A stretch of DNA of 64,000 nt from Brachyspira pilosicoli. GTDB taxonomy: Bacteria; Spirochaetota; Brachyspiria; Brachyspirales; Brachyspiraceae. Positions 1 to 64,000 of this stretch are shown here, piece after piece (the first letter of the stretch is position 1; every line of letters starts with the position of its first letter). A model generated the notes under the pieces. That model ran no database searches. It was not told the DNA's origin and saw nothing but the letters and a program-made list of their open reading frames with translations. The position numbers and the translations under genes were made by a program. Location: the NCBI RefSeq assembly GCF_036997485.1, contig NZ_JAWLPU010000001.1:1054001-1118000 (forward strand), read 5' to 3'.

Positions 1-867
1 TAATGTCATGGAGTCTTTTCTGTTGTAGAGTTTAATATTTGATATATGCTCTAATGATGTTTTGGATAATTCTTGCAAATAATATATCAAAGAACCAAGA
101 AGTGAAACTATTAAATGTTTATCTTCTATACCGAAACTCTTTAATGATATTGTCTTAAAATGATTTATTAATAATTTATATGCATAAGAATATTCTGCTG
201 TATAATTTGGGGTAGTGCTGAAAAATATATTTGAAAACCTATTTTGTATTTCTTTTATTATATTACTCTCTTTTACAGATTCTACAGTCATTATCTCTTT
301 TGGAGAAAACCTTATAATCTCTTCACATATCTCATTTAAAAAGTCTTTTGTATTATTATTATCAAGCTCTGTAACATACAATTCCCCAGTAGATATATCA
401 CATATAGCAATAGCAACATTATTCTCACTTTTTGAAACTATTATAGAAGCTAAATAATTATTGCTCTTTGATTCTAAATATTTATTTTCTGCAATAGTCC
501 CAGGTGTTATCACTTGAGTAACTTCTCTTTTTACTATACCTTTTGCTGTTTTAGGGTCTTCCATTTGGTCGCATATTGCTATTTTCTTTCCGCTTTTTAC
601 TAACTTTGATAAGTAATTATCTATAGCATGATAAGGTACTCCTGCCATTGGAACATTTGCCCTTTTTGTAAGTGTAAGACCTAAAAGTTCTGAAACTGTC
701 TTGGCATCTTCAAAAAATACCTCGTAAAAATCTCCCATTCTAAACAAAAGTATACTATCGCTATATTTATCTTTAATCTCTTTGTATTGCCTCATCATTG
801 GTGTGAGTTTTTCTTCTTTGTTTAAATTTTCTGATGATTCTTCTAACGAAAAAAAAGTTTCTTGCAT
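1..867 (-). CDS. mutS: DNA mismatch repair protein MutS, N-terminal 289 residues (cut by window edge)
   Basis: MutS recognises mismatched bases and starts methyl-independent mismatch repair in the cytoplasm. The frame is open from an ATG at 867 to the left window edge. Near the start the protein reads MMRQYKEIKDKY then LLFRMGDFYEVF, the mismatch-binding domain I signature with the Phe-x-Glu that stacks on the mismatch, followed by LGLTLTKRA and PMAGVPYHA, all typical of MutS1. The visible part covers domain I, the connector and the start of the core ending in IKLYNRKDSMTL. The ATPase half lies outside the window. No good Shine-Dalgarno precedes this ATG, but no other in-frame start fits better. 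Confidence 0.96.
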   Translation of the reverse strand, partial: MQETFFSLEESSENLNKEEKLTPMMRQYKEIKDKYSDSILLFRMGDFYEVFFEDAKTVSELLGLTLTKRANVPMAGVPYHAIDNYLSKLVKSGKKIAICDQMEDPKTAKGIVKREVTQVITPGTIAENKYLESKSNNYLASIIVSKSENNVAIAICDISTGELYVTELDNNNTKDFLNEICEEIIRFSPKEIMTVESVKESNIIKEIQNRFSNIFFSTTPNYTAEYSYAYKLLINHFKTISLKSFGIEDKHLIVSLLGSLIYYLQELSKTSLEHISNIKLYNRKDSMTL

Positions 868-905
868 ATATCAATAAAATCCATTATCTAATATTATTGA
901 AAAAT

Positions 906-934
906 AGTATATTATATTTATTTACTTTTATCAA
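906..934 (-). promoter_or_regulatory. Probable mutS promoter
   Basis: On the minus strand TTGATA (929-934) and TATACT (906-911) are separated by 17 bases, about 40 bases before the mutS ATG. This fits a housekeeping sigma promoter. In such A/T-rich DNA chance matches are common, so confidence is moderate. Confidence 0.45.
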
Positions 935-1153
935 ACGAAATATTGTAAACTATATAATGATACAGTATTTTGCTATAATTTTTTTTTATTTTCCATAAAA
1001 TTATTATGTAAAGACCTCTTTTATATTGCTTTTTTATATTAAATATTGTATATTATTAATATTACTTCATACAATATTGTTAATTAATTATTTTTTGTTA
1101 TATTTAAGCATATATATAAAAACACAATATATATAAAAAATACCATTATGGAG

Positions 1154-1187
1154 AGGATTGAGTAATACTCAGTCCTTTCACTTTTTT
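1154..1187. terminator. Hairpin near the end of the acetyltransferase gene, possible terminator
   Basis: AGGATTGAGT (1154-1163) and ACTCAGTCCT (1167-1176) form a 10-bp stem with one G-U pair and a three-base loop. A T-run (1182-1187) follows on the plus strand. In the minus direction, which is the one the neighbouring gene needs, the T-run is further away, so its role as a terminator is uncertain. Confidence 0.4.
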
Positions 1188-1199
1188 AAATTGGACTTA

Positions 1200-2456
1200 T
1201 TAAAAATAATCAGAGAAATAAACTTGTTCTTTAGGTATTATACTTTCTAATAATTTAATAGCATTAGCTGTTGATTCTATTCTTCCAATTCTATAAAGAT
1301 ACGAAGGGCTTTTATAACTCATAAGCATAGTAGTTAGAGTTTTTATATCCATTTTTATAATATATCTGTCTTTAGAGTTTCTCTTATATTCTTTAGTTAT
1401 TCTTTTGCATACCGTGTCTTTATCTTCATTCCAATAAATCATAAAACTTGCATTATTCCACTTAGCCATATCGTCTTTAATTATTAAATTAATTTTTTTA
1501 TTTTTTGGTTTTCTTAAGAAAGGATAATTATTAATAAAACCTTTAACATCTGTAATTCTCGCCATAATATATGGTCTTATAGTCTCTTTTATTTCACTGT
1601 CTTCAAGAAGGAAAGCTATAGGTTCATTTGTGTAATTATATCCTTTAACCTCATCAACCATAGAAAAATGTGCTGATATATAATTCCAAAGCCCAAGTCT
1701 TGCTTCAAAATTAAGATAAATCATCTCTTTTATATGAAATACATCATTTTCAATAACATAAACTAAATACCCTTCAGCTTCATTTTTATCATTATAATAT
1801 AAAGCAACAATTGTATCATCAACTTCCCATCTCCAATACTCTTCCCATTCCAAATCGCCTCTAATTAAAGCACCATGTCTAGTATAAGAAAATTTATTAT
1901 AAAGCTCTTTTAAATCATCACTGTCTATAGAAACCCTCTCCACTCTTCCTTTACTAGTCATAGTTTTAGGAAGCTGAGTGTCTTTTATAGTGAAGCTCAT
2001 TTTATCCGATATTATCTCCCAGCCTTTTCTTCTGTAGAAAGGAATGGAGTATGGATATAATACAGATATAGTCTGCCCCTCTTTTTTCATGTTTTCAATA
2101 CTTTTTATCATTAAATCATTCATAAGCCCAAGATTAGAATATTCCGGATATGTAGCAACTCCTGTAATTCCTGCCATTTTATATATCACGCCATGAATAT
2201 TCATTTTCATAGGGTATACTGCTATTTGAGAAGCGAGTTTTTGTCCGTCAAACCAACCTAAAACTTTAGCCTTGCTCAATACTGCTGATTTTGCTTGCTT
2301 TATTTCATCTACTTCATAACCTAAAGTAATAAGTTCATTATTGCTTACTTGAAACGCGTATCTTAATAAATTATTGAAATCATCTAAATCTTTTAATGTT
2401 AAATACCTTATTTTAAATTTCTTTTTTTTCTTATTTATTAAATCTTTATCAATCAT
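1200..2456 (-). CDS. Eis-like GNAT N-acetyltransferase
   Basis: A 418-residue protein with the length and layout of the Eis family: an N-terminal GNAT domain (about 15-165), a second GNAT-like half and a C-terminal sterol-carrier-like domain. Family members move acetyl from acetyl-CoA to amines such as aminoglycosides or lysines. Seen here: GVATYPEYSNLGLM (99-112), which matches the Eis acetyl-CoA loop; PFYRRKGWE (139-147) with the conserved Tyr141; and a C-terminal Phe418, the residue type whose carboxylate acts as base in Eis. The loop has Ser-Asn where most relatives have Arg residues, a mild oddity. The substrate cannot be read from the sequence. It stands alone between mutS and a beta-barrel gene. 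Confidence 0.8.
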   Translation of the reverse strand: MIDKDLINKKKKKFKIRYLTLKDLDDFNNLLRYAFQVSNNELITLGYEVDEIKQAKSAVLSKAKVLGWFDGQKLASQIAVYPMKMNIHGVIYKMAGITGVATYPEYSNLGLMNDLMIKSIENMKKEGQTISVLYPYSIPFYRRKGWEIISDKMSFTIKDTQLPKTMTSKGRVERVSIDSDDLKELYNKFSYTRHGALIRGDLEWEEYWRWEVDDTIVALYYNDKNEAEGYLVYVIENDVFHIKEMIYLNFEARLGLWNYISAHFSMVDEVKGYNYTNEPIAFLLEDSEIKETIRPYIMARITDVKGFINNYPFLRKPKNKKINLIIKDDMAKWNNASFMIYWNEDKDTVCKRITKEYKRNSKDRYIIKMDIKTLTTMLMSYKSPSYLYRIGRIESTANAIKLLESIIPKEQVYFSDYF

Positions 2457-2602
2457 ATAAAACCTGAACTTTACATAACTTATAAATAATATTAAATCAA
2501 AATTTTATAATTGTCAATTTATAATATTTTGTATATTTAATATATATATTTTTTTATTTATAAGTATTTAAAATAAGTTAAATATAAGTCAAATAATTAA
2601 AA

Positions 2603-2630
2603 TTGACTTTTTAATTATTTTATATACAAT
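2603..2630 (+). promoter_or_regulatory. Probable promoter of the 2668 beta-barrel gene
   Basis: TTGACT (2603-2608), 16-base spacer, TACAAT (2625-2630), about 38 bases before the ATG. The 16-base spacing recurs at several other genes in this window. Confidence 0.55.
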
Positions 2631-2667
2631 TTATAATTAAATATGATTACAGCTATGGAGAATTAAA

Positions 2668-3309
2668 ATGAAGAAAATTATATTAATGATTACATTGTTT
2701 ATAATGAGTATAAGTACAACACTTATGGCCAAAAGCGGTGCTGGTGTTGATATTACTGTACCTCTTGGTGCGGGTATTGGTTTTTTCTTTGAAGACGGTA
2801 AAAAAAATGAAGCACTTAAACCAAATGCTGGTTTTGAGGGCGGAGTTTATTTAAGACCTAATTATTATTTTGATTTGGCTGTTCTTTCTTTAGGTATATC
2901 ATTAGATTTAGGCTATCAGAGAGATGTTTTTTCTTTTAAATCTGATATAAATACTGAGTATTTAAGTTTTGATAGCTTAAGTATCGGTTTAATGCCAAAA
3001 ATAGATATATTATTTTTATCTATAGGGGTTGGCGCTGGTATAAAATTCCCTCTTGGCGGAGCAAGTTATTCAAAAGAAAATAGCGGCGGAGAGCAAAGCC
3101 ATACATACAATTTAAAACAATTACAAGAGCAATTTGATAATTTGTATATACCATATATTAGAACGAGTTTAGATTTTCTGCTTCTAAATAATTTTACTTT
3201 AGGTATTTATGTTTCTTATGATTTTATAGCTATGAAAACTAAAACAATTAATCCTCAAACTACTTTTGGTGCATTAGATATAGGCGGTCAAATAGGGATA
3301 AGATTTTAA
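2668..3309 (+). CDS. Secreted small beta-barrel protein, probable outer-membrane protein
   Basis: A 213-residue protein with a signal peptide (about 1-21, ending STTLMA). The mature part alternates short hydrophobic and polar strands with many Gly turns (GVDITVPLGAGIGFFF, LSLGISLDLGYQ, IGLMPKIDILFLSIGVGAGIKFPL) and ends in Phe (GGQIGIRF), the usual C-terminal signal of outer-membrane barrels. Eight or so strands would fit. The gene at 5221 codes for a paralog with the same order of motifs (VPLGAGIG/VPVGAAIG, GLMPKIDI/GFMPKFTI, GAGIKFPLGG/GGGIKIPMSG). No function is assigned. A clear terminator follows at 3331. Confidence 0.75.
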   Translation: MKKIILMITLFIMSISTTLMAKSGAGVDITVPLGAGIGFFFEDGKKNEALKPNAGFEGGVYLRPNYYFDLAVLSLGISLDLGYQRDVFSFKSDINTEYLSFDSLSIGLMPKIDILFLSIGVGAGIKFPLGGASYSKENSGGEQSHTYNLKQLQEQFDNLYIPYIRTSLDFLLLNNFTLGIYVSYDFIAMKTKTINPQTTFGALDIGGQIGIRF

Positions 3310-3330
3310 TTAATATATAACTAAATAATT

Positions 3331-3366
3331 AAGAAGCTTTGATGATTTTTCAAGGCTTCTTTTTTA
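3331..3366 (+). terminator. Rho-independent terminator after the 2668 gene
   Basis: AAGAAGCTTTGA (3331-3342) pairs with TCAAGGCTTCTT (3350-3361) through one G-U pair, with a short loop and a following run of T. It serves the plus-strand barrel gene. Confidence 0.85.
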
Positions 3367-3400
3367 TAAATTAATCTTTAATCTTATAATGCTCTAATAT

Positions 3401-4456
3401 TTAATCCTCTTTTCTAAATCTTGATGAGGTAACATCAAATTTGTTCAGTCTCACCATGCAAATCGATAATATTATAGCAAGTAAAAATGCGAGTGATATA
3501 GAATAGTAAGCAAGAGAAACTTTTTTGTCGTTTTTTATGATATTTATTTGTTCAGATTTTGAATTAATATTTTCATCTATTGCACTTGCTTCTGCAATAT
3601 TCCCGCTTTCCATCAAGCTTCCCTTTTGAAGTCGCAAATTATCAATATCTTTTATAATACTTTCTATCATCTTTTCTTTTTTTATTTTGTTATAAAAATC
3701 AAATCCCCATATACCTAAACTAACAAGAGAAAATATTGCAGTTATTATTATCAATATAAATATAGCAAATTTTCTTTTTTTAATGCTTATATTGGAAATA
3801 TTAACAGATTTTATTTTTATATCATTTATATGATTTATTAAATTTTCAGAATCCGGATATAGTAGTTTTGATTCTTCTATACAAGATAAAAGATTAAGCA
3901 TAGCTTTGTATCTTTCTGTTCTTTGGAAGTTTAAATAATATTTATCTATATCTTTTATTTTTTCTTCAGGACTGCTTACATGTTTATTAGTTTTGTTTGA
4001 ATGAATATTTAAAAGATATGTTTTATTTTTTTTCTTTTCTGTATTTTTTTTTATATTTTTGTTTGTATCTTTTTTAGTATCTTTGTCATCTTCTTCTTTT
4101 TCTATTTCATCTTCATCATCTACTAACGATATTTTTTTATGTCTTTCATCTATATCATCTTTTGATAATTTTCTAATTCCTCCTAAAGTACTTGATTGGC
4201 TTACAGTATTTCCATCTCTATCTTTAACTTGCACTCTTATGCCAAATTTATCTCTAAACATAGCCTCTAAAGTTTCTACACTTGTATCTTTATCTATAAC
4301 TATAGAAGATTTTTGATTTTTTCTTGGGTCTGCTATTTCAAATAATTTTATATCATTGGATTTTTTGGCGCCTTTATATATTCCTAAAGTAATTCCAAAT
4401 TCTCTGTCGAAAGAATCTAACAGATTGGATACAGACATATCTAAAGTTATTTTCAT
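3401..4456 (-). CDS. Protein of unknown function with repeated N-terminal motif and two membrane segments
   Basis: A 351-residue protein that I cannot assign to a functional family. The N-terminus carries two related units, SVSNLLDSFDREFGITLGIYKG (8-29) and SVETLEAMFRDKFGIRVQVKD (about 59-79), which share the pattern Ser-Val-x-x-Leu, Phe, then FGI and a beta strand. A Lys/Asp/Glu-rich low-complexity linker follows (about 110-150), then a helical region, one membrane segment (about 228-250), a short coiled stretch and a second membrane segment (about 315-335). No signal peptide is seen, so the N-terminal domain probably faces the cytoplasm. A decayed copy of its 3' end lies just upstream at 4765-5060, so this locus was once duplicated. 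Confidence 0.7.
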   Translation of the reverse strand: MKITLDMSVSNLLDSFDREFGITLGIYKGAKKSNDIKLFEIADPRKNQKSSIVIDKDTSVETLEAMFRDKFGIRVQVKDRDGNTVSQSSTLGGIRKLSKDDIDERHKKISLVDDEDEIEKEEDDKDTKKDTNKNIKKNTEKKKNKTYLLNIHSNKTNKHVSSPEEKIKDIDKYYLNFQRTERYKAMLNLLSCIEESKLLYPDSENLINHINDIKIKSVNISNISIKKRKFAIFILIIITAIFSLVSLGIWGFDFYNKIKKEKMIESIIKDIDNLRLQKGSLMESGNIAEASAIDENINSKSEQINIIKNDKKVSLAYYSISLAFLLAIILSICMVRLNKFDVTSSRFRKED

Positions 4457-5220
4457 AAAATCCTCTATATTTAAATTAAAGTAATTATATATTTATATTA
4501 ATATCGAAATTATAATAAATAAAACGCAAAAAATAATAAAAAGAAAAATAAATAATTTAAAATTAATGAACATTTTAAATTGAAAAAATAATGTGACTAT
4601 ATCATAAATTTATAGTGTAATTTAATTATTTTTATTATAAAGTTTATTAATTAAAAAATTTTATTGTAGATGTTATGGTTATATAAAAAATACTAAATAT
4701 TTGTTTAAGAAAGCAGCAAAATTGCAAAAAAAAATTAATTTTATAAGAAAAATGATTTATTTTTTTATAAATCTTTATTTAAGCAGCATCAAATTTATTT
4801 AGTACTCATAATATAAAACTAATAAAATTACAACGATTAAAAATACAAGTGACATAGAATAATAATAATCAAAATAAAGTTTTTTATAATAATTATTTGT
4901 TTATATTTTGAATTAATATTTAATATTATCTATGCATTAGTTTCTGCTATATTGCTGCTTTCTATCAAACTCCTATTTTTTAACACAAATGTGAATATAT
5001 TTTTTATGAGTTTATACTTTCTATGTCTTTTATATTATAAACATAAAAATAGAAAATATTATAAAAATTAATTATATTTTTGAATTATAAGAATAAATTA
5101 TATTATAGAAAATGACTATATATTTAATTTAAATTCCGTATAAGTTAGTATTAATTTTTAATTTGTTATCCAATAAAAAATAAACACATTAAATTTAGTT
5201 TTTATATAAATCATATATTA
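4457..5220. other. 764-base region without an intact gene, containing a decayed gene copy
   Basis: Very A/T-rich. Part of it (about 4765-5060) is a degenerate duplicate of the 3' end of the 3401-4456 gene, listed separately. The remainder, 4457-4760 and 5060-5220, shows no open frame or RNA motif that I can support. Confidence 0.6.
4765..5060 (-). pseudogene. Decayed copy of the 3' end of the 3401-4456 gene
   Basis: Read beside 3411-3640, this stretch follows the same sequence with many substitutions and small indels. Examples are ACATCAAATTTGTT against GCATCAAATTTATT, AAAAATGCGAGTGATATAGAA against AAAAATACAAGTGACATAGAA, and TTTTGAATTAATATTT in both, then GCTTTCTATCAAACTCC against GCTTTCCATCAAGCTTCC. 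The match covers the second membrane segment and the coiled stretch before it. Stops and frameshifts break all frames and the N-terminal part is missing. It is a remnant of a tandem duplication. The left limit is clearer than the right, which fades near 5060-5095. Confidence 0.75.
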
Positions 5221-5850
5221 TTAATTTAATAATTTAGAGCCGTATTTAAAACCTACAGAAATACCTCCGCCTGAGCCTCCTATTCTTGGAGTATCTGTTA
5301 AAGATCTTAAAGGAAGTCCATAATCATGAGCAATATACACCCCCAAAACAACAGCTAAATTATCTGTTACGAATATAGAGTAATCTAAAGTCATCTTAAA
5401 ATAATGCATAACAGAAGCACTATATCCATATTCCAAATCTTTTTTTCCAGACATAGGTATTTTTATTCCTCCTCCTATAGCTATAGAAAAATCCCAAATT
5501 GTAAATTTAGGCATGAATCCTATTTCAAAATTATGTATGTACATAGATGTATCAATAACACTATTATCGCTCAAAGTCTTTGATGAAGCAAAAGTATCGT
5601 ATGTATATCCTATATCCAAAAACAATCCTGCTCCTATTCTATTATATATTTTATGCATATATCCCAATTGTACTTCCAATCCGCTGTCTATTCCTTTTTT
5701 TGATTGATATCCAAGAGATTTCATAGCATCATTTGGAGTTCCTATTGCAGCTCCCACTGGTATATTCAGAGATATTTCAAAACCTCCCCCATAAGCAAAT
5801 AAATTAAATGATAATGTAAATAATATAACTAAGAATATTTTTTTGAGCAT
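5221..5850 (-). CDS. Secreted small beta-barrel protein, paralog of the 2668 gene product
   Basis: A 209-residue protein with a signal peptide (about 1-19, ending FNLFA). The mature part has Gly-rich amphipathic strands (GGFEISLNIPVGAAIG, GAGLFLDIGYTYDTF, FEIGFMPKFTIWDFSIAIGGGIKIPMSG) in the same order as the protein at 2668, so the two are paralogs. The C-terminus (GGGISVGFKYGSKLLN) does not end in an aromatic residue, unlike its paralog. An outer-membrane location is inferred and no function is known. The two paralogs sit on opposite strands either side of the 3401 gene and its decayed copy. Confidence 0.72.
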   Translation of the reverse strand: MLKKIFLVILFTLSFNLFAYGGGFEISLNIPVGAAIGTPNDAMKSLGYQSKKGIDSGLEVQLGYMHKIYNRIGAGLFLDIGYTYDTFASSKTLSDNSVIDTSMYIHNFEIGFMPKFTIWDFSIAIGGGIKIPMSGKKDLEYGYSASVMHYFKMTLDYSIFVTDNLAVVLGVYIAHDYGLPLRSLTDTPRIGGSGGGISVGFKYGSKLLN

Positions 5851-5991
5851 AAAATTCTCTCCTTAAAATTAATAAGTTTATATTTGTTAGAAGATACTAA
5901 CATTTAAACAGAAAAATACAATATTGACATGTATATTTTTTATTTTTATGATACGTATACTAAAAAAATGTGTATAAAATAATTTTAATAA

Positions 5992-6020
5992 TTGAAAAAA
6001 AAATAATGTTAATATATTAT
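5992..6020 (+). promoter_or_regulatory. Probable glyA promoter
   Basis: TTGAAA (5992-5997), 17-base spacer, TATTAT (6015-6020), about 70 bases before the glyA ATG. A GGAGG ribosome-binding site lies 6-7 bases before that ATG. Confidence 0.5.
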
Positions 6021-6093
6021 AAACTTAAAATATTAATTTAATAAATTTTTTTATTGCAAAGTCTTATTAAATTAAAGTTTCATTGGAGGTATT

Positions 6094-7518
6094 ATGGCAG
6101 TATCTAAAAAAAATACTAAAGATTCATTAAAGAAAGCATCGAAATCTGTTAAAAAGTTAGCTTCAGAGAAAAAAGTTATTTCTAAAAAGGCTTCTTCTGC
6201 TGTAAAGAAAGCTGCTAAAAAAATTGAGAAAAAAATCGCTGCTCCTAAATATTATGTATCAGAAGTGCCGCTTAAGAGTGCTGATAGAGAGATATTTAAT
6301 GCGATGAAAAATGAGTACAAGAGAGAGATAAATGGACTTGAACTTATTGCTAGTGAGAATATAGTTTCTCGTGCTGTTATGGAAGCACAGGGCTCTATAT
6401 TCACAAATAAATATGCTGAGGGGTATCCTTCTAAGAGATATTATGGAGGCTGCAGTGAAGTTGATGTTGTTGAGAATTTAGCAAGAGAAAGAGCAAAGAA
6501 ATTATTTAAAGCTCCTTTTATAAATGTTCAGCCGCATTCTGGTTCACAGGCTAATATGGGCGTTTATATGTCAGTACTTCAGCCTGGTGATACTTGTTTG
6601 GGATTATCACTCGATTCTGGCGGACACTTGACTCATGGTAAAAATGTTAACTTCTCTGGTAAAATTTATAATTTTGAGCATTATAATGTTAGAAAAGATA
6701 CTATGCAAATAGATTATGATGAAGTAAGAGATATAGCTAAAAAAGTAAAACCTAAATTAATAGTAACAGGCGGAAGTGCTTATCCTAGGCAAATAGATTT
6801 TAAAAAGTTTAGAGAGATTGCTGACGAGGTTGGGGCTTATTTAATGGTAGACATGGCTCATATATCTGGATTAGTTGCTGCTGGACTTCATCCTAGTCCT
6901 GTTCCATATTCTCATTTTGTTACTGGTACTACTCATAAAACTTTAAGAGGTCCGCGCGGAGGATATATTATTTCCACTGAAGAAGATTTAGCTAAAAAAA
7001 TTGATAAAACTATATTTCCTGGCATACAAGGCGGCCCTTTGATGCATGTTATTGCTGCTAAGGCTGTATGTTTCAAAGAAGCACTTGAGCCTAAGTTTGT
7101 TAAATATCAAGAGCAAGTTTTGAAAAATGCTGATGCTATGGCTAATATGTTCCTTTCTAAAGGTTATGAACTTATTTCTGGAGGAACTGATACTCATTTG
7201 ATATTAGTTGATGTGAAAAAATCTAAAGGCATTACGGGGCAGCTTGCAGAAACTGTTTTAGATAGAGCACATATCACTATTAATAAAAATGGTATACCTT
7301 ATGATACAGAATCTCCAATGGTTACTAGCGGTATTAGACTTGGTACTCCTGCTATTACTACAAGAGGATTTAAAGAAAAAGATGTTATGGAGCTTACTCA
7401 ATATATTGATGAAGTGCTAAGCAATGCTAATGATGAAAAGGTAGTTGCTTCTGTTGCCAAAAAGGTGTTAGCTTTGTGCAAAAAATTCCCAATGTATAAG
7501 TTTATAGGCGATATGTAA
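6094..7518 (+). CDS. glyA: Serine hydroxymethyltransferase with Lys/Ala/Ser-rich N-terminal extension
   Basis: Interconverts serine and glycine using tetrahydrofolate and pyridoxal phosphate, feeding one-carbon metabolism. The catalytic core begins near residue 60. It shows [13 protein letters not shown] (83-95), [13 protein letters not shown] (107-119), the SHMT phosphate and substrate motifs HSGSQANM (148-155) and [12 protein letters not shown] (253-264), and the PLP lysine Lys282 in [14 protein letters not shown]. At 474 residues it is about 50 longer than usual. Residues 1-50 are an added tail rich in Lys, Ala and Ser that resembles histone H1-like tails. The tail is in frame, follows a good GGAGG site, and keeps the codon use of the rest, so it looks real. 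Confidence 0.96.
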
Positions 7519-7540
7519 TTAAATAATAATTTATTAATAT

Positions 7541-7575
7541 AAAAAGGGAGACTATTTTTTAGTTTCCCTTTTTTA
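7541..7575. terminator. Bidirectional terminator between glyA and the HAD gene
   Basis: AAAAGGGAGACTA (7542-7554) pairs with TAGTTTCCCTTTT (7560-7572) through one G-U pair. An A-run on one side and a T-run on the other let it work for both converging genes. Confidence 0.85.
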
Positions 7576-7582
7576 TTGTTTT

Positions 7583-8236
7583 TTAAATATTTAAATAATT
7601 AATAGCTTCATTTATTTTATCTACAACAATATCTGCCCCATGTTCTAATAAAGTTTCTCTTTTATAACTATTTGTAATTGCTATTATTTTTATGCCTGTT
7701 TTTTTAGCGCCATCAATACCAGCTAAGCTATCTTCAAAAATAACAACATCTTCTTTTGTTATTTCACTATTTCTTTTTCTTAGTATTTCAAAAGCATTCA
7801 AAAATAAATCTGGTTCTGGTTTAGCCTTTAATGTTTCATTATGACATGAATAGCCTATTATGTATTTTGATATAGAGGTTTTCTCAGACATTTTTGTGAC
7901 ATAATCTATATTACTATTAGAAGCTATCACCATATCTAAGTTTTTTAATCTTTCTAATATATCAATAACACCATCAAAAGTTTCTAAATCTGTTTCTATA
8001 ATTTTACGAAAATATTTTTCTGTATCTTCAAAGAAATCTTTTGGTATAATATAATTTTTTTCTATTAACATTCTTTTTATGTCATTAGTCTGATATCCAG
8101 CCATAGCAGCAAAATCTACATCTGTGAGTTTATTCATTTGTTTTGATGTATGTATTAATGATTTTGTATATAAGCTTTCACTGTCCACCAATGTACCATC
8201 AAAGTCAAATATTACTCCTTTAATTTTTTTATCCAT
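7583..8236 (-). CDS. HAD-family phosphatase / beta-phosphoglucomutase-like hydrolase
   Basis: A 217-residue cytoplasmic HAD subfamily IA enzyme. Motif I is FDFDGTLVDSE (10-20) with the nucleophilic Asp and the acid/base Asp two residues on. Motif II is the Ser in VIASNSN (about 119-125), motif III a Lys near AKPEPDLF (about 138-145), and motif IV VIFEDSLAGIDGAKKTG (about 165-181). A helical cap sits between motifs I and II. This layout is shared by phosphoglycolate phosphatases, sugar phosphatases and beta-phosphoglucomutases. The substrate is not evident and neither neighbour (glyA, nagB) is in the same transcript. Confidence 0.88.
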   Translation of the reverse strand: MDKKIKGVIFDFDGTLVDSESLYTKSLIHTSKQMNKLTDVDFAAMAGYQTNDIKRMLIEKNYIIPKDFFEDTEKYFRKIIETDLETFDGVIDILERLKNLDMVIASNSNIDYVTKMSEKTSISKYIIGYSCHNETLKAKPEPDLFLNAFEILRKRNSEITKEDVVIFEDSLAGIDGAKKTGIKIIAITNSYKRETLLEHGADIVVDKINEAINYLNI

Positions 8237-8338
8237 TTTATTTCCTTTTTTTATATAAATTTGATGATAATATATTTTATATTTAATTATTAGTTACATC
8301 AATAGCTTTTATATGTAAGTTAATAAAAATTATATTAA

Positions 8339-8366
8339 TTGTAATAAATTGTATATATGCTATAAT
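8339..8366 (+). promoter_or_regulatory. Probable nagB promoter
   Basis: TTGTAA (8339-8344), 16-base spacer, TATAAT (8361-8366), about 56 bases before the nagB ATG at 8423. AAAGGAG precedes the ATG. Confidence 0.55.
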
Positions 8367-8422
8367 TTCAACATATTAGTTTATGAAAAATATTATAAAT
8401 TAATAAAAGGAGTATTAAAATT

Positions 8423-9181
8423 ATGGGATTAAAAATTATAATTGCTAAAGATGCTAATGGGGTTGGAAAAAAAACGGCTAATGAGATTATTAATATACTA
8501 AAGGTGAAAAAAGATGCTGTTTTAGGTCTTGCTACTGGCGGCACAGCTGAAGCAGTTTACCCTCATTTAATAAAGGCTTATGAAAAAAAAGAGATTGATT
8601 TTAAAAATGTAAAATCTGTTAATTTAGATGAATATAAAGGCTTAGATGGAAAAAATGAACAGAGCTATAGATATTTTATGAATAAAAATTTATTTGACCA
8701 TGTAAATATAGATAAAAAAAATACTTTTGTTCCTAAGGGAATAGGTGATAAAGAGAAAATTTTAAAAGAGTTTAATGATAAAATAGAGAAGCTTCCAAGA
8801 GATATTCAATTACTTGGAGTTGGGCCTAACGGTCATATTGCTTTTAATGAACCAGATGAGGCTTTACATGCTAATGCTTTATGTGTGAAGCTTGATGAAA
8901 AAACTATTAAAGCTAATGCGAGATTTTTTGCTTCAGAGAAAGATGTTCCAAAAGAAGCTTTTAGTATGGGAATGGGGGGAATATTAAAAGCTAAAAAGAT
9001 AGTAATAGCTGCCATTGGAAAGGGTAAAGCTGCAGCAATGAAAGAGTTATTAAATCATGATAAAGTTATGACTAACTGTCCTGTTACTTTTCTAAAACTT
9101 CATAATGATGTAGTAGTTGTTATAGACGAAGAATTGGCTGAGGCTATAGGATATCAAAAGAAAGTGTGTAAGAAAAAATAA
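8423..9181 (+). CDS. nagB: Glucosamine-6-phosphate deaminase
   Basis: Converts glucosamine-6-phosphate to fructose-6-phosphate and ammonia, the step that brings amino sugars into glycolysis. At 252 residues it has the family length. Motifs: GLATGGTAEAVYPHL (33-47) for phosphate binding; NLDEYKGL (about 66-73) with the catalytic Asp; QLLGVGPNGHIAFNEP (about 128-143) with the His/Glu active-site group; and a C-terminal Lys-rich tail. No nagA lies nearby and the gene is transcribed alone, with its own promoter and terminator. Confidence 0.95.
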   Translation: MGLKIIIAKDANGVGKKTANEIINILKVKKDAVLGLATGGTAEAVYPHLIKAYEKKEIDFKNVKSVNLDEYKGLDGKNEQSYRYFMNKNLFDHVNIDKKNTFVPKGIGDKEKILKEFNDKIEKLPRDIQLLGVGPNGHIAFNEPDEALHANALCVKLDEKTIKANARFFASEKDVPKEAFSMGMGGILKAKKIVIAAIGKGKAAAMKELLNHDKVMTNCPVTFLKLHNDVVVVIDEELAEAIGYQKKVCKKK

Positions 9182-9208
9182 TATTTAATAACTAAATAAT
9201 TATTTATT

Positions 9209-9245
9209 AGCAATGGGATTTTTTATTAATCTCATTGCTTTTTTT
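9209..9245 (+). terminator. Terminator after nagB
   Basis: AGCAATGGGATT (9209-9220) pairs with AATCTCATTGCT (9228-9239) with one G-U pair, followed by seven T. It may also slow transcription coming from the converging TPR gene. Confidence 0.85.
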
Positions 9246-9268
9246 ATATAAATAATTATTTCAAAATA

Positions 9269-10432
9269 TTAATACTTGTATATATAATGCGGGTTTCCAT
9301 TAGATTCTAAAGATTCTTTTGAATCAATATTAAAAGCGTCATTGCAATCTTTTATTGATTTTTCAAAATATTTTTTATCTTTAGTATATTTGTATTTATC
9401 AAAATAAAGCATGCTTCTATTATTTAATGCATATATATTGTGATGATCCATTTCTATTAGTTCATTATAATCTTTCAATGCTTCATCAAAAGACTCGGCA
9501 TTTGCTGTAATTTTGTAGTTTAATAAATTTAAAGTTGCTCTATTATGTATAATATCAAAGTCATTATTGTAAGATGAAATTGTGTTGTTAAAAATATTTA
9601 AAGCAGTGTTATAATCATTATTATTATTATCTTTACCATATCTTGTTGAATATAATATTGCTTTATTATTTAGAATATCTTTATTTTTGTTATATATAGA
9701 AATTGCAGATTCATAAAATTTATCAGCTTTTACAAAATAAGTATTATTTCCATTTTTTGTATATATCTTTGTATAAAGTATTCCAGCGCCATTTAAAGCT
9801 AAATAATTTCTATCATCTATTTGAAATATTTTTTCAAGCGTTTCTATAGCACTGTCTTCTTTGGCATTTTTTATTTCTTCTACAAGAAGTTTATACATAT
9901 TTTTTATTTCTATTTCTTTTTTATCAATTTCGTTAGAAATAATAATATTAGGTTTTTCTTGTATTTTTTCATTTTCTTCTTTTAGAATTTTCTTTGTAGT
10001 TTGAATATTATTATTTTCTTTATCGTGGCTGCTAAGTAAGTTTATAATAAGGCCTAATATAAATGTGAATATTGCTAAAAACAATAGTACATAAGTTGTA
10101 TTTCTAGTTCTTAATTGTATAATATCGTTAATAGATGATTTTAAATTATTAAAGTTTGAAGATGATGTTGATGATGTGTACTCTTTTATCAAATTATTTA
10201 ATTCATTTATTTTATTTTGATTAGTTTCATCTATCAATTGCTCTTTAAAATATAGCGATAATATTTTTATGTATTGACTTCTCATATCATCTGCTAAAAT
10301 ATTACTAGTTCCATCTATTTCTTTTTTGATATTATTATTTGCCCCTATAGTGTATACATTATATACTATTGTTAATATTAAAAATATAAGAGAAAATATT
10401 ATAAGTATAATAAAAATATTATTCTTTTTCAT
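9269..10432 (-). CDS. Membrane-anchored tetratricopeptide-repeat protein
   Basis: A 387-residue protein. It has a membrane segment near the N-terminus (about 5-27), a polar helical loop of about 85 residues and a second segment (about 114-135). A Lys/Glu-rich linker follows, then a C-terminal domain of helical repeats (about 175-380). The repeats show TPR-type spacing (ALNGAGILYTKI, ILNNKAILYSTRY, IHNRATLNLLNY, ALNNRSMLYFDKY), each ending near a Lys/Asp turn. Such domains bind other proteins. It begins 18 bases after secF ends and is probably cotranscribed with yajC-secD-secF, so a link to membrane protein export is possible but unproven. Confidence 0.78.
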   Translation of the reverse strand: MKKNNIFIILIIFSLIFLILTIVYNVYTIGANNNIKKEIDGTSNILADDMRSQYIKILSLYFKEQLIDETNQNKINELNNLIKEYTSSTSSSNFNNLKSSINDIIQLRTRNTTYVLLFLAIFTFILGLIINLLSSHDKENNNIQTTKKILKEENEKIQEKPNIIISNEIDKKEIEIKNMYKLLVEEIKNAKEDSAIETLEKIFQIDDRNYLALNGAGILYTKIYTKNGNNTYFVKADKFYESAISIYNKNKDILNNKAILYSTRYGKDNNNNDYNTALNIFNNTISSYNNDFDIIHNRATLNLLNYKITANAESFDEALKDYNELIEMDHHNIYALNNRSMLYFDKYKYTKDKKYFEKSIKDCNDAFNIDSKESLESNGNPHYIYKY

Positions 10433-10450
10433 TTATATTATTCTTTTAAA

Positions 10451-11395
10451 TTATGCTTTTTTTCCTTTCATAAATAATATTAGAAGACCGCTTGCAATGA
10501 AATTACTTGCATAAGTACCTATTACTACACCGCAGAAGAATGTAAAAGCAAAATCATATAGTATAAATCCGCCCCATATCATTATAGCAAGAGCAGCAAG
10601 CAATGTAGAGATACTTGTAATAATAGTTCTTCCAACAACATTATTAAGACTTATATTAACAATTTCTTTAAATGGTCTTTTAACATCAGCATTTTCTCTA
10701 ATTCTGTCAAATACAACTATTATGTCGTTTATTGTATAACCTATTAAAGTAAGCATAGAAGATAATACTAATACGGAAAACTCTTTATTCAAAAATAGAA
10801 GTATTCCAAACACTATAACAACATTATGTATAAGAGTAATAATAGCAGGGAAAGCATATCTATAATTAAATCTTATAGTAATGTATATCATAATTATAAT
10901 CCAAGACACTATTATAAGTATAAAAGCTAATTTTAAATTGTCAGAAGATACAACACCGCTTATAATATTACTTCCTATGAGAGTAACTTTTTCTTTAGTA
11001 TATTCATCATAAAGTACCTGCATAGCTCTGTCAGATTCTTCATTAGAACCTCTAAATCTTAAAAGAAAAGCATTGATATTATCTTCTCCTTCAAGTTCTT
11101 GTATATTAACAGTTTCTGTTCCAAAGTTTCTGTATAAGTTTCTTATATCAGCAATATTTATTACTTCTGGATTATCAATCTGAACCTGTAATTCAACACC
11201 GCCTGCAAAATCTATACCCATATTAAAACTATTAGTATTTAATTTATTAATAAAAAGCCCAATAGATATTACAAATAATATACCAGATATAACCGCAGCA
11301 ACAGGCATAAATTTAACAAAAGGAATTTTATTTTTTGTTACATCATTATTTTCAGTTTTTTTAACATCATTATTTTTTTTAATATTTTCGCTCAT
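10451..11395 (-). CDS. secF: Protein translocase subunit SecF
   Basis: Inner-membrane partner of SecD that uses the proton or sodium gradient to pull exported proteins through SecYEG. The 314-residue protein has a first membrane segment (about 30-48), then NMGIDFAGGVELQVQ (58-72), the SecF version of the conserved D-x-x-GG motif. The periplasmic domain is followed by five C-terminal membrane helices with GYTINDIIVVFDRIRE (about 218-233) and FAFTFFCGVVIGTYAS near the end. It lies 19 bases downstream of secD in the order yajC-secD-secF. Confidence 0.96.
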   Translation of the reverse strand: MSENIKKNNDVKKTENNDVTKNKIPFVKFMPVAAVISGILFVISIGLFINKLNTNSFNMGIDFAGGVELQVQIDNPEVINIADIRNLYRNFGTETVNIQELEGEDNINAFLLRFRGSNEESDRAMQVLYDEYTKEKVTLIGSNIISGVVSSDNLKLAFILIIVSWIIIMIYITIRFNYRYAFPAIITLIHNVVIVFGILLFLNKEFSVLVLSSMLTLIGYTINDIIVVFDRIRENADVKRPFKEIVNISLNNVVGRTIITSISTLLAALAIMIWGGFILYDFAFTFFCGVVIGTYASNFIASGLLILFMKGKKA

Positions 11396-11414
11396 ACTAT
11401 AAAATCCTTATTAA

Positions 11415-12926
11415 TTAAATAAAGAAGAATCCAGCTTTCTTCACAAGTTTTGTACGTATAATTTCTTCATATATGTATCTGGTAATAAATACAGCAGTAA
11501 ATAGGTTTATTAAAATACCAAAGAATAATGTAATAGAAAATCCTTGTACAGGACCGCTTCCAAATATCCATAGTATTAAAGCTACTATTATTGTAGTAAT
11601 GTTAGAGTCAAATATTGTAGCAAAAGCTCTGTCATATCCAGATATGATAGCATCAGAGACATTAGATTTTATTTTTAATTCATCTTTTATACGTTCAAAG
11701 ATAATAACGTTAGCATCAACTGCCATACCTATAGTAAGTATAAGACCAGCAATACCTGGCAAAGTAAGAGTAAATCTTAAAGGGGATAGAATAGCAATAA
11801 TTAATATAACATTTACAAGCATTGCTATTGTAGATAAAACCCCAGATATTCTGTATACAGCAATCATAAATACAGCAACCAAAACAGCCGCCATAAATAA
11901 AGCAGTAGTACCAGCCTTAACAGAGTCAGCACCTATAGATTGACCTACAACTTCCTCTTCTACAACGCTTACTTTTAAAGGTAGAGCACCTTCTTTAAGT
12001 ATTCTTGCTAAATCTTGAGCCTCTTCCAAAGTAAAGCTTCCAGTAATAACACCTCTTCCGCCTCTAATCTCTTGATTAATATTAGGAGCACTTATTACTT
12101 TATCGTCTAATACAATAGCAAGCATTCTATTAACATTAGCAGCAGTTACTAATGCAAACTGTTCAGCTCCCTCATTGTTAAGTTCAAACTCAACAGTAAC
12201 TTCGCCGAATTGTCCGCCGCCTACATTAGCATTAATTAAAGCAGAGCCGTCTAAAGAAGCCTCTTTTTCTATAAATACAGGAGCTCCTCTAACTCTTCTT
12301 CCAAAGTCATCTTTTTCGCTATAAAAATAAACTTGCTTATCATTTTCTGGTACTTTAGCTGTATTAGTGAAAACTCCAAGAAGTAAGTCATTGCTTGTAA
12401 TTGTAGCAGAAGCTTCTTGGTCTACCAAATTGAAAGTGAGAGCACCTTGACTGAGTACAACACTTTTTATTCTATCTGGGTCTCTTGCACCGGGAAGTTC
12501 AACAACCACTCTGTCATCGCCTTGTTTTCTTATACCAACTTCGCTAACTCCAAATTGGTCAATTCTTCCTCTTAATCTTGATATGAGCCTTTCCATAGCA
12601 TCATTTTTCTCTTCAGCTGTTAAAGATAATGCTGTCCTATCTAATTTATTAGCATAATCCTCAAAATCTGCTTGAAGAACTATCCTTATACCTCCCTGTA
12701 AATCTAACCCTAAATTCACAGACTCGCTTCTAAGGCGTTTAAGTGATTGAATTTCATCAATTTGTTCTTTTGTATAGCCTTTAGATATCATTTCATCTAA
12801 TGACATATTACTTTCTTCTTTTTTATCTTCTGATGTAAAAAAATACCATCTTACTGTAGGAGTGATAAACCAACCCATTATAGCAAGACCTATAATTATG
12901 AATGCTAATCTTAAATTATGACTCAT
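11415..12926 (-). CDS. secD: Protein translocase subunit SecD
   Basis: Inner-membrane subunit of the SecDF export motor. The 503-residue protein has membrane segment 1 (about 7-25), then NLGLDLQGGIRIVLQ (71-85), the SecD D-L-x-GG motif. It continues with the large periplasmic region with its head domain, then five membrane helices from about 340 with TLPGIAGLILTIGMAVDANVIIFERI, the conserved helix-4 block with the essential Asp. Its gene lies 21 bases after yajC. Length and domain order are normal. Confidence 0.97.
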   Translation of the reverse strand: MSHNLRLAFIIIGLAIMGWFITPTVRWYFFTSEDKKEESNMSLDEMISKGYTKEQIDEIQSLKRLRSESVNLGLDLQGGIRIVLQADFEDYANKLDRTALSLTAEEKNDAMERLISRLRGRIDQFGVSEVGIRKQGDDRVVVELPGARDPDRIKSVVLSQGALTFNLVDQEASATITSNDLLLGVFTNTAKVPENDKQVYFYSEKDDFGRRVRGAPVFIEKEASLDGSALINANVGGGQFGEVTVEFELNNEGAEQFALVTAANVNRMLAIVLDDKVISAPNINQEIRGGRGVITGSFTLEEAQDLARILKEGALPLKVSVVEEEVVGQSIGADSVKAGTTALFMAAVLVAVFMIAVYRISGVLSTIAMLVNVILIIAILSPLRFTLTLPGIAGLILTIGMAVDANVIIFERIKDELKIKSNVSDAIISGYDRAFATIFDSNITTIIVALILWIFGSGPVQGFSITLFFGILINLFTAVFITRYIYEEIIRTKLVKKAGFFFI

Positions 12927-12947
12927 ACTATTTCCCTATTTTTTATA

Positions 12948-13373
12948 TTATTCTTTCTTTTCTTCAGATTGTGCTTTTTCTAATTCTTCTTTTATCTGAT
13001 TTTTATCTTCTATAGCTTTTTTGTCTTTTTTTTCTTCTTTCTTAGCATTAAGAATTTCATCACTTACTACTGCTGATATAGAAGATTTTATTATTTCTAT
13101 TTTTGTATTTTCTCCTAATTTTACTATAGCAACTCTTCCGCCTTCTTTATCAGATATATATTCAGCTACTATACCGCCAGCTACAATTATTTTATCACCT
13201 TTTTTAAGATTAGCTATGCTTTGAGCTAATTTTTGTTGTTGTTTTTTTTGCGGTCTAATAAGTAGAAAATAGAATATAGCAAAAATAGCTACCATCATAC
13301 CTATTGATACTAAAGGGCTTCCTCCTGCTTGAGCTCCTCCTGTAGTTTGTGCATATAAAGTTGCTGTGAACAT
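12948..13373 (-). CDS. yajC: Preprotein translocase subunit YajC
   Basis: Small single-span accessory protein of the SecDF complex. Its 141 residues have a short periplasmic N-terminus, one membrane helix (about 22-41, LVSIGMMVAIFAIFYFLLI), then RPQKKQQQK (42-50) and the conserved NLKKGDKIIVAGGIVAEY block that defines the family. The C-terminal tail is long and Lys/Glu-rich (about 105-141), longer than in E. coli. It is the first gene of the yajC-secD-secF run and therefore probably nearest the promoter. Confidence 0.93.
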   Translation of the reverse strand: MFTATLYAQTTGGAQAGGSPLVSIGMMVAIFAIFYFLLIRPQKKQQQKLAQSIANLKKGDKIIVAGGIVAEYISDKEGGRVAIVKLGENTKIEIIKSSISAVVSDEILNAKKEEKKDKKAIEDKNQIKEELEKAQSEEKKE

Positions 13374-13613
13374 TTAATTACCTCTTTAAAATTATTTTTT
13401 ATATTTTCAATGATTTTATATGATATCAATAATTTATACTTATGTCAATATTGGAAATTTCATTTTTGTGTTTAGTGTCATTAGTTATATGTATTTTTTG
13501 TTATAAATTTAATTAAAATAAACTATATTTATTTATGTTAAAAAATTAAATTATATATGTTTTGAATAATATTAAAAACTATAAAAAGTTTATATATATA
13601 TTATTAAAATATT

Positions 13614-14129
13614 TTAATTGTATACTTTCTCAGTAATTTGAAAAGTTCCAAAAATATTTACTTTTGTAGATTTATTAGCCTCTATAATTGTTTTATCTAA
13701 TGCCTCTATATTAAAGTTCACGCTTCCTTCACAGCTGCCGTTTATTTCTAAACTGTTTCCATCATCATAAAAATTCAAAGTGATATCTCCGCTTGCTGAA
13801 ACTGATGATATATTAGGTATAATATATTTTGTGATATTATCTACTATTTTGTATTCTGTATTTGATTTTCTAATTATTTTACTTTTATTTATTTCTATAT
13901 CTGTGTCGGTATCTATTCCTATTATTAATGAAGTTGGTATCATAGATATAATGTTTCCAGATTTAGAAATTTCTATTTTAAAATTTTGTAAATGCACTTC
14001 TCCTGCTATATCAGAATATGCAATCAATGTACCATAATATATTCCTGCATAGTTGCTAATATTTTTATATTGATTGTTGCTGAAAGCTAATGTTATAAGA
14101 ATTAATACAAAAATAAATATTTTCTTCAT
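13614..14129 (-). CDS. Small exported protein of unknown function
   Basis: A 171-residue protein with a signal peptide (about 1-17, ending ITLAFS) and no lipobox Cys. The mature part looks all-beta: alternating strands such as YYGTLIAYSDIAGEVHLQNFKIEIS, NIISMIPTSLIIGID and GDITLNFYDDGNSLEINGSCEGSVNF. This suggests a lipocalin- or calycin-like sandwich of the kind found in small periplasmic proteins, but I recognise no named family. It lies 45 bases upstream of the convergent end of nothing obvious and 44 bases downstream, in transcription order, of the peptidase gene at 14174, so the two may share a transcript. Confidence 0.6.
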   Translation of the reverse strand: MKKIFIFVLILITLAFSNNQYKNISNYAGIYYGTLIAYSDIAGEVHLQNFKIEISKSGNIISMIPTSLIIGIDTDTDIEINKSKIIRKSNTEYKIVDNITKYIIPNISSVSASGDITLNFYDDGNSLEINGSCEGSVNFNIEALDKTIIEANKSTKVNIFGTFQITEKVYN

Positions 14130-14173
14130 TAATTTAAATATAGCAATTAAATATAGTAATTTAATAAAAATAA

Positions 14174-15148
14174 TTAAAAAATATCATTGTACGCTTTTAA
14201 ACCATAGCTTGATTTGGCATTTTTTACAGCATTATTGATAGCTCTTCCCATTACAATAGCAGCCAAACTTCCAACCGCATCAATACTTGCCTTAATATCT
14301 CCGACAGACATAGCATAAATACTATCCCCGTCTAATGTGGTGTGTACTGGTTTTATAGTTCTGGCAAAACCATTATGAGCCATAGAAGCTATTTTGCCCA
14401 TTTGTGTTTTTGTAAACTTAGCATTTGTTATAATAGCTCCTATTGTTGTGTTTTCTACTAAATTGCTTGTAAATGTTATTTCTTTATCTCTTGTTAGTTT
14501 TATCAATTCTTCTTCAGAGCTTCTAAAACTTTTTTTGTCTTCACTTAAAAGCCCTGCTAATTTCTCTCCTGTGTCATAATCAAATATGTCCCCAAAAGCA
14601 TTAACAGAAACAATAGCTCCCACTTTTACACCATCAACTTCTAAAGCATAAAAACCTAAACCAGATTTCATAGCATAATCAACACCGAGTATCTTACCAA
14701 CAGAAGCCCCAGTTCCTGCCCCATAATTGCCCATTTTTGGATTATTATTTTGAGCATCAATACAAGAATTATAACCCATCTCTATATCAGGACGAACCTT
14801 ATAATCTCCAACACGCAAATCAAATATACAAGATTCGCAAACCAAAGGCACTTTAGTAACCCCCACATCAAAACCAATATTTCTCTCTTCAAGATACTTC
14901 ATAACTCCCCCCGAAGCATCAAGTCCAAAAGCACTTCCTCCGCTTAATAGTACAGCATGTATAACTTCTGTAGTTGCAAATGGTTTTGTAAGTTCGCTTT
15001 CTCTCGAAGCAGGTCCGCCTCCTCGTACATCAAGAGAAGTATTAGCACCTCTCTCACATATTATTACAGTGCATCCTGTAGCAGCATCTGTATTTTGAGC
15101 ATTTCCTATTTTTATATTTTCTATATCTGTGATTTTTATTTCTTTCAT
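14174..15148 (-). CDS. P1 family (S58, DmpA-like) peptidase
   Basis: A 324-residue member of the Ntn-hydrolase-like S58 family, which self-cleaves to expose an N-terminal nucleophile and removes N-terminal residues from peptides or amides. Family motifs are VRGGGPASRESEL (42-54), VIHAVLLSGGSAFGLDASGGVMKYLEE (about 62-88) and NYGAGTGASVGKILG (about 140-154), where the Gly-Thr or Gly-Ser pair is the likely cleavage site. TTIGAIITNAKF and AMSVGDIKASIDAVG match the conserved C-terminal half. No signal peptide, so it is cytoplasmic. The natural substrate is unknown. Confidence 0.88.
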   Translation of the reverse strand: MKEIKITDIENIKIGNAQNTDAATGCTVIICERGANTSLDVRGGGPASRESELTKPFATTEVIHAVLLSGGSAFGLDASGGVMKYLEERNIGFDVGVTKVPLVCESCIFDLRVGDYKVRPDIEMGYNSCIDAQNNNPKMGNYGAGTGASVGKILGVDYAMKSGLGFYALEVDGVKVGAIVSVNAFGDIFDYDTGEKLAGLLSEDKKSFRSSEEELIKLTRDKEITFTSNLVENTTIGAIITNAKFTKTQMGKIASMAHNGFARTIKPVHTTLDGDSIYAMSVGDIKASIDAVGSLAAIVMGRAINNAVKNAKSSYGLKAYNDIF

Positions 15149-15282
15149 TTTATTATCCTTAATTCATATATAAAATTATGTATTAAACAGTTTTAGATAA
15201 TTATAACATAATTTAGTTTTTTTTCTTGATTTTAATTTTAACTATCTTATAATTAATATATAGGCAAAAGGAGGTGCTTTTT

Positions 15283-15993
15283 ATGAGGGTATTGGTATAC
15301 GATTCTAATTATGCTACAAGAGATAATATTACAACAATACTGCTTATGCAGGGTTACGATGTTGTAGCAGTAAAAGATAAAAAACATATACTTCCAACTT
15401 GTTCAAAAATGCCTTTTTCTATTGCTGTTATAGAAACATCTCCTTATGATGAAGAAGTTAATGCCATTTTAGAGAAGATGCATTATGATGATATGTATAA
15501 AAATATTAAAGTTTTAATTTATGTGCCGGAAATTATACCTGGTTTTGTTTCTAATATGTTTAAAATAGGTGTAGCTGGAATATTATTTAAACCATTTAAT
15601 GAAAAAGATTTTTTTAATAGATTTTCAAGTTTGTTATCTAAATCTAATTTGCTTCCTAAAAGAATAAAATATACTATCATTAACAATGTAGATCATGATA
15701 TAGTTTTTAGGCATGAAGAAAGCAAACAAATAGTGCATGCTATGATATTAGGAATATCTGCGAGGGGTATAAAGTTTTTAATACCAAATGAAAATATTCG
15801 TCTTAATGTTGGATATAATATACCGCTTACTTATATGTCTATAGGCTCTTATAAGATGACATTTTCTTTAAATATTATAGAAGTGATAGGTAAGGAATAT
15901 GTTGGATTATTTGAAAATTTATCTTCTTTTGACCATAAGGTAATTTGTAAATTTATATATGAAAAATATATAGAAAGAAATTTAATATCTTAA
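15283..15993 (+). CDS. Degenerate response-regulator receiver protein with PilZ-like C-terminal domain
   Basis: A 236-residue protein. Residues 1-120 have a CheY-like fold (RVLVYDSN at the first strand, VLIYVPE, GILFKPF with Lys103). The phosphorylation Asp is replaced by Glu51 in IAVIETSP, only one acidic residue remains in the metal pocket, and the switch Ser/Thr is absent. It therefore probably cannot be phosphorylated and may be locked in one state. Residues 130-236 form a beta-rich domain with AMILGISARGIKFLI, which loosely matches the PilZ pattern (c-di-GMP binding) but lacks clear Arg motifs. The start is the ATG at 15283, eight bases after AGGAGG; the in-frame GTG nine bases upstream overlaps that site. 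thiD follows 16 bases later. Confidence 0.72.
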   Translation: MRVLVYDSNYATRDNITTILLMQGYDVVAVKDKKHILPTCSKMPFSIAVIETSPYDEEVNAILEKMHYDDMYKNIKVLIYVPEIIPGFVSNMFKIGVAGILFKPFNEKDFFNRFSSLLSKSNLLPKRIKYTIINNVDHDIVFRHEESKQIVHAMILGISARGIKFLIPNENIRLNVGYNIPLTYMSIGSYKMTFSLNIIEVIGKEYVGLFENLSSFDHKVICKFIYEKYIERNLIS

Positions 15994-16009
15994 TTTTAGG
16001 ATTTTTTAT

Positions 16010-16819
16010 ATGATTAAAGCTTTAACTATAGCTGGTTTTGACGGCTCGGGCGGTGCTGGTATACAAGCGGATTTAAAAGTGTTTTCTGCTTTGGGTTGTT
16101 ATGGGATGTGCGTATTGACTGCATTGCCTGTACAGAATACTCAAGGTGTGAGGAGCTGTTATGAAATAGACATTAAAGCTATAGAAGAGCAGTTATATTG
16201 CATATTTGATGATATAGTTCCAGATGCCATAAAAATAGGAATGCTGTTTAATAATGACATAATAAAACTCGTTGCTAACTTTTTAGAGAATAATGCTAAA
16301 AATATACCTATAATAGTTGATCCTGTTATGGTTGCTAAGAGCGGGGACAGGCTTCTTTTAGAAGATGCCGTTGAAAGTTTAAAAAAATATATTATTCCTA
16401 TTTCTACAGTGATTACTCCAAATATACCAGAGGCAGAGGACATCACAGACAAAAAAATTGTTACAGATGAAGACATGATTGCAGCTGCTAATGATATACT
16501 TAAAATTGGAGCAAAAAATGTAATGCTTAAAGGCGGGCATTTAGATGGAGAGCTTTCAAGAGATTTATTTATAAACACTAAAGAACATAAGTTTCTTGAT
16601 GCCGTTAGAATAGACACTAAAAATACTCATGGCACAGGATGCACATTATCTGCTGCTATTTGCAGTTATATTGCTCATGGAAAAACACCATTAGAAGCAT
16701 GCATTTTAGCTAAGAATTATTTATTTAATGCTTTAGAGTCTGCTAAAATTGATAGTGTTGGTAAAGGGCATGGACCTGTTAATCATTTTTATGAGCTTTG
16801 GAAGTATTTAAAGTTTTAA
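16010..16819 (+). CDS. thiD: Hydroxymethylpyrimidine/phosphomethylpyrimidine kinase
   Basis: Phosphorylates the pyrimidine half of thiamine (HMP to HMP-P and HMP-PP). The 269-residue ribokinase-fold protein shows IAGFDGSGGAGIQADLKVFSALG (7-29), ALPVQNTQGV (42-51), VDPVMVAKSGDRLL (about 104-117), TPNIPEAEDI and the C-terminal THGTGCTLSAAIC block with the anion hole and catalytic Cys. No other thiamine gene and no TPP riboswitch is present, so salvage is the likely role. Its stop codon overlaps the end of the converging 16816 gene by four bases. Confidence 0.95.
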   Translation: MIKALTIAGFDGSGGAGIQADLKVFSALGCYGMCVLTALPVQNTQGVRSCYEIDIKAIEEQLYCIFDDIVPDAIKIGMLFNNDIIKLVANFLENNAKNIPIIVDPVMVAKSGDRLLLEDAVESLKKYIIPISTVITPNIPEAEDITDKKIVTDEDMIAAANDILKIGAKNVMLKGGHLDGELSRDLFINTKEHKFLDAVRIDTKNTHGTGCTLSAAICSYIAHGKTPLEACILAKNYLFNALESAKIDSVGKGHGPVNHFYELWKYLKF

Positions 16820-19023
16820 TTAGTTTTTTCTAAATCGCTTATTAATTCATAATAATATTTTTTGCCTTGAAATATGTCTTGAGATAATATTTTTTGTGCA
16901 TTTTCGTATTTAAAAATATCAGAGTTCTCATCAACATTGTTTTCTAATATAAAAGAGTTGTTAGTGATTTTATAGTATTTATGATATGTGCTTATGTTGT
17001 TATCAATATTTTCTTTATATAGCAGTGAAATTACTGAGTTTTTATAATTTGTTACTCCTGCATTAATAGCTATAAACATTGGTATATTTTCTGGGACTAA
17101 ATTTATAGAAGATTTAAATGCTCCGTTAGTGCCGTCCCAAATAAGAATTGGGCTTGGGGCAGCATCATTTAGAAAATTTTCTTTTATTTTTTTATCTACA
17201 CTTGAGCGTTCTACTATTGCTCTTAAGTATGGATATAAATGGTCATGCTTGAATATTATTAATGCATTTGGTGAATATTTTAATATTGTATCTCTAATTT
17301 TTATTATCTCTATAGCTGTCATTACAGAGTTATCTATAGTTTCTAATAAATTTTCTCTATCATTGCCGTTAAAATAGTTCATAAACTTTTTATTTTTTTC
17401 TGATATATTAAAATCATTTTCTATATGTGAATCTGTGTGTCCTAAAATTGTAAAGCCAGATACAAATAGAGGTTTTTTAAGATTATTTATATTAGTTTCT
17501 AAGTATTTGTTTATATTTGTGATGTTGAGTCCAAATATTGAATTACTGAAGCCTATTGAAGGATAGAATGTTTTAAGATTATATGTGTTTAATGCTTCTT
17601 CTAATGCTAATGTGTAATATCCATTTTCATTTAAAAGTCCTATTAAGGTTTTATCTATTTTTTCTGATTGAGTTTTGGGGTATAGCGGGCTTGAAGCAGT
17701 AAGCCCTGAAAGTCTTGCATAAAAACTTCCATTATTAACATTTGGTGCTATTTTTTTTGAGATGTCTGCCCACTTTCTATATTCTCTTGGGAAAGGGTCT
17801 TTATTAAATAGCTTTACAAAATGTGAATAATCATAAAAAGATTCTAAAAATATTAAAAATATATCTCTTTTGTTTTCGCTTTCTTGTAATAATAAATTGG
17901 ATAAATCTCTTTTTTCTTCATAGGTTTTTAATAAGTTTATAGAGTTTAATACTAATTCTTTGCTTGGTTTTATATTATTCATTCTATCATAATTTATTCT
18001 ATAATTGAGTGTATATATTATTCCTCTCTTGTTGGCATTTCTTAAAAAATCTATGCTCCACATTTCTACTTTGTTTGGTCTTAAAAACAAAATATATGAT
18101 ATAGCTATAATTGATAATATCATAATTATTGCATCTATTTTTTTTATTTGAAATATTCTATATAAATTGTATATAAATAAATATACTAATAATAGTATTG
18201 AAGAGAAATATATAAAGCTCGATAGTATAGTTATAATTTTCATTTGTATAGGAAGAACTGTGATAAGCGAAGAGTATAAATTGGGCATATCAGAAAATAA
18301 CACAACCATATCTAACACGCTTAATGCAATAATTTCTATTACAAAAAAAGAGAAATTCGTTATTATACAAAAAATAATTGTAAAAATTATTCTATGATTT
18401 TTTAAATGCACAAAACTTGGTTTATAATATAATAGATTGTATGATATTATAACAAATAAATAGGAATATAGTATATCATAAATATTTGTTTGTAATTTTA
18501 GCATTGAAGATAATGGAAGAATTAATTTAGTGATTAAGAAGTAGAGTAGTGTATGTATTATTAAGAAAACTATATATATTTTATAATTGTTTATTATGTT
18601 TGGTATTACATACAAATATATTATAGGAAATATTAGTATTACAAAAATAAAAAATATAAAAACTTCTTTTTTTAATTTTAATTTATACTGAATATCTATT
18701 TTATCATCAAATTCTAAATTATTAGAAGATATTAATTTATGAGATTGCTTTTCTTTATTATAATTAAAAATATAATCTGTATCATAATTGAAATATGGAT
18801 ATACTTCAAATATATAGTTAAAAGCTTTATTATTATAGTAGTTTATTTTGCAGTTATAATTATTATCGTATAGCTTTTTAAAACTTGACAAATATCCTCT
18901 TCTCTCTACACTGCCAAGAATAAACAGTATACATAAAGATAAAAATATTAATGATATTAGTATAGAATATATTACGAAAAATTTTTTATTTGTTAGTATT
19001 AAATTTGTTATTTTATTTCTCAT
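16816..19023 (-). CDS. LtaS-like membrane sulfatase-fold enzyme (probable phosphoglycerol/phosphoethanolamine transferase)
   Basis: A 735-residue protein with at least six membrane helices in the first 320 residues, then an extracytoplasmic alkaline-phosphatase/sulfatase-type domain. Metal and catalytic signatures can be followed: FLIFLESFYDYSHF (metal Glu), ARLSGLTASSPLYPK (probable nucleophile Thr), ILGHTDSHIEN and FKHDHLYPYL (metal Asp/His). This is the layout of lipoteichoic-acid synthase and periplasmic-glucan phosphoglycerol transferases. A diderm spirochete has no classical LTA, so the target is more likely a glycolipid or periplasmic glycan (inference). The 35175 gene codes for a close paralog of 579 residues. 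This copy has about 150 additional residues before the shared membrane block. Confidence 0.82.
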   Translation of the reverse strand: MRNKITNLILTNKKFFVIYSILISLIFLSLCILFILGSVERRGYLSSFKKLYDNNYNCKINYYNNKAFNYIFEVYPYFNYDTDYIFNYNKEKQSHKLISSNNLEFDDKIDIQYKLKLKKEVFIFFIFVILIFPIIYLYVIPNIINNYKIYIVFLIIHTLLYFLITKLILPLSSMLKLQTNIYDILYSYLFVIISYNLLYYKPSFVHLKNHRIIFTIIFCIITNFSFFVIEIIALSVLDMVVLFSDMPNLYSSLITVLPIQMKIITILSSFIYFSSILLLVYLFIYNLYRIFQIKKIDAIIMILSIIAISYILFLRPNKVEMWSIDFLRNANKRGIIYTLNYRINYDRMNNIKPSKELVLNSINLLKTYEEKRDLSNLLLQESENKRDIFLIFLESFYDYSHFVKLFNKDPFPREYRKWADISKKIAPNVNNGSFYARLSGLTASSPLYPKTQSEKIDKTLIGLLNENGYYTLALEEALNTYNLKTFYPSIGFSNSIFGLNITNINKYLETNINNLKKPLFVSGFTILGHTDSHIENDFNISEKNKKFMNYFNGNDRENLLETIDNSVMTAIEIIKIRDTILKYSPNALIIFKHDHLYPYLRAIVERSSVDKKIKENFLNDAAPSPILIWDGTNGAFKSSINLVPENIPMFIAINAGVTNYKNSVISLLYKENIDNNISTYHKYYKITNNSFILENNVDENSDIFKYENAQKILSQDIFQGKKYYYELISDLEKTN

Positions 19024-19080
19024 TAAAGAATAATTCTACTATATAAGATATAATTAGTCAAATTAGTTGTTTATAATATT

Positions 19081-19286
19081 ATTTACATATCCCGCCCTTT
19101 ATGCTTTATTGCTTTTAATTGAATATTTAAATTTAATTTTTTATATTGCTTTAATTAGAATTTTTATCCCCGCCCAAGTTTTTATTAGATTTGAAATTTC
19201 TTTAACGCACGGTGTGTGTATTTTGATATTTTGTTTAAATTGAATTGATAATAAAGCTTATATTTTAAATTTACTCTGCGTGCGGG
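19081..19286 (+). repeat. Dispersed intergenic repeat, copy 1
   Basis: This 206-base segment matches the reverse complement of 49032-49238 at the same spacing: ATTTACAT then CCCGCCCT at the start; CCCGCCCAAG plus TTTTATTAG in the middle; TTTAACGCACGGT; and ACTCTGCGTGCGG at the end. The G+C-rich blocks are conserved and the A/T-rich spacers have drifted. CGCACG and CGTGCG can pair as a long-range stem. There is no open reading frame. It lies just downstream of the ATPase/nuclease pair. Confidence 0.75.
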
Positions 19287-19329
19287 TTAAAAATAACAAA
19301 TTTAAAAAGGCTGGGTGGGAGTTGTATTT

Positions 19330-19956
19330 TTAATGATATAAATTAATATATATAATTGCCTCATTATTATTTATTCTGTAATCATCATATTTTAATTTAA
19401 TTATATCAAGTTTATTGTTATTAAAAAAATTATTTGGAATAACATTTTTTAAATATATCTGATTTTGTTTCCAATAAGGAATATCATACATCATTTGTTT
19501 TTGTTTAGTATATGAAAGATTTGAAATATTGCGAGTTAAACTGCTGTCATCATAAAAAGAAACATATAAATCTATTTTGTTAATGTTTAAATGCAATGGA
19601 GATAATACAGTCATCACTCTTAAATATCCATTTATTAACTGAGAAGATAATTTATTTATATTACTATCTGTAATAGCAGATTTCATTTCAATTATATCTA
19701 ATTTATATCCGTCAATATTTTTTGAAATTAAAATAATATCTGACGATTTTCTAAACGATAAATGATTAAATTTACTATCTCCCTCAATGTTTGTTATTAA
19801 AATACATTCATTATATGGAATATTAATATTATATGTAACATCAATATTGCCTATATTTTCATTATAAATAAATTGCCTGTTACGTATAATATCAAACTGA
19901 AAAAAATCATTATAATATTTATTTAGCTTTTTTATTCTTTGGTACAAATCTTCCAT
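19330..19956 (-). CDS. Putative PD-(D/E)xK nuclease partner of the adjacent ATPase
   Basis: A 208-residue protein with no family I recognise with certainty. The central part has the order expected of a PD-(D/E)xK nuclease core: Asp73 in SSDIILIS, then after a beta hairpin LDIIEMKSAI with Glu90-x-Lys92, then a helix with Gln106 and Tyr111 (SSQLINGYL), which resembles the Gln-x-x-x-Tyr element of RecB-like nucleases. The rest alternates beta strands and Asn/Asp-rich loops. No signal peptide or membrane segment. It begins two bases after the ATPase gene stops, so the two are almost certainly cotranscribed and probably work together. The nuclease call is inference from spacing of residues. Confidence 0.55.
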   Translation of the reverse strand: MEDLYQRIKKLNKYYNDFFQFDIIRNRQFIYNENIGNIDVTYNINIPYNECILITNIEGDSKFNHLSFRKSSDIILISKNIDGYKLDIIEMKSAITDSNINKLSSQLINGYLRVMTVLSPLHLNINKIDLYVSFYDDSSLTRNISNLSYTKQKQMMYDIPYWKQNQIYLKNVIPNNFFNNNKLDIIKLKYDDYRINNNEAIIYINLYH

Positions 19957-19958
19957 AT

Positions 19959-21359
19959 TTAATTATCCAAATCTTCAATAAAAGCCTCAAATTCTTCTGA
20001 TGACTGCATTAAATACTTATGGAATGTAGGAGCTTGAAATCCGTATTTACTTCCTTTTATTTCTGTTATCTCAGTAAATCCGTCTTCTTTTATATCGAAT
20101 TGGTACATTCTCACTCTATCTTCTGAAATTAAATCATCTTCATCATAATTATATTTTTTCATCAATTCTTTTTTTACATCTTCTTTATTGTTATTTAATT
20201 TAATCATGTTATTTATATGCTGAATAATAGTATCACTATGAGTAGTTATTATTATATTAACACCAGTATTAATTAATTTTATAAAAAGCCTAGTTAATTG
20301 CTGTTGTAACTGCGGATGCAAAGATATTTCAGGCTCTTCCATAAGCAATTTCTTTTTTATAAACCCGTATTTTAAAAATAAATATAAAGGAGTTAATTCA
20401 GTTACAACTGCCGATGATAAATACATTTGCAATTCTAATTCTGTGTTATCGGGTTTATAATATATATTCTTAGTTTCTTCATTTATCATTATCTTGCCGA
20501 AAAGCATATTTTTTTCAATGAAATCTAACATTAGATAAGATTTTTTTGTCATATGTTCAATATTATTTTTTTGTTTAGATAATTCATCAAAATTATCCAA
20601 AAAGTCCATAATAGGTCTTGATAAATATTCATTATTTTTTTCAGCAAACCTATCATATTTTGAAGCTCTTGCAGAAGCAGATATATCATTTCTGGACAAT
20701 AAAAAACCAGTTCTTGATACAGGTAAAAATATCTTTAACTCATCACCAATAATATAACGATTATTCAAATAATTATTAATGATAAAATAAATAACTCTTT
20801 TAGAAACAAACATAACATAATTAGACTCATTATACATAATACTCGTTCTATCACCATAATAATTGGTTATAGTAAATATATTATATTCTTCATTATCTCT
20901 GCATTCATTTTCTTTTTCTACTCTAAATTTTATTTCTCTATCATAAAATTTTAATTTAATACTTTCTAATTTTATTTCATTATCCGAATTAAATATGTAA
21001 TTTATAACTTCATTAGAATATTTATTTAAAAGTAAATTAAATAATTCTATAAAAAATTCTATTATTTCAAATGATAATTCAGATTCTTTATTAAAATCTA
21101 AATTGTCTATATAATTTTCTATAATAGATTTTAATTTTTTATATTCATCTAATTCTTCAATATCTTTTTCATCTTTAAATATTATATTAATTATTTTCTC
21201 TGTGTATCTCATTAATCCATAAACTAAAGTCATTAAATAACTTTTTCCGCTGTTGTTATCACCTATAAATAAAGTAAATGGCGATAATTCAATTTTAGCT
21301 TCTTTAATTTTTGCAAAATTTTTTACATATAGAGTTGGATATTTAATATTTTTAGACAT
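19959..21359 (-). CDS. AAA/ABC-type ATPase (AAA_15/OLD-like) of a two-gene unit
   Basis: A 466-residue SMC/OLD-type ATPase. Walker A is FIGDNNSGKSY (31-41). A long helical insertion with many Glu/Lys/Asn follows (about 60-270). A degenerate signature LSSAVVTEL (about 313-321) precedes Walker B LLMEEPEISLHP and the H-loop ITTHSDTIIQHI. The C-terminus is a short acidic tail, with no TOPRIM or other nuclease domain attached. Relatives of this class sit in defence pairs where a separate effector is encoded alongside, and here the downstream gene fits that position. I use the ATG at 21359; an in-frame GTG six bases upstream is less likely. Asn/Lys/Ile content is even higher than in nearby housekeeping genes. 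Confidence 0.8.
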   Translation of the reverse strand: MSKNIKYPTLYVKNFAKIKEAKIELSPFTLFIGDNNSGKSYLMTLVYGLMRYTEKIINIIFKDEKDIEELDEYKKLKSIIENYIDNLDFNKESELSFEIIEFFIELFNLLLNKYSNEVINYIFNSDNEIKLESIKLKFYDREIKFRVEKENECRDNEEYNIFTITNYYGDRTSIMYNESNYVMFVSKRVIYFIINNYLNNRYIIGDELKIFLPVSRTGFLLSRNDISASARASKYDRFAEKNNEYLSRPIMDFLDNFDELSKQKNNIEHMTKKSYLMLDFIEKNMLFGKIMINEETKNIYYKPDNTELELQMYLSSAVVTELTPLYLFLKYGFIKKKLLMEEPEISLHPQLQQQLTRLFIKLINTGVNIIITTHSDTIIQHINNMIKLNNNKEDVKKELMKKYNYDEDDLISEDRVRMYQFDIKEDGFTEITEIKGSKYGFQAPTFHKYLMQSSEEFEAFIEDLDN

Positions 21360-21448
21360 AATCACTTTTTACACATTTTAATATTTTCTAAAAAATTTTA
21401 TCATATAATACCGCTTTGTCAAGAATTTGTATTTAATGATAAATGCAA

Positions 21449-21488
21449 AAAAATAACGGCTGCTAATATTTTTATTAACAACCGTTAT
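21449..21488 (-). terminator. Terminator of the fused oxidoreductase operon
   Basis: On the minus strand ATAACGG (21482-21488) pairs with CCGTTAT (21453-21459), extended by partly paired bases inside, and a T-run follows. It lies about 30 bases past the stop codon at 21518. Confidence 0.85.
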
Positions 21489-21517
21489 ATTTATTTATGT
21501 TCTAAGCTATTAATTTA

Positions 21518-23782
21518 TTATAGAACAGGACTTTCATGCATAGCTTTAATTCTAGCCCATCTTCTGTCAACTTCAGCTTGGAATCTGTCAAGAATATCTT
21601 GATGTTTAAGAAGGTGTTTAGTTTTACCCATTAATTTTAACCATTCAGTAACAGGTAATTTTTTGTCATCAGCTACCATATTAGTGATAGTAGTAATACC
21701 TTGTTCAACTTCATATAATGGGAAGAAACAGCAATCAACAGCAGCTTTGATAATATCTTTACCCATATCATCAGGAGTTTTCCAGTTTAATGGACAAGTG
21801 ATAAGAAGTTTAACGAAAGCAGTACCAACATTATTAGCATACCATTGAGCTTTAGCAGCTTTTTTAACTAAATCTAAAGGATAAGCTTCACAGCCAGTAG
21901 CAATATAAGGAACGTGACAACCATTAAATATTTGAGCAACATCTTTGTGGTTGAATTGTTTACCAACTTCAGCTTTACCAACGTTAGAAGTAGAAGTTCT
22001 GTGACCTAATGGAGTAGAGAATGATAATTGGTTACCAGTGTTCATGTATCCTTCATTATCATATTCTAATATAATCATTTTGTGATTTCTAATAGCAGCA
22101 CCAATAGAAGGTCCCATACCTATATCATGACCACCGTCACCAGTAACCATTATAAAAGTAGGATCTTCTGGTCCGTCAATTTCTCCTCTTCTTTTTCTTT
22201 CATGATACATTTCTACGATACCAGAAAGAGTAGCAGCACCGTTTTGGAACAAGTTGTGAACATAAGTAGTTCTATAAGAGCTGTAAGGATAACCAGTAGT
22301 AACAACCATAGAACAACCAGTATGTACCAAAAGTACAACAGCACCTTCTATACCTTTCATGAAAGTATTGATACCAGAGAAGATACCACAACCGTTACAA
22401 GCACCATGACCTTGAGCATAACGATAAGCTTTACCAGTTAATTCTCTAAGAGGCGGAACTTTAACATCAAGTTTATGAGTTTGTTCGTTCATAGTAACAG
22501 TGATACCAGATTTTTGACTCTCTAAAGTAAGAGGTTCATGAATAGGTTTCATTTTAACATTAGGGTCACCCATATACTGTTCTAAGTAAGAGTGTTTTTC
22601 AACAGAACCAGGATTAGCTAATTCTTTTAAACCTAATTCGAATAATTCTTTAGCTTTATCAAGAGTAAACTCAGTACCGCCAAGACCATAAACTCTGCTC
22701 ACAATAGAAGATTTGTTGTTAGGGTCATTTTTTAGAGCAGCTCTAATCTCAGTAGACATATTACCGCCCATACCAGAGTATGAATCTTGTCTGTCTCCTA
22801 CAACAACAACTTTAACATTAGCAAGTAATTTTTGTAATTCTTTTTCAGGGAAAGGACGAATTTGAGTGATAGCAAAAGCACCTATTTTAAGATTAGGATT
22901 AGCTTTTCTCATTTCATCAACAGCTAAAGTACCAGTTTCATAAGAAGAACCGCAAAGCATTAAAGCAACTTCAGCTCCTTCCATATTATGAGTTTCTATA
23001 GGAGAGTATTTTCTTCCAGAAAGAGAAGCAAACTCTTCAAATACTTCAGCAATAATAGCTCTAGAATCTTCTAAAGCTTGAGAAAGCTGTAATTTACTGC
23101 CTGTTAATTCGTCTTCATTCATGTAAGGCCCAATAGTAACAGGGTTCTTAGTAGGCTCAACAGAAGTAACTTCAGGAGTATATTTACCTAAGAAATCTTG
23201 AACATCTTTATCATTTTTGAAAAGGTGAATTTTTTTCTTTTGGTGAGAAGTAAAGAATCCGTCAGAAGAAACAATGATAGGAAGTTTAGCCTTCTCAGCA
23301 ATTTTTAATGCAAATATATTGAAGTCATAAACCATCTGAGTAGTATGAGCCATAATGATGATCCAACCAGTGTTAAGAGCCATCATAACGTCAGATTGGT
23401 CACATTTAATATCTAATGGACCAGAAACAGTTCTGTTTACAACATTTAATACCATAGGGAATCTTGTACCAGCTTGAACAGGTAATTGTTCCATAGCAAA
23501 AAGTAAACCGTTAGCAGAAGTAGCATTAAATACTCTACCGCCAGCAGTAGTAGCACCATAACAGATACCAGCTGCACCATGTTCACCGTCACCAGGAATC
23601 ATGCAAACAGTGTGTCTGCCATTAGCTTTCATTTCATCTAAGTACTCAGCAATTTGAGTAGATGGAGTGATTGGGTAGTAACCCATAACGTGATAATTGA
23701 TTTGAGCGGCTGCAATGGCTGCTAATTCATTACCACTTTCAAGTATGTTTTCTTGCTCAGCAAGATTATATTTTTGTGCCAT
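21518..23782 (-). CDS. 2-oxoacid:ferredoxin oxidoreductase, fused alpha-beta subunits (probably pyruvate)
   Basis: Converts a 2-oxoacid plus CoA to acyl-CoA, CO2 and reduced ferredoxin. The 754-residue protein joins two subunits that are usually separate. The alpha part (about 1-400) shows YYPITPSTQIAEYL, GDGEHGAAGICYGA, TSANGLLFAMEQLP and the domain II block IRPFPEKELQKLL. The beta part (about 440-754) shows HGACNGCGIFSG with Fe-S Cys residues, the TPP motif MVTGDGGHDIGMG, and YMNTGNQLS. The gene order, with the gamma-delta gene directly upstream, gives a complete enzyme from two polypeptides. Codon choice is strongly biased, as in very highly expressed genes. Pyruvate is the likely substrate in a fermenting anaerobe, but the sequence alone does not prove it. 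Confidence 0.9.
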   Translation of the reverse strand: MAQKYNLAEQENILESGNELAAIAAAQINYHVMGYYPITPSTQIAEYLDEMKANGRHTVCMIPGDGEHGAAGICYGATTAGGRVFNATSANGLLFAMEQLPVQAGTRFPMVLNVVNRTVSGPLDIKCDQSDVMMALNTGWIIIMAHTTQMVYDFNIFALKIAEKAKLPIIVSSDGFFTSHQKKKIHLFKNDKDVQDFLGKYTPEVTSVEPTKNPVTIGPYMNEDELTGSKLQLSQALEDSRAIIAEVFEEFASLSGRKYSPIETHNMEGAEVALMLCGSSYETGTLAVDEMRKANPNLKIGAFAITQIRPFPEKELQKLLANVKVVVVGDRQDSYSGMGGNMSTEIRAALKNDPNNKSSIVSRVYGLGGTEFTLDKAKELFELGLKELANPGSVEKHSYLEQYMGDPNVKMKPIHEPLTLESQKSGITVTMNEQTHKLDVKVPPLRELTGKAYRYAQGHGACNGCGIFSGINTFMKGIEGAVVLLVHTGCSMVVTTGYPYSSYRTTYVHNLFQNGAATLSGIVEMYHERKRRGEIDGPEDPTFIMVTGDGGHDIGMGPSIGAAIRNHKMIILEYDNEGYMNTGNQLSFSTPLGHRTSTSNVGKAEVGKQFNHKDVAQIFNGCHVPYIATGCEAYPLDLVKKAAKAQWYANNVGTAFVKLLITCPLNWKTPDDMGKDIIKAAVDCCFFPLYEVEQGITTITNMVADDKKLPVTEWLKLMGKTKHLLKHQDILDRFQAEVDRRWARIKAMHESPVL

Positions 23783-23796
23783 TTATACGCTCCTTA

Positions 23797-24828
23797 TTAT
23801 TTTTTATAACGTCTGTATGTAAGTTTATCCACATCACAATTAGCTTCTACTTCTATTCTTAAAGCCTGCTGATCTTTTTCAAATTTACCAGAATAAGGTC
23901 CTTTAGGGCAAGCTCTAACGCATTTTAAACAACCTTTACAATATTGATAATCAATACCCATCATATTCATAGCTGTTTTATTAGGGTCTTTCCTGTCTGG
24001 TCCTTTTTCCCAAACGATACAAAGGTCAGGACAAACAACTTCACAGTTAGCACAATCAATACAGTTAGCAGGATTGAATACAGGTATATTACCAGTACGA
24101 GTAACTTGTAAATCTTTTAAAGTAGAGTTACCAGCAGCATTGATATAACCGCCTGTTAATTGGTTATTCTTACCATATACAGGCTCTGGTTTTTTATAAG
24201 GTATGTAAGGATATTTGCCGTCAGCTTTGAATTCTTTAACAACAGAATCGCTTCCGCCTCTTCTGAAAGCTTCAATATTTGGCTCAACTAATTCAGCCTT
24301 TCTTCCGCCGAATTGTTTTCTGATTTGCTCTTCAAACTTAGCAGAATCTATGAAATCAAGCTGATTAACCATAGCACCCATTATGATAGTATTAGCAGCT
24401 TGTGAAGGAAGTTTTAAATCATTAGCAATTTTAATAGCATCAATACAAACTACTTTACCGCCATGTAATTTAGCAAAATCTCTTGCCTCATCAGGTGTTT
24501 TATTAGTGTTAAAAATAACAATAGCATCTTCTTTAACACCTGCTAAAGTAAGAGGGTTTTTAAGAAGATTCATGTGGAACACTGCCACTACATGTGGTTC
24601 TTCTACAGTAGAGTTTACTCTAACTTCAGTTTCTGAAAACCTTACAAAAGATTTTACTGGAGAACCTTTCTTTTCTGAACCATAACTTGAGAATGCAGCA
24701 CCATAGAAACCTTGTGTTAAAACGCCTACTTCTGCAAGCATCTTACCAGCACTATTAGCACCCATTCCACCGATACTTTCGAGACGGATCTCGAAAAATC
24801 CTAAATCATTGACTTTTGGGAGTTTCAC
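23797..24828 (-). CDS. 2-oxoacid:ferredoxin oxidoreductase, fused gamma-delta subunits
   Basis: A 343-residue partner of the fused alpha-beta protein. Residues 1-195 are the gamma (domain III) part, with EIRLESIGGMGANSAGKML and AFSSYGSEKKGSPVKSFVR. The C-terminal 110 residues are a delta-type ferredoxin with two 4Fe-4S motifs, NCIDCANCEVVCPD and YCKGCLKCVRACPKG, which pass electrons to free ferredoxin. The start is a GTG at 24828, nine bases after GGAG. It is first in the operon and 14 bases ahead of the alpha-beta gene. Codon bias matches its partner. Confidence 0.9.
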   Translation of the reverse strand: MKLPKVNDLGFFEIRLESIGGMGANSAGKMLAEVGVLTQGFYGAAFSSYGSEKKGSPVKSFVRFSETEVRVNSTVEEPHVVAVFHMNLLKNPLTLAGVKEDAIVIFNTNKTPDEARDFAKLHGGKVVCIDAIKIANDLKLPSQAANTIIMGAMVNQLDFIDSAKFEEQIRKQFGGRKAELVEPNIEAFRRGGSDSVVKEFKADGKYPYIPYKKPEPVYGKNNQLTGGYINAAGNSTLKDLQVTRTGNIPVFNPANCIDCANCEVVCPDLCIVWEKGPDRKDPNKTAMNMMGIDYQYCKGCLKCVRACPKGPYSGKFEKDQQALRIEVEANCDVDKLTYRRYKK

Positions 24829-24868
24829 AGTTTTATTCTCCTTTTATTATTAAAATATGTGATTTTTG

Positions 24869-24892
24869 GGTTAATATTCTTATATATCAACC
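24869..24892 (-). other. 5'-end stem-loop of the oxidoreductase mRNA
   Basis: On the minus strand GGTTGATAT (24884-24892) pairs with ATATTAACC (24869-24877) over a six-base loop, with one G-U pair. The predicted transcription start falls at or next to the first paired base, so the mRNA would begin with this hairpin. Stem-loops at the very 5' end are known to stabilise mRNAs such as ompA. No terminator-like U-run follows. Confidence 0.6.
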
Positions 24893-24897
24893 TATAT

Positions 24898-24925
24898 ATT
24901 TTACTATAAAATATATAAAAGTCAA
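24898..24925 (-). promoter_or_regulatory. Probable promoter of the fused oxidoreductase operon
   Basis: On the minus strand TTGACT (24920-24925), 16-base spacer, TAAAAT (24898-24903). It lies about 70 bases before the GTG start and just upstream of the 5' hairpin. Confidence 0.6.
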
Positions 24926-24993
24926 ATTAAATATTATCAATTATATGTATAAATATTTTTAAAACTTTGAAAATAAAAAACATAAAAATTTGT

Positions 24994-25022
24994 TTGACAT
25001 ATCTAAAAAATTATAATACCAT
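24994..25022 (+). promoter_or_regulatory. Possible promoter of the chemotaxis receptor gene
   Basis: TTGACA (24994-24999), 17-base spacer, TACCAT (25017-25022), 50 bases before the ATG. The -10 match is weak. A perfect TATAAT at 25012 sits too close to this -35 to pair with it. Confidence 0.35.
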
Positions 25023-25071
25023 ATACCCTATATAGGTAAAATGTAAATAAAATAATAGAGAGTTTAATAAA

Positions 25072-26913
25072 ATGAAAAATAAATTTAAAAGCCTAACAAT
25101 ACAAATCCCAATGGCAATTAATATATTTATTACTTCATTGCTGTTTATATCAATCTTTACATTGGTAAGAATGTCTTCTAAAGCTATTGATAAAGCTACT
25201 TATGACGGTTTTCAAACTACTGTAAAAGGATATACTACTTTTATAAACTCTTGGTCTGAAAATCAGCTTGTATTGTCAGATACTTATTCTTCATTGTCAT
25301 TCGTAATTAATTATATGATACAAAGAAACGTTGAAGCAGAGGCTAATATGCTTACTGTATTAGGGCTAATGGGGGCGAAGAATCCTTATGTAATTAGTTT
25401 ATCATTGGTAGAAAAAGACAGTACTATTATAAATAGTTCGTCAAAAGGAGATAATATCACTGGTAAAAAAATATCTGAATTGTTTCCAGAACTGTGGCAA
25501 AAATTTGATAATGTTAAAAAACCTACATTATCAGATTATATATATAAAAATAATGATGGAAAATGGATTATAGGCTGTATATCGCCTGTACTTTCAAGGA
25601 CTGATAAAAGTTATTTGGGAGCTATGCTTGTAATATTGGATTGGTCTAAGGTTGTTGATGAGATGCTAATTAATATAGGGGATAATTTTGATAATGATAG
25701 AAGGATTTTTATTATTAATCAAAAAAATATTATAATGCATAATTTATTAGATAATATTGGGAAAGAATTTCCAAAAGAGTTTAATAATATAATTAATGAA
25801 AAAGAAGGGTATCTATCATTTACAGAATCATCTGTAGAAAAATCATGCTTCTTTTACTCTGCTAATGCACTTCCTTGGAAATTGGCTGTTGCTATACCGA
25901 ATAAGATATTAAATCAAAATAAAAATCAATTAATAGTTACAGGAATTATTATTGGAATAATAGGAATTATTATTGCATATATAATAGGATATTTATATAC
26001 AAAAATAAAAATTTCGCCTTTAAAAATTGTAGCAAAAGAAGCAAAAGATATGTCAAAAGGGAATTTTATATTAGAAGAACATAAATTCCAAAATAATGAA
26101 ATAGGAGAGATAGCAGATTCTTTTAGAGAGATGAGAGATGCATTATCTAGTATAATTAATAAAGTTAATAATACTTCGCAAAAAATTAATGAATCAGCTT
26201 TAACATTATCAAGAGGAAGTGGTGATTTAGAAAGAAGAACAGAAGAACAGGCAAGCAGTTTGGAAGAAACATCATCGGCAATACATCAAATGGCTTCTAC
26301 AATAAAAACTTCTACATCAAATTCTTTAGAAGGAAACAATATGATGGCATCGTCTAAAGAAGCAGTAGAAAATGGTGCTAATAGCATATCAGAAACTACA
26401 AAAAACATAGAAGAAGTTTATGAAGATAGTGAAAAAATTAAAAGCATTACAAAAACAATAGAAGATATAGCTTTTCAAACTAATATACTTGCATTAAATG
26501 CTTCTGTAGAAGCAGCACGTGCAGGAGAACATGGAAGAGGTTTTTCTGTTGTAGCTTCTGAAGTGAGAAACTTAGCTCAAAATGCACAAACTTCAGCTAA
26601 AGATATAACATTGTTAATAGATAATATATATGAAAAAATTAATAAATCAGCAGAAACAGCAAGAGAATCTAAATTAATATTTGATGATATACAATCAAAA
26701 GTAGAAAATACTGCTAAAATAATGAATGAGATAAGTACAACTGCATTAGAACAAGAAACTTCTATAGAACATATAAATATATCTATATCAAAAATAGATG
26801 ATATCACTAATAAAAATGTTTCTTTAGTAGATGAGACAGCATTATCATCAAAAGAAATTTTAGAACAAGCAAAGCAATTAAAAGAGATTATGAATTTTTT
26901 CAAAATGTCCTAA
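25072..26913 (+). CDS. Methyl-accepting chemotaxis protein
   Basis: A 613-residue inner-membrane receptor. Membrane helix 1 (about 12-35) and helix 2 (about 288-312) enclose a periplasmic sensor of some 250 residues with the strand pattern of a dCache domain. A HAMP domain follows (about 312-365), then a cytoplasmic coiled-coil signalling region with the conserved tip [26 protein letters not shown] (about 465-490), which binds CheA and CheW. The ligand is unknown. The C-terminus has no CheR-binding pentapeptide. No che genes lie nearby. The gene stands alone and ends about 70 bases before the next plus-strand gene, which has its own promoter. Confidence 0.93.
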
Positions 26914-26922
26914 TCTTTAAAA

Positions 26923-26950
26923 TTGACAATAAAATATTTATGTATATAAT
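26923..26950 (+). promoter_or_regulatory. Probable promoter of the 26981 gene
   Basis: TTGACA (26923-26928), 16-base spacer, TATAAT (26945-26950): both hexamers are perfect. The ATG follows 31 bases later. Confidence 0.7.
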
Positions 26951-26980
26951 ATCAAAATATTTTGTTATCTGGACATATTT

Positions 26981-28096
26981 ATGAAAAATATAAAAAAATT
27001 ATTTACTTTTTCTTGTTTTATTATAATAATAGCTTCTTCAATTCTAAATGCACAAACAGCATATACTAATGCAATAATGCCGAAACTACCCAATGCATTC
27101 GATATGTTTATAGGAAGAGAGGGAAACAATGAACTTCCTCAATATATAAAACCAGACTATTTTAGAGATGATTATAAAAGAACTTTGCCAAATCTAAATG
27201 ATACGAATTTAAGCTTCTTTGAGAAATATCCATTAGAATTTCATTTAGTTTCAACTTTCTCTTATGCAATCGCTGTAAATACTTTTAATATGAGGGATAC
27301 TTTTGCTACCATTGGGCAAACTTTTCATAATGATTATATACAATTTACAGGTTTTATCACAGCTTATGGATACTTTGATACACATAATCCAGAGATAAAT
27401 TATCCATATATAAGAGGAAACGGAGGTTTATATGATGGAGGTGTACAGGCTGTATTTGTTGATAGAATATTAGTTTCTGCAAGAGGAAAGGCAACTTTTG
27501 ATATTAATACTACAACATTTATGCTTATACCGCATTATTATGACACCACACAAAATCCAGCATATATAGATACTCCTGATTATTATATACCTCAAGTATT
27601 AAATGGTCCAGGAATGAGAGTGGGGTTTATAGGAAACCATTATGAGATAGCATATTCGCAGGGAGATTTTAGACATAGCATACCAAAAGCATTATTATTA
27701 AGATTTAATATACCAAATATAGAGTTTAGATTTCTTTATGAGCATGAAAACAGAAGAGAGCCTCAAAATTATCATATAACATTATTTGATTCTCTTGTTC
27801 AGGCTTCTGCCACTTTCAGATTCCCTCTTATGAATGAAACTATTTGGCTTAATGCTATTGCTGAATATACTTGGAGAGAAAATGATGCTCATTATATAAG
27901 ATTAGAACAAGGATTTGAATGGTATATGCTCAATATTGCCTTGAGAGAAATGGTGCATATAAAAGATAAAGATGCTAAACTTTATTTAGAATATGCTATA
28001 TTTGGGAAATTTAAAGCCGGTCCTGCAGAGTTTAATGTTGGTTTCCAAGGTGCTACAGACGGAAGATACTATATTGCTGGAAATGTAAAACTATAG
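26981..28096 (+). CDS. Exported protein of unknown function, probable outer-membrane beta-barrel
   Basis: A 371-residue protein with a signal peptide (about 1-25, ending SSILNA). The mature part is rich in aromatic residues and alternates short amphipathic strands (FHLVSTFSYAIAVNTF, YIQFTGFITAYGYF, FRFLYEHENRREP, IWLNAIAEYTWREN, FNVGFQGATDGRYYIAGNVKL) with Asn/Asp/Tyr-rich turns. The terminal residue is Leu and the last strand has the barrel pattern. I do not recognise a named family. It starts 31 bases after a consensus promoter, so it is likely well expressed. Confidence 0.65.
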   Translation: MKNIKKLFTFSCFIIIIASSILNAQTAYTNAIMPKLPNAFDMFIGREGNNELPQYIKPDYFRDDYKRTLPNLNDTNLSFFEKYPLEFHLVSTFSYAIAVNTFNMRDTFATIGQTFHNDYIQFTGFITAYGYFDTHNPEINYPYIRGNGGLYDGGVQAVFVDRILVSARGKATFDINTTTFMLIPHYYDTTQNPAYIDTPDYYIPQVLNGPGMRVGFIGNHYEIAYSQGDFRHSIPKALLLRFNIPNIEFRFLYEHENRREPQNYHITLFDSLVQASATFRFPLMNETIWLNAIAEYTWRENDAHYIRLEQGFEWYMLNIALREMVHIKDKDAKLYLEYAIFGKFKAGPAEFNVGFQGATDGRYYIAGNVKL

Positions 28097-28145
28097 TAAG
28101 TATTTTATTTATAATATATAATATTATTTTATGGAGGTGCTAATA

Positions 28146-28568
28146 ATGAAAAAAATAATATATATTGTTCTTGCATTATCAATAATCATAACATCTTATG
28201 GATATTGTCAATCTATTGCAATAAGTGAGGTTCCAAAAAGCTCCATAATGTTTGCTGACAAATATTTCTCAGATTATTATCTATATAGAGCGGCTAAATC
28301 ATCTGGGGGATATGTTTTAATATTCAAAGGCGGGTTAAAAATATATGTAAACTTTAATGGCGACTGGCATACTATAAGCGGCGGCGGAGATGAAATATCT
28401 ATAGATTATATAGAAGATAAAATAAAAAATACTGTAAAAAAAGAATTTCCAGATGAAAAAGTAGTATATATACAGAAAAAGACTAAAGAATATAAAATAC
28501 AATTTAAAAGCAGAAGAAAAATTACTATAGACTTTGACGGCAATATTACAAAAGGCGGTAGAGATTAA
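28146..28568 (+). CDS. Small exported PepSY-like protein (DUF2874 type)
   Basis: A 140-residue protein with a signal peptide (ending YGYCQS). Its pattern of two PepSY-like halves is clear: YVLIFKGGLKIYVNFNGDWHTISGG, then a helix KNTVKKEFPDEKVVYIQKKTKEYKI, then KITIDFDGNI. The proteins of this fold are periplasmic and of uncertain role. The start is ATG 28146, six bases after GGAGGTG; the upstream in-frame ATG at 28131 overlaps that site. The gene at 29760 codes for a paralog (VVFKGGSSIQFNFKGEWINI, FFDNEGNRI). Its stop overlaps the converging glycosyltransferase gene by four bases. Confidence 0.75.
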   Translation: MKKIIYIVLALSIIITSYGYCQSIAISEVPKSSIMFADKYFSDYYLYRAAKSSGGYVLIFKGGLKIYVNFNGDWHTISGGGDEISIDYIEDKIKNTVKKEFPDEKVVYIQKKTKEYKIQFKSRRKITIDFDGNITKGGRD

Positions 28569-29677
28569 ATATTATCTGCTAAATATTTAACAATATCATC
28601 TCTAACATTTCTGCCATAATAATCAAATTGTGCTTCTCTCATTTTTACAAGCTTTTCTCTATTATTAGCAATAAGTAAGTCTATTTTATTGAATATATCA
28701 TCTGTAGATTTTGAATCTAAACCTAAACCATTTTGCTGTATATAAATAGGATTTTCCTCTTCCTGACCTGGTAAAGCCCCCATAGATACTATTGGAATGA
28801 TGCAATTAACTGCCTCTATTATTGCTGTAGGACCTGATCTTGTTATTAATATATCATTACTATGAAAAAGTTTTGGTATGTCTTGTGTATAACCTATTAT
28901 CTGAGGACTATAACTTCTTGATGAATAAAATTTATTTATTTTATTGTATGTACGCTTATTTCTTCCGCATACTATTGTAACTTCGCAATTATATCTGCTG
29001 TAAAGATTTTTTATTATATATAAAAGTCTTTTAGTTTTTTCAGAATTATTAAGTATTAATATTTTTAATTTATCTGTAATATTTGTATTTTTAATAATCT
29101 CTTCCTTACTCGTAAAAGGAGCATCAAAACCATTTCTTACAGGAAGTCCAAATGTAATAACCTTTTCTCTGTCTATACCGTTTTTTATCATATATTCTGT
29201 AGCCTCTTTAGATGGGCTTATAATTTTGTCTGCTCTATTATCAAACCATATTCTTGTTATAGTTATTAAGTCTGTAATGAGTATGAAAAACTTTACATCT
29301 AATTTCTTTTTTTCTATTATATTTAATAAGCTTCCGCTAAAAAGAGGGTGAACATTTAAAATTAAATCAGGTTTATATTGTTTATAAATTTTTAAGAAAC
29401 TTCTCTTAATTGTTATAGAATTATTTCTGTTAATAAAATCTTTATTTTTAAATGAAAACTTAAAAATTTTCTCCCAAAGTTTAGGAAAATATTTTACACA
29501 CTGATTATAAAGTCTCTCAGCAGCTAATAAATCAGGTCCTCCCAAAGTAAAACCGTTTATTACTTTTATTTCGATACTATCTTTATATAATTTTTCAAAA
29601 CCCTGAATAAGTGCTGTATGTACACTCTTATGACCGTGACCTGTATATTCTGATGATATTATAAGTATCTTTTTCAT
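28565..29677 (-). CDS. MGDG-synthase-type glycosyltransferase (diacylglycerol sugar transferase)
   Basis: A 370-residue GT28/GT-B enzyme. The N-terminus ISSEYTGHGHKSVHTAL (7-23) is the lipid-acceptor motif (GHGH-S) of MGDG synthases and processive diacylglycerol glucosyltransferases such as UgtP. The C-terminal half has the donor-binding region VCGRNKRTYNKI, IGYTQDIPKLFHSNDILITRSGPTAIIEA and the loop GQEEENPIYIQQNGLG. The enzyme would make monoglycosyl diacylglycerol, a main glycolipid of Brachyspira membranes (family knowledge; the product sugar is not readable). It is a peripheral inner-membrane protein. It is also a plausible source of the lipid used by the LtaS-like enzymes in this window. 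Confidence 0.88.
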   Translation of the reverse strand: MKKILIISSEYTGHGHKSVHTALIQGFEKLYKDSIEIKVINGFTLGGPDLLAAERLYNQCVKYFPKLWEKIFKFSFKNKDFINRNNSITIKRSFLKIYKQYKPDLILNVHPLFSGSLLNIIEKKKLDVKFFILITDLITITRIWFDNRADKIISPSKEATEYMIKNGIDREKVITFGLPVRNGFDAPFTSKEEIIKNTNITDKLKILILNNSEKTKRLLYIIKNLYSRYNCEVTIVCGRNKRTYNKINKFYSSRSYSPQIIGYTQDIPKLFHSNDILITRSGPTAIIEAVNCIIPIVSMGALPGQEEENPIYIQQNGLGLDSKSTDDIFNKIDLLIANNREKLVKMREAQFDYYGRNVRDDIVKYLADNI

Positions 29678-29759
29678 TTTTTTCCTTCTATAACTGTAAT
29701 ATTCATAGATATATTATAATAAAATGAAATCTTTTGTCAATCTAATCATCAAATAGTTT

Positions 29760-30188
29760 TCAAATCCTATTTCCTTCATTGTCAAAAAATACTATTTTCC
29801 CATCATCAACTTTAAATTGATATCCTTTAGATTTTTTATATATTGAGTTTATTTTACTATATTTTGATTTTATAGTATTTATAATATTTGAAGGTATAAA
29901 CTTACTTGCTGTTTCAAATGTTATTATATTTCTATTGCCTATAATATTAATCCATTCTCCTTTAAAATTAAATTGAATAGAACTTCCGCCTTTAAATACA
30001 ACTATATAATGATGGCTCATCATAGTGTTATGAACAGTATAAGTATTAAAATTATTTTCTATAAATTCTTTTGAAATATCAGGAAGCCTTTCATAAGGTA
30101 TCATAGTAAAATTACTATCATCATAAAAATATAAATAACCAGAGCTAAAAAAACTTAAAGACAATAAAAATAAATAAAGCTTTTTCAT
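29760..30188 (-). CDS. Small exported PepSY-like protein, paralog of the 28146 gene product
   Basis: A 142-residue protein with a signal peptide (ending FFSSGYL). The mature part repeats the pattern of its paralog: YIVVFKGGSSIQFNFKGEWINIIG, a helix IINTIKSKYSKINSIYKKSKGYQF and VFFDNEGNRI. The shared FKGG...FNG/KW core is easy to align. It is encoded on the same strand as the glycosyltransferase, 82 bases upstream of it, so the two paralogs flank that gene. Function unknown; periplasmic binding is likely. Confidence 0.7.
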   Translation of the reverse strand: MKKLYLFLLSLSFFSSGYLYFYDDSNFTMIPYERLPDISKEFIENNFNTYTVHNTMMSHHYIVVFKGGSSIQFNFKGEWINIIGNRNIITFETASKFIPSNIINTIKSKYSKINSIYKKSKGYQFKVDDGKIVFFDNEGNRI

Positions 30189-30243
30189 TATTAATTTTCT
30201 CTATATTTTATATATTACTAATTATAATATAATAAAATATTTG

Positions 30244-30738
30244 TTATATTGTATATGCTTTTTTCCAAATATTATTAAGTTTATCTTGCAAAATAAGAGA
30301 AGATGCATTTATTATATATATAAAACTAAAAGGTATAACTCTTAAAATAGCAAAAATTCTATCAATATCATCATCTATATAATTAGCACTTATAGCAAAA
30401 ATAATAGCACTAAATATTATATTTAAAAATAAAGCAATAAAAATAACAATATCTATTAAAACTATCATAACCGTTTTATCTTCAGTATTATTCATACCGA
30501 CTTGAGCAGGTATTTCTTTATAAACTATCTTACCATATTTGTAATACCAATACTTAAAATAAAGTCCGCAAGTAAAAAATCCCAACAATACTTCAATCAA
30601 AGGGTTAATATCTTCTTTACCTGTGAAATCTTTTATTTCTTTTGAAGTTTTATATATCCAATAATAATAAAATAATCCACAGCTGGCTATATTTAGCATA
30701 AGAAGCATAGGAATTTGTAAAACAGTACCTTTTTTCAT
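30244..30738 (-). CDS. DUF4234 family membrane protein
   Basis: A 164-residue membrane protein with four predicted helices. The N-terminal motif MLLMLNIASCGLFYYYWIYKTSKEI and the following LLGFFTCGLYFKYWYYKYGKI show the paired Gly-Leu-(Tyr/Phe)-x-x-Tyr-Trp pattern that defines DUF4234. No enzymatic residues are evident and the function of the family is unknown. It lies 24 bases downstream of the aspartate kinase gene on the same strand and may be cotranscribed with it. Confidence 0.78.
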   Translation of the reverse strand: MKKGTVLQIPMLLMLNIASCGLFYYYWIYKTSKEIKDFTGKEDINPLIEVLLGFFTCGLYFKYWYYKYGKIVYKEIPAQVGMNNTEDKTVMIVLIDIVIFIALFLNIIFSAIIFAISANYIDDDIDRIFAILRVIPFSFIYIINASSLILQDKLNNIWKKAYTI

Positions 30739-30762
30739 AAATACATATTTATAAACTGCTAA

Positions 30763-32115
30763 TTATTCATTAAAAAAAGCTTTATATAAAGCATTAATGG
30801 CCTTATTTAAATCTTTCTCTTTTACACCTATCATAATACTAGCTTCACTAATACTTTGGTTAAGCATTTCAATATTAACATTAGCTTTTTCAATAGCATT
30901 CATAGCCTTAGCAGATATACCAACAACCTCCTGCATACCCTCTCCAACAAGCATTATTAAAGCCAATTCATTATCAAAAAATACATTATCTACATTAAGC
31001 TCATCACGAACTCTTTCATAAATGCGTTTCTCTTTCTCTTCTGTTAAAGTAGAGCCTCTAACTATTACAGATATATTATCTATTCCAGAAGGAGCGTGCT
31101 GATATGGTATTCCTTCATCTTCTATTATTCCTAATAATTTTCTTCCAAAGCCAACTTCTCTATTCATAAGATATTTACTAACATAAAGACAAGAGAAATC
31201 AGATTCTCCAGAAATGCCAACCACAGGATTCTTTAATTTATCTCTTTTTGCAACTATTTTAGTTCCTTTTGATGCTGTGTTATTAGTATTAAGTATATGA
31301 ACAGGTATGTTAGCCTCATAAACAGGCTGGAGTGCCTCTGCATGAAGAACATTAAAACCGCCATAGCTAAGTTCTCTCATCTCTCTATATGTAAACTCAT
31401 CTATAAGTTTAGGATTATCCACTATACTAGGAGAGGCAGCCAAAACACCATCTACATCAGTAAAGTTTTCATATACTTCAGCATTTACGGCTTTAGCAAG
31501 TATGGAGCCTGTAATATCGCTTCCGCCTCTTGGGAAAGTTACAACATCACCTTTCTTAGTATATCCAAAAAATCCCGGGAAAACTACTATAGCACTTTCA
31601 TCTTTTAATTTGGAAAGATTATTGTAAGAGACATCGAGTACAGTAGCATTTCCAAACTCTTCAGATAATAATAATCCAGCATCTTTAGGGTTAACATATT
31701 TGGCTTCTACTCCCAAACTATTGATATATGAAGCTACCACTTTAGCATTAATATCTTCTCCAAGTGCTTTAACTCCATCTGTAAACTTTGTAGGGATACT
31801 TTTATCTTCTGATATTCTTTTTTTTATGTCACTGTCAATCTCTTCTAAAAGTGAATGGGATAGGCCTAAATCATCTATTATATTTTTAAATCTTTCTAAG
31901 ATTATTTTTAATTCATGATTACCATCTTTTCCAGCAAGTATTGCATCGGCAAGTGCTATAAGCAAATCTGTAACTTTAGTATCTTCTTTCACTCTTTTAC
32001 CTGGTGCAGAAACTACAACTATTCTTCTATCTTTATCAGATAAAATTATATCTACAACTTTTTTTATTTGTACAGCATTAGCAAGCGAAGAGCCCCCGAA
32101 TTTTGCAACTTTCAT
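30763..32115 (-). CDS. lysC: Aspartate kinase
   Basis: Phosphorylates aspartate, the first step toward lysine, threonine, methionine and diaminopimelate. The 450-residue protein begins MKVAKFGGSSLANAVQIKKV, the ATP-site motif, and continues with VVVSAPGKR, TFPRGGSDITGSILA (aspartate site) and FTDVDGVLAASP. It closes with two ACT domains (about 295-450, with VVGISGESDFSC and IMLVGEGMQEVVGISAKAMNAI) that bind the feedback inhibitor. I start at ATG 32115, seven bases after GGAG; an upstream in-frame start would add 15 unrelated residues. No T-box or lysine riboswitch was seen upstream. Confidence 0.94.
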   Translation of the reverse strand: MKVAKFGGSSLANAVQIKKVVDIILSDKDRRIVVVSAPGKRVKEDTKVTDLLIALADAILAGKDGNHELKIILERFKNIIDDLGLSHSLLEEIDSDIKKRISEDKSIPTKFTDGVKALGEDINAKVVASYINSLGVEAKYVNPKDAGLLLSEEFGNATVLDVSYNNLSKLKDESAIVVFPGFFGYTKKGDVVTFPRGGSDITGSILAKAVNAEVYENFTDVDGVLAASPSIVDNPKLIDEFTYREMRELSYGGFNVLHAEALQPVYEANIPVHILNTNNTASKGTKIVAKRDKLKNPVVGISGESDFSCLYVSKYLMNREVGFGRKLLGIIEDEGIPYQHAPSGIDNISVIVRGSTLTEEKEKRIYERVRDELNVDNVFFDNELALIMLVGEGMQEVVGISAKAMNAIEKANVNIEMLNQSISEASIMIGVKEKDLNKAINALYKAFFNE

Positions 32116-32329
32116 AATATACTCCATAAAAATACAAAATATTTCTACATATAATAACATAAATATATTTTTTATTCAATTATCAGAGTATAAAATTAAT
32201 TAAAATAGTAAATTTTATATTAAAAAATTATTATTTTTTGAAATTTAGTTATGTTTTTTTATAAAGATAGTTATATAAAGTGATATATAGGCACTATAAA
32301 AAATAGTTATAAAATTAATTAAAATAAAT

Positions 32330-32364
32330 AAAAGCTCTGCGACAAATATCAACAGAGCTTTTTT
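32330..32364. terminator. Terminator of the VOR/KOR operon
   Basis: AAAGCTCTG (32331-32339) pairs with CAGAGCTTT (32353-32361) over a 13-base loop. A-rich and T-rich flanks make it usable on both strands. The operon on the minus strand stops at 32388. Confidence 0.85.
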
Positions 32365-32387
32365 AATATTTAATAATTGTTTAAATT

Positions 32388-32942
32388 TTAAGAAATCAAA
32401 CTTTTAACAGCATCACGTCCTGCATTCAAAGCCTTTTCATTTCCAGGCAAAAACTCTTTTTTTCTCTCACCAAATACTTTTAAGAAAGCTTGTTGAATAC
32501 TGTCAAAAGAAACAATATTCTGAAGTGTAAGCAAAGCACCAAGCATAACCATATTAGCAGCCTTAGGGTTACCAATATCTCCTGCTATCTTATTAGCTTC
32601 CACATAAGCAACGCGAACATCATTTCTTGAAGCTTTTTTTTCTATTAGAGAAGAGTTAATAAGAAGAACTCCATTAGGAAGAACATCTTTTTCAAATTTA
32701 GTTAAAGAAGGTAGGTTCATTATCACAGCAGCAGTAGCATCATGTGAAACAATAGGAGAGCCAACAAGTTCATCACTCACAACCACAGAACAGTTAGCCG
32801 TACCTCCGCGCATCTCAGGTCCATAAGAAGGACACCAAGTAACATGCTTATTTTCTATCATACCTGCATAAGCAATCATCTGTCCCATAGACATAACACC
32901 CTGCCCGCCAAAACCAGCAAAAATTAATCTTTCTGTACTCAT
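32388..32942 (-). CDS. 2-oxoacid:ferredoxin oxidoreductase, gamma subunit
   Basis: A 184-residue gamma (domain III) subunit that helps bind CoA and shape the active site. It begins [23 protein letters not shown] (5-27) and continues with [29 protein letters not shown], the two hallmark blocks of the KorC/VorC family, then [13 protein letters not shown]. It is the last gene of the four-gene operon ferredoxin-alpha-beta-gamma, 21 bases after the beta gene. Confidence 0.92.
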
Positions 32943-32963
32943 ATATGGATACCTCCTTATTTT

Positions 32964-33698
32964 TTAACCATCATTTCTAAAATTGCCAAGCGGATAATGA
33001 GGAATTAAATAATCTCTTATCCATTTATGTGCATCGGTTGGAGATATGCCCCAGTTAGTAGTACAGCTTGTAAGCATTTCTACTATAGAGAATCCCTTTC
33101 CAGCAATCTGATTTTCAAAAGCCTTTTTAGTAGCCATTTTAGCCTTTCTAATATTTGCCGGACTATCCAAAGCAACTCTCTCAACAAAAGTAGCTCCTTC
33201 AATAGTAGCAAGCATCTCACAAACTCTTATAGGCTTGCCAGCTCTGTGAAAATCTCTTCCAGCTTGAGTGGTAGTAGTTTTTTGACCTTCAAGAGTTGTA
33301 GGAGCCATCTGTCCGCCGGTCATACCATAAATAGCATTATTTAGGAAAATAACAGTGATGTTTTCACCGCGTGCTGCAGCATGCACTATCTCAGCAGTGC
33401 CAATAGCAGCTAAATCTCCATCGCCTTGAAGCGTAAACACCACGCTGTCTGGAACAGCTCTCTTTACTCCAGTAGCAACAGCAGGAGCCCTTCCATGTGC
33501 CGCTTGCTGCGTATCGCAATTAAAATATTTATAAGCAAGTACAGAACATCCTACAGAAGCTATACCAACAGCCCTGTCTAATACTCCCAGTTCCTCTAAG
33601 CATTCGGCTATTATTCTTTGTGATGTCCCATGCATACAACCTGGGCAATAATGTGTCCTGCTATCAGTAAGCCCCTTAGATTTTTCAAATACTATCAT
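32964..33698 (-). CDS. 2-oxoacid:ferredoxin oxidoreductase, beta subunit (TPP-binding)
   Basis: A 244-residue subunit that holds thiamine diphosphate and a 4Fe-4S cluster. Motifs: HYCPGCMHGTSQRII (Fe-S Cys), SVGCSVLAYKYFNCD, the TPP block TLQGDGDLAAIGTAEIVHAAARGENITVIFLNN, and a C-terminal Cys in LTSCTTNWG. Its start overlaps the end of the alpha gene by four bases (translational coupling). Confidence 0.93.
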   Translation of the reverse strand: MIVFEKSKGLTDSRTHYCPGCMHGTSQRIIAECLEELGVLDRAVGIASVGCSVLAYKYFNCDTQQAAHGRAPAVATGVKRAVPDSVVFTLQGDGDLAAIGTAEIVHAAARGENITVIFLNNAIYGMTGGQMAPTTLEGQKTTTTQAGRDFHRAGKPIRVCEMLATIEGATFVERVALDSPANIRKAKMATKKAFENQIAGKGFSIVEMLTSCTTNWGISPTDAHKWIRDYLIPHYPLGNFRNDG

Positions 33699-34750
33699 AA
33701 AATACCTCCTGCAAACTCTCTAACATGCTCTATAATCTCATAAGCTGCAGGAACTAATCCGCCAGCTTTACCAAAAAACTTAACAGGCGCTTTACATTCA
33801 ATAGCAAGCTTAATATCATCAATCATCTGCCCCATACTCATCTCTACAGAAACATATAATTTACAATTAGGATTATTAAATGCTTTTACAGGGAAAGGCC
33901 ATAAAGTTTGCGGGCGAATCATGCCTACTTTTTTGCCTTCAGCTCTGAATGTATCAACAACGCCCCTCACAACCCTAGACATAGTGCCGTAAGAAACAAG
34001 TATAACATCTGCATCATCTGTTTTATAATTTTCAGCTCTTGCTTCTTTTTCTTTTATTTCGTTATATTTTTCTTGAAGATGTATGTTATGTTGATAAAGT
34101 AATTCAGGCTCTAAATAAAGTGAATTAACAATGTTTTTTTCTCTTTTTCCTCTTGTTCCATTAGCAGCCCAAGTTTTCTCTTTTAATTCATATTTAGGTT
34201 TATATATAATTTCTACAGGCTCCATCATCTGCCCAATAAATCCATCAGCAGCCACATAAACAGGTGTTCTATAATGGTCAGCCATATCAAAAGCTTCCAT
34301 AATCATGTCTGCTGCTTCTTGTAAATTTGCAGGAGCTAAAACAGGGCAATTATAATCACCGTCTCCGCCGCCTCTAGTCATCATATTATAATCACTCTGA
34401 GCAGGCTGTATGCTTCCAAGACCTGGACCGCCGCGCATAACATTAAGTATAACAGCAGGAATCTCGGCTCCAGCTAAATATGATATACCCTCCTGTTTTA
34501 AAGCTATTCCAGGTGATGATGATGATGTCATAGCACGCACGCCAGCTCCACCAGCACCATAAACCATATTAATAGCAGCTATTTCGCTTTCTGCTTGTAC
34601 AAAAGCTCCTCCTGACTCATACATAGCTTTAGACATAAATTCTGGTATCTCATTTTGCGGTGTAATAGGATATCCAAAAAAACATTTGCATCCAGCAGCA
34701 ATAGCCGCAGCAGCCATAGCCTCATTACCTTTCATCAAACTTCTAGCCAT
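33695..34750 (-). CDS. vorB: 2-oxoacid:ferredoxin oxidoreductase, alpha subunit (VorB-type)
   Basis: A 351-residue subunit with substrate- and CoA-binding domains I and II. It opens MKGNEAMAAAAIAAGCKCFFGYPITPQNEI. It continues with AESEIAAINMVYGAGGAG, MTSSSSPGIALKQEGISYLAGAEIP and MRGGPGLGSIQPAQSDY, which match the branched-chain (VOR) or 2-oxoglutarate (KOR) classes rather than pyruvate enzymes. The closest pattern I know is the VorB annotation, so 2-oxoisovalerate-type substrates are favoured. It overlaps the stop of the ferredoxin gene by one base (TAATG). Confidence 0.9.
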   Translation of the reverse strand: MARSLMKGNEAMAAAAIAAGCKCFFGYPITPQNEIPEFMSKAMYESGGAFVQAESEIAAINMVYGAGGAGVRAMTSSSSPGIALKQEGISYLAGAEIPAVILNVMRGGPGLGSIQPAQSDYNMMTRGGGDGDYNCPVLAPANLQEAADMIMEAFDMADHYRTPVYVAADGFIGQMMEPVEIIYKPKYELKEKTWAANGTRGKREKNIVNSLYLEPELLYQHNIHLQEKYNEIKEKEARAENYKTDDADVILVSYGTMSRVVRGVVDTFRAEGKKVGMIRPQTLWPFPVKAFNNPNCKLYVSVEMSMGQMIDDIKLAIECKAPVKFFGKAGGLVPAAYEIIEHVREFAGGIL

Positions 34751-34986
34751 TATTTACCCTCCTTCTTCTCATCAAGTCTCTCTACTTTTATACATATATC
34801 TGGGCACATCATGGCACAGTTAGCACAGCCTATACATTTATCCATATCTGTAACCGCTGCAGGATAATACCCCCAAGAATTCATATTCTCCTTATCTAAA
34901 TATAATATCTTGGTAGGACATACAGATACGCAATTTGAACAACCCTTGCATTGTTCGCTATCAATAATAACACGACCTTTAGCCAT
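34750..34986 (-). CDS. Ferredoxin-type delta subunit of the 2-oxoacid oxidoreductase
   Basis: A 78-residue ferredoxin with two 4Fe-4S motifs, CKGCSNCVSVCPT (about 13-25) and CIGCANCAMMCPD (about 51-63). It carries electrons from the enzyme to external acceptors. It is the first gene of the operon, with GGAGG seven bases before the ATG. Confidence 0.93.
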   Translation of the reverse strand: MAKGRVIIDSEQCKGCSNCVSVCPTKILYLDKENMNSWGYYPAAVTDMDKCIGCANCAMMCPDICIKVERLDEKKEGK

Positions 34987-35061
34987 ATTACCTCCATTAT
35001 TTTTTAAAAAAATTATAATAATTGACTATACTTTTAATACAAAATTTATTTACCTATAATT

Positions 35062-35089
35062 AGTATATTAAAAAAATAATGTTTGTCAA
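35062..35089 (-). promoter_or_regulatory. Probable promoter of the VOR/KOR operon
   Basis: On the minus strand TTGACA (35084-35089), 16-base spacer, TATACT (35062-35067), about 75 bases before the ferredoxin ATG. Confidence 0.6.
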
Positions 35090-35174
35090 AATATTGAATA
35101 TTATTTTAAGCGATTAATAAAAATTTATGAATGATAATATATAACTATTAATTATAGTAATAAATATCTAATTA

Positions 35175-36914
35175 TTAGTCTATTAGTGAATTAAAATATT
35201 TGTTTTCTCTAAATATGTCTTCTGATATAACTCTTTGAGCATAATTATATTTATATGATAAACTATTTTTATTAACTTCTATACGTTTTATATTACCATA
35301 ACTATTACTATAAAAACCGTTGTAAAAACTTATAATATTATCAGTATTTTCTTTAAATAAAAGTGATATTAAACTATTTGTATAATCAAGCTTAGTATTA
35401 ACAGCTATAAACATAGGAATATTTTCCGGAGGGAATCCATCTTCCAATTTGTAAGGTCCGTCTTGTCCATTCCATATAAGAAGCGGGTTTACTGTATATG
35501 AACTTAAAAACGATAATTTTATGCTTTCATCTATAGAAGAGTTGTATATAATATTTTTTAGATATGGATATAAATGGTCATGCTTAAATATGATTATGGC
35601 ATCTGGGTATTTCTCTAATATAATATCTTTTGTTTTTATTATATCTATTGCCGTCATTGCTGAGTTTTCAAGAGTTTCTACCAAAACAGCTCTATTTTTT
35701 TTGTCTATTTTTCTCATGAATCTTTGATTGTTTGAAACAAAATTTAAATCATTTTTTATATGTGTATTAGCATGACCTAAAAATGTAAAGCCTGTAACAA
35801 AAACACTACCTTCTGAAATATTATTTTTAATATAGTTTTTTATATTTGTAATCCCTAAATTAAATACTGTTTTTTCAACTCCAATATCAGGAAACAATTT
35901 ATCTAAATAATAAGTAACTCCAGATTCCTCTAAAGCTATTACTTTGTACCCTTTATCTCTAAACAAAAATGGAAGAGTTTTAGTGATGATAGTAGAATCA
36001 GGCTTTTTTGGAAATATAGGCGAACTGCCTGTTAAGCCAGACAACCTTGCAAATAAACTTCCATTTCCATCATTAGGACCAACTTTAGATGAAGCTTTAG
36101 CCCACTTTCTATATTCCTCTGGAAAAGGATCTTTGTCAAACAAACTTTCAAAATGGCTATAATCATAAAAAGATTCTAAATATATTAAAAATACGCTTCT
36201 ATTTGTAACTGTATTGTTGCTATATGGCATTATTAATTCTGATACATCTATGTTTCTTTCGCTTAATAAATTAATAGCATCTCTTACATCATTAAGATTA
36301 CATTCTATATTATTATATTCTCTATCAAAAGATATTCTATGGCTTATTGTGTTTATTATTCCTTTGCTATTTGCTATATCAAAATAATTCGCATAAATAG
36401 AATTAATCTTTACAGGTCTAAAAAATGATAAGTATGTTGTTAATATAACAATCACTATTAAAGAAATAGATTTTACTCTTTTTATTTTATACATCTTATA
36501 TAATCTATATATAAAATATAAAGCAAAAGCTATAAGCAAAGAAAAATAAAGCACAGTAGCAGATATAGTGATAATTTGCAAATATAATGGTACAACTTCT
36601 ATTAATGATGGGTATAAATCAGGCATATCTGTAAAAAACAAAGGTTTTGTAACTACGGAAATACCCAAAGGCTCTATACTAAAAAAAGAGAATACTGAAA
36701 CTACAACAAAAGAATATGATATTATAAGCCTCTTTTTAGGGTTAATATAATCACATATATTATATGCTATTACAGAAAACCAATAAACATATATTATATC
36801 AATTACATGAAACTCGAAATTTCCTAAAGACATAAATGGAAATAAAAAATCTATTAATAAAAAATACAATATTAATATTATAAAAAAGGAAATAAAATAA
36901 AAGTTATTTTTCAT
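35175..36914 (-). CDS. LtaS-like membrane sulfatase-fold enzyme, paralog of the 16816 gene product
   Basis: A 579-residue protein with five or so membrane helices (first about 180 residues), then an extracytoplasmic sulfatase-type domain. Shared catalytic signatures with the protein at 16816 are FLIYLESFYDYSHF (metal Glu), ARLSGLTGSSPIFPK (likely nucleophile Thr), FLGHANTHIKND and FKHDHLYPYL. The two align over most of their length, including PPENIPMFIAVNTKL near the end. The product is probably a phosphoglycerol- or phosphoethanolamine-modified glycolipid or glycan (inference). It is flanked by unrelated operons. Confidence 0.82.
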   Translation of the reverse strand: MKNNFYFISFFIILILYFLLIDFLFPFMSLGNFEFHVIDIIYVYWFSVIAYNICDYINPKKRLIISYSFVVVSVFSFFSIEPLGISVVTKPLFFTDMPDLYPSLIEVVPLYLQIITISATVLYFSLLIAFALYFIYRLYKMYKIKRVKSISLIVIVILTTYLSFFRPVKINSIYANYFDIANSKGIINTISHRISFDREYNNIECNLNDVRDAINLLSERNIDVSELIMPYSNNTVTNRSVFLIYLESFYDYSHFESLFDKDPFPEEYRKWAKASSKVGPNDGNGSLFARLSGLTGSSPIFPKKPDSTIITKTLPFLFRDKGYKVIALEESGVTYYLDKLFPDIGVEKTVFNLGITNIKNYIKNNISEGSVFVTGFTFLGHANTHIKNDLNFVSNNQRFMRKIDKKNRAVLVETLENSAMTAIDIIKTKDIILEKYPDAIIIFKHDHLYPYLKNIIYNSSIDESIKLSFLSSYTVNPLLIWNGQDGPYKLEDGFPPENIPMFIAVNTKLDYTNSLISLLFKENTDNIISFYNGFYSNSYGNIKRIEVNKNSLSYKYNYAQRVISEDIFRENKYFNSLID

Positions 36915-36999
36915 ATTTATTATACACTATTATCTAAACACTATTATACTATATTTTGAAGATTATATATTAAAATATTTTTTATTCAATATATGTAAA

Positions 37000-37758
37000 T
37001 TAATTATGAAATATTTTGCTTAAAAACTCTTTAATTCTTTCATTATTTTGATTATTAAAGAAGTTTTCAGAATTATCCATAGCAATGATTTTGCCTCTAT
37101 CCATGAATGCTATATTTGTAGAAAGCTCTTTTACAAAACTAATCTCGTGGCTTACAATAATCATAGTCATTTTTTCTTCGGCAAGTCCTTTAAGTACGGT
37201 TAAAACCTCGCCTATAAGTTCAGGGTCCAAGGCGGAAGTAGGCTCATCGCATAAAAGTACCTCAGGCTTCATTGCTAAAGCTCTTGCTATTGCAACACGC
37301 TGCTTTTGACCTCCGGAAAGTTCACTCGGGTAACTGTCTCTTTTATCTTTAAGACCAACCATATCGAGTAACTTTAACCCTTCTTCTATTGCTTCATCTT
37401 TGTTTTGTTTCTTTACAATGATTGGTGCTTCTATAATATTTTCTAAAGCTGTTTTGTGGTGAAACAAATTAAAGTGCTGAAATATCATTCCTATCTTTTC
37501 TTTTCTCTTTATAAAATCTTCTTTAGAGATAGTAAGGTTATTTGAAAACAAAGGTTCATTATCTATATAAACTTCTCCAGAATCAGGCCTATCTATTTGT
37601 ATAATATTTCTAAGAAGAGAACTCTTTCCCGCACCAGATGGACCTATAATAGAAACTATATCTCCTTTATTTACTGTAAAGCTTACACCATTAACTGCAG
37701 CAGAATCTTTATATCTCTTTTTTAAGTCAACAACTTTTAAATTAGCTTCTAATGACAT
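37000..37758 (-). CDS. Polar amino-acid ABC transporter, ATP-binding protein
   Basis: A 252-residue GlnQ/HisP-type ATPase on the cytoplasmic side of the membrane. Walker [10 protein letters not shown] (39-47), Q-loop [12 protein letters not shown], signature [15 protein letters not shown], Walker [15 protein letters not shown] and H-loop IVSHE are all intact. The start is ATG 37758, eight bases after GGAG; upstream in-frame codons would extend into the permease gene. It overlaps the permease gene by 17 bases. The solute is not identifiable and no binding-protein gene lies next to it. Confidence 0.92.
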
Positions 37759-38392
37759 ATTTCTTCTCCAAATTTCTAAAAAGAACAACTATAACAAATG
37801 TAAACAACAAATATATTATTCCTGCTATTACAAAAGGTATAAGTTTAAAATCTCTAGTTAAAACTTGTCTTGCATAAAGCATTAAGTCGCCTATTCCAAG
37901 AACTATTACTAATGATGTATCTTTTATTAGGTTAATAGCTTCATTTGAAAGAGGAGGCAATACTTTTCTTATAGCCTGCGGAAGTATGATCCTTGTCATT
38001 ATTTGTCTGTAATTCAAATTAAGTACATAAGCTGCCTCATATTGTCCTTTATCTATACTCTCTATACCCGCTCTAAATATCTCCATAAGATAAGCTGCAT
38101 AATTAAGAATAAAAGTAATAGCTGCAGAGGTAAATGCTGGAAAAGCTATTTTATTGTTGGTGATAAGAGGAATACCATAATAAAAAAATATTAGCTGGAG
38201 TATTAAAGGAGTACCCCTAAAAAGCCAAGCATAAATATCAAAAACATATCTAATAAATTTGGGCGCACTAAATTGTAATGCCGCAAAAATGATAGATAAT
38301 GGCATTGAGAATATAGCAGTAACTAAATAAAGGCTTATTGTAACATATGTGCCTTTCAATAAATAAATGGTTGTAGATATTATGTATTCCAT
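37742..38392 (-). CDS. Polar amino-acid ABC transporter, permease
   Basis: A 216-residue inner-membrane permease of the HisMQ/GlnP type with five membrane helices. The N-terminal [23 protein letters not shown] and the motif [20 protein letters not shown] are typical. The EAA loop, [35 protein letters not shown], touches the ATPase. It is first of a two-gene operon. The binding protein that brings the substrate must be encoded elsewhere. Confidence 0.92.
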
Positions 38393-38530
38393 ATAACAAA
38401 ACTTTATAATAAAAAATATTTATAGTAATACTATTAATAATAGTATAATGCTATTATTAAAAATAATCAATACATTTATTAAAATACTATTAATAAAAAT
38501 ATTAATATAACTTTTTTATTACATATTAAT

Positions 38531-38558
38531 TTGATTTTTGATAAAAAAATATTATTAT
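38531..38558 (+). promoter_or_regulatory. Probable galK promoter
   Basis: TTGATT (38531-38536), 16-base spacer, TATTAT (38553-38558), about 30 bases before the ATG. Confidence 0.55.
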
Positions 38559-38588
38559 ATAACTATAAACTTTTATGAGGGTTAATTT

Positions 38589-39872
38589 ATGTATAAAATA
38601 TCACAATTAGAAGAATTATTAAAGAACAGTAAGCTTGATGAGCAATTTTCTAATATATATGGCAATGATGATAAAACTATTAAGGAAGCATATTTGAGAT
38701 TAACTTCTGCATTAAATCATTTTAAAACTATAGATAATAGTGAAGATGTTCATATATTTAGTGCTTCAGGAAGGACAGAATTATCTGGGAATCATACAGA
38801 TCATAATAATGGTTGTGTATTGACAGCTTCAATTAATTTAGATAAATTAGCGGTAGTATCAAAAAGAAATGATGAAAAAATAGTTATTTATACTGATTAT
38901 TCTGATAATCCTAACTATATAAATATAAATGAATTAAATATTAATAAAAATGAATATGGTAAATCTAGTGCTTTGATTAGAGGCGTATGTGCGCGTATAA
39001 AAGAAATGGGATATAAATTAGGAGGTTTTACTGCTTCTATTTCAAATAAAGTTTTGATGGGAAGCGGCCTTAGCTCTTCTGCAAGTTTTGAATCTTTAGT
39101 TGGCGAGATAATAAATTCTCTTTATAACGAAGATAAAATAGAAAAAACAGATATTGCCAAAATAGGGCAGTATTCAGAAAATAAATATTTTGGAAAACCT
39201 TGCGGACTTATGGATCAGATGGGCTGTTCTATTGGCGGTATTATGGCTATAGACTTTAAAGACAATAATAATCCTAAGTTAGAAAAAGTGGAATATGATT
39301 TTGAAAAGGTTGGTTATGCTCTTATGATAGTTGATGCTAAGGGGGATCATAGTTCTCTTACTAATGAGTATGCTGCTATAAGAGAAGAGATGAATTTAGT
39401 TGCTAGATATTTTTCTAAAGAAGTGTGCCGTGATATTACAAAAGAACAGTTATTAGAAAATGCTTCAAACATAAGAAAAGAGATTGGAGACAGGGCTTTT
39501 TTAAGAGCTTATCATTTTATTACAGAAAATGAAAGAGTAGAAGAACAAATAAATGCTTTAAAAGAAAATAACATAAAGAAGTATCTTGAACTTATGAATG
39601 AATCTGGGCTTTCTAGTTTCATGTATCTTCAAAATTGTTATTCTATTACAAGTTCTAAAAATATGGGGGTTGCTTTGGCAATTGCTATGACTAAAGATTT
39701 CTTGCATGGTGATGGAGCTTCAAGAGTGCATGGCGGAGGTTTTGCAGGAACTATTCAGGCTTTAATACCATTAGATAGAGTAAAAGAGTATACAGATTTT
39801 ATGGACAGTATATTTGGTAAGGGTTCTGCTGTAAAAATTAGAATAAGACAAAGTCCTGTTTGCGAGATTTGA
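38589..39872 (+). CDS. galK: Galactokinase
   Basis: Phosphorylates galactose at C1 with ATP (Leloir pathway). The 427-residue GHMP kinase has the galactokinase signature GRTELSGNHTDHNNGCVL (about 60-77), the ATP loop LMGSGLSSSASFESLVG (about 155-171), GKPCGLMDQMGCSIGG with the catalytic Asp, and the C-terminal GASRVHGGGFAGTIQA. It is about 40 residues longer than E. coli GalK, mainly through an N-terminal helical part. No galT or galE is next to it. Confidence 0.93.
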   Translation: MYKISQLEELLKNSKLDEQFSNIYGNDDKTIKEAYLRLTSALNHFKTIDNSEDVHIFSASGRTELSGNHTDHNNGCVLTASINLDKLAVVSKRNDEKIVIYTDYSDNPNYININELNINKNEYGKSSALIRGVCARIKEMGYKLGGFTASISNKVLMGSGLSSSASFESLVGEIINSLYNEDKIEKTDIAKIGQYSENKYFGKPCGLMDQMGCSIGGIMAIDFKDNNNPKLEKVEYDFEKVGYALMIVDAKGDHSSLTNEYAAIREEMNLVARYFSKEVCRDITKEQLLENASNIRKEIGDRAFLRAYHFITENERVEEQINALKENNIKKYLELMNESGLSSFMYLQNCYSITSSKNMGVALAIAMTKDFLHGDGASRVHGGGFAGTIQALIPLDRVKEYTDFMDSIFGKGSAVKIRIRQSPVCEI

Positions 39873-40115
39873 AATACTATAATATATTTATAGATTTTTT
39901 ATGCTTATTAAAAAGGTTTTATAAATTATTTATAATAATTTTATATTTTGTTAATATTTTTATAAACTAATATATAGTTTAAATATCTTATTACAGTGTA
40001 TGAGCTGCAGCAAAAAATGATATAAAATTAGCTGCAAACAAAGGGCGAAAAATATTTTTACAAAATTTAATTTTTTAGTATTATATTGTAATATTTAAAT
40101 ATGGATAACTAAAGT

Positions 40116-40559
40116 ATGAGAAGAAAAATAATAATATTAATAATATTTTTGAGCATATTTTTGTCTTCTTGTATTATTAATTTAAGCAGTTCTTCATTTT
40201 TTCCAACAGGCAGAACATATACAGGAGGTTGGTCTGGGTATTTGTATGGAACAGATAATATACATGGTTATTCTATTATAAGAATTGCTTCTGATGGTAC
40301 TATGCAATTTAAAAATCAATATAATCTTACTATAGATTTTTATAGATATGATATTGAATATAAGAATATTCTTGGAAATGATGTATATGAGGCAAGTAAA
40401 TATGTATACAATAATGGAGATAGTGTTACTTATTATTTAACTATGGAATTTGTGAAGAGCAGTTTTAATGAGAGTATTTATATAGCTAATGTTATGTTGG
40501 TGGAGAAAAGAAATATTATGAATGATAAAATATATAGCGGTACTTTTAATAAATATTAA
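40116..40559 (+). CDS. Lipoprotein of unknown function
   Basis: A 147-residue protein with a lipoprotein signal peptide, IFLSIFLSSC, with the lipid-bearing Cys19. The mature part looks all-beta, with Tyr/Gly-rich strands (TYTGGWSGYLYGTDN, GTMQFKNQYNLTIDFYRYDIEY, YYLTMEFVKSSFN, YIANVMLVEKRN). This resembles small calycin-like lipoproteins but no named family is recognised. The MATE exporter begins 26 bases downstream on the same strand and may share its transcript. Confidence 0.65.
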   Translation: MRRKIIILIIFLSIFLSSCIINLSSSSFFPTGRTYTGGWSGYLYGTDNIHGYSIIRIASDGTMQFKNQYNLTIDFYRYDIEYKNILGNDVYEASKYVYNNGDSVTYYLTMEFVKSSFNESIYIANVMLVEKRNIMNDKIYSGTFNKY

Positions 40560-40585
40560 TTAATTTTGAAGGTTATGATAATTAT

Positions 40586-41950
40586 ATGTCAAATCATATA
40601 GGCAAAGATCTCACAGAATCAAAAGTCTCTTCTACACTTATAACACTCTTGATACCAATACTGTTATCAAACACATTGAATGTTGTTTATAACATAGTAG
40701 ATAGTATATGGATAGGTAATATTATAGGACCTCTTGGACTTTCTGCAGTTGCTGTGAGTTTTCCAATAACACTTATGATGGGCTCTTTTGCTTTTGGGGT
40801 AAATATGGCTAATGGGGTTATAGTATCTCAATATTATGGTGCTAAAGATTATGATACAGTTGGCCATGTAATAAAGGTATCTACCACTTTGGGAGTTATT
40901 ATACTTTTTACCGTGGGTTCATTAATGTTTATATTTGCTAAGAAAATATTAATAATAATGAACACCCCAAAAGATGCTTTAGGTATGGCTGTTATTTATT
41001 TGAGAATAACTATAGTAGGTTTGCCGTTTGCTTATTCTTATTTTTTCATATCTTCTATACTTAGAGCTGTTGGCGATAGCGTGAGACCTTTAATATTTTT
41101 GATAGTATCGTCTATTGTTAATATTATATTAGACCCCATATTAATAAAAGGATTTTTTATAATTCCAGCAATGGGGCTTAAGGGGGCTGCTATTGCTACT
41201 GTAATATCTCAATGTATTTCTGTGTTAATAAGTACATCATACTTAAGAATAAAAAATAGTTTTATAAGGATTAATCCTTTTATATTTACATTTGATATTA
41301 ATATAACCAAAAAGATAATGAAATTAGCAATTCCAATTTCATCAAATCAATTTATAGTAGCTTTCGGCTGGCTTATAATAACAAGGCTTATAAGCAGTTT
41401 TGGAGATGCTGCAAGTGCTACGGTTGCTATAGTAAATAGGGTAGAGTCCTTATTTATTATGCCTATAGGAGCTTTGGGAAATGCTGTTATGACAATGTCT
41501 GCACAAAACATTGGAGCTAATAAATTAGACAGAGTAAAAGAAATTTTTAAAAATGGCATTGTTATTGGCATTATTATCTCTTCTGTGATGAGCATATTTT
41601 CTATACTTAATCCTCACTTGCTAATTAATATGTTTACAAAAGATTTAGAAGTTTTTGAATATTCTAAAAGCTATATTTATACTATAATGCCTATATTTAT
41701 ATTTTATTCTATTATGTTTGTATGCAATGGTGTAATTAATGGAGCTGGCAAAACTATAGTAATAATGATTTTTAGCACTTCTACTACGCTTATTTTAAGA
41801 ACTATATTAGCTTATGCATTATCAGGAAAGTTTGCACTTGTTGGTATATGGGCATCTATGGGTATTTGCTATATAATAAATACTTTGTTTAGTTTATATT
41901 ATTATAAATCTAATAAATGGCAGAAAAACTCAAATATTACACGAGAATAA
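40586..41950 (+). CDS. MATE family efflux transporter
   Basis: A 454-residue inner-membrane protein with about 12 helices in two related halves. It begins LITLLIPILLSNTLNVVYNIVDSIWIGNIIGPLGLSAVAVSFP, the MATE N-terminal pattern, and has VNIILDPILIKGFFIIPAMGLKGAAIATVISQ closing the first half. The family exports cationic drugs or metabolites using Na+ or H+. The substrate is unknown. It converges with the lipoprotein gene at 41961, only ten bases apart. Confidence 0.9.
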   Translation: MSNHIGKDLTESKVSSTLITLLIPILLSNTLNVVYNIVDSIWIGNIIGPLGLSAVAVSFPITLMMGSFAFGVNMANGVIVSQYYGAKDYDTVGHVIKVSTTLGVIILFTVGSLMFIFAKKILIIMNTPKDALGMAVIYLRITIVGLPFAYSYFFISSILRAVGDSVRPLIFLIVSSIVNIILDPILIKGFFIIPAMGLKGAAIATVISQCISVLISTSYLRIKNSFIRINPFIFTFDINITKKIMKLAIPISSNQFIVAFGWLIITRLISSFGDAASATVAIVNRVESLFIMPIGALGNAVMTMSAQNIGANKLDRVKEIFKNGIVIGIIISSVMSIFSILNPHLLINMFTKDLEVFEYSKSYIYTIMPIFIFYSIMFVCNGVINGAGKTIVIMIFSTSTTLILRTILAYALSGKFALVGIWASMGICYIINTLFSLYYYKSNKWQKNSNITRE

Positions 41951-41960
41951 TAATAATACT

Positions 41961-42443
41961 TTATTCTATAAAGATTAATTTTTTAGTATAAGGTATTTGG
42001 AATTTCATATTTTGTATTGTAAAAGTTAAAGTAATTTTAGCAGTACAATTAAAGCTTTTATTTTTTATGCTTCCAAAGGCTGTAGTAAATACATCAATAT
42101 ATTTAGCATTAAACTCCATATCAATATCTTCTGATTGTTTTGAAGGTATTTTTAGAGTTTGAACAGTATTAGCAGTTGCAAAGACTTTATTGTCTGAATT
42201 GATTAATTCTACATCTATTCTATCTAATGGAAGTTCAAAAGGAAAATTATTTTTTATATTTAGAAGCACATCTAAAGTAATATCTTTAAAAGTTATGCTG
42301 GCAATAGAAGCTTCTTTTACTTTTATATCTGGTTTATTTTCTTCTATATATTCTCTTGTAATTTCTTTTGCTGTATTTTGTAATGTTTCGCATGAAGATA
42401 ATATAAATAATAAAGATATTAATACGATAGAGATTTTTTTCAT
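41961..42443 (-). CDS. LEA type 2 (WHy-domain) lipoprotein
   Basis: A 160-residue lipoprotein. The signal peptide ends LLFILSSC with Cys18. The mature part matches the water-stress/hypersensitive-response (LEA_2) domain: SITFKDITLDVLLNIKNNFPFELPLDRIDVELI, KVFATANTVQTLKIPSKQSEDIDMEFNAKYIDVF, then a closing strand FQIPYTKKLIF. In bacteria such proteins are periplasmic or membrane-linked and of unclear role. It is a single gene converging with the MATE gene. Confidence 0.8.
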   Translation of the reverse strand: MKKISIVLISLLFILSSCETLQNTAKEITREYIEENKPDIKVKEASIASITFKDITLDVLLNIKNNFPFELPLDRIDVELINSDNKVFATANTVQTLKIPSKQSEDIDMEFNAKYIDVFTTAFGSIKNKSFNCTAKITLTFTIQNMKFQIPYTKKLIFIE

Positions 42444-42645
42444 AGATTGAACTTCCTTATATTCATTTTTTGTTATTCAGCTTAAAAAATCTATTTTTAT
42501 TAAATTATATATAATTTATAATAGTATTGCAACTTTTGTATATTAAGATTTCATATTTAAATTTATTTTTTATGATATGTTAATAATATTTAATAAAAAT
42601 TTTTACTATACTTAAAAAAGTTAATAAAATTTTATTATTATAGTA

Positions 42646-42673
42646 TTGACATTATTTTTATTTGTATTATATT
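42646..42673 (+). promoter_or_regulatory. Probable potABCD promoter
   Basis: TTGACA (42646-42651), 16-base spacer, TATATT (42668-42673). The transcript would start near 42680, leaving a leader of roughly 200 bases before the potA ATG at 42888. Confidence 0.65.
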
Positions 42674-42679
42674 GAGTTT

Positions 42680-42887
42680 CATTAAAAAAATAATGCAATA
42701 GCTCGAGTAATGGATATTCTTTGCAGGTGTATCTGTTGACTAAGAAAGGCTTATTATTAATTATAATTAGCTAGAACGAAAAAAACCCTATGCGGGTAAG
42801 CGACGAGTAAACTGCGTTTTATACGTTAACATGTATATACGTAATTTTACGGAGGCTATTGTAAATATACGCATAGGGGGTCGTGTG
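42680..42887 (+). promoter_or_regulatory. Structured potA mRNA leader, candidate cis-acting RNA that sequesters the Shine-Dalgarno
   Basis: CCCTATGCG (42786-42794) is perfectly complementary to CGCATAGGG (42870-42878), which contains the start of the potA Shine-Dalgarno tract AGGGGG (42875-42880); potA ATG is at 42888. Inside this long-range stem lies a perfect hairpin, TATACGT-TAAC-ATGTATA (42820-42837, one G-U pair). A further hairpin (GAGTA/TATTC within about 42693-42725) lies nearer the promoter. The region is richer in G+C than other intergenic DNA here. This is the layout of a translational riboswitch or thermosensor, but it does not match any riboswitch class I know. Polyamines are the obvious candidate ligand because the operon is a polyamine transporter (inference). 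Confidence 0.65.
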
Positions 42888-43946
42888 ATGGGCGATAATA
42901 TTATCGTATCTTTAAAAAATATCAATGTATCTTATGGTGAAAATACCATACTTGAAAATCTCAATTTAGACATAAAAGACAAAGAGTTTCTCACTCTCTT
43001 AGGACCTTCAGGCTGCGGTAAAACAACTATACTTAGAACTATAGCTGGTTTTGTTAAGCCAGATTCTGGAGAGGTATTATTTGACGGCAAGGTGATAAAT
43101 AATACTCAGCCATACAAAAGGGAAGTAAATACTGTTTTTCAAAGATATGCTTTGTTTCCGCATCTTAATGTGTTTGAAAATATTGCTTTTGGTCTTAATC
43201 TCAAAAAGGTTCCTAAAGCAGAAATTAAAGATAGAGTTCATCAAATGCTAAAGATGGTGAACTTAGAGAATTATGGAAATAGAAATATCAATAATTTATC
43301 AGGCGGTCAGCAGCAGAGGGTAGCTATTGCAAGGGCCTTAATAAACAAGCCTAGAGTTTTACTTCTTGATGAGCCTTTGGGGGCGTTGGATTTAAAACTT
43401 AGAAAAGAGATGCAAATAGAGCTTAAAAAAATTCAGCAGTCATTAGAGATTACTTTTGTATATGTTACTCATGACCAAGAAGAAGCTTTAACTATGAGCG
43501 ATACAGTGGCAGTTATGAAAGACGGAGAGATACTTCAGATTGGCACTCCGCAGGATATATACAATGAACCAAAAAATGCATTCATAGCAGATTTTATTGG
43601 AGAGAGCAATATTATAGATGGTATTATGCATGAAGATTATTTGGTTGAGTTTGCTGGTTATGTATTTAATTGTGTTGATAAGGGTTTTGAAAAGTTAGAG
43701 AAAGTTGATGTTGTTATTCGCCCTGAAGATATAATAGTAGTTCCTGCAGAAGATGCTAATATATCTGGACTTGTGGAATCTGCTATATTTAAAGGTGTTC
43801 ATTATGAGATGATACTCGATGCTCATGGTTATAAATGGATTATACATTCTACAGAAAAATGGGAAGCTGGTACAGAGATTGGCATTGATGTGGCTAAAGA
43901 AAATATTCATATAATGAAAAGAGAGGAAGAGGAGGTACTTTTATGA
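42888..43946 (+). CDS. potA: Spermidine/putrescine ABC transporter, ATP-binding protein
   Basis: A 352-residue ATPase that powers polyamine uptake. Walker [10 protein letters not shown] (39-47), Q-loop [21 protein letters not shown], signature [15 protein letters not shown], Walker [21 protein letters not shown] and H-loop VTHDQEEAL are intact. A C-terminal TOBE-type regulatory domain follows (about 250-350). I use ATG 42888, seven bases after GGGGG. An in-frame ATG at 42831 would add 19 residues but lies inside the leader hairpin. The stop overlaps potB by four bases (ATGA). Confidence 0.95.
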
Positions 43947-44758
43947 AAACAAAAATACCTGCTATACCTTATCTTATTTGGACTTTAGTTTTTATATTAG
44001 TACCTTTGGTTTTGGTTATATATTTTGCTTTTACTAATCAGAGAGGCGATTTTACTATAAAAAATTTTGCAGATGTTTCTACATTTGCCCCTGTTATAAT
44101 GCGTTCTGTTATGCTTGCTTTTGTGTCTACTTTGGTATGTTTGATACTTGCTTATCCATTATCTTATTATATATCAAGACAAAACAAAACAGTTCAGCAT
44201 GCTTTAATAATGCTTGTAATGCTTCCTATGTGGATGAACTTTTTATTGAGAACTTATGCTTGGATGACTATATTAGAACAAAATGGTTTAATTAACAAGG
44301 CTTTAATTTTTTTCGGACTTTCACCTGTAAAACTTATAAACACTCAATGGGCTGTGCTTATAGGAATGATATATAACTATTTGCCTTTTATGATACTTCC
44401 TCTATATTCTGTAATGACAAAGATACATAAAAGTTTAATAGAGGCTTCTCAAGATTTGGGTGCTAATTCTTTTAATGTATTTACAAAAGTTGTTTTTCCT
44501 TTAAGTTTGCCTGGTATGGCTTCTGGTGTTACTATGGTATTTGTTGCAGCAGTAAGTACATTTGTAATTTCTCGTATGCTTGGTGGTGGTTCAAACATAC
44601 TTATAGGTGATTTGATAGAGATGCAATTTTTAGGAATGTCTTATAATCCTAATTTGGGTTCTGCTATTAGTTTGGTTTTAATAGTGATTTCATTATGTGC
44701 TATACTTCTTATGCAGCAAATTGATGATGATGACGATGTGGAGGGTATGCTATTATGA
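43943..44758 (+). CDS. potB: Spermidine/putrescine ABC transporter, permease PotB
   Basis: A 271-residue inner-membrane permease with six helices. It has the PotB pattern [23 protein letters not shown] at the first periplasmic loop, [23 protein letters not shown], and the EAA loop [29 protein letters not shown]. An acidic C-terminal tail ([10 protein letters not shown]) ends it. Its stop overlaps potC by four bases (ATGA), so potA, potB and potC are translationally coupled. Confidence 0.95.
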
Positions 44759-45567
44759 TAAAAAAAATACTCTCTAGAACATATATTGCTTTTATATTTT
44801 TATTTTTATATGCTCCTATAGCTATATTAATATTTTTCTCTTTCAATAAAGCAAGAGGACGAGGTGTTTTTACAGGGTTTACTTTAGAATGGTATAATAG
44901 ACTTTTTTCAAATGATTTGATATTAACTTCTTTTTTAAACACAATTATAGTAGCTGCTGTTTCATCTGTACTTGCTACAATTATAGGAACTATGGCTGCT
45001 ATTGGAATAAGTTCTTTTAACAAAAAAGTGAAAAGTGCTATTATGGGGGTTACATACATATCTATAATTAACCCTGAAATAGTAACTGGTGTTTCATTAA
45101 TGCTTTTATTTGTAATAATGAAATTAAAATTCGGCTTTACAACTTTGATACTTGCTCATATTACTTTTAATATACCTTATGTAATATTGAATGTTCTTCC
45201 AAAATTAAGACAGCAAGACAGCAGTTTATATGAAGCGGCATTAGATTTGGGATGCACTCCAACTTTAGCTTTTTGGAAGGTTGTAATTCCTGATATATTT
45301 CCAGGTATTATAGCAGGTTTTTTAATGGCACTCACTTATTCTTTAGATGATTTTGTTGTTAGTTATTTTACTTCTGGAATCACTTCGCAAACTCTTCCTA
45401 TAACAATTTATTCTATGACTAGAAAAAGGGTAAGTCCGGAAATTAATGCTATATCTACTGTAATATTTACTATAGTACTTATCACTTTAGTAGTTATTAA
45501 TATTAAAGAGATAAAGAAAGAAAAATATTTAACGCAGCTCAAAAGAAAATTTAATAAAAATAATTAA
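44755..45567 (+). CDS. potC: Spermidine/putrescine ABC transporter, permease PotC
   Basis: A 270-residue inner-membrane permease with six helices, partner of PotB. It shows FLYAPIAILIFFSFNKAR, TLEWYNRLFSND, and the EAA loop EAALDLGCTPTLAFWKVVIPDIFPGIIAGFLMALTYSLDDFVVSYF, typical of PotC. potD begins 24 bases later with its own AAAGGAG. Confidence 0.95.
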   Translation: MIKKILSRTYIAFIFLFLYAPIAILIFFSFNKARGRGVFTGFTLEWYNRLFSNDLILTSFLNTIIVAAVSSVLATIIGTMAAIGISSFNKKVKSAIMGVTYISIINPEIVTGVSLMLLFVIMKLKFGFTTLILAHITFNIPYVILNVLPKLRQQDSSLYEAALDLGCTPTLAFWKVVIPDIFPGIIAGFLMALTYSLDDFVVSYFTSGITSQTLPITIYSMTRKRVSPEINAISTVIFTIVLITLVVINIKEIKKEKYLTQLKRKFNKNN

Positions 45568-45591
45568 TAGTTAAAAGGAGAATAACAAAAA

Positions 45592-46794
45592 ATGAAAAAA
45601 TTATTTTTTAGTTTTGCATTAGTTTCTATGTGTTTTTATTCATTGAATGCACAGACACTTGATACTAGCAAGCTCGATTTAAATTATTATCAGAAGTTTA
45701 AAGATAAAAATATGTCTTTAAACGTATACAACTGGGGTGAGTATATATCTGATGGTTCTGATGAATCTATGGATATTAATAAAGAGTTTGAAGAGCTTAC
45801 AGGTATAAAAGTAAATTATTCAACTTTTGCTTCAAATGAAGAGCTTTATGTAAAATTAAAAGTTGGAGGTATTGCTTATGATATAATAATACCTTCAGAT
45901 TATATGATAGCAAAATTGATAAAAGAAAAACTTGTACAAAAGATAAATTTCAATAATATACCAGCTGCAAAAAATATAGATAGCAGATTTTATAAACAAC
46001 TCTATGACCCAACAGGCGAATATTCTATAGCATATACTTGGGGAGTAAATGGAATAATATATAATACAAAAAAAGTAACAGAAGATATAGTAGATTGGAA
46101 TATACTTTTTAATGATAAATATAAAGGTCAAATACTTATGTATTATAATCCAAGAGATGCTTTTGGAGTAGCACAGGCTTATTTAAATTATTCATTAAAC
46201 ACTACTAATGAAATGGAATTAAGAGAGACTGCAAGAATATTAAAAGAGCAAAAACCTTTAGTTCAGGCTTATGTAATGGACGAAATATATGACAAAATGG
46301 AATCAGGAGAAGCTGCTATAGGGGTTTATTATGCTGGAGATTCTCTTTCTATGATAGACAATAATCCTGATTTAAAATTTGTTATACCAGAGAAGGGAGC
46401 TAATTTATTTGTAGATGCTATATGTATACCTTCAAATGCTCAAAATGTTGAGGCTGCTGAGCTTTATATAAATTTCTTATGCGAGGCAGAAGTTGCTTTA
46501 GCTAATATAGAATATATTAATTACGGCTCTCCTAATAATGCTGCTATAGAGATTATGAGCGAAGAGGTAAAAAATAATCCTTTAATATATCCTCCAGCAG
46601 AAGTTCTTGACAATTGCGAAGTTTATATAACATTACCAGATGAAACAAACTTACTTATGGAAGAGCTTTGGAATGAGATATTATCAGATGATTCAACTTA
46701 CGGCGGTTGGGTTGTTCCTATATCTTTGATTGTAGTTGTAGCTTTATGTGTAGCTATAATAGTCTTGAGAAAGAAGAAGAGAAGAGAAAATTAA
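45592..46794 (+). CDS. potD: Polyamine-binding protein PotD with a C-terminal membrane anchor
   Basis: The substrate-binding protein of the transporter. Its 400 residues begin with a signal peptide (about 1-20, ending SLNA). The binding domain shows LNVYNWGEYISDGSDESM, FEELTGIKVNYSTFASNEELYVKL, YDIIIPSDYMIAKLI, YTWGVNGIIYN and VDAICIPSNA, as in PotD/PotF. Unlike E. coli PotD (about 350 residues, soluble) it ends in a hydrophobic span (about 370-392) followed by RKKKRREN, a stop-transfer tail. The mature protein is therefore probably held in the inner membrane by its C-terminus, facing the periplasm. There is no lipobox Cys. A strong terminator follows. Confidence 0.93.
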   Translation: MKKLFFSFALVSMCFYSLNAQTLDTSKLDLNYYQKFKDKNMSLNVYNWGEYISDGSDESMDINKEFEELTGIKVNYSTFASNEELYVKLKVGGIAYDIIIPSDYMIAKLIKEKLVQKINFNNIPAAKNIDSRFYKQLYDPTGEYSIAYTWGVNGIIYNTKKVTEDIVDWNILFNDKYKGQILMYYNPRDAFGVAQAYLNYSLNTTNEMELRETARILKEQKPLVQAYVMDEIYDKMESGEAAIGVYYAGDSLSMIDNNPDLKFVIPEKGANLFVDAICIPSNAQNVEAAELYINFLCEAEVALANIEYINYGSPNNAAIEIMSEEVKNNPLIYPPAEVLDNCEVYITLPDETNLLMEELWNEILSDDSTYGGWVVPISLIVVVALCVAIIVLRKKKRREN

Positions 46795-46814
46795 TAATTA
46801 TTTTCATAGAAAAC

Positions 46815-46846
46815 AAAAGCATGTATTTTGATGTACATGCTTTTTT
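46815..46846 (+). terminator. Terminator of potABCD
   Basis: AAAAGCATGTA (46815-46825) and TACATGCTTTT (46834-46844) form a perfect 11-bp stem with an eight-base loop, followed by T. Confidence 0.9.
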
Positions 46847-46939
46847 ATTGCATTTTTATTTTATAAATATAACTATTTTAAAATCTATTCACAAAGATTA
46901 ATTATTATATATTGTATAAATTATGATTTTAGTGTGTAA

Positions 46940-47500
46940 AATTGCAGTCTTTTTGGTTCTTTGTGCCAATACCGAAGGCACTTCCTACGGTCGCAAAAGA
47001 ACTGGGGGTGCTGCACGGTGTGTGCTTCGCAAGGGGCTAGTCCCCGCAAATATTAAAATAAAAAATATATTTTTTAGGAACTTAAAAAAATTTAGTATAT
47101 CTTTATAAGAAACAACTATATTTTGTTATATAAGTTTATTTTATTCAACTTTTTCCCGCCTTCGTACCAATACCTAAAGATACTTCTTTCAGTCGCAGGC
47201 ACTTCTTTCGGTCGCGGTGCGGACTTCGTAAAAGTTTTCGACCTTCGGGCACGCTTTGCGAAAGTGCAAATACTTTAATTTTATATGTTTGGAATATAAA
47301 TAAAATAAAATATAAGATAATACCTGTATTTTAGTTTAAGAAATGCAGTCCTTTTGCTTCTTTGGGTCACCAAAAGAAGTGGGGTGCGGGGCAAAGCCCT
47401 GCAAATAATTAAAATAAAAAAGTTAAAAATTATTAGTGCATATTAAAACTATTATTTTTTATCAACTTTTTCCCGCCGCAAAAAGTTGCAAAAAGTGCAA
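46940..47500. repeat. Mosaic of GC-rich dispersed repeat modules, array 1
   Basis: This gene-free stretch holds several copies of modules also found at 63236-63475: TGCAGTC then TTCTTTG (46942 and 47344); GGCACTTC-CGGTCGC units (about 46975-46995 and 47190-47220); AGAAGTGGGGTGC or GGTGCTGCACGGTGTGTGCTTCG; a block GCAAATA-TTAAAATAAAAAA (47046 and 47400); ACTTAAAAAAATTTAGTATA (47082); TATATTTTGTTATATAAG; and TTCAACTTTTTCCCGC (47145 and 47462). Modules occur in varying order and state of decay. Small open frames inside (for example 46923-47108) are not supported as genes. Confidence 0.75.
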
Positions 47501-47564
47501 GTATTGTTATTCTATATGTTAATAATATATATAAAATATTAGATAGAAGTGTGTCCTTATTAAA

Positions 47565-48191
47565 TCACATTATGCCCATCTTCTTTCTTTGCGATAACTT
47601 AAATCCATAAGCATCATGACCTGGATAAAGTAACGTATCATCTGGAAGTTTGTATATAATATTTGTTATGCTGTTTTCAAGCTCTGCATAATTTCCTGTA
47701 GCTAAATCGTATCTTCCTATTCCATAAGCAAATATAGTATCTCCGCAAAATAAATGACCTTCTGTATAATAGCAAACTCCTCCTTTTGTGTGCCCTGGAG
47801 TATGTATTACCTTAAACTCTTTGTCTTTTAATTTGAAAGTATCCCCATCATTAAACTTTATTTCTGGACTTTGGCATTTAATTCCTTTTCCAAAATATCC
47901 GCTTGCATTTAATTCAGCATCTTGAAAGAAGTCATAATCATCTTTATGTACAGCATGTTTTGTATCTTTATAAATAGTTCTTATATCATCAGCACCAGAC
48001 ATATGGTCAAAGTGCCCATGTGTAAATAATACATTAATAAGTTTTTTGCCTTCTAATAGTTTTGTATAATCATCATATCCAAATGAGAGTTTAGCAATAT
48101 CTATTATAATAGCTTCATCTTCTACAGAAACTATATAAGAGTTCATTCCATACATATTTGTATTAATACAGCTTACTTTTAATTCACTCAT
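47565..48191 (-). CDS. MBL-fold metallo-hydrolase (glyoxalase II-like)
   Basis: A 208-residue metallo-beta-lactamase-fold enzyme, cytoplasmic. The metal motif FTHGHFDHMSG carries His58, His60, Asp62 and His63. HTPGHTKGGVCYY supplies the next His, and HLFCGDTIFAYGIGRYDL the bridging Asp. YPGHDAYGF gives the last His. This group includes hydroxyacylglutathione hydrolases and many hydrolases of unknown substrate. It lies 20 bases downstream of the exported-protein gene at 48212 on the same strand. Confidence 0.88.
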   Translation of the reverse strand: MSELKVSCINTNMYGMNSYIVSVEDEAIIIDIAKLSFGYDDYTKLLEGKKLINVLFTHGHFDHMSGADDIRTIYKDTKHAVHKDDYDFFQDAELNASGYFGKGIKCQSPEIKFNDGDTFKLKDKEFKVIHTPGHTKGGVCYYTEGHLFCGDTIFAYGIGRYDLATGNYAELENSITNIIYKLPDDTLLYPGHDAYGFKLSQRKKMGIM

Positions 48192-48211
48192 TATTTTACT
48201 CCATAATTTTT

Positions 48212-48967
48212 TTATTTAGATTTATAATCAGTTAAATATATATCTATATTATCAAACATTCCAGTAATAGAATTATATTTTATTATTTTTCTTGAATCAT
48301 CATTTTCTTCTATATATGCTCCCATTTTTGGAAGGAATATAGAAAAAGGTATGCCTTCAATTTTTACTTCCATCTCATAAGCATTTTTTTGATTATTATT
48401 AACGTCTATTTTTTTTATTCCATTATATACAACATAGGCTCTAATTTTACTGTCTGGGCTTGATGTTGGCATAATGATACTCATTTGATTGGTAGAACCT
48501 ATTGGATAAGCCCTTGCAATTTGATATATTCCATACATAGAAAATATTGCTAAACTTCCAGAATTATTTGCATAATTTATTTTATTTCTTATATCAAATG
48601 TATATTCAGTATTTCCAAACTCATAATAATCTATGTTTTTAGCATAAACTGTACGCATATTTTTTAAATCTATTGTGGAGTAAGTTTCTGACTTTCTTAC
48701 ATTAGTTAAAAAACTTTCTTTTAATTTAAAAGGGTCTTTTAATTTATTTGTTACATTTCCTCTAATATAAGTTTCTTTTATATTCCAGTAATTTTTATCA
48801 ATAGAGGTTTCTGTGTATATAATTATTGCTTTATCTTTTTTTGAAGATATTCCTTTGTAGGTAAAATATTCATTTTTAGGTAAATTTTTTATGTTTGTAT
48901 ATGAGTAATATTGTGCATTTAGAATATTAAATGTAAATACTGCAAAAATAATTATTAATTTTTTCAT
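48212..48967 (-). CDS. Exported protein of unknown function
   Basis: A 251-residue protein with a signal peptide (about 1-18, ending FNILNA). The mature part looks like a long curved beta sheet: KDKAIIIYTETSIDKNYWNIKETYIRG, TYSTIDLKNMRTVYAKNIDYYEFGNTEYTFDI, IRAYVVYNGIKKIDVNNNQKNAYEMEVKIEG and FLPKMGAYIEENDDSRKIIKYNS. The last blocks loosely recall DUF3108 or lipoprotein-carrier folds, but I cannot assign a family. The same transcript probably continues into the MBL hydrolase gene. Confidence 0.6.
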   Translation of the reverse strand: MKKLIIIFAVFTFNILNAQYYSYTNIKNLPKNEYFTYKGISSKKDKAIIIYTETSIDKNYWNIKETYIRGNVTNKLKDPFKLKESFLTNVRKSETYSTIDLKNMRTVYAKNIDYYEFGNTEYTFDIRNKINYANNSGSLAIFSMYGIYQIARAYPIGSTNQMSIIMPTSSPDSKIRAYVVYNGIKKIDVNNNQKNAYEMEVKIEGIPFSIFLPKMGAYIEENDDSRKIIKYNSITGMFDNIDIYLTDYKSK

Positions 48968-49031
48968 TGCTATATAATAAACTTAATAGTACAAATTTCA
49001 ATATACAAAATAGAAAAATATTTACTCCATT

Positions 49032-49238
49032 ACCGCACGCAGAGTGTGTTTTAATATATAAGTTGATTAATAATGATAATTTTTTTTATAAATAAAATAT
49101 ATCTACCGTGCGTTAAACATAATTATAATAACTAATAAAAGCTTGGGCGGGTTTTGCATTTTTTAATGAAACAATAAGAAAAAGTTTATTTATTATTTAA
49201 AAATGAAGCAAAAAATATATAGGGTGGGGGATGTAAAT
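49032..49238 (-). repeat. Dispersed intergenic repeat, copy 2
   Basis: Reverse complement of the repeat at 19081-19286, with conserved blocks in the same order and spacing: CCGCACGCAGAGT (49033-49045), ACCGTGCGTTAAA (about 49105-49117), CTAATAAAAGCTTGGGCGGG (about 49132-49151) and AGGGTGGGGGATGTAAAT (49221-49238). The spacers have diverged. CGCACG and CGTGCG can pair. It lies between the exported-protein gene and the first purine riboswitch. Confidence 0.75.
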
Positions 49239-49256
49239 AAAATTTATTATATTTAA

Positions 49257-49284
49257 TTGACATATAATAAAAAAGTATTATACT
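49257..49284 (+). promoter_or_regulatory. Probable promoter of the first deaminase gene
   Basis: TTGACA (49257-49262), 16-base spacer, TATACT (49279-49284). Transcription would start near 49291, shortly before the riboswitch aptamer. Confidence 0.65.
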
Positions 49285-49306
49285 ATGTAAAATCAAAATA
49301 TTTTAT

Positions 49307-49371
49307 ACTTATATAAGTTCATAATACGGTTGAACGCTCTACCAATTACCAAAAAATAATTGACTATAAGT
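49307..49371 (+). promoter_or_regulatory. Purine riboswitch aptamer, variant core, upstream of the first deaminase gene
   Basis: All parts of the purine aptamer can be placed. P1 is ACTTATA (49307-49313) with TATAAGT (49365-49371). P2 is GTTCA with TGAAC (49317-49321, 49331-49335) and an L2 loop containing AATACGG. J2/3 is GCTCTACC (49336-49343). P3 is AATTA with TAATT (49344-49348, 49357-49361), L3 begins CC, and J3/1 is GAC. C at 49364 is the specificity base and points to guanine-type rather than adenine ligands. J2/3 is one base shorter than the usual GTTTCTACC and has a C in place of a U, so ligand choice may be altered. No terminator hairpin follows before the ribosome-binding site. Confidence 0.88.
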
Positions 49372-49409
49372 TTTTATATCATCATAAAAATAAATGGAGG
49401 AATAAAAAT

Positions 49410-50771
49410 ATGTCAAGTATTTTTATCAAAAATATTTCTTCTATAGTTACTTGCGATAACAATGATACGGTTCATAACTACACTAATCTACTAATAGAAA
49501 ATGAAGTTATAACCTATATTGGCAAAGAAGAAAAAAAAGCTGATAAAGTTATTGATGCTTCAGGCTGCTTTATGTATCCCGGACTTATCAATACACATCA
49601 TCATTTGTATCAAATATTCAGTAGAAATCTGCCTCAAGTACAAAACATGGAATTATTTGACTGGCTTAGAACTTTATACGAAATTTGGAAAAATATAAAT
49701 AATGATGTTGTTTATTATAGTTCTATTGCTGCAATGGGTGAATTATTAAAAACAGGCTGTACTACTTGTTTTGATCATCATTATGTGTTTCCAAGTAATA
49801 ACTCTGAAACATTATTAGATTCTCAGTTTGCTGCTGCTAAAGATTTAGGAATAAGAATGTATGCTTCAAGAGGAAGTATGGATTTAAGCAAAAAAGACGG
49901 CGGACTTCCTCCTGATTCTGTTGTTCAGTCATTAGATGAAATTTTAAAAGATTGCCAAAAAGCAGTGGAAAAATACCATGATTCTTCACGCTATTCTATG
50001 AATATGGTGGCATTGGCTCCTTGCTCACCTTTTAGCGTTACAGAAGAATTATTAAAGCAATCTGCAATATTAGCAAGAGATTTAAAAGTAAGACTTCATA
50101 CACATTTATGTGAAACTAAAGATGAAGAAAGATATGTTAAAGAAAAATTTAATATGCGTCCTTTGGAATATATGGAATCTTTAGGCTGGGTTGGTAATGA
50201 TGTTTGGTATGCTCATGGTATTCACTTCAATGAAAAAGAATTAAAATTTTTAGCTGATACTCAAACAGGAGTAGCACATTGTCCTATATCAAACATGAAG
50301 TTAAGTTCTGGAGTTTGCAAAATACCTGAAATGCTTGAATTAGGAGTACCTGTTGGACTTGCTGTTGATGGAAGTGCAAGTAATGACGGATCTAGTTTGC
50401 TTGAAGAGATGAGAGTTTGTTATTTACTTCATAGACTTAATTCAAGCGATAAAGCTCCTTCAGCTTATGATATATTAAAAATTGCTACTAATGGAAGTGC
50501 AAGAGTTTTAGGCCGTGACGATATAGGAAGTTTGGAAGTGGGTAAGGCAGCTGATTTATTTATGATAGATATGAGAAGATTAGAGATGGTTGGTGCTAAC
50601 TTTGACCCTAAATCGTTATTCGGTACTATAGGCTGGAAAGGAAATGTTGATTATACTATAGTTAATGGAAAAGTGGTTGTTGAAAAAGGAAGACTAATTA
50701 CTATAGATGAAGAAAAGATGTACAGACTTGCAGATGATATTGAAAATAAATATTTAGATAAATCTAAATAA
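49410..50771 (+). CDS. 8-oxoguanine deaminase-like amidohydrolase, copy 1
   Basis: A 453-residue member of the ATZ/TRZ-SsnA group of zinc amidohydrolases. Zinc ligands lie in LINTHHHLYQIF (His63/His65), RLHTHLCET (about 229-231), the HGIHF block and VDGSASNDGSSLLEE (Asp). The stretch MDLSKKDGGLPPDSVVQSLDEIL and VALAPCSPFSVTEELL are characteristic of 8-oxoguanine deaminases, which convert 8-oxoguanine to urate. Guanine, isocytosine or related bases remain possible. A guanine-type riboswitch precedes it. GGAGG lies nine bases before the ATG. The gene at 51072 is a close duplicate, near identical over the last third. Confidence 0.85.
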   Translation: MSSIFIKNISSIVTCDNNDTVHNYTNLLIENEVITYIGKEEKKADKVIDASGCFMYPGLINTHHHLYQIFSRNLPQVQNMELFDWLRTLYEIWKNINNDVVYYSSIAAMGELLKTGCTTCFDHHYVFPSNNSETLLDSQFAAAKDLGIRMYASRGSMDLSKKDGGLPPDSVVQSLDEILKDCQKAVEKYHDSSRYSMNMVALAPCSPFSVTEELLKQSAILARDLKVRLHTHLCETKDEERYVKEKFNMRPLEYMESLGWVGNDVWYAHGIHFNEKELKFLADTQTGVAHCPISNMKLSSGVCKIPEMLELGVPVGLAVDGSASNDGSSLLEEMRVCYLLHRLNSSDKAPSAYDILKIATNGSARVLGRDDIGSLEVGKAADLFMIDMRRLEMVGANFDPKSLFGTIGWKGNVDYTIVNGKVVVEKGRLITIDEEKMYRLADDIENKYLDKSK

Positions 50772-50812
50772 TAAAAGTATTTATTATCCAACAATTTCTC
50801 ATATATAATAAT

Positions 50813-50847
50813 AAGCACAGTTTTAATATTTAAGGCTGTGCTTTTTT
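50813..50847 (+). terminator. Terminator after the first deaminase gene
   Basis: AAGCACAG (50813-50820) pairs with CTGTGCTT (50836-50843) over a 15-base loop, followed by T. It separates the two deaminase genes into two transcripts. Confidence 0.85.
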
Positions 50848-50924
50848 ATATATTAATAACTCAATATATTTAGAAAAATAAACTAAATCTAATTATTTAA
50901 TAATGTAAATTTTAATAATCTTAA

Positions 50925-50952
50925 TTGACATAAAACAGAAATCTTTTATAAT
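50925..50952 (+). promoter_or_regulatory. Probable promoter of the second deaminase gene
   Basis: TTGACA (50925-50930), 16-base spacer, TATAAT (50947-50952); both hexamers perfect. Transcription would start near 50960, just before the second aptamer. Confidence 0.7.
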
Positions 50953-50973
50953 ATCATTTAGGCAGTTTTACAT

Positions 50974-51036
50974 ACTTATATAAGTTCATAATAGGCTGAA
51001 CGTTTCTACCAATTACCTCAATAATTGACTATAAGT
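50974..51036 (+). promoter_or_regulatory. Purine riboswitch aptamer upstream of the second deaminase gene
   Basis: P1 is ACTTATA (50974-50980) with TATAAGT (51030-51036). P2 is GTTCA (50984-50988) with TGAAC (50997-51001). J2/3 has the canonical GTTTCTACC (51002-51010). P3 is AATTA with TAATT (51011-51015, 51022-51026), and J3/1 is GAC with C at 51029, so guanine-type. L2 is AATAGG, one base shorter than in the first copy. Downstream TCAATT (51051-51056), directly before GGAGG, can pair with AATTGA (51023-51028) inside the aptamer. This suggests a ligand-dependent switch near the ribosome-binding site (inference). Confidence 0.9.
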
Positions 51037-51071
51037 TGCCTTATCTTAAATCAATTGGAGGTATAAAATAT

Positions 51072-52430
51072 ATGTCAAGTGTTTTTATCAAAAATGCTTC
51101 TTCAATAGTTACTTGTGATGATAATGATGCAGTTCATAGTAATAGTAATATTTTGATAGAAAATGGTGTTATTACTTATATTGGTAAAGAAGAAAAAAAA
51201 GCTGATAAAATAATTGATGCTTCAGGCTGTTTTGTATATCCGGGGCTTATTAATACACATCATCATTTATTTCAAATATTTACAAGAAACCTTCCTCAAG
51301 TACAGAATATGGAATTATTTGAATGGCTTACAAATCTCTATGAAATTTGGAAAAACTTAAATCATGATGTTGTTTATTATAGCTCTATTACAGCAATGGG
51401 AGAGTTATTAAAAACAGGCTGTACTACTTGCTTTGACCATCATTATTTATTTCCGCAAAAAAACTCAGAAATGCTTTTAGATTCTCAATTTAGAGCAGCT
51501 AAAGATTTAGGAATAAGAATGTATGCTTCAAGAGGAAGTATGGATTTAAGCAAAAAAGACGGCGGACTTCCTCCTGATTCAGTTGTTCAGTCATTAGATG
51601 AAATTTTAAAAGATTGCGAGAGAGTAGTAAAAAAATATCATGACCCATCAAGATATTCTATGAGTATGGTAGCATTAGCTCCTTGTGCTCCTTTTAATGT
51701 AACTGGAGAGTTAATGAAGCAATCTGCAGTATTAGCAAGAGATTTGAAAGTTAGACTTCATACACATTTATGTGAAACTAAAGATGAAGAAGTATTTGTA
51801 AGAGAAAAATTTAATATGCGTCCTTTAGAATATATGGAAACATTGGGTTGGGTTGGTGAAGATGTATGGTATGCACATGGTATTCACTTTAATGATAAAG
51901 AGTTAAAATATTTGGCTGATACAAAAACAGGAGTAGCTCATTGTCCTATATCAAACATGAAGTTAAGTTCTGGAGTTTGCAAAATACCTGAAATGCTTGA
52001 ATTAGGAGTACCTGTTGGACTTGCTGTCGATGGAAGTGCAAGTAATGACGGTTCTAGTTTGCTTGAAGAGATGAGAGTTTGTTATTTACTTCATAGACTT
52101 AATTCAAGCGATAAAGCTCCTTCAGCTTATGATATATTAAAAATTGCTACTAATGGAGGAGCTAAAGTTTTAGGACGTGATGATATAGGAAGTTTGGAAG
52201 TGGGTAAGGCAGCTGATTTGTTTATGATAGATATGAGAAGATTAGAGATGGTTGGTGCTAACTTTGACCCTAAATCTTTATTTGGTACTATAGGCTGGAA
52301 AGGCTCTGTTGATTATACTATAGTTAATGGAAAAGTTGTTGTTGAGAAAGGAAAACTAATAAGCGTAGATGAAGAGAAAATGTACAAACTTGCAGATGAA
52401 ACAGAAAATAAATATTTGTCTATAATATAA
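51072..52430 (+). CDS. 8-oxoguanine deaminase-like amidohydrolase, copy 2
   Basis: A 452-residue paralog of the upstream gene product, with the same zinc ligands (LINTHHHLFQIF, RLHTHLCET, VDGSASNDG) and the 8-oxoguanine-deaminase blocks GGLPPDSVVQSLDEIL and VALAPCAPFNVTGELM. Differences cluster in the first two thirds (for example the loop after FDHHY and the helix near residue 90-150). The last third is almost unchanged even at the DNA level, suggesting recent duplication or gene conversion. I start at ATG 51072, ten bases after GGAGG; an in-frame upstream start at 51036 overlaps the riboswitch. It has its own promoter, riboswitch and terminator. Confidence 0.85.
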   Translation: MSSVFIKNASSIVTCDDNDAVHSNSNILIENGVITYIGKEEKKADKIIDASGCFVYPGLINTHHHLFQIFTRNLPQVQNMELFEWLTNLYEIWKNLNHDVVYYSSITAMGELLKTGCTTCFDHHYLFPQKNSEMLLDSQFRAAKDLGIRMYASRGSMDLSKKDGGLPPDSVVQSLDEILKDCERVVKKYHDPSRYSMSMVALAPCAPFNVTGELMKQSAVLARDLKVRLHTHLCETKDEEVFVREKFNMRPLEYMETLGWVGEDVWYAHGIHFNDKELKYLADTKTGVAHCPISNMKLSSGVCKIPEMLELGVPVGLAVDGSASNDGSSLLEEMRVCYLLHRLNSSDKAPSAYDILKIATNGGAKVLGRDDIGSLEVGKAADLFMIDMRRLEMVGANFDPKSLFGTIGWKGSVDYTIVNGKVVVEKGKLISVDEEKMYKLADETENKYLSII

Positions 52431-52508
52431 ATTATGTAAAAATATGTTTAAAAATAAATATTTACAATATATATTTTTTTGTACATAATTTATAAAGTTA
52501 TTATAATA

Positions 52509-52548
52509 AAAAAACAGAAAGGAATATTATTAATCCTTTCTGTTTTTT
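52509..52548. terminator. Bidirectional terminator after the second deaminase gene
   Basis: AAAACAGAAAGGA (52511-52523) and TCCTTTCTGTTTT (52534-52546) form a perfect 13-bp stem with A and T flanks. It serves the deaminase gene and the converging oxidase gene. Confidence 0.9.
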
Positions 52549-52563
52549 AGTTTTATATAAAAA

Positions 52564-53577
52564 TTAAAATCTAACAATATCTCTGTTTATTTCTTTTAGG
52601 CTATGAACACCGCACATTGTCATAGCATCTTCAAGCTCAGCGCCCAATTGAGCAGTGTAAGATTTAACACCATCTTCTGCCCCGCCATATACAGCTATAA
52701 CAAAAGTTCTTGCAATAACAACACCATCAGCACCAATAGCGAGAGCCTTTAATACATCAGCACCGCTTCTAATACCTCCGTCTACTAATATTTTGATTTT
52801 TCCTTTAACAGCATCAACAATTTCAGGTAAAACTTCAGCAGTAGAAGGACATTGATCAAGTACTCTTCCTCCATGATTTGAAACTATTATCGCATCAGCT
52901 CCAGCCTCAACAGCCTTTTTAGCCCCTTTAACAGTCATTATTCCTTTTATTATAAACGGCCTATTAGCAATTTCTTTTATTTGTCTTAATTCATCAACTG
53001 TTTTACTTCCAGCTTTTGGAGTGAGGTTTTTCAAAAAAGGCAGCCCAGCAGCATCAACGTCCATAGCAACAGCAAATGCATTAGAATCTGCAACCAACTT
53101 CATTTTTTCTTTTATAACATCCATATTCCAAGGCTTTACAGTAGGGATACCTATACCATTTTGTTTTTTTATCATAGTAGTAGCAGCTATCATTACATTA
53201 GGATTAGTTCCATCACCAGTAAATGCGGCGATTTCTGCTTCATTGCATGATTTTACTAATATATCATTATATTCTTCTTCAGTGTATTTTTTCCCATAAT
53301 GAAGCTGAACTGCTCCAACAGGGCCAGCAAATATAGGATACTTAAATTTTTTTCCGAATAACTCAAAAGAAGTATCAACATCTTCATTTGAAGATATTGT
53401 ATCCATATTAAGTCTTATATCTCTCCATTTGTCATAGTTTCTAATGGCAACATCTCCAATTCCTTTGGCGCCTGGTCCTGGCATACAGTCTCTGCATACT
53501 CTGCCATTACATGTAGCACAAGCCTTACAAAAACCCATGCAGTCTTTTGCAACTTCTATAATCTCTTTATATGTCAT
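52564..53577 (-). CDS. FMN-dependent alpha-hydroxy-acid oxidase/dehydrogenase with Cys-rich N-terminus
   Basis: A 337-residue TIM-barrel flavoprotein that oxidises 2-hydroxyacids such as lactate. FMN and substrate motifs: FAGPVGAVQLHYG, AAFTGDGTNPN, PFIIKGIMTVKGAKKAVEAGADAIIVSNHGGRVLDQ (catalytic His and Arg) and ILVDGGIRSGADVLKALAIGADGVVIART. The first 35 residues hold six Cys (13, 17, 20, 23, 28, 31), a spacing seen in anaerobic relatives and perhaps a metal or Fe-S site; classical lactate oxidases lack it. It lies 86 bases downstream of the PTS IIA gene and could be on that transcript, but there is no functional tie. Confidence 0.88.
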   Translation of the reverse strand: MTYKEIIEVAKDCMGFCKACATCNGRVCRDCMPGPGAKGIGDVAIRNYDKWRDIRLNMDTISSNEDVDTSFELFGKKFKYPIFAGPVGAVQLHYGKKYTEEEYNDILVKSCNEAEIAAFTGDGTNPNVMIAATTMIKKQNGIGIPTVKPWNMDVIKEKMKLVADSNAFAVAMDVDAAGLPFLKNLTPKAGSKTVDELRQIKEIANRPFIIKGIMTVKGAKKAVEAGADAIIVSNHGGRVLDQCPSTAEVLPEIVDAVKGKIKILVDGGIRSGADVLKALAIGADGVVIARTFVIAVYGGAEDGVKSYTAQLGAELEDAMTMCGVHSLKEINRDIVRF

Positions 53578-53663
53578 AAAAAATTCCTTTAATTAAAACT
53601 ATATTTTATAATTATATAATATTGAATAAAAAAATAAATAAAATAGTTCTTTAATTAAAAAAA

Positions 53664-53984
53664 TTATTTTTGTTTTAATATATCAATCATTTCTTTTATG
53701 AGATTTTTTTCGCTCATAGCAGTCATTAAATGATCTTGGGCATGTACAAAAAGCATAGTAATTTCTATTTTCTCACCATCTGCTTCTCTTGTTATAAGGT
53801 TTGTTTGAAACTCATGAGATTTTAAAATGATAGCATCTGCTTCTTTCATTTTTTCTTCTGCTTCATCGAATTTTTTTTCTTTAGCGAGTCTCAAAGCTTC
53901 ATAAGCCAAACTTTTACTTTCTCCTGCTAAACTAATAATAGGAAACACATTTTCTTCCATAAATTTTTCTTGTTCTTCAGTCAT
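53664..53984 (-). CDS. PTS lactose/cellobiose-family IIA component
   Basis: A 106-residue helical protein that takes phosphate from HPr and gives it to IIB. It follows the IIA-Lac/Chb pattern: AGESKSLAYEALRLAKEKKFDEAEEKMKEAD, then the active-site block LFVHAQDHLMTAM with His81 (phosphorylated) and the Asp three residues on (trimer metal site). The start is ATG 53984, seven bases after GGAG. An in-frame TTG two codons upstream is unlikely. It is last in the PTS operon. Confidence 0.92.
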   Translation of the reverse strand: MTEEQEKFMEENVFPIISLAGESKSLAYEALRLAKEKKFDEAEEKMKEADAIILKSHEFQTNLITREADGEKIEITMLFVHAQDHLMTAMSEKNLIKEMIDILKQK

Positions 53985-54004
53985 AATCAAGCTCCTAATA
54001 TAAA

Positions 54005-55336
54005 TTATTTATTTTTATAAAATTGCGGTAAATATTCTTTATTTTGTTTTATTATTTCATCGAGGATAGTTTTAGCAACTTTTCCGCTTACGACTAATGG
54101 ATTGATAGTTAATGCTTGAAGTGCCTTACCATAATCTCCATGAACAGCAGCCTCTACCGTTAATTGTTCAAAGTTTTTCATAAGCTGCAATAATCCTCTC
54201 GCTTCAAGAGGGAAAGGCTTTTGTTTAAGAGGTTTTAATTCATCTTTATAAACATTAACAGTGATTTCAACAGCACAGTCATCTGGCAAACAATCAATAG
54301 TACCGTTATTTCTTGTAGATATTATCATTTCAGTACCTGCATTGTTGTATAATGAACTTATAAGCTCGCATGCAGAATCAGAATAATACTTTCCGCCTCT
54401 ATTATTTAATTCTTCTGGTTTTGTATTCAAATCAGGATTTTTATAAATTTCAAATAGTTTTTTCTCTATTGCTTTTACTTGCTCTCCTCTTGTACCTTTT
54501 CCATCTCTATACTCTGCTAATTCTTCTCTAAGCATCTCATCTGTAAGATAATAGTATCTATGATAAGGACAAGGTATCATTTTAGTATCAAGCACCTGTT
54601 CTTTTATCCAAGCTATTTCAGTATTAATATTAGCAGGACCATTTTCAAAACCATCTAAATATTTTTCTAAAACTTCCTGAGTTCTATCAACACCTTTATG
54701 TATTACTTCTCTTCCCCATAAGAAATGATTTACTCCTCCGGCAACAAAAGTAATTTCTTCATCAGAAACTTTCAATATTTCTGCTACACTTTTTTTCATG
54801 TTTACAGGAACATTACAAAGCCCTATCATTTTTATTTCTGGGTGATATTTTAAAACTGCTTCTGTAACTATTCCAGATGGATTAGTAAAGTTTATAAGAT
54901 AAGCATTTGGAGCTAATTCTTTTATATCCTTACAAATATCAAATATAACAGGTATAGTTCTTAATGCCTTAGCAAATCCTCCCGCACCATTAGTTTCCTG
55001 ACCTATCATTCCATAACTTAATGGTATCCTTTCATCTCTTATTCTTGCCTCTAATAAACCAACTCTTAACTGAGTAGTTACGAAGCTTGCATCTTTTATA
55101 GCTTCTCTTCTATCTAAAGTTGTGAATATTTTGAACTTATCTTTTAATCCTGCTTTTTCTATCATTCTTTTTGAAAGATTTCCTACTATTTCTAATCTTT
55201 CTTTTGAAGGTTCTATATCAACAAGCCAAAGTTCATCTACCGGCAATTTGTCGTATCTCTTTATAAATCCTTCTATAATTTCAGGAGTATATGAAGAAGC
55301 TCCTCCAATAGTAGCTATTTTTAATTTATTTGACAT
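54005..55336 (-). CDS. 6-phospho-beta-glucosidase, GH4 family
   Basis: A 443-residue NAD+- and Mn2+-dependent glycosidase that cleaves phosphorylated disaccharides made by the PTS. The Rossmann start LKIATIGGASSYTPEIIEGFI binds NAD+. The TNPSGIVTEAV block, GLCNVPVNM (metal Cys) and GVNHFLWG (metal His) are the GH4 active-site motifs, in the beta-glucosidase version rather than alpha-galactosidase. I use ATG 55336, seven bases after GGAGG, which drops ten residues of an upstream in-frame start. It lies 19 bases after the GH1 gene. Confidence 0.92.
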   Translation of the reverse strand: MSNKLKIATIGGASSYTPEIIEGFIKRYDKLPVDELWLVDIEPSKERLEIVGNLSKRMIEKAGLKDKFKIFTTLDRREAIKDASFVTTQLRVGLLEARIRDERIPLSYGMIGQETNGAGGFAKALRTIPVIFDICKDIKELAPNAYLINFTNPSGIVTEAVLKYHPEIKMIGLCNVPVNMKKSVAEILKVSDEEITFVAGGVNHFLWGREVIHKGVDRTQEVLEKYLDGFENGPANINTEIAWIKEQVLDTKMIPCPYHRYYYLTDEMLREELAEYRDGKGTRGEQVKAIEKKLFEIYKNPDLNTKPEELNNRGGKYYSDSACELISSLYNNAGTEMIISTRNNGTIDCLPDDCAVEITVNVYKDELKPLKQKPFPLEARGLLQLMKNFEQLTVEAAVHGDYGKALQALTINPLVVSGKVAKTILDEIIKQNKEYLPQFYKNK

Positions 55337-55355
55337 ATTTATACCTCCAGTTTTA

Positions 55356-56741
55356 TTAAGCTTCAAAACCTTTATTTTTTACAAGCTCTCTAAACCAATG
55401 CCCTGATTTTTTGATTGTTTTCTTACCGCTTTCTAAATCGCAGCGAATAAATCCATATCTATTTTTATATGAATTAAGCCAAGACCAACAGTCTATAGGC
55501 GTCCACATTAAATAACCAAGACAATTAGAACCTTCTTCTATTGCTTTATGAAGCCATTTTAAATGTTCTGTTACAAACTCTATTCTATAATCATCTTCTA
55601 CTACGCCGTCTTTTATAAATCTCTCTTCATTTTCAACACCCATTCCATTTTCTGTTATGAGCCATCTCATATTAGAATAATTATTTTGAATGTTTTTTGC
55701 TATATCATAAATACCTTTGTAGTATATTTCCCATCCTCTGTATGGATTCATAAGCCTATTAGGCATTTCATAAGGCTCGAAGAAGTTTTCAGGCATTAAA
55801 CTATCTGATTTAAACTCTGTCTCTCTTGCCTTGACTCTCCTTGGCTGATAATAATTTATTCCAAGTAAAGTTATAGTATTTTCTTTTAATAATTCTTTGT
55901 CGCCTTCTAAGCATATAGGAGTAAGATTATTTTCTTTTACGAATTTTACTAAATCTTCTGGAAACTCTCCTTTAGCAGCAGGGTCTAAAAAACTTCTATT
56001 GAACAACAAATCGCATATATGTGATGCTTTTAAATCTTCTTTATTGTTTTCATCTCTTGGGTAAGAAGGAGTTAAGTTTAATATTATTCCTATATCTCCA
56101 CTCTTTCCAGATTCTTTAAATGCTTTTACAGCTTTTGCACTTGCTAAGTTCATATTATAAGCCACTTGCACAGCTTTTTTAAATGATACCACTTCAGGAT
56201 AATGTAATTTATATAAATATCCGCATTCAGCAACAACTATAGGCTCATTGAATGTAAACCATTTTTTTACTTTATCTCCATATAACTCAAACATTTTAGC
56301 AGCATATTTAGCATAAAGTTCTACAACTTCTCTGTTTTCAAAGCCTCCTATTTCCTGAAGTTTTAAAGGCATATCAAAATGATATAAACACATCATAGGC
56401 TCTATATCATTTTTTATAAGCTCATCTATAACATTATTATAAAACTCAACTGCTTTTTCATCTAACTCAAGAGTATTAAAATCTTTTACTATTCTGCTCC
56501 ATTGTATTGAAGTTCTTAATACATTATGTCCTGTTTCTTTTATTAATTTTATATCTTCTTTATAATCTCTAAAGAAATTAGATGTATATACTGGACCTAC
56601 TTGATTATGAAATTTTTTTGGTGCTATTTCAAACCAATAATCCCATATACTTTTATTAGCTTTATCATAAAAACCTTCGCTTTGAGGTCCTGATGTAGAG
56701 CTTCCAAATAAAAAATTATCTTTAAATTTGTATTGTTTCAT
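55356..56741 (-). CDS. GH1 family beta-glucosidase / 6-phospho-beta-glucosidase
   Basis: A 461-residue TIM-barrel retaining glycosidase. Acid/base Glu166 lies in WFTFNEPIVV and nucleophile Glu364 in RWLITENGMGVE. Other GH1 blocks are FLFGSSTSGPQSEG (10-23), RTSIQWSRI and MWTPIDCWSW. Its place in a PTS operon implies a 6-phosphorylated substrate. The phosphate-binding Ser-x-Lys-x-Tyr region reads NSYKNRYGF, which differs slightly from the LacG type (Asn before Arg-Tyr-Gly rather than Lys), so specificity is uncertain. A second, GH4, enzyme for the same bond type follows it. Confidence 0.88.
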   Translation of the reverse strand: MKQYKFKDNFLFGSSTSGPQSEGFYDKANKSIWDYWFEIAPKKFHNQVGPVYTSNFFRDYKEDIKLIKETGHNVLRTSIQWSRIVKDFNTLELDEKAVEFYNNVIDELIKNDIEPMMCLYHFDMPLKLQEIGGFENREVVELYAKYAAKMFELYGDKVKKWFTFNEPIVVAECGYLYKLHYPEVVSFKKAVQVAYNMNLASAKAVKAFKESGKSGDIGIILNLTPSYPRDENNKEDLKASHICDLLFNRSFLDPAAKGEFPEDLVKFVKENNLTPICLEGDKELLKENTITLLGINYYQPRRVKARETEFKSDSLMPENFFEPYEMPNRLMNPYRGWEIYYKGIYDIAKNIQNNYSNMRWLITENGMGVENEERFIKDGVVEDDYRIEFVTEHLKWLHKAIEEGSNCLGYLMWTPIDCWSWLNSYKNRYGFIRCDLESGKKTIKKSGHWFRELVKNKGFEA

Positions 56742-56762
56742 ATTATAAAAAACCTCATTAAT

Positions 56763-58100
56763 TTATTTATTATTTGCTTCTTCCTTTTCTAAAGATATTT
56801 CATAAGCTTTTAGAAAAGGTCTATACATTAAATAAGAAGTAAATATAAAAATTAAACTTAATATCATAGCTCCAAAGTTTAAATTAGTAGCAAGCAATGC
56901 TCCTAAAGGTGCAGGAGTTGTCCAAGGTACTAAAGTAACAACATGACCTACAATATTTAATTTTGTTAATATATAAGCTATTGTTATATTTATTATAGGT
57001 ATAAATATAAAAGGTATCATTAATAATGGATTCATTACTACTGGTGTACCAAACATAATAGGTTCATTGATATTAAATATTGACGGTACCAATGCCAATT
57101 TACCAATAGATTTTATATGTTCATTTTTGCTTCTAACCATTGCTATTGCTAAACCTAATGTTGTTCCTACTCCTCCTATAAGTGCATATAAATCAAAGAA
57201 ACTTCCAGCCCATATTTTAGTGATTTCTTCTCCTGCTTGTAATGCACTTTGATTAAATGCTAAATTTGATAAGCTTATAGAAGAAATTATAGCTCCAAGT
57301 ATGTTAGTGCCATGAAGTCCGGCAAACCATAATAAATGCACCAAAAATAGTATTAATATTATTGATGGAAGAGAATCTGATATATGAAGTAATGGTTCAA
57401 ATATTTTCATAAATAAATCAGGAAGCATTAATAATAAACTTTTTTGTATTATAAGATTAATTGTTTGAAATAAAACTATAACTACTGCTACAGGTATTAA
57501 AAGCTCAAAAGATTTAGCTATAGCAGGAGGCACAGATTCTGGAAGTGTAATAATTAATTTCTTATGAACCAAAAATCTAAATATCTCTATAGAAATTATT
57601 CCAAATATAATAGCTACAAATAACCCCTTAGCGTCCATAAATCTTACGTCCATTACAGGTATAGAGGTATCAGGAGCTACTAAAAATGATTTTGATACAG
57701 CTTCTACTATAGGCACATACTCAACCTTTGCAGATACAAGTAAAAAACCAAATAATGATAAAAATCCGCCTGTTATAGAATTAAGATTATAATGTCCAGA
57801 CAATGAATAGCCTATTCCATAAACTATAAACATACACATTATACCCATACTCACATTAAAAGGCTGTATTAAATCTGCTCTATATTTTGCCATTAAATTA
57901 GCATACCATTCAAAATATAGAAAATTATTTTTATCAGTAAGAGGTAAATTTAATATTAAAAGTATAAATGAACCTACAATTAAAAACGGTACAGCAAATA
58001 CAAATCCGTCTCTTATTGCATTTAAATATCTATTGCTTGCTATTTTTCCAGCTATAGGAAGTACTTTCTCTTCTATAAAATGCATTATTTTATCATTCAT
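56763..58100 (-). CDS. celB: PTS lactose/cellobiose-family IIC permease, copy 2
   Basis: A 445-residue inner-membrane sugar channel with about ten helices. Motifs of the family: IASNRYLNAIRDGFVFAVPFLIVGSFILL, LSGHYNLNSITGGFLSLF, ESVPPAIAKSFELLIPVAVV, WFAGLHGTNI (substrate-site His/Gly), and NINEPIMFGTPVVMNPLLMIPFI with the conserved Asn-Glu-Pro. It is a tandem duplicate of the IIC gene at 58137, with long stretches identical even at the DNA level. Differences lie mainly in the N-terminal loop and helices 8-9. Both copies must share the single IIB and IIA of this operon. Confidence 0.93.
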   Translation of the reverse strand: MNDKIMHFIEEKVLPIAGKIASNRYLNAIRDGFVFAVPFLIVGSFILLILNLPLTDKNNFLYFEWYANLMAKYRADLIQPFNVSMGIMCMFIVYGIGYSLSGHYNLNSITGGFLSLFGFLLVSAKVEYVPIVEAVSKSFLVAPDTSIPVMDVRFMDAKGLFVAIIFGIISIEIFRFLVHKKLIITLPESVPPAIAKSFELLIPVAVVIVLFQTINLIIQKSLLLMLPDLFMKIFEPLLHISDSLPSIILILFLVHLLWFAGLHGTNILGAIISSISLSNLAFNQSALQAGEEITKIWAGSFFDLYALIGGVGTTLGLAIAMVRSKNEHIKSIGKLALVPSIFNINEPIMFGTPVVMNPLLMIPFIFIPIINITIAYILTKLNIVGHVVTLVPWTTPAPLGALLATNLNFGAMILSLIFIFTSYLMYRPFLKAYEISLEKEEANNK

Positions 58101-58136
58101 TTTTATGCTCCATTTTTTATTAATGATATTATAATT

Positions 58137-59474
58137 TTATTTATTAGCTGTTTCTTCTTTTTCTAATGATATTTCATACGCTTTTAAGAAAGGCACATAA
58201 ATTAAATATGATGTGAATATTAAAACTAAACTTAATATCATAGAACCAATATTTAAGTTAGTAGCAAGTAATGCTGCAAGCGGACCAGGAGTTGTCCAAG
58301 GTACTAAAGATACAATATGCCCTATAATATTTAATTTAGTTAATATCCAAGCTATAGTGGCATTAATTACAGGAAGAGCTATAAACGGAATCATTAACAC
58401 TGGATTCATTACCACTGGAGCACCAAACATTATAGGCTCATTAATATTAAATACCGCAGGCACTATTGACAATTTACCAATAGATTTTATATGTTCATTT
58501 TTGCTTCTAACCATTGCTATTGCTAAACCTAAAGTAGTACCAACTCCGCCCATAAATACATAAGAATCAAAAAAACCGCCCGCAAATATTTTTGTTACAG
58601 GCTCTCCCGCTTGTAATGCGGCTTGGTTTATTGCTAAATTTGATAAAGTGATTGCTTTTACTATAGCATCAACTATGTTAGTTCCATGTAAACCTGCAAA
58701 CCATAATATGTGTATGATTAATAATAATATTATTATAGAAGGCAAAGAGTCAGATACATGAAGAAGAGGCTCAAATATTTTCATTACTAATTCAGGTATC
58801 ATCATAATGAGTTTCTTTTGTATAATGATATTTAATGCTTGAAATAAAACTATAACTACTGCTACAGGTATTAAAAGTTCAAAAGATTTAGCTATAGCAG
58901 GAGGCACAGATTCTGGGAGTGTGATAATTAATTTCTTATGAACCAAAAATCTAAATATCTCTATAGAAATTATTCCAAATATAATAGCTACAAATAACCC
59001 CTTAGCGTCCATAAATCTAACGTCCATTACAGGTATATAACTATCAGCATCAACTAAAAATGATTTTGCTACAGCTTCCACTATAGGCACATACTCAACT
59101 TTTGCAGATACAAGTAAAAAACTAAATAATGATAAAAATCCGCCTGTTATAGAATTAAGATTATAATGCCCAGACAATGAATAGCCTATTCCATAAGCTA
59201 CAAACAATGACATTATACCCATACTCACATAAAAAGGCTGAACTAAATCACCCTTAAAAGCTTTCATTAAATTATCATACCATTCCATATATAAAAAGTT
59301 GTTTTTGTCGGTAAAAGGTAAATTTAATATTAAAAGTATAAAAGAACCTATAATCAAAAACGGCATAGCAAATACAAATCCGTCTCTTATTGCATTTAAA
59401 TATCTATTGCTTGCTATTTTACCAGCTATAGGTAGAATTTTATTTTCTATAAAAGTCATTAATTTATCATTCAT
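58137..59474 (-). CDS. celB: PTS lactose/cellobiose-family IIC permease, copy 1
   Basis: A 445-residue paralog of the 56763 product with the same ten-helix layout and motifs (SNRYLNAIRDGFVFAMPFLIIGSF, WFAGLHGTNIV, NINEPIMFGAPVVMNPVLMIPFI). It precedes the other copy by 36 bases. The start is ATG 59474, seven bases after GGAG; an in-frame TTG six bases upstream is weaker. Residue differences around the helix 6-8 region (DAIVKAITLSNLAINQ against GAIISSISLSNLAFNQ) may give the two copies different sugar range. Confidence 0.93.
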   Translation of the reverse strand: MNDKLMTFIENKILPIAGKIASNRYLNAIRDGFVFAMPFLIIGSFILLILNLPFTDKNNFLYMEWYDNLMKAFKGDLVQPFYVSMGIMSLFVAYGIGYSLSGHYNLNSITGGFLSLFSFLLVSAKVEYVPIVEAVAKSFLVDADSYIPVMDVRFMDAKGLFVAIIFGIISIEIFRFLVHKKLIITLPESVPPAIAKSFELLIPVAVVIVLFQALNIIIQKKLIMMIPELVMKIFEPLLHVSDSLPSIIILLLIIHILWFAGLHGTNIVDAIVKAITLSNLAINQAALQAGEPVTKIFAGGFFDSYVFMGGVGTTLGLAIAMVRSKNEHIKSIGKLSIVPAVFNINEPIMFGAPVVMNPVLMIPFIALPVINATIAWILTKLNIIGHIVSLVPWTTPGPLAALLATNLNIGSMILSLVLIFTSYLIYVPFLKAYEISLEKEETANK

Positions 59475-59510
59475 TATCAATCTCCAATAATCCTTATTAT
59501 TATAAAAAAA

Positions 59511-60593
59511 TTATTCTCTTATTTTAAATCTTTGAGCCATGTTTATATAGTCTAATAAAAACAAATATTCTTCATTAACTCTCCCAACAACATTTGTTCT
59601 TCCAGTATTTTTCATATCTTTTAATGCTATTTGCATCTCCCCCGCATAACTTCCATATTTTGAAGAGTCAATAAGTATATCTCCTCTTTTAATATCTGCA
59701 GCAGCATTAAATAACTTAAAATCATTTCCTTTATATTTTACCCTAGGGTTTGATGACCTAATAAAATACTCGCTTGCATCAGCTCTGTTTTGATGAAGTT
59801 CCTCAAGTACAATTTTTCTCTCTATCTCTGGGATATTGTCTAATAATTTAGCTTTTAATGTTATAAGCCTCTTATCTAAGCTTTGAAGTTTTTCAAATGT
59901 TGATTCATTAGCATAACAATTAGCAATAAATACAGCATCTGCCCCTAAGAAAAATAATTCCATAGCCTGTATTTCTATAGGCATATTTCTATGTTCTTCT
60001 AAAGTACATATACCGTCATCTACAGGCCAAGGACCAAAATCTGCTTCTTTTGCATTAATAAAGGCTGATGATTTTATAGAGTGCTTTTTAAAACGATTCA
60101 TGCTTTCAATAAATAGTTTTTTATCTAATCCGCTGTAAGCATGAGGATAAAAATTGTAGCAGCCTATTAAATTTTCTTTATTAGGATAATAATTCATTAT
60201 AGTATCTATATATGAGGTAGAATTACTCATATTTAATTCTATTTTTAAATCATAATCATTATAAGTCATTAAACTCTCTTCATTTCCGCTAAATCCTAAA
60301 TCTAATCTTATAGCCCAAGCTCCTAATTTATGAAAAAACTCTAAATTATCATAAGATATTTCCAAAGATTTAAATACCGCTGGAGAAATATCTAAAGTAG
60401 TTTTTATTCCTTTCTCTTTGGCATAATTTATAACCTCAGAAAACTCTTTTATAATCTCTTCTTTAGAGTGCTCAACAGATAATAAACACATAAAACATCT
60501 TGTAAATCCATATTTAGAAGCTAAGTCTATATAAGATTTATTATCTTCCATTTTTGAATGAAATGGATAAATAGAAATACCTAACTCTCTCAT
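59511..60593 (-). CDS. MupG-like (DUF871) TIM-barrel 6-phospho-glycosidase
   Basis: A 360-residue protein of the DUF871/MupG family. The N-terminal TIM barrel begins MRELGISIYPFHSKMEDNKSYI and continues with FTRCFMCLLS, IKTTLDISPAVF, IRLDLGFSGNE and CYNFYPHAYSGLD. A small C-terminal cyclophilin-like beta domain follows (about 240-360). MupG of S. aureus cleaves MurNAc-6-phosphate from GlcNAc after PTS uptake. Its presence here suggests that at least one substrate of this PTS is a cell-wall disaccharide or a related 6-phosphosugar (inference). It sits between the IIB gene and the first IIC gene. Confidence 0.85.
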   Translation of the reverse strand: MRELGISIYPFHSKMEDNKSYIDLASKYGFTRCFMCLLSVEHSKEEIIKEFSEVINYAKEKGIKTTLDISPAVFKSLEISYDNLEFFHKLGAWAIRLDLGFSGNEESLMTYNDYDLKIELNMSNSTSYIDTIMNYYPNKENLIGCYNFYPHAYSGLDKKLFIESMNRFKKHSIKSSAFINAKEADFGPWPVDDGICTLEEHRNMPIEIQAMELFFLGADAVFIANCYANESTFEKLQSLDKRLITLKAKLLDNIPEIERKIVLEELHQNRADASEYFIRSSNPRVKYKGNDFKLFNAAADIKRGDILIDSSKYGSYAGEMQIALKDMKNTGRTNVVGRVNEEYLFLLDYINMAQRFKIRE

Positions 60594-60632
60594 AAAAGTA
60601 TATCCTAATAATTAATTTATTTTTATATATTA

Positions 60633-60941
60633 TTATTGAACTTTTAAGTTTAAAGCGAAATCTAATATTTTCTCACCATTCATCATACCGTAATCTTTAA
60701 AATCTATAACATCTAATGGTTTATTCTTTTCTTTAGCTTTTGCTTGGAATTCTTTAAGTTGGAATTTTACTTGCGGTCCAAGTAAAAATATATCGTAACT
60801 ATCTAAAAGCTCGTTAAATCTTGCAGTAGATACAGCTTCTATTTCTACTTCAATATTCTTTTTTGCAGCGGACTCTTTCATTTTTTTTACAACCATACTT
60901 GTAGACATTCCTGCTGAACATAATAATAAAATTTTAGTCAT
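60633..60941 (-). CDS. PTS lactose/cellobiose-family IIB component
   Basis: A 102-residue cytoplasmic protein that receives phosphate from IIA on Cys8 in ILLLCSAGMSTSMVVKKM and passes it to the sugar entering through IIC. The blocks IFLLGPQVKFQLKEF and VIDFKDYGMMNGEKIL match IIB-Chb/Cel. It is the first gene of the operon, with a plausible GAGGT site before the ATG, and is transcribed away from the LicR-type gene. Confidence 0.93.
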   Translation of the reverse strand: MTKILLLCSAGMSTSMVVKKMKESAAKKNIEVEIEAVSTARFNELLDSYDIFLLGPQVKFQLKEFQAKAKEKNKPLDVIDFKDYGMMNGEKILDFALNLKVQ

Positions 60942-61097
60942 ATATATTTACCTCTTTTTTTATTTTTTATATTATAAAGATAACACTTTATATTAATAAC
61001 TCAAACAATAAAATTTCTACTTTAATCTGGTAATTTTTTGTGTCTTATTTTTAAATAATAATATATAATATTAATATATTATAAGTTTATATGAGTT

Positions 61098-62966
61098 ATG
61101 AAAAGTAAATATATAAAAGAACTATTATCCATTATCTCTAATGAATCATATATCACAGCAGAAATGTTAGCAAAAAAATTGCAAATAAGCGAGAAAACTG
61201 TAAGAACAAAAATATCAGAATTAAATAAAGAATTAGAAAATACAGGTATTAAAGTAGTTTCCAAAGCCCGATATGGTTATATTTTGGAATGTGACAGTCA
61301 TAAAGATATATCAAATATTAATTTTAATGCACATATATTTAATGATTTTGAATATAGATTAAAGTATATATTTGAACATCTTATCAATAATAATAACATA
61401 TATATAAAATCTGATAACCTTATAAATGCATTGGATATATCTAAAACAACTCTCACAAATACATTAAAAATTATAGAAGATAATATTAGATATTATAATC
61501 TAAAAATAGAACGCAAGCCAAATTATGGTATTAAATTAATTGGTAAAGAATTTGATATTAGAAATTGTATAATAGACTATTATTTAAAACAACAAATATA
61601 TGATAAAAAATATATAAATAAAACTATAGAAAATTTAGTAATTGATTTTATAAAAATAAATGATATAAAATTATCTGAAGTAAACTTAGAAAATTTTATA
61701 TTATATATTTCTGTATCAATAGAGAGAATAAAAGAAAATAAAAATATAAGTGATTATGATGATAGTATATTAAAAGATGTAAAAAAAGAAGAATTAAAAT
61801 TAGCAAAAAAGTTATCAAATATATTAGAAAAAGAATTAGATATTAAATTAAATGAAACAGAGATAATTTTTATAGCAATTCATATAGCGTCAAAAAGTTT
61901 ATTAGCAAATAGCGAAAATTACATTATACAAAATAAATTAGATAATGTAGTTCAAGATATGCTTGATTTGATATACAATAATTTAAAAATAGATTTAAGG
62001 GATAATTTAAACTTAAGACTGCTTCTTAACCATCACATGATACCGCTTGATATAAGAATAAGATATAATGTTTTACAAAAAAATCCAATGCTTAGCGACA
62101 TAAAAACTAATTATTCTTTAGCATATCTAATAGCATCAGAAGCCAATACTGTGCTTAAAACATATTATAATAAAGAAATATCAGATGATGAAGTTGGTTT
62201 TTTAGCATTGTTGTTTCAAATAGCTTTAGAAGAAAATAGTGAAGAGAAAAAGAAAATCAATATTTTAATAGTGTGCGGAAGCGGAAAAACTACTTCAAAA
62301 CTTCTTATGCATAAATATAAAAAAGAGTTTTCTGACTATATAGAAAATATTTATACTACAGATTTAATAATGTTAAAAGATTTTGATTTCTCTAAAGTAG
62401 ATTATATATTTTCTACAGTGCCTATAGTTTTTCAAGTACCTGTTCCTATTGTGCATATAGGATTATTCTTAGAAACCAATGATATTATAAAAGTAAGAAA
62501 TGTGTTGGATTTATCTGAAAATGATTTTTTAAATAATTATTATAATAAAAAATTATTCTCTACAAATATAAAAGGAAACAGCAGAGAAGAGATTATAAAA
62601 AACATCTGTAAAAATATAAAAAAATATATTAATATACCTGATAATTTTTATGATTTAGTAATGAAAAGAGAGAGTTTATCAGAAACGGATTTTGGAAACC
62701 TTGTTGCAATTCCGCATCCTTTTGAAATTGTAACTGATGAAACTTTTGTATTTGTTGCTATATTGGAAAAGCCTATTATATGGTATAAAAATAATGTGCA
62801 GGTTGTATTTTTAATTTCTATATCAAATAAAAAAGATGATAATTTACAGAAGTTTTATCAATATACGGTTGACTTCTTATTAAATGAAAAAAATGTTATA
62901 AAGCTTATAGAAAATAAAAATTTTGAAAATCTAATGTATTTATTAAAAAATTCTTCAGGAGAATAA
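61098..62966 (+). CDS. LicR/MtlR-type PTS-controlled transcriptional activator
   Basis: A 622-residue regulator. In order: HTH_11 domain (about 5-62, SYITAEMLAKKLQISEKTVRTKISELN), a second helix-turn-helix (about 95-155), PRD1 (about 170-278, with FIAIHIASKSL), PRD2 (about 285-390, with LNHHMIPLDIRIRYN), an EIIB-like domain (about 393-475, ILIVCGSGKTTSKLL with Cys) and an EIIA-like domain (about 490-622, LVAIPHPFE with His). PTS phosphorylation of these sites sets activity. In PRD2 the second conserved His is replaced (GFLALLFQ), so one input may be lost. It is divergent from the PTS operon, which it probably controls. The HPr gene follows directly. Confidence 0.9.
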   Translation: MKSKYIKELLSIISNESYITAEMLAKKLQISEKTVRTKISELNKELENTGIKVVSKARYGYILECDSHKDISNINFNAHIFNDFEYRLKYIFEHLINNNNIYIKSDNLINALDISKTTLTNTLKIIEDNIRYYNLKIERKPNYGIKLIGKEFDIRNCIIDYYLKQQIYDKKYINKTIENLVIDFIKINDIKLSEVNLENFILYISVSIERIKENKNISDYDDSILKDVKKEELKLAKKLSNILEKELDIKLNETEIIFIAIHIASKSLLANSENYIIQNKLDNVVQDMLDLIYNNLKIDLRDNLNLRLLLNHHMIPLDIRIRYNVLQKNPMLSDIKTNYSLAYLIASEANTVLKTYYNKEISDDEVGFLALLFQIALEENSEEKKKINILIVCGSGKTTSKLLMHKYKKEFSDYIENIYTTDLIMLKDFDFSKVDYIFSTVPIVFQVPVPIVHIGLFLETNDIIKVRNVLDLSENDFLNNYYNKKLFSTNIKGNSREEIIKNICKNIKKYINIPDNFYDLVMKRESLSETDFGNLVAIPHPFEIVTDETFVFVAILEKPIIWYKNNVQVVFLISISNKKDDNLQKFYQYTVDFLLNEKNVIKLIENKNFENLMYLLKNSSGE

Positions 62967-63233
62967 ATGGAAAGTTTTAAATATACTATTAACAATACAA
63001 ATAATATACATGCAAGGCCTTTAAGTGAACTTGCAAAAATAGCAAAAGACAGTGAATGTGATGTTAATATAATAAAAGATAATACATTAAAAGATATAAA
63101 AAAGATAATAGGTATAATGCAATTAGGATTAAAAGTTGGAGATGAAGTTGTTATAAATATAAAAGGCGAAAATAAATCAAAAGAAAATAAAGCTAAAGAA
63201 AATATATTAAATTTTTTTAAAACGAATTTTTAA
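62967..63233 (+). CDS. HPr-family phosphocarrier lacking the regulatory serine
   Basis: An 88-residue HPr. The active-site block NNIHARPLSELAK carries the phosphorylated His in the usual His-Ala-Arg-Pro. The regulatory Ser46 region, normally Lys-Ser-Ile-(Met/Leu)-Gly, reads IKKIIGIMQLGLKVGDEV, so that Ser is a Lys. It can take phosphate from Enzyme I but not from HPr kinase at the standard site. The ATG follows the regulator's stop codon directly, with AGGAG inside the end of that gene, so the two are coupled. It is probably dedicated to this PTS. Confidence 0.88.
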   Translation: MESFKYTINNTNNIHARPLSELAKIAKDSECDVNIIKDNTLKDIKKIIGIMQLGLKVGDEVVINIKGENKSKENKAKENILNFFKTNF

Positions 63234-63235
63234 TA

Positions 63236-63475
63236 TATAGTTAAACAATTATATTTTGTTATATGATTTTTTATTCAACTTTTTCCCGCATTCGCACCCA
63301 TACCTAAAGGCACTTCCTTTGGTCGCCCTGAAGGACTCCCTTCGGTCGCACCACAGGCACTTCCTTTGGTCGCAAAAAGAAGTGTGGTGCTGCACGGTGT
63401 GTGCTTCGTTAAGGCAAAGCTCTGCAAATAATTAAAATAAAAAACATATTTTTAATAGACTTAAAAAAATTTAAT
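63236..63475. repeat. Mosaic of GC-rich dispersed repeat modules, array 2
   Basis: This stretch between the HPr gene and the pnp terminator repeats modules of 46940-47500: TTATATTTTGTTATAT, TTCAACTTTTTCCCGC (63274-63289), three GGCACTTCC-GGTCGC-type units (about 63309-63375), AGAAGTGTGGTGCTGCACGG then TGTGTGCTTCG (about 63380-63409), CTCTGCAAATAATTAAAATA (63420-63439), and ACTTAAAAAAATTTAATATA (63459-63478). Its left end matches 47115-47180 and its right end matches 46975-47100, so it is a differently assembled copy. No gene is supported. Confidence 0.75.
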
Positions 63476-63477
63476 AT

Positions 63478-63511
63478 AAAAAAAGAGGCTATTATTAAAT
63501 AATAACCTCTT
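63478..63511 (-). terminator. Terminator of pnp
   Basis: On the minus strand AAGAGG (63506-63511) pairs with CCTCTT (63483-63488), extended by TTATTATT/AATAATA pairing inside, followed by a T-run. It lies about 25 bases past the pnp stop. Confidence 0.85.
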
Positions 63512-63534
63512 GCTATATTCACAAATCTAAAAGA

Positions 63535-64000
63535 TTAAAATCTCTTCTTCCTGTCATGTTTTCTTTTATTGTTGTTGTTTTCTTCTTCAACATAATCAGC
63601 AGGTTTTTCAAGCAAAGCCTTTCTACTTAAAGAGTATTTTCCTCCCTTAACATCTATGATTTTTACTTTTACTTCATCGCCAATCTTTAAAACTTCTTCC
63701 ACATTCATAACATGCTTATAAGCAAGCTCAGATATATGACAAAGCCCCTCAACACCAGGCAATATTTCAACAAAAGCTCCAAAGTCTTTAATGTCTTTTA
63801 CAACACCGTCATAAACTTCACCAACTTCAGGGTCTTTAACATAAGAGTTTATAAGACTAATAGTTTTATCTAAAGTAGGAGTATCTGGAGCAAATATATT
63901 AATTACGCCGCTGTCTTGTATCTCAACATCACTTCCAGTCTCTTCAATGATAGCTTTTATATTTTTTCCTCCAGGTCCAATCAATACTCTAATTTTCTCA
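63535..64000 (-). CDS. pnp: Polyribonucleotide nucleotidyltransferase, C-terminal 155 residues (cut by window edge)
   Basis: PNPase degrades RNA 3' to 5' using phosphate, as part of mRNA turnover. The frame is open to the right edge. The visible part holds the KH domain, EKIRVLIGPGGKNIKAIIEETGSDVEI, then the S1 domain, GEVYDGVVKDIKDFGAFVEILPGVEGLCHISEL and VKVKIIDVKGGKYSLSRKAL. The tail is Asn/Lys-rich (about the last 25 residues) and ends HDRKKRF. The two RNase PH cores lie outside the window. Confidence 0.95.
   Translation of the reverse strand, partial: EKIRVLIGPGGKNIKAIIEETGSDVEIQDSGVINIFAPDTPTLDKTISLINSYVKDPEVGEVYDGVVKDIKDFGAFVEILPGVEGLCHISELAYKHVMNVEEVLKIGDEVKVKIIDVKGGKYSLSRKALLEKPADYVEEENNNNKRKHDRKKRF

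Follow-up and report, generated by a model that had tools for sequence, protein, structure and literature searches.

In work by Hamal Dhakal et al. (2023, PNAS 120), riboswitches for 8-oxoguanine are said to be rare, to occur in Paenibacillaceae, always with 8-oxoguanine deaminase, and to act as ON switches. A guanine-I-like variant is described as binding 8-oxoguanine in two articles (PMC9295807; PMC11625349). Xanthine-II, guanine-II and 2'-deoxyguanosine aptamers are likewise variants of the three-stem scaffold with changes in the joining regions; xanthine-II and guanine-II have insertions in J2/3, and xanthine-II also has U51G (PMC9295807). Guanine-I aptamers themselves (RF00167) have C74 in J3/1 and an 8-nt J2/3 with U47 (GUUUCUAC or GUCUCUAC).

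The window, which is the whole 64-kb stretch of Brachyspira DNA that was analysed, has only two Rfam matches (cmscan), both to RF00167. One spans aptamer A (49289-49386, forward strand, 43.9 bits against a cut-off of 37) and the other aptamer B (50956-51051, forward strand, 52.1 bits), and the distance between the two aptamers is 1,667 bases. The features of the locus, with promoters predicted from sequence, are:

49257..49284, forward strand: predicted sigma-70-type promoter of gene A (TTGACA at 49257-49262, 16-nt spacer, TATACT at 49279-49284)
49307..49371, forward strand: aptamer A, a complete P1-P2-P3 purine aptamer with an altered J2/3, proposed 8-oxoguanine aptamer
49410..50771, forward strand: gene A, intact, encoding an 8-oxoguanine deaminase of 453 aa (NF006055, 582 bits against a cut-off of 532)
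50925..50952, forward strand: predicted promoter of gene B (TTGACA at 50925-50930, TATAAT at 50947-50952)
50974..51036, forward strand: aptamer B, a guanine-type purine aptamer with J2/3 GUUUCUAC
51072..52430, forward strand: gene B, encoding a paralogous 8-oxoguanine deaminase, protein 88% identical (NF006055, 582.7 bits)

Gene A starts 38 nt past P1 of aptamer A. The gene downstream of this aptamer had been called 8-oxoguanine deaminase-like in the preliminary description, and both it and gene B are intact and pass the NCBIfam 8-oxoguanine deaminase equivalog. The nearest solved structures to the two proteins are 3hpa (an amidohydrolase) and 7ww2 (listed as 8-oxoguanine deaminase). A TTGACA/TATAAT arrangement similar to the promoter of gene A is found upstream of the aptamer in other Brachyspira orthologues.

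The elements of aptamer A can be read directly:

49307-49313 with 49365-49371, forward strand: P1, ACUUAUA pairing with UAUAAGU
within aptamer A, forward strand: J1/2, UAA
within aptamer A, forward strand: P2, GUUCA/UGAAC
49328-49329, forward strand: GG of L2
49336..49342, forward strand: J2/3, GCUCUAC (7 nt), which is GUUUCUAC in every other Brachyspira aptamer found
within aptamer A, forward strand: P3, CAAUUA/UAAUUG
49349-49350, forward strand: CC with which L3 begins
49363..49364, forward strand: J3/1, A49363 and C49364, the latter a guanine-type C equivalent to position 74

Every element of the fold is present, with helices P1, P2 and P3 of 7, 5 and 6 pairs and with the GG and CC of the loops intact. 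The preliminary description had reported such a full three-way purine aptamer, with a guanine-type C in J3/1 and a J2/3 one base shorter than that of a sister aptamer nearby and altered by a U-to-C change, and all of this holds. The scaffold is common to aptamer A and to guanine-I aptamers such as aptamer B, and the equivalents of U51, U22 and C74 are retained, whereas J2/3 is of 7 nt with a C against 8 nt with U47 in guanine-I. Unlike the J2/3 insertions of xanthine-II and guanine-II, the change in aptamer A is a deletion, with U51 and J3/1 kept. What aptamer A does share with the 8-oxoguanine class is J2/3 GCUCUAC and a position directly upstream of an 8-oxoguanine deaminase gene.

Among 26 Brachyspira genomes, one per species, the aptamer is present in 16, always as a single copy apart from the two of the window genome. 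The altered J2/3 is confined to aptamer A; all other Brachyspira aptamers have the 8-nt form. The aptamer of the closest orthologue (G014) is letter for letter identical to aptamer A outside J2/3, where aptamer A has one U deleted and an adjacent U changed to C, and it scores 10.5 bits above aptamer A with the Rfam purine model. A change unique to one strain had been named as grounds against the idea of another ligand; this applies in part, as the change does occur in one genome only, in a comparison of just one genome per species. Elsewhere in the genus, an IS3-like element has broken the single deaminase gene of G012 (L011, L030) just past the first codons and parts the riboswitch from the gene. 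The deaminase leader of G021 (L031) has no purine aptamer and the deaminase gene of G017 (L035) is a pseudogene.

Close 8-oxoguanine deaminases number 21 in 247 Paenibacillaceae genomes. A purine aptamer was found upstream at 3 of 15 deaminase loci scanned with Rfam and all three have J2/3 GCUCUAC. A covariance model (R1) built from these three and aptamer A was run over 396 Paenibacillaceae genomes and gave 16 matches at 82-94 bits, after which scores fall to 63 bits. J2/3 is exactly GCUCUAC in 16/16 of these top matches, and in every one an 8-oxoguanine deaminase is encoded directly downstream, about 70-190 nt past the aptamer. At the 14 loci ranked next, the aptamer has an 8-nt junction (GUCUCUAC) and is followed by other genes, some for a roughly 30% identical amidohydrolase, or by none recognised. 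Among the high-scoring matches, GCUCUAC occurs in none of these 14 and is tied to the deaminase; aptamers with this junction but unusual stems may yet lie before other genes in the family. Guanine-type aptamers (GUCUCUAC) lie ahead of a roughly 30% identical amidohydrolase at L186-L193 and L196. With a looser pattern over Paenibacillaceae, chance matches dominate among the matches listed.

The 16 Paenibacillaceae RNAs can almost certainly be equated with the 8-oxoguanine riboswitches already published, judging from family, gene association and ON architecture; the class consensus used was compiled here from genomes. They resemble aptamer A in J3/1 C, J1/2 UAA and the GG/CC loops as well as in J2/3 and gene position, and they too are predicted to be ON switches. 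Aptamer A differs in belonging to another phylum, in its AU-rich stems inherited within Brachyspira and in a predicted translational platform, where theirs is a terminator. Its occurrence in Brachyspira departs from the Paenibacillaceae range reported for the class, which is a matter of range and not of mechanism. Since R1 contains aptamer A, a model built from Paenibacillaceae sequences only (R2) served as an independent test. Aptamer A scored 40.9 bits with R2, 6.5 bits above G014 (34.4 bits), and aptamer B scored 30.9 bits, a comparison informative only within Brachyspira because canonical Paenibacillaceae aptamers score higher through stem sequences shared with the training set.

Aptamer A is best read, with a probability of about 0.72, as an 8-oxoguanine-selective ON riboswitch derived from a guanine-type aptamer by deletion of a U and an adjacent U-to-C change. 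The altered J2/3 had earlier been taken as a sign that another purine may be preferred, with the downstream enzyme suggesting 8-oxoguanine or guanine, and the identical J2/3 before a deaminase gene in the Paenibacillaceae lends support to 8-oxoguanine. The 2'-deoxyguanosine variants then cited for comparison need not be invoked; the class that matters is the 8-oxoguanine variant. Canonical-pocket aptamers precede the same gene elsewhere in Brachyspira and in one genome of Oscillospiraceae, so 8-oxoguanine is not singled out by gene association alone. In solved structures, O2 of U47 contacts purine N9-H and the 2'-OH of U22 contacts N7 (PMC3764141); thus, the change at 47-48 would face the imidazole side, where 8-oxoguanine and guanine differ. 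As speculation, the C of J2/3 in aptamer A might contact O8 or N7-H.

Alternatively, aptamer A may still sense guanine, or both guanine and 8-oxoguanine, the J2/3 change merely tuning affinity. The retained C74, U51 and U22 equivalents are consistent with this, as is the fact that position 48 lies outside the universally conserved J2/3 positions (PMC3764141). Guanine-II aptamers bind guanine despite a one-base J2/3 insertion (PMC9295807) and metagenomic 8-oxoguanine deaminases act on guanine as well as 8-oxoguanine (PMC6186785). However, GCUCUAC is absent from the 14 other high-scoring Paenibacillaceae purine aptamers and is tied to 8-oxoguanine deaminase only, which leaves retention of guanine unlikely.

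Duplication of the deaminase could also have freed the second riboswitch from selection, so that aptamer A is decaying and its binding junction has been damaged. There is indeed a redundant tandem paralogue with an intact aptamer, and decay of several kinds is seen in the genus, the gene being broken in G017, lacking the aptamer in G021 and split by an insertion element in G012. Against this, the remainder of aptamer A is unchanged relative to G014 despite a gene dS of about 0.5. Gene A is evidently maintained since dN is low compared with dS against G014 (0.041 and 0.563; 0.038 and 0.517 for the first 900 bases), the dN/dS of about 0.07 indicating purifying selection. Decay, which does not predict the exact J2/3 that marks 8-oxoguanine deaminase aptamers elsewhere, is therefore improbable.

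Related variants bind xanthine or 2'-deoxyguanosine, but a response of aptamer A to either of these, to urate or to 8-oxoguanosine is very unlikely, as the U51 change and the J2/3 and J3/1 insertions of the xanthine variant are all absent (PMC9295807) and gene association favours 8-oxoguanine. A sequencing or assembly error, conceivable for a change seen in one genome at a U run prone to indel errors, is hardly credible since it must combine a deletion with a U-to-C change and arrive precisely at a variant already known in a different phylum.

The same J2/3 can be reached from either guanine-type background. In Paenibacillaceae, deletion of U47 from GUCUCUAC is sufficient to give GCUCUAC. In Brachyspira, deletion alone converts GUUUCUAC to GUUCUAC and the U-to-C change is also needed, the single-step intermediates being GUUCUAC and GCUUCUAC. 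Of the variants of the G014 aptamer with one deletion plus one substitution, 3/12,870 yield aptamer A, or 3/168 (1.8%) when confined to J2/3. Paenibacillus was considered as a donor of the variant by horizontal transfer and rejected because aptamer A is the Brachyspira G014 aptamer except in J2/3. On balance it seems likely that the 8-oxoguanine aptamer had at least two independent origins, one among Firmicutes and one in a spirochete, from two guanine-type starts, so that one cell would read guanine and oxidised guanine separately.

If aptamer A does bind 8-oxoguanine, riboswitches for this compound reach another phylum beyond Paenibacillaceae, and one deletion and one U-to-C change form a natural two-step path that alters which purine is recognised while the rest of the scaffold stays the same. 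The event would have been caught beside both the G014 orthologue, which is unchanged, and aptamer B, a guanine-type paralogue controlling the same enzyme. Together, G014 and A come close to a ready-made experiment on riboswitch ligand change, and aptamer A offers a hint of the response of a host-associated anaerobe to oxidative guanine damage.

When a strict pattern (TATAW...GCTCTACY...ACTA) was searched for in the genomes of 149 Spirochaetota, 291 Clostridia and 300 Bacilli, all matches other than aptamer A were due to chance and lacked the three helices. No exact copy of aptamer A was found in viral contigs. Among 37 other related-deaminase loci checked for riboswitches, only L080, from an Oscillospiraceae MAG, has an aptamer directly upstream. 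This canonical purine aptamer (L080:2836-2960) precedes a gene for a 71% identical 8-oxoguanine deaminase and resembles aptamer A in scaffold, although its J2/3 is GUUUCUAC; its leader also contains a strong terminator, which pairs with the P1 strand as in an ON switch. The Brachyspira unit may have come from a source to which the L080 unit is related.

How aptamer A might control gene A is indicated by folding of the leader:

49364..49400, forward strand: predicted expression platform of aptamer A (RNAfold)

Pairing is possible between the P1 3' strand with the adjoining GUUUUUAU (49370-49377) and AUAAAAAU (49384-49391), and between CUAU (49364-49367) and AUGG (49394-49397), the latter at the GGAGG ribosome-binding site (49396-49400). 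The predicted probability that this site is unpaired is 0.25 in the free leader and 0.54 with the aptamer forced (RNAfold), a modest change. In the free leaders of B, G022, G015, G011 and others, L3 UACCUC pairs with the ribosome-binding site GGAGGUA; in the same hairpin the P3 3' strand pairs with UAAUU and P1 AUAAG with CUUAU. Leaders of this type would be translational ON switches, as the aptamer fold excludes the hairpin that sequesters the ribosome-binding site. The L3 and site sequences of A and G014 are different; here the hairpin that competes with the aptamer involves the 3' strand of P1 and an AU stem further downstream. That aptamer A turns translation ON is suggested with moderate confidence, because several orthologues (G022, G015 and G008) have no rise in accessibility with the aptamer in the folding model and no two-sided covariation was seen in the alternative hairpin. 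Binding of 8-oxoguanine would hold P1 and P3 within aptamer A, which would free the ribosome-binding site of the downstream deaminase, and the enzyme then made would convert 8-oxoguanine to urate. The leaders of the Paenibacillaceae variant and of L080 have terminators built from P1/P3 strands, as expected for ON switches.

The two units of the window are old paralogues, since gene A is nearer to G014 (88.8% identity, against 88.2% to gene B) and gene B is nearer to the G011 and G012 orthologues (92% nt identity). Guanine-induced expression of gene B is plausible, given its guanine-type aptamer pocket and the conversion of both guanine and 8-oxoguanine by metagenomic enzymes of the same family. 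Within the 3' third of gene A, one part is 99% identical to gene B over about 200 bases and 93% beyond (50300-50700 compared with 51970-52370 of the window), while the 5' part of the gene resembles G014. The B-like part of gene A was converted by gene B in a recent gene conversion between the tandem paralogues. Upstream of the locus, an intergenic region (46920-47560) contains repeated degenerate blocks, for example ggtcgcaaaag and cttcgtaaaag.
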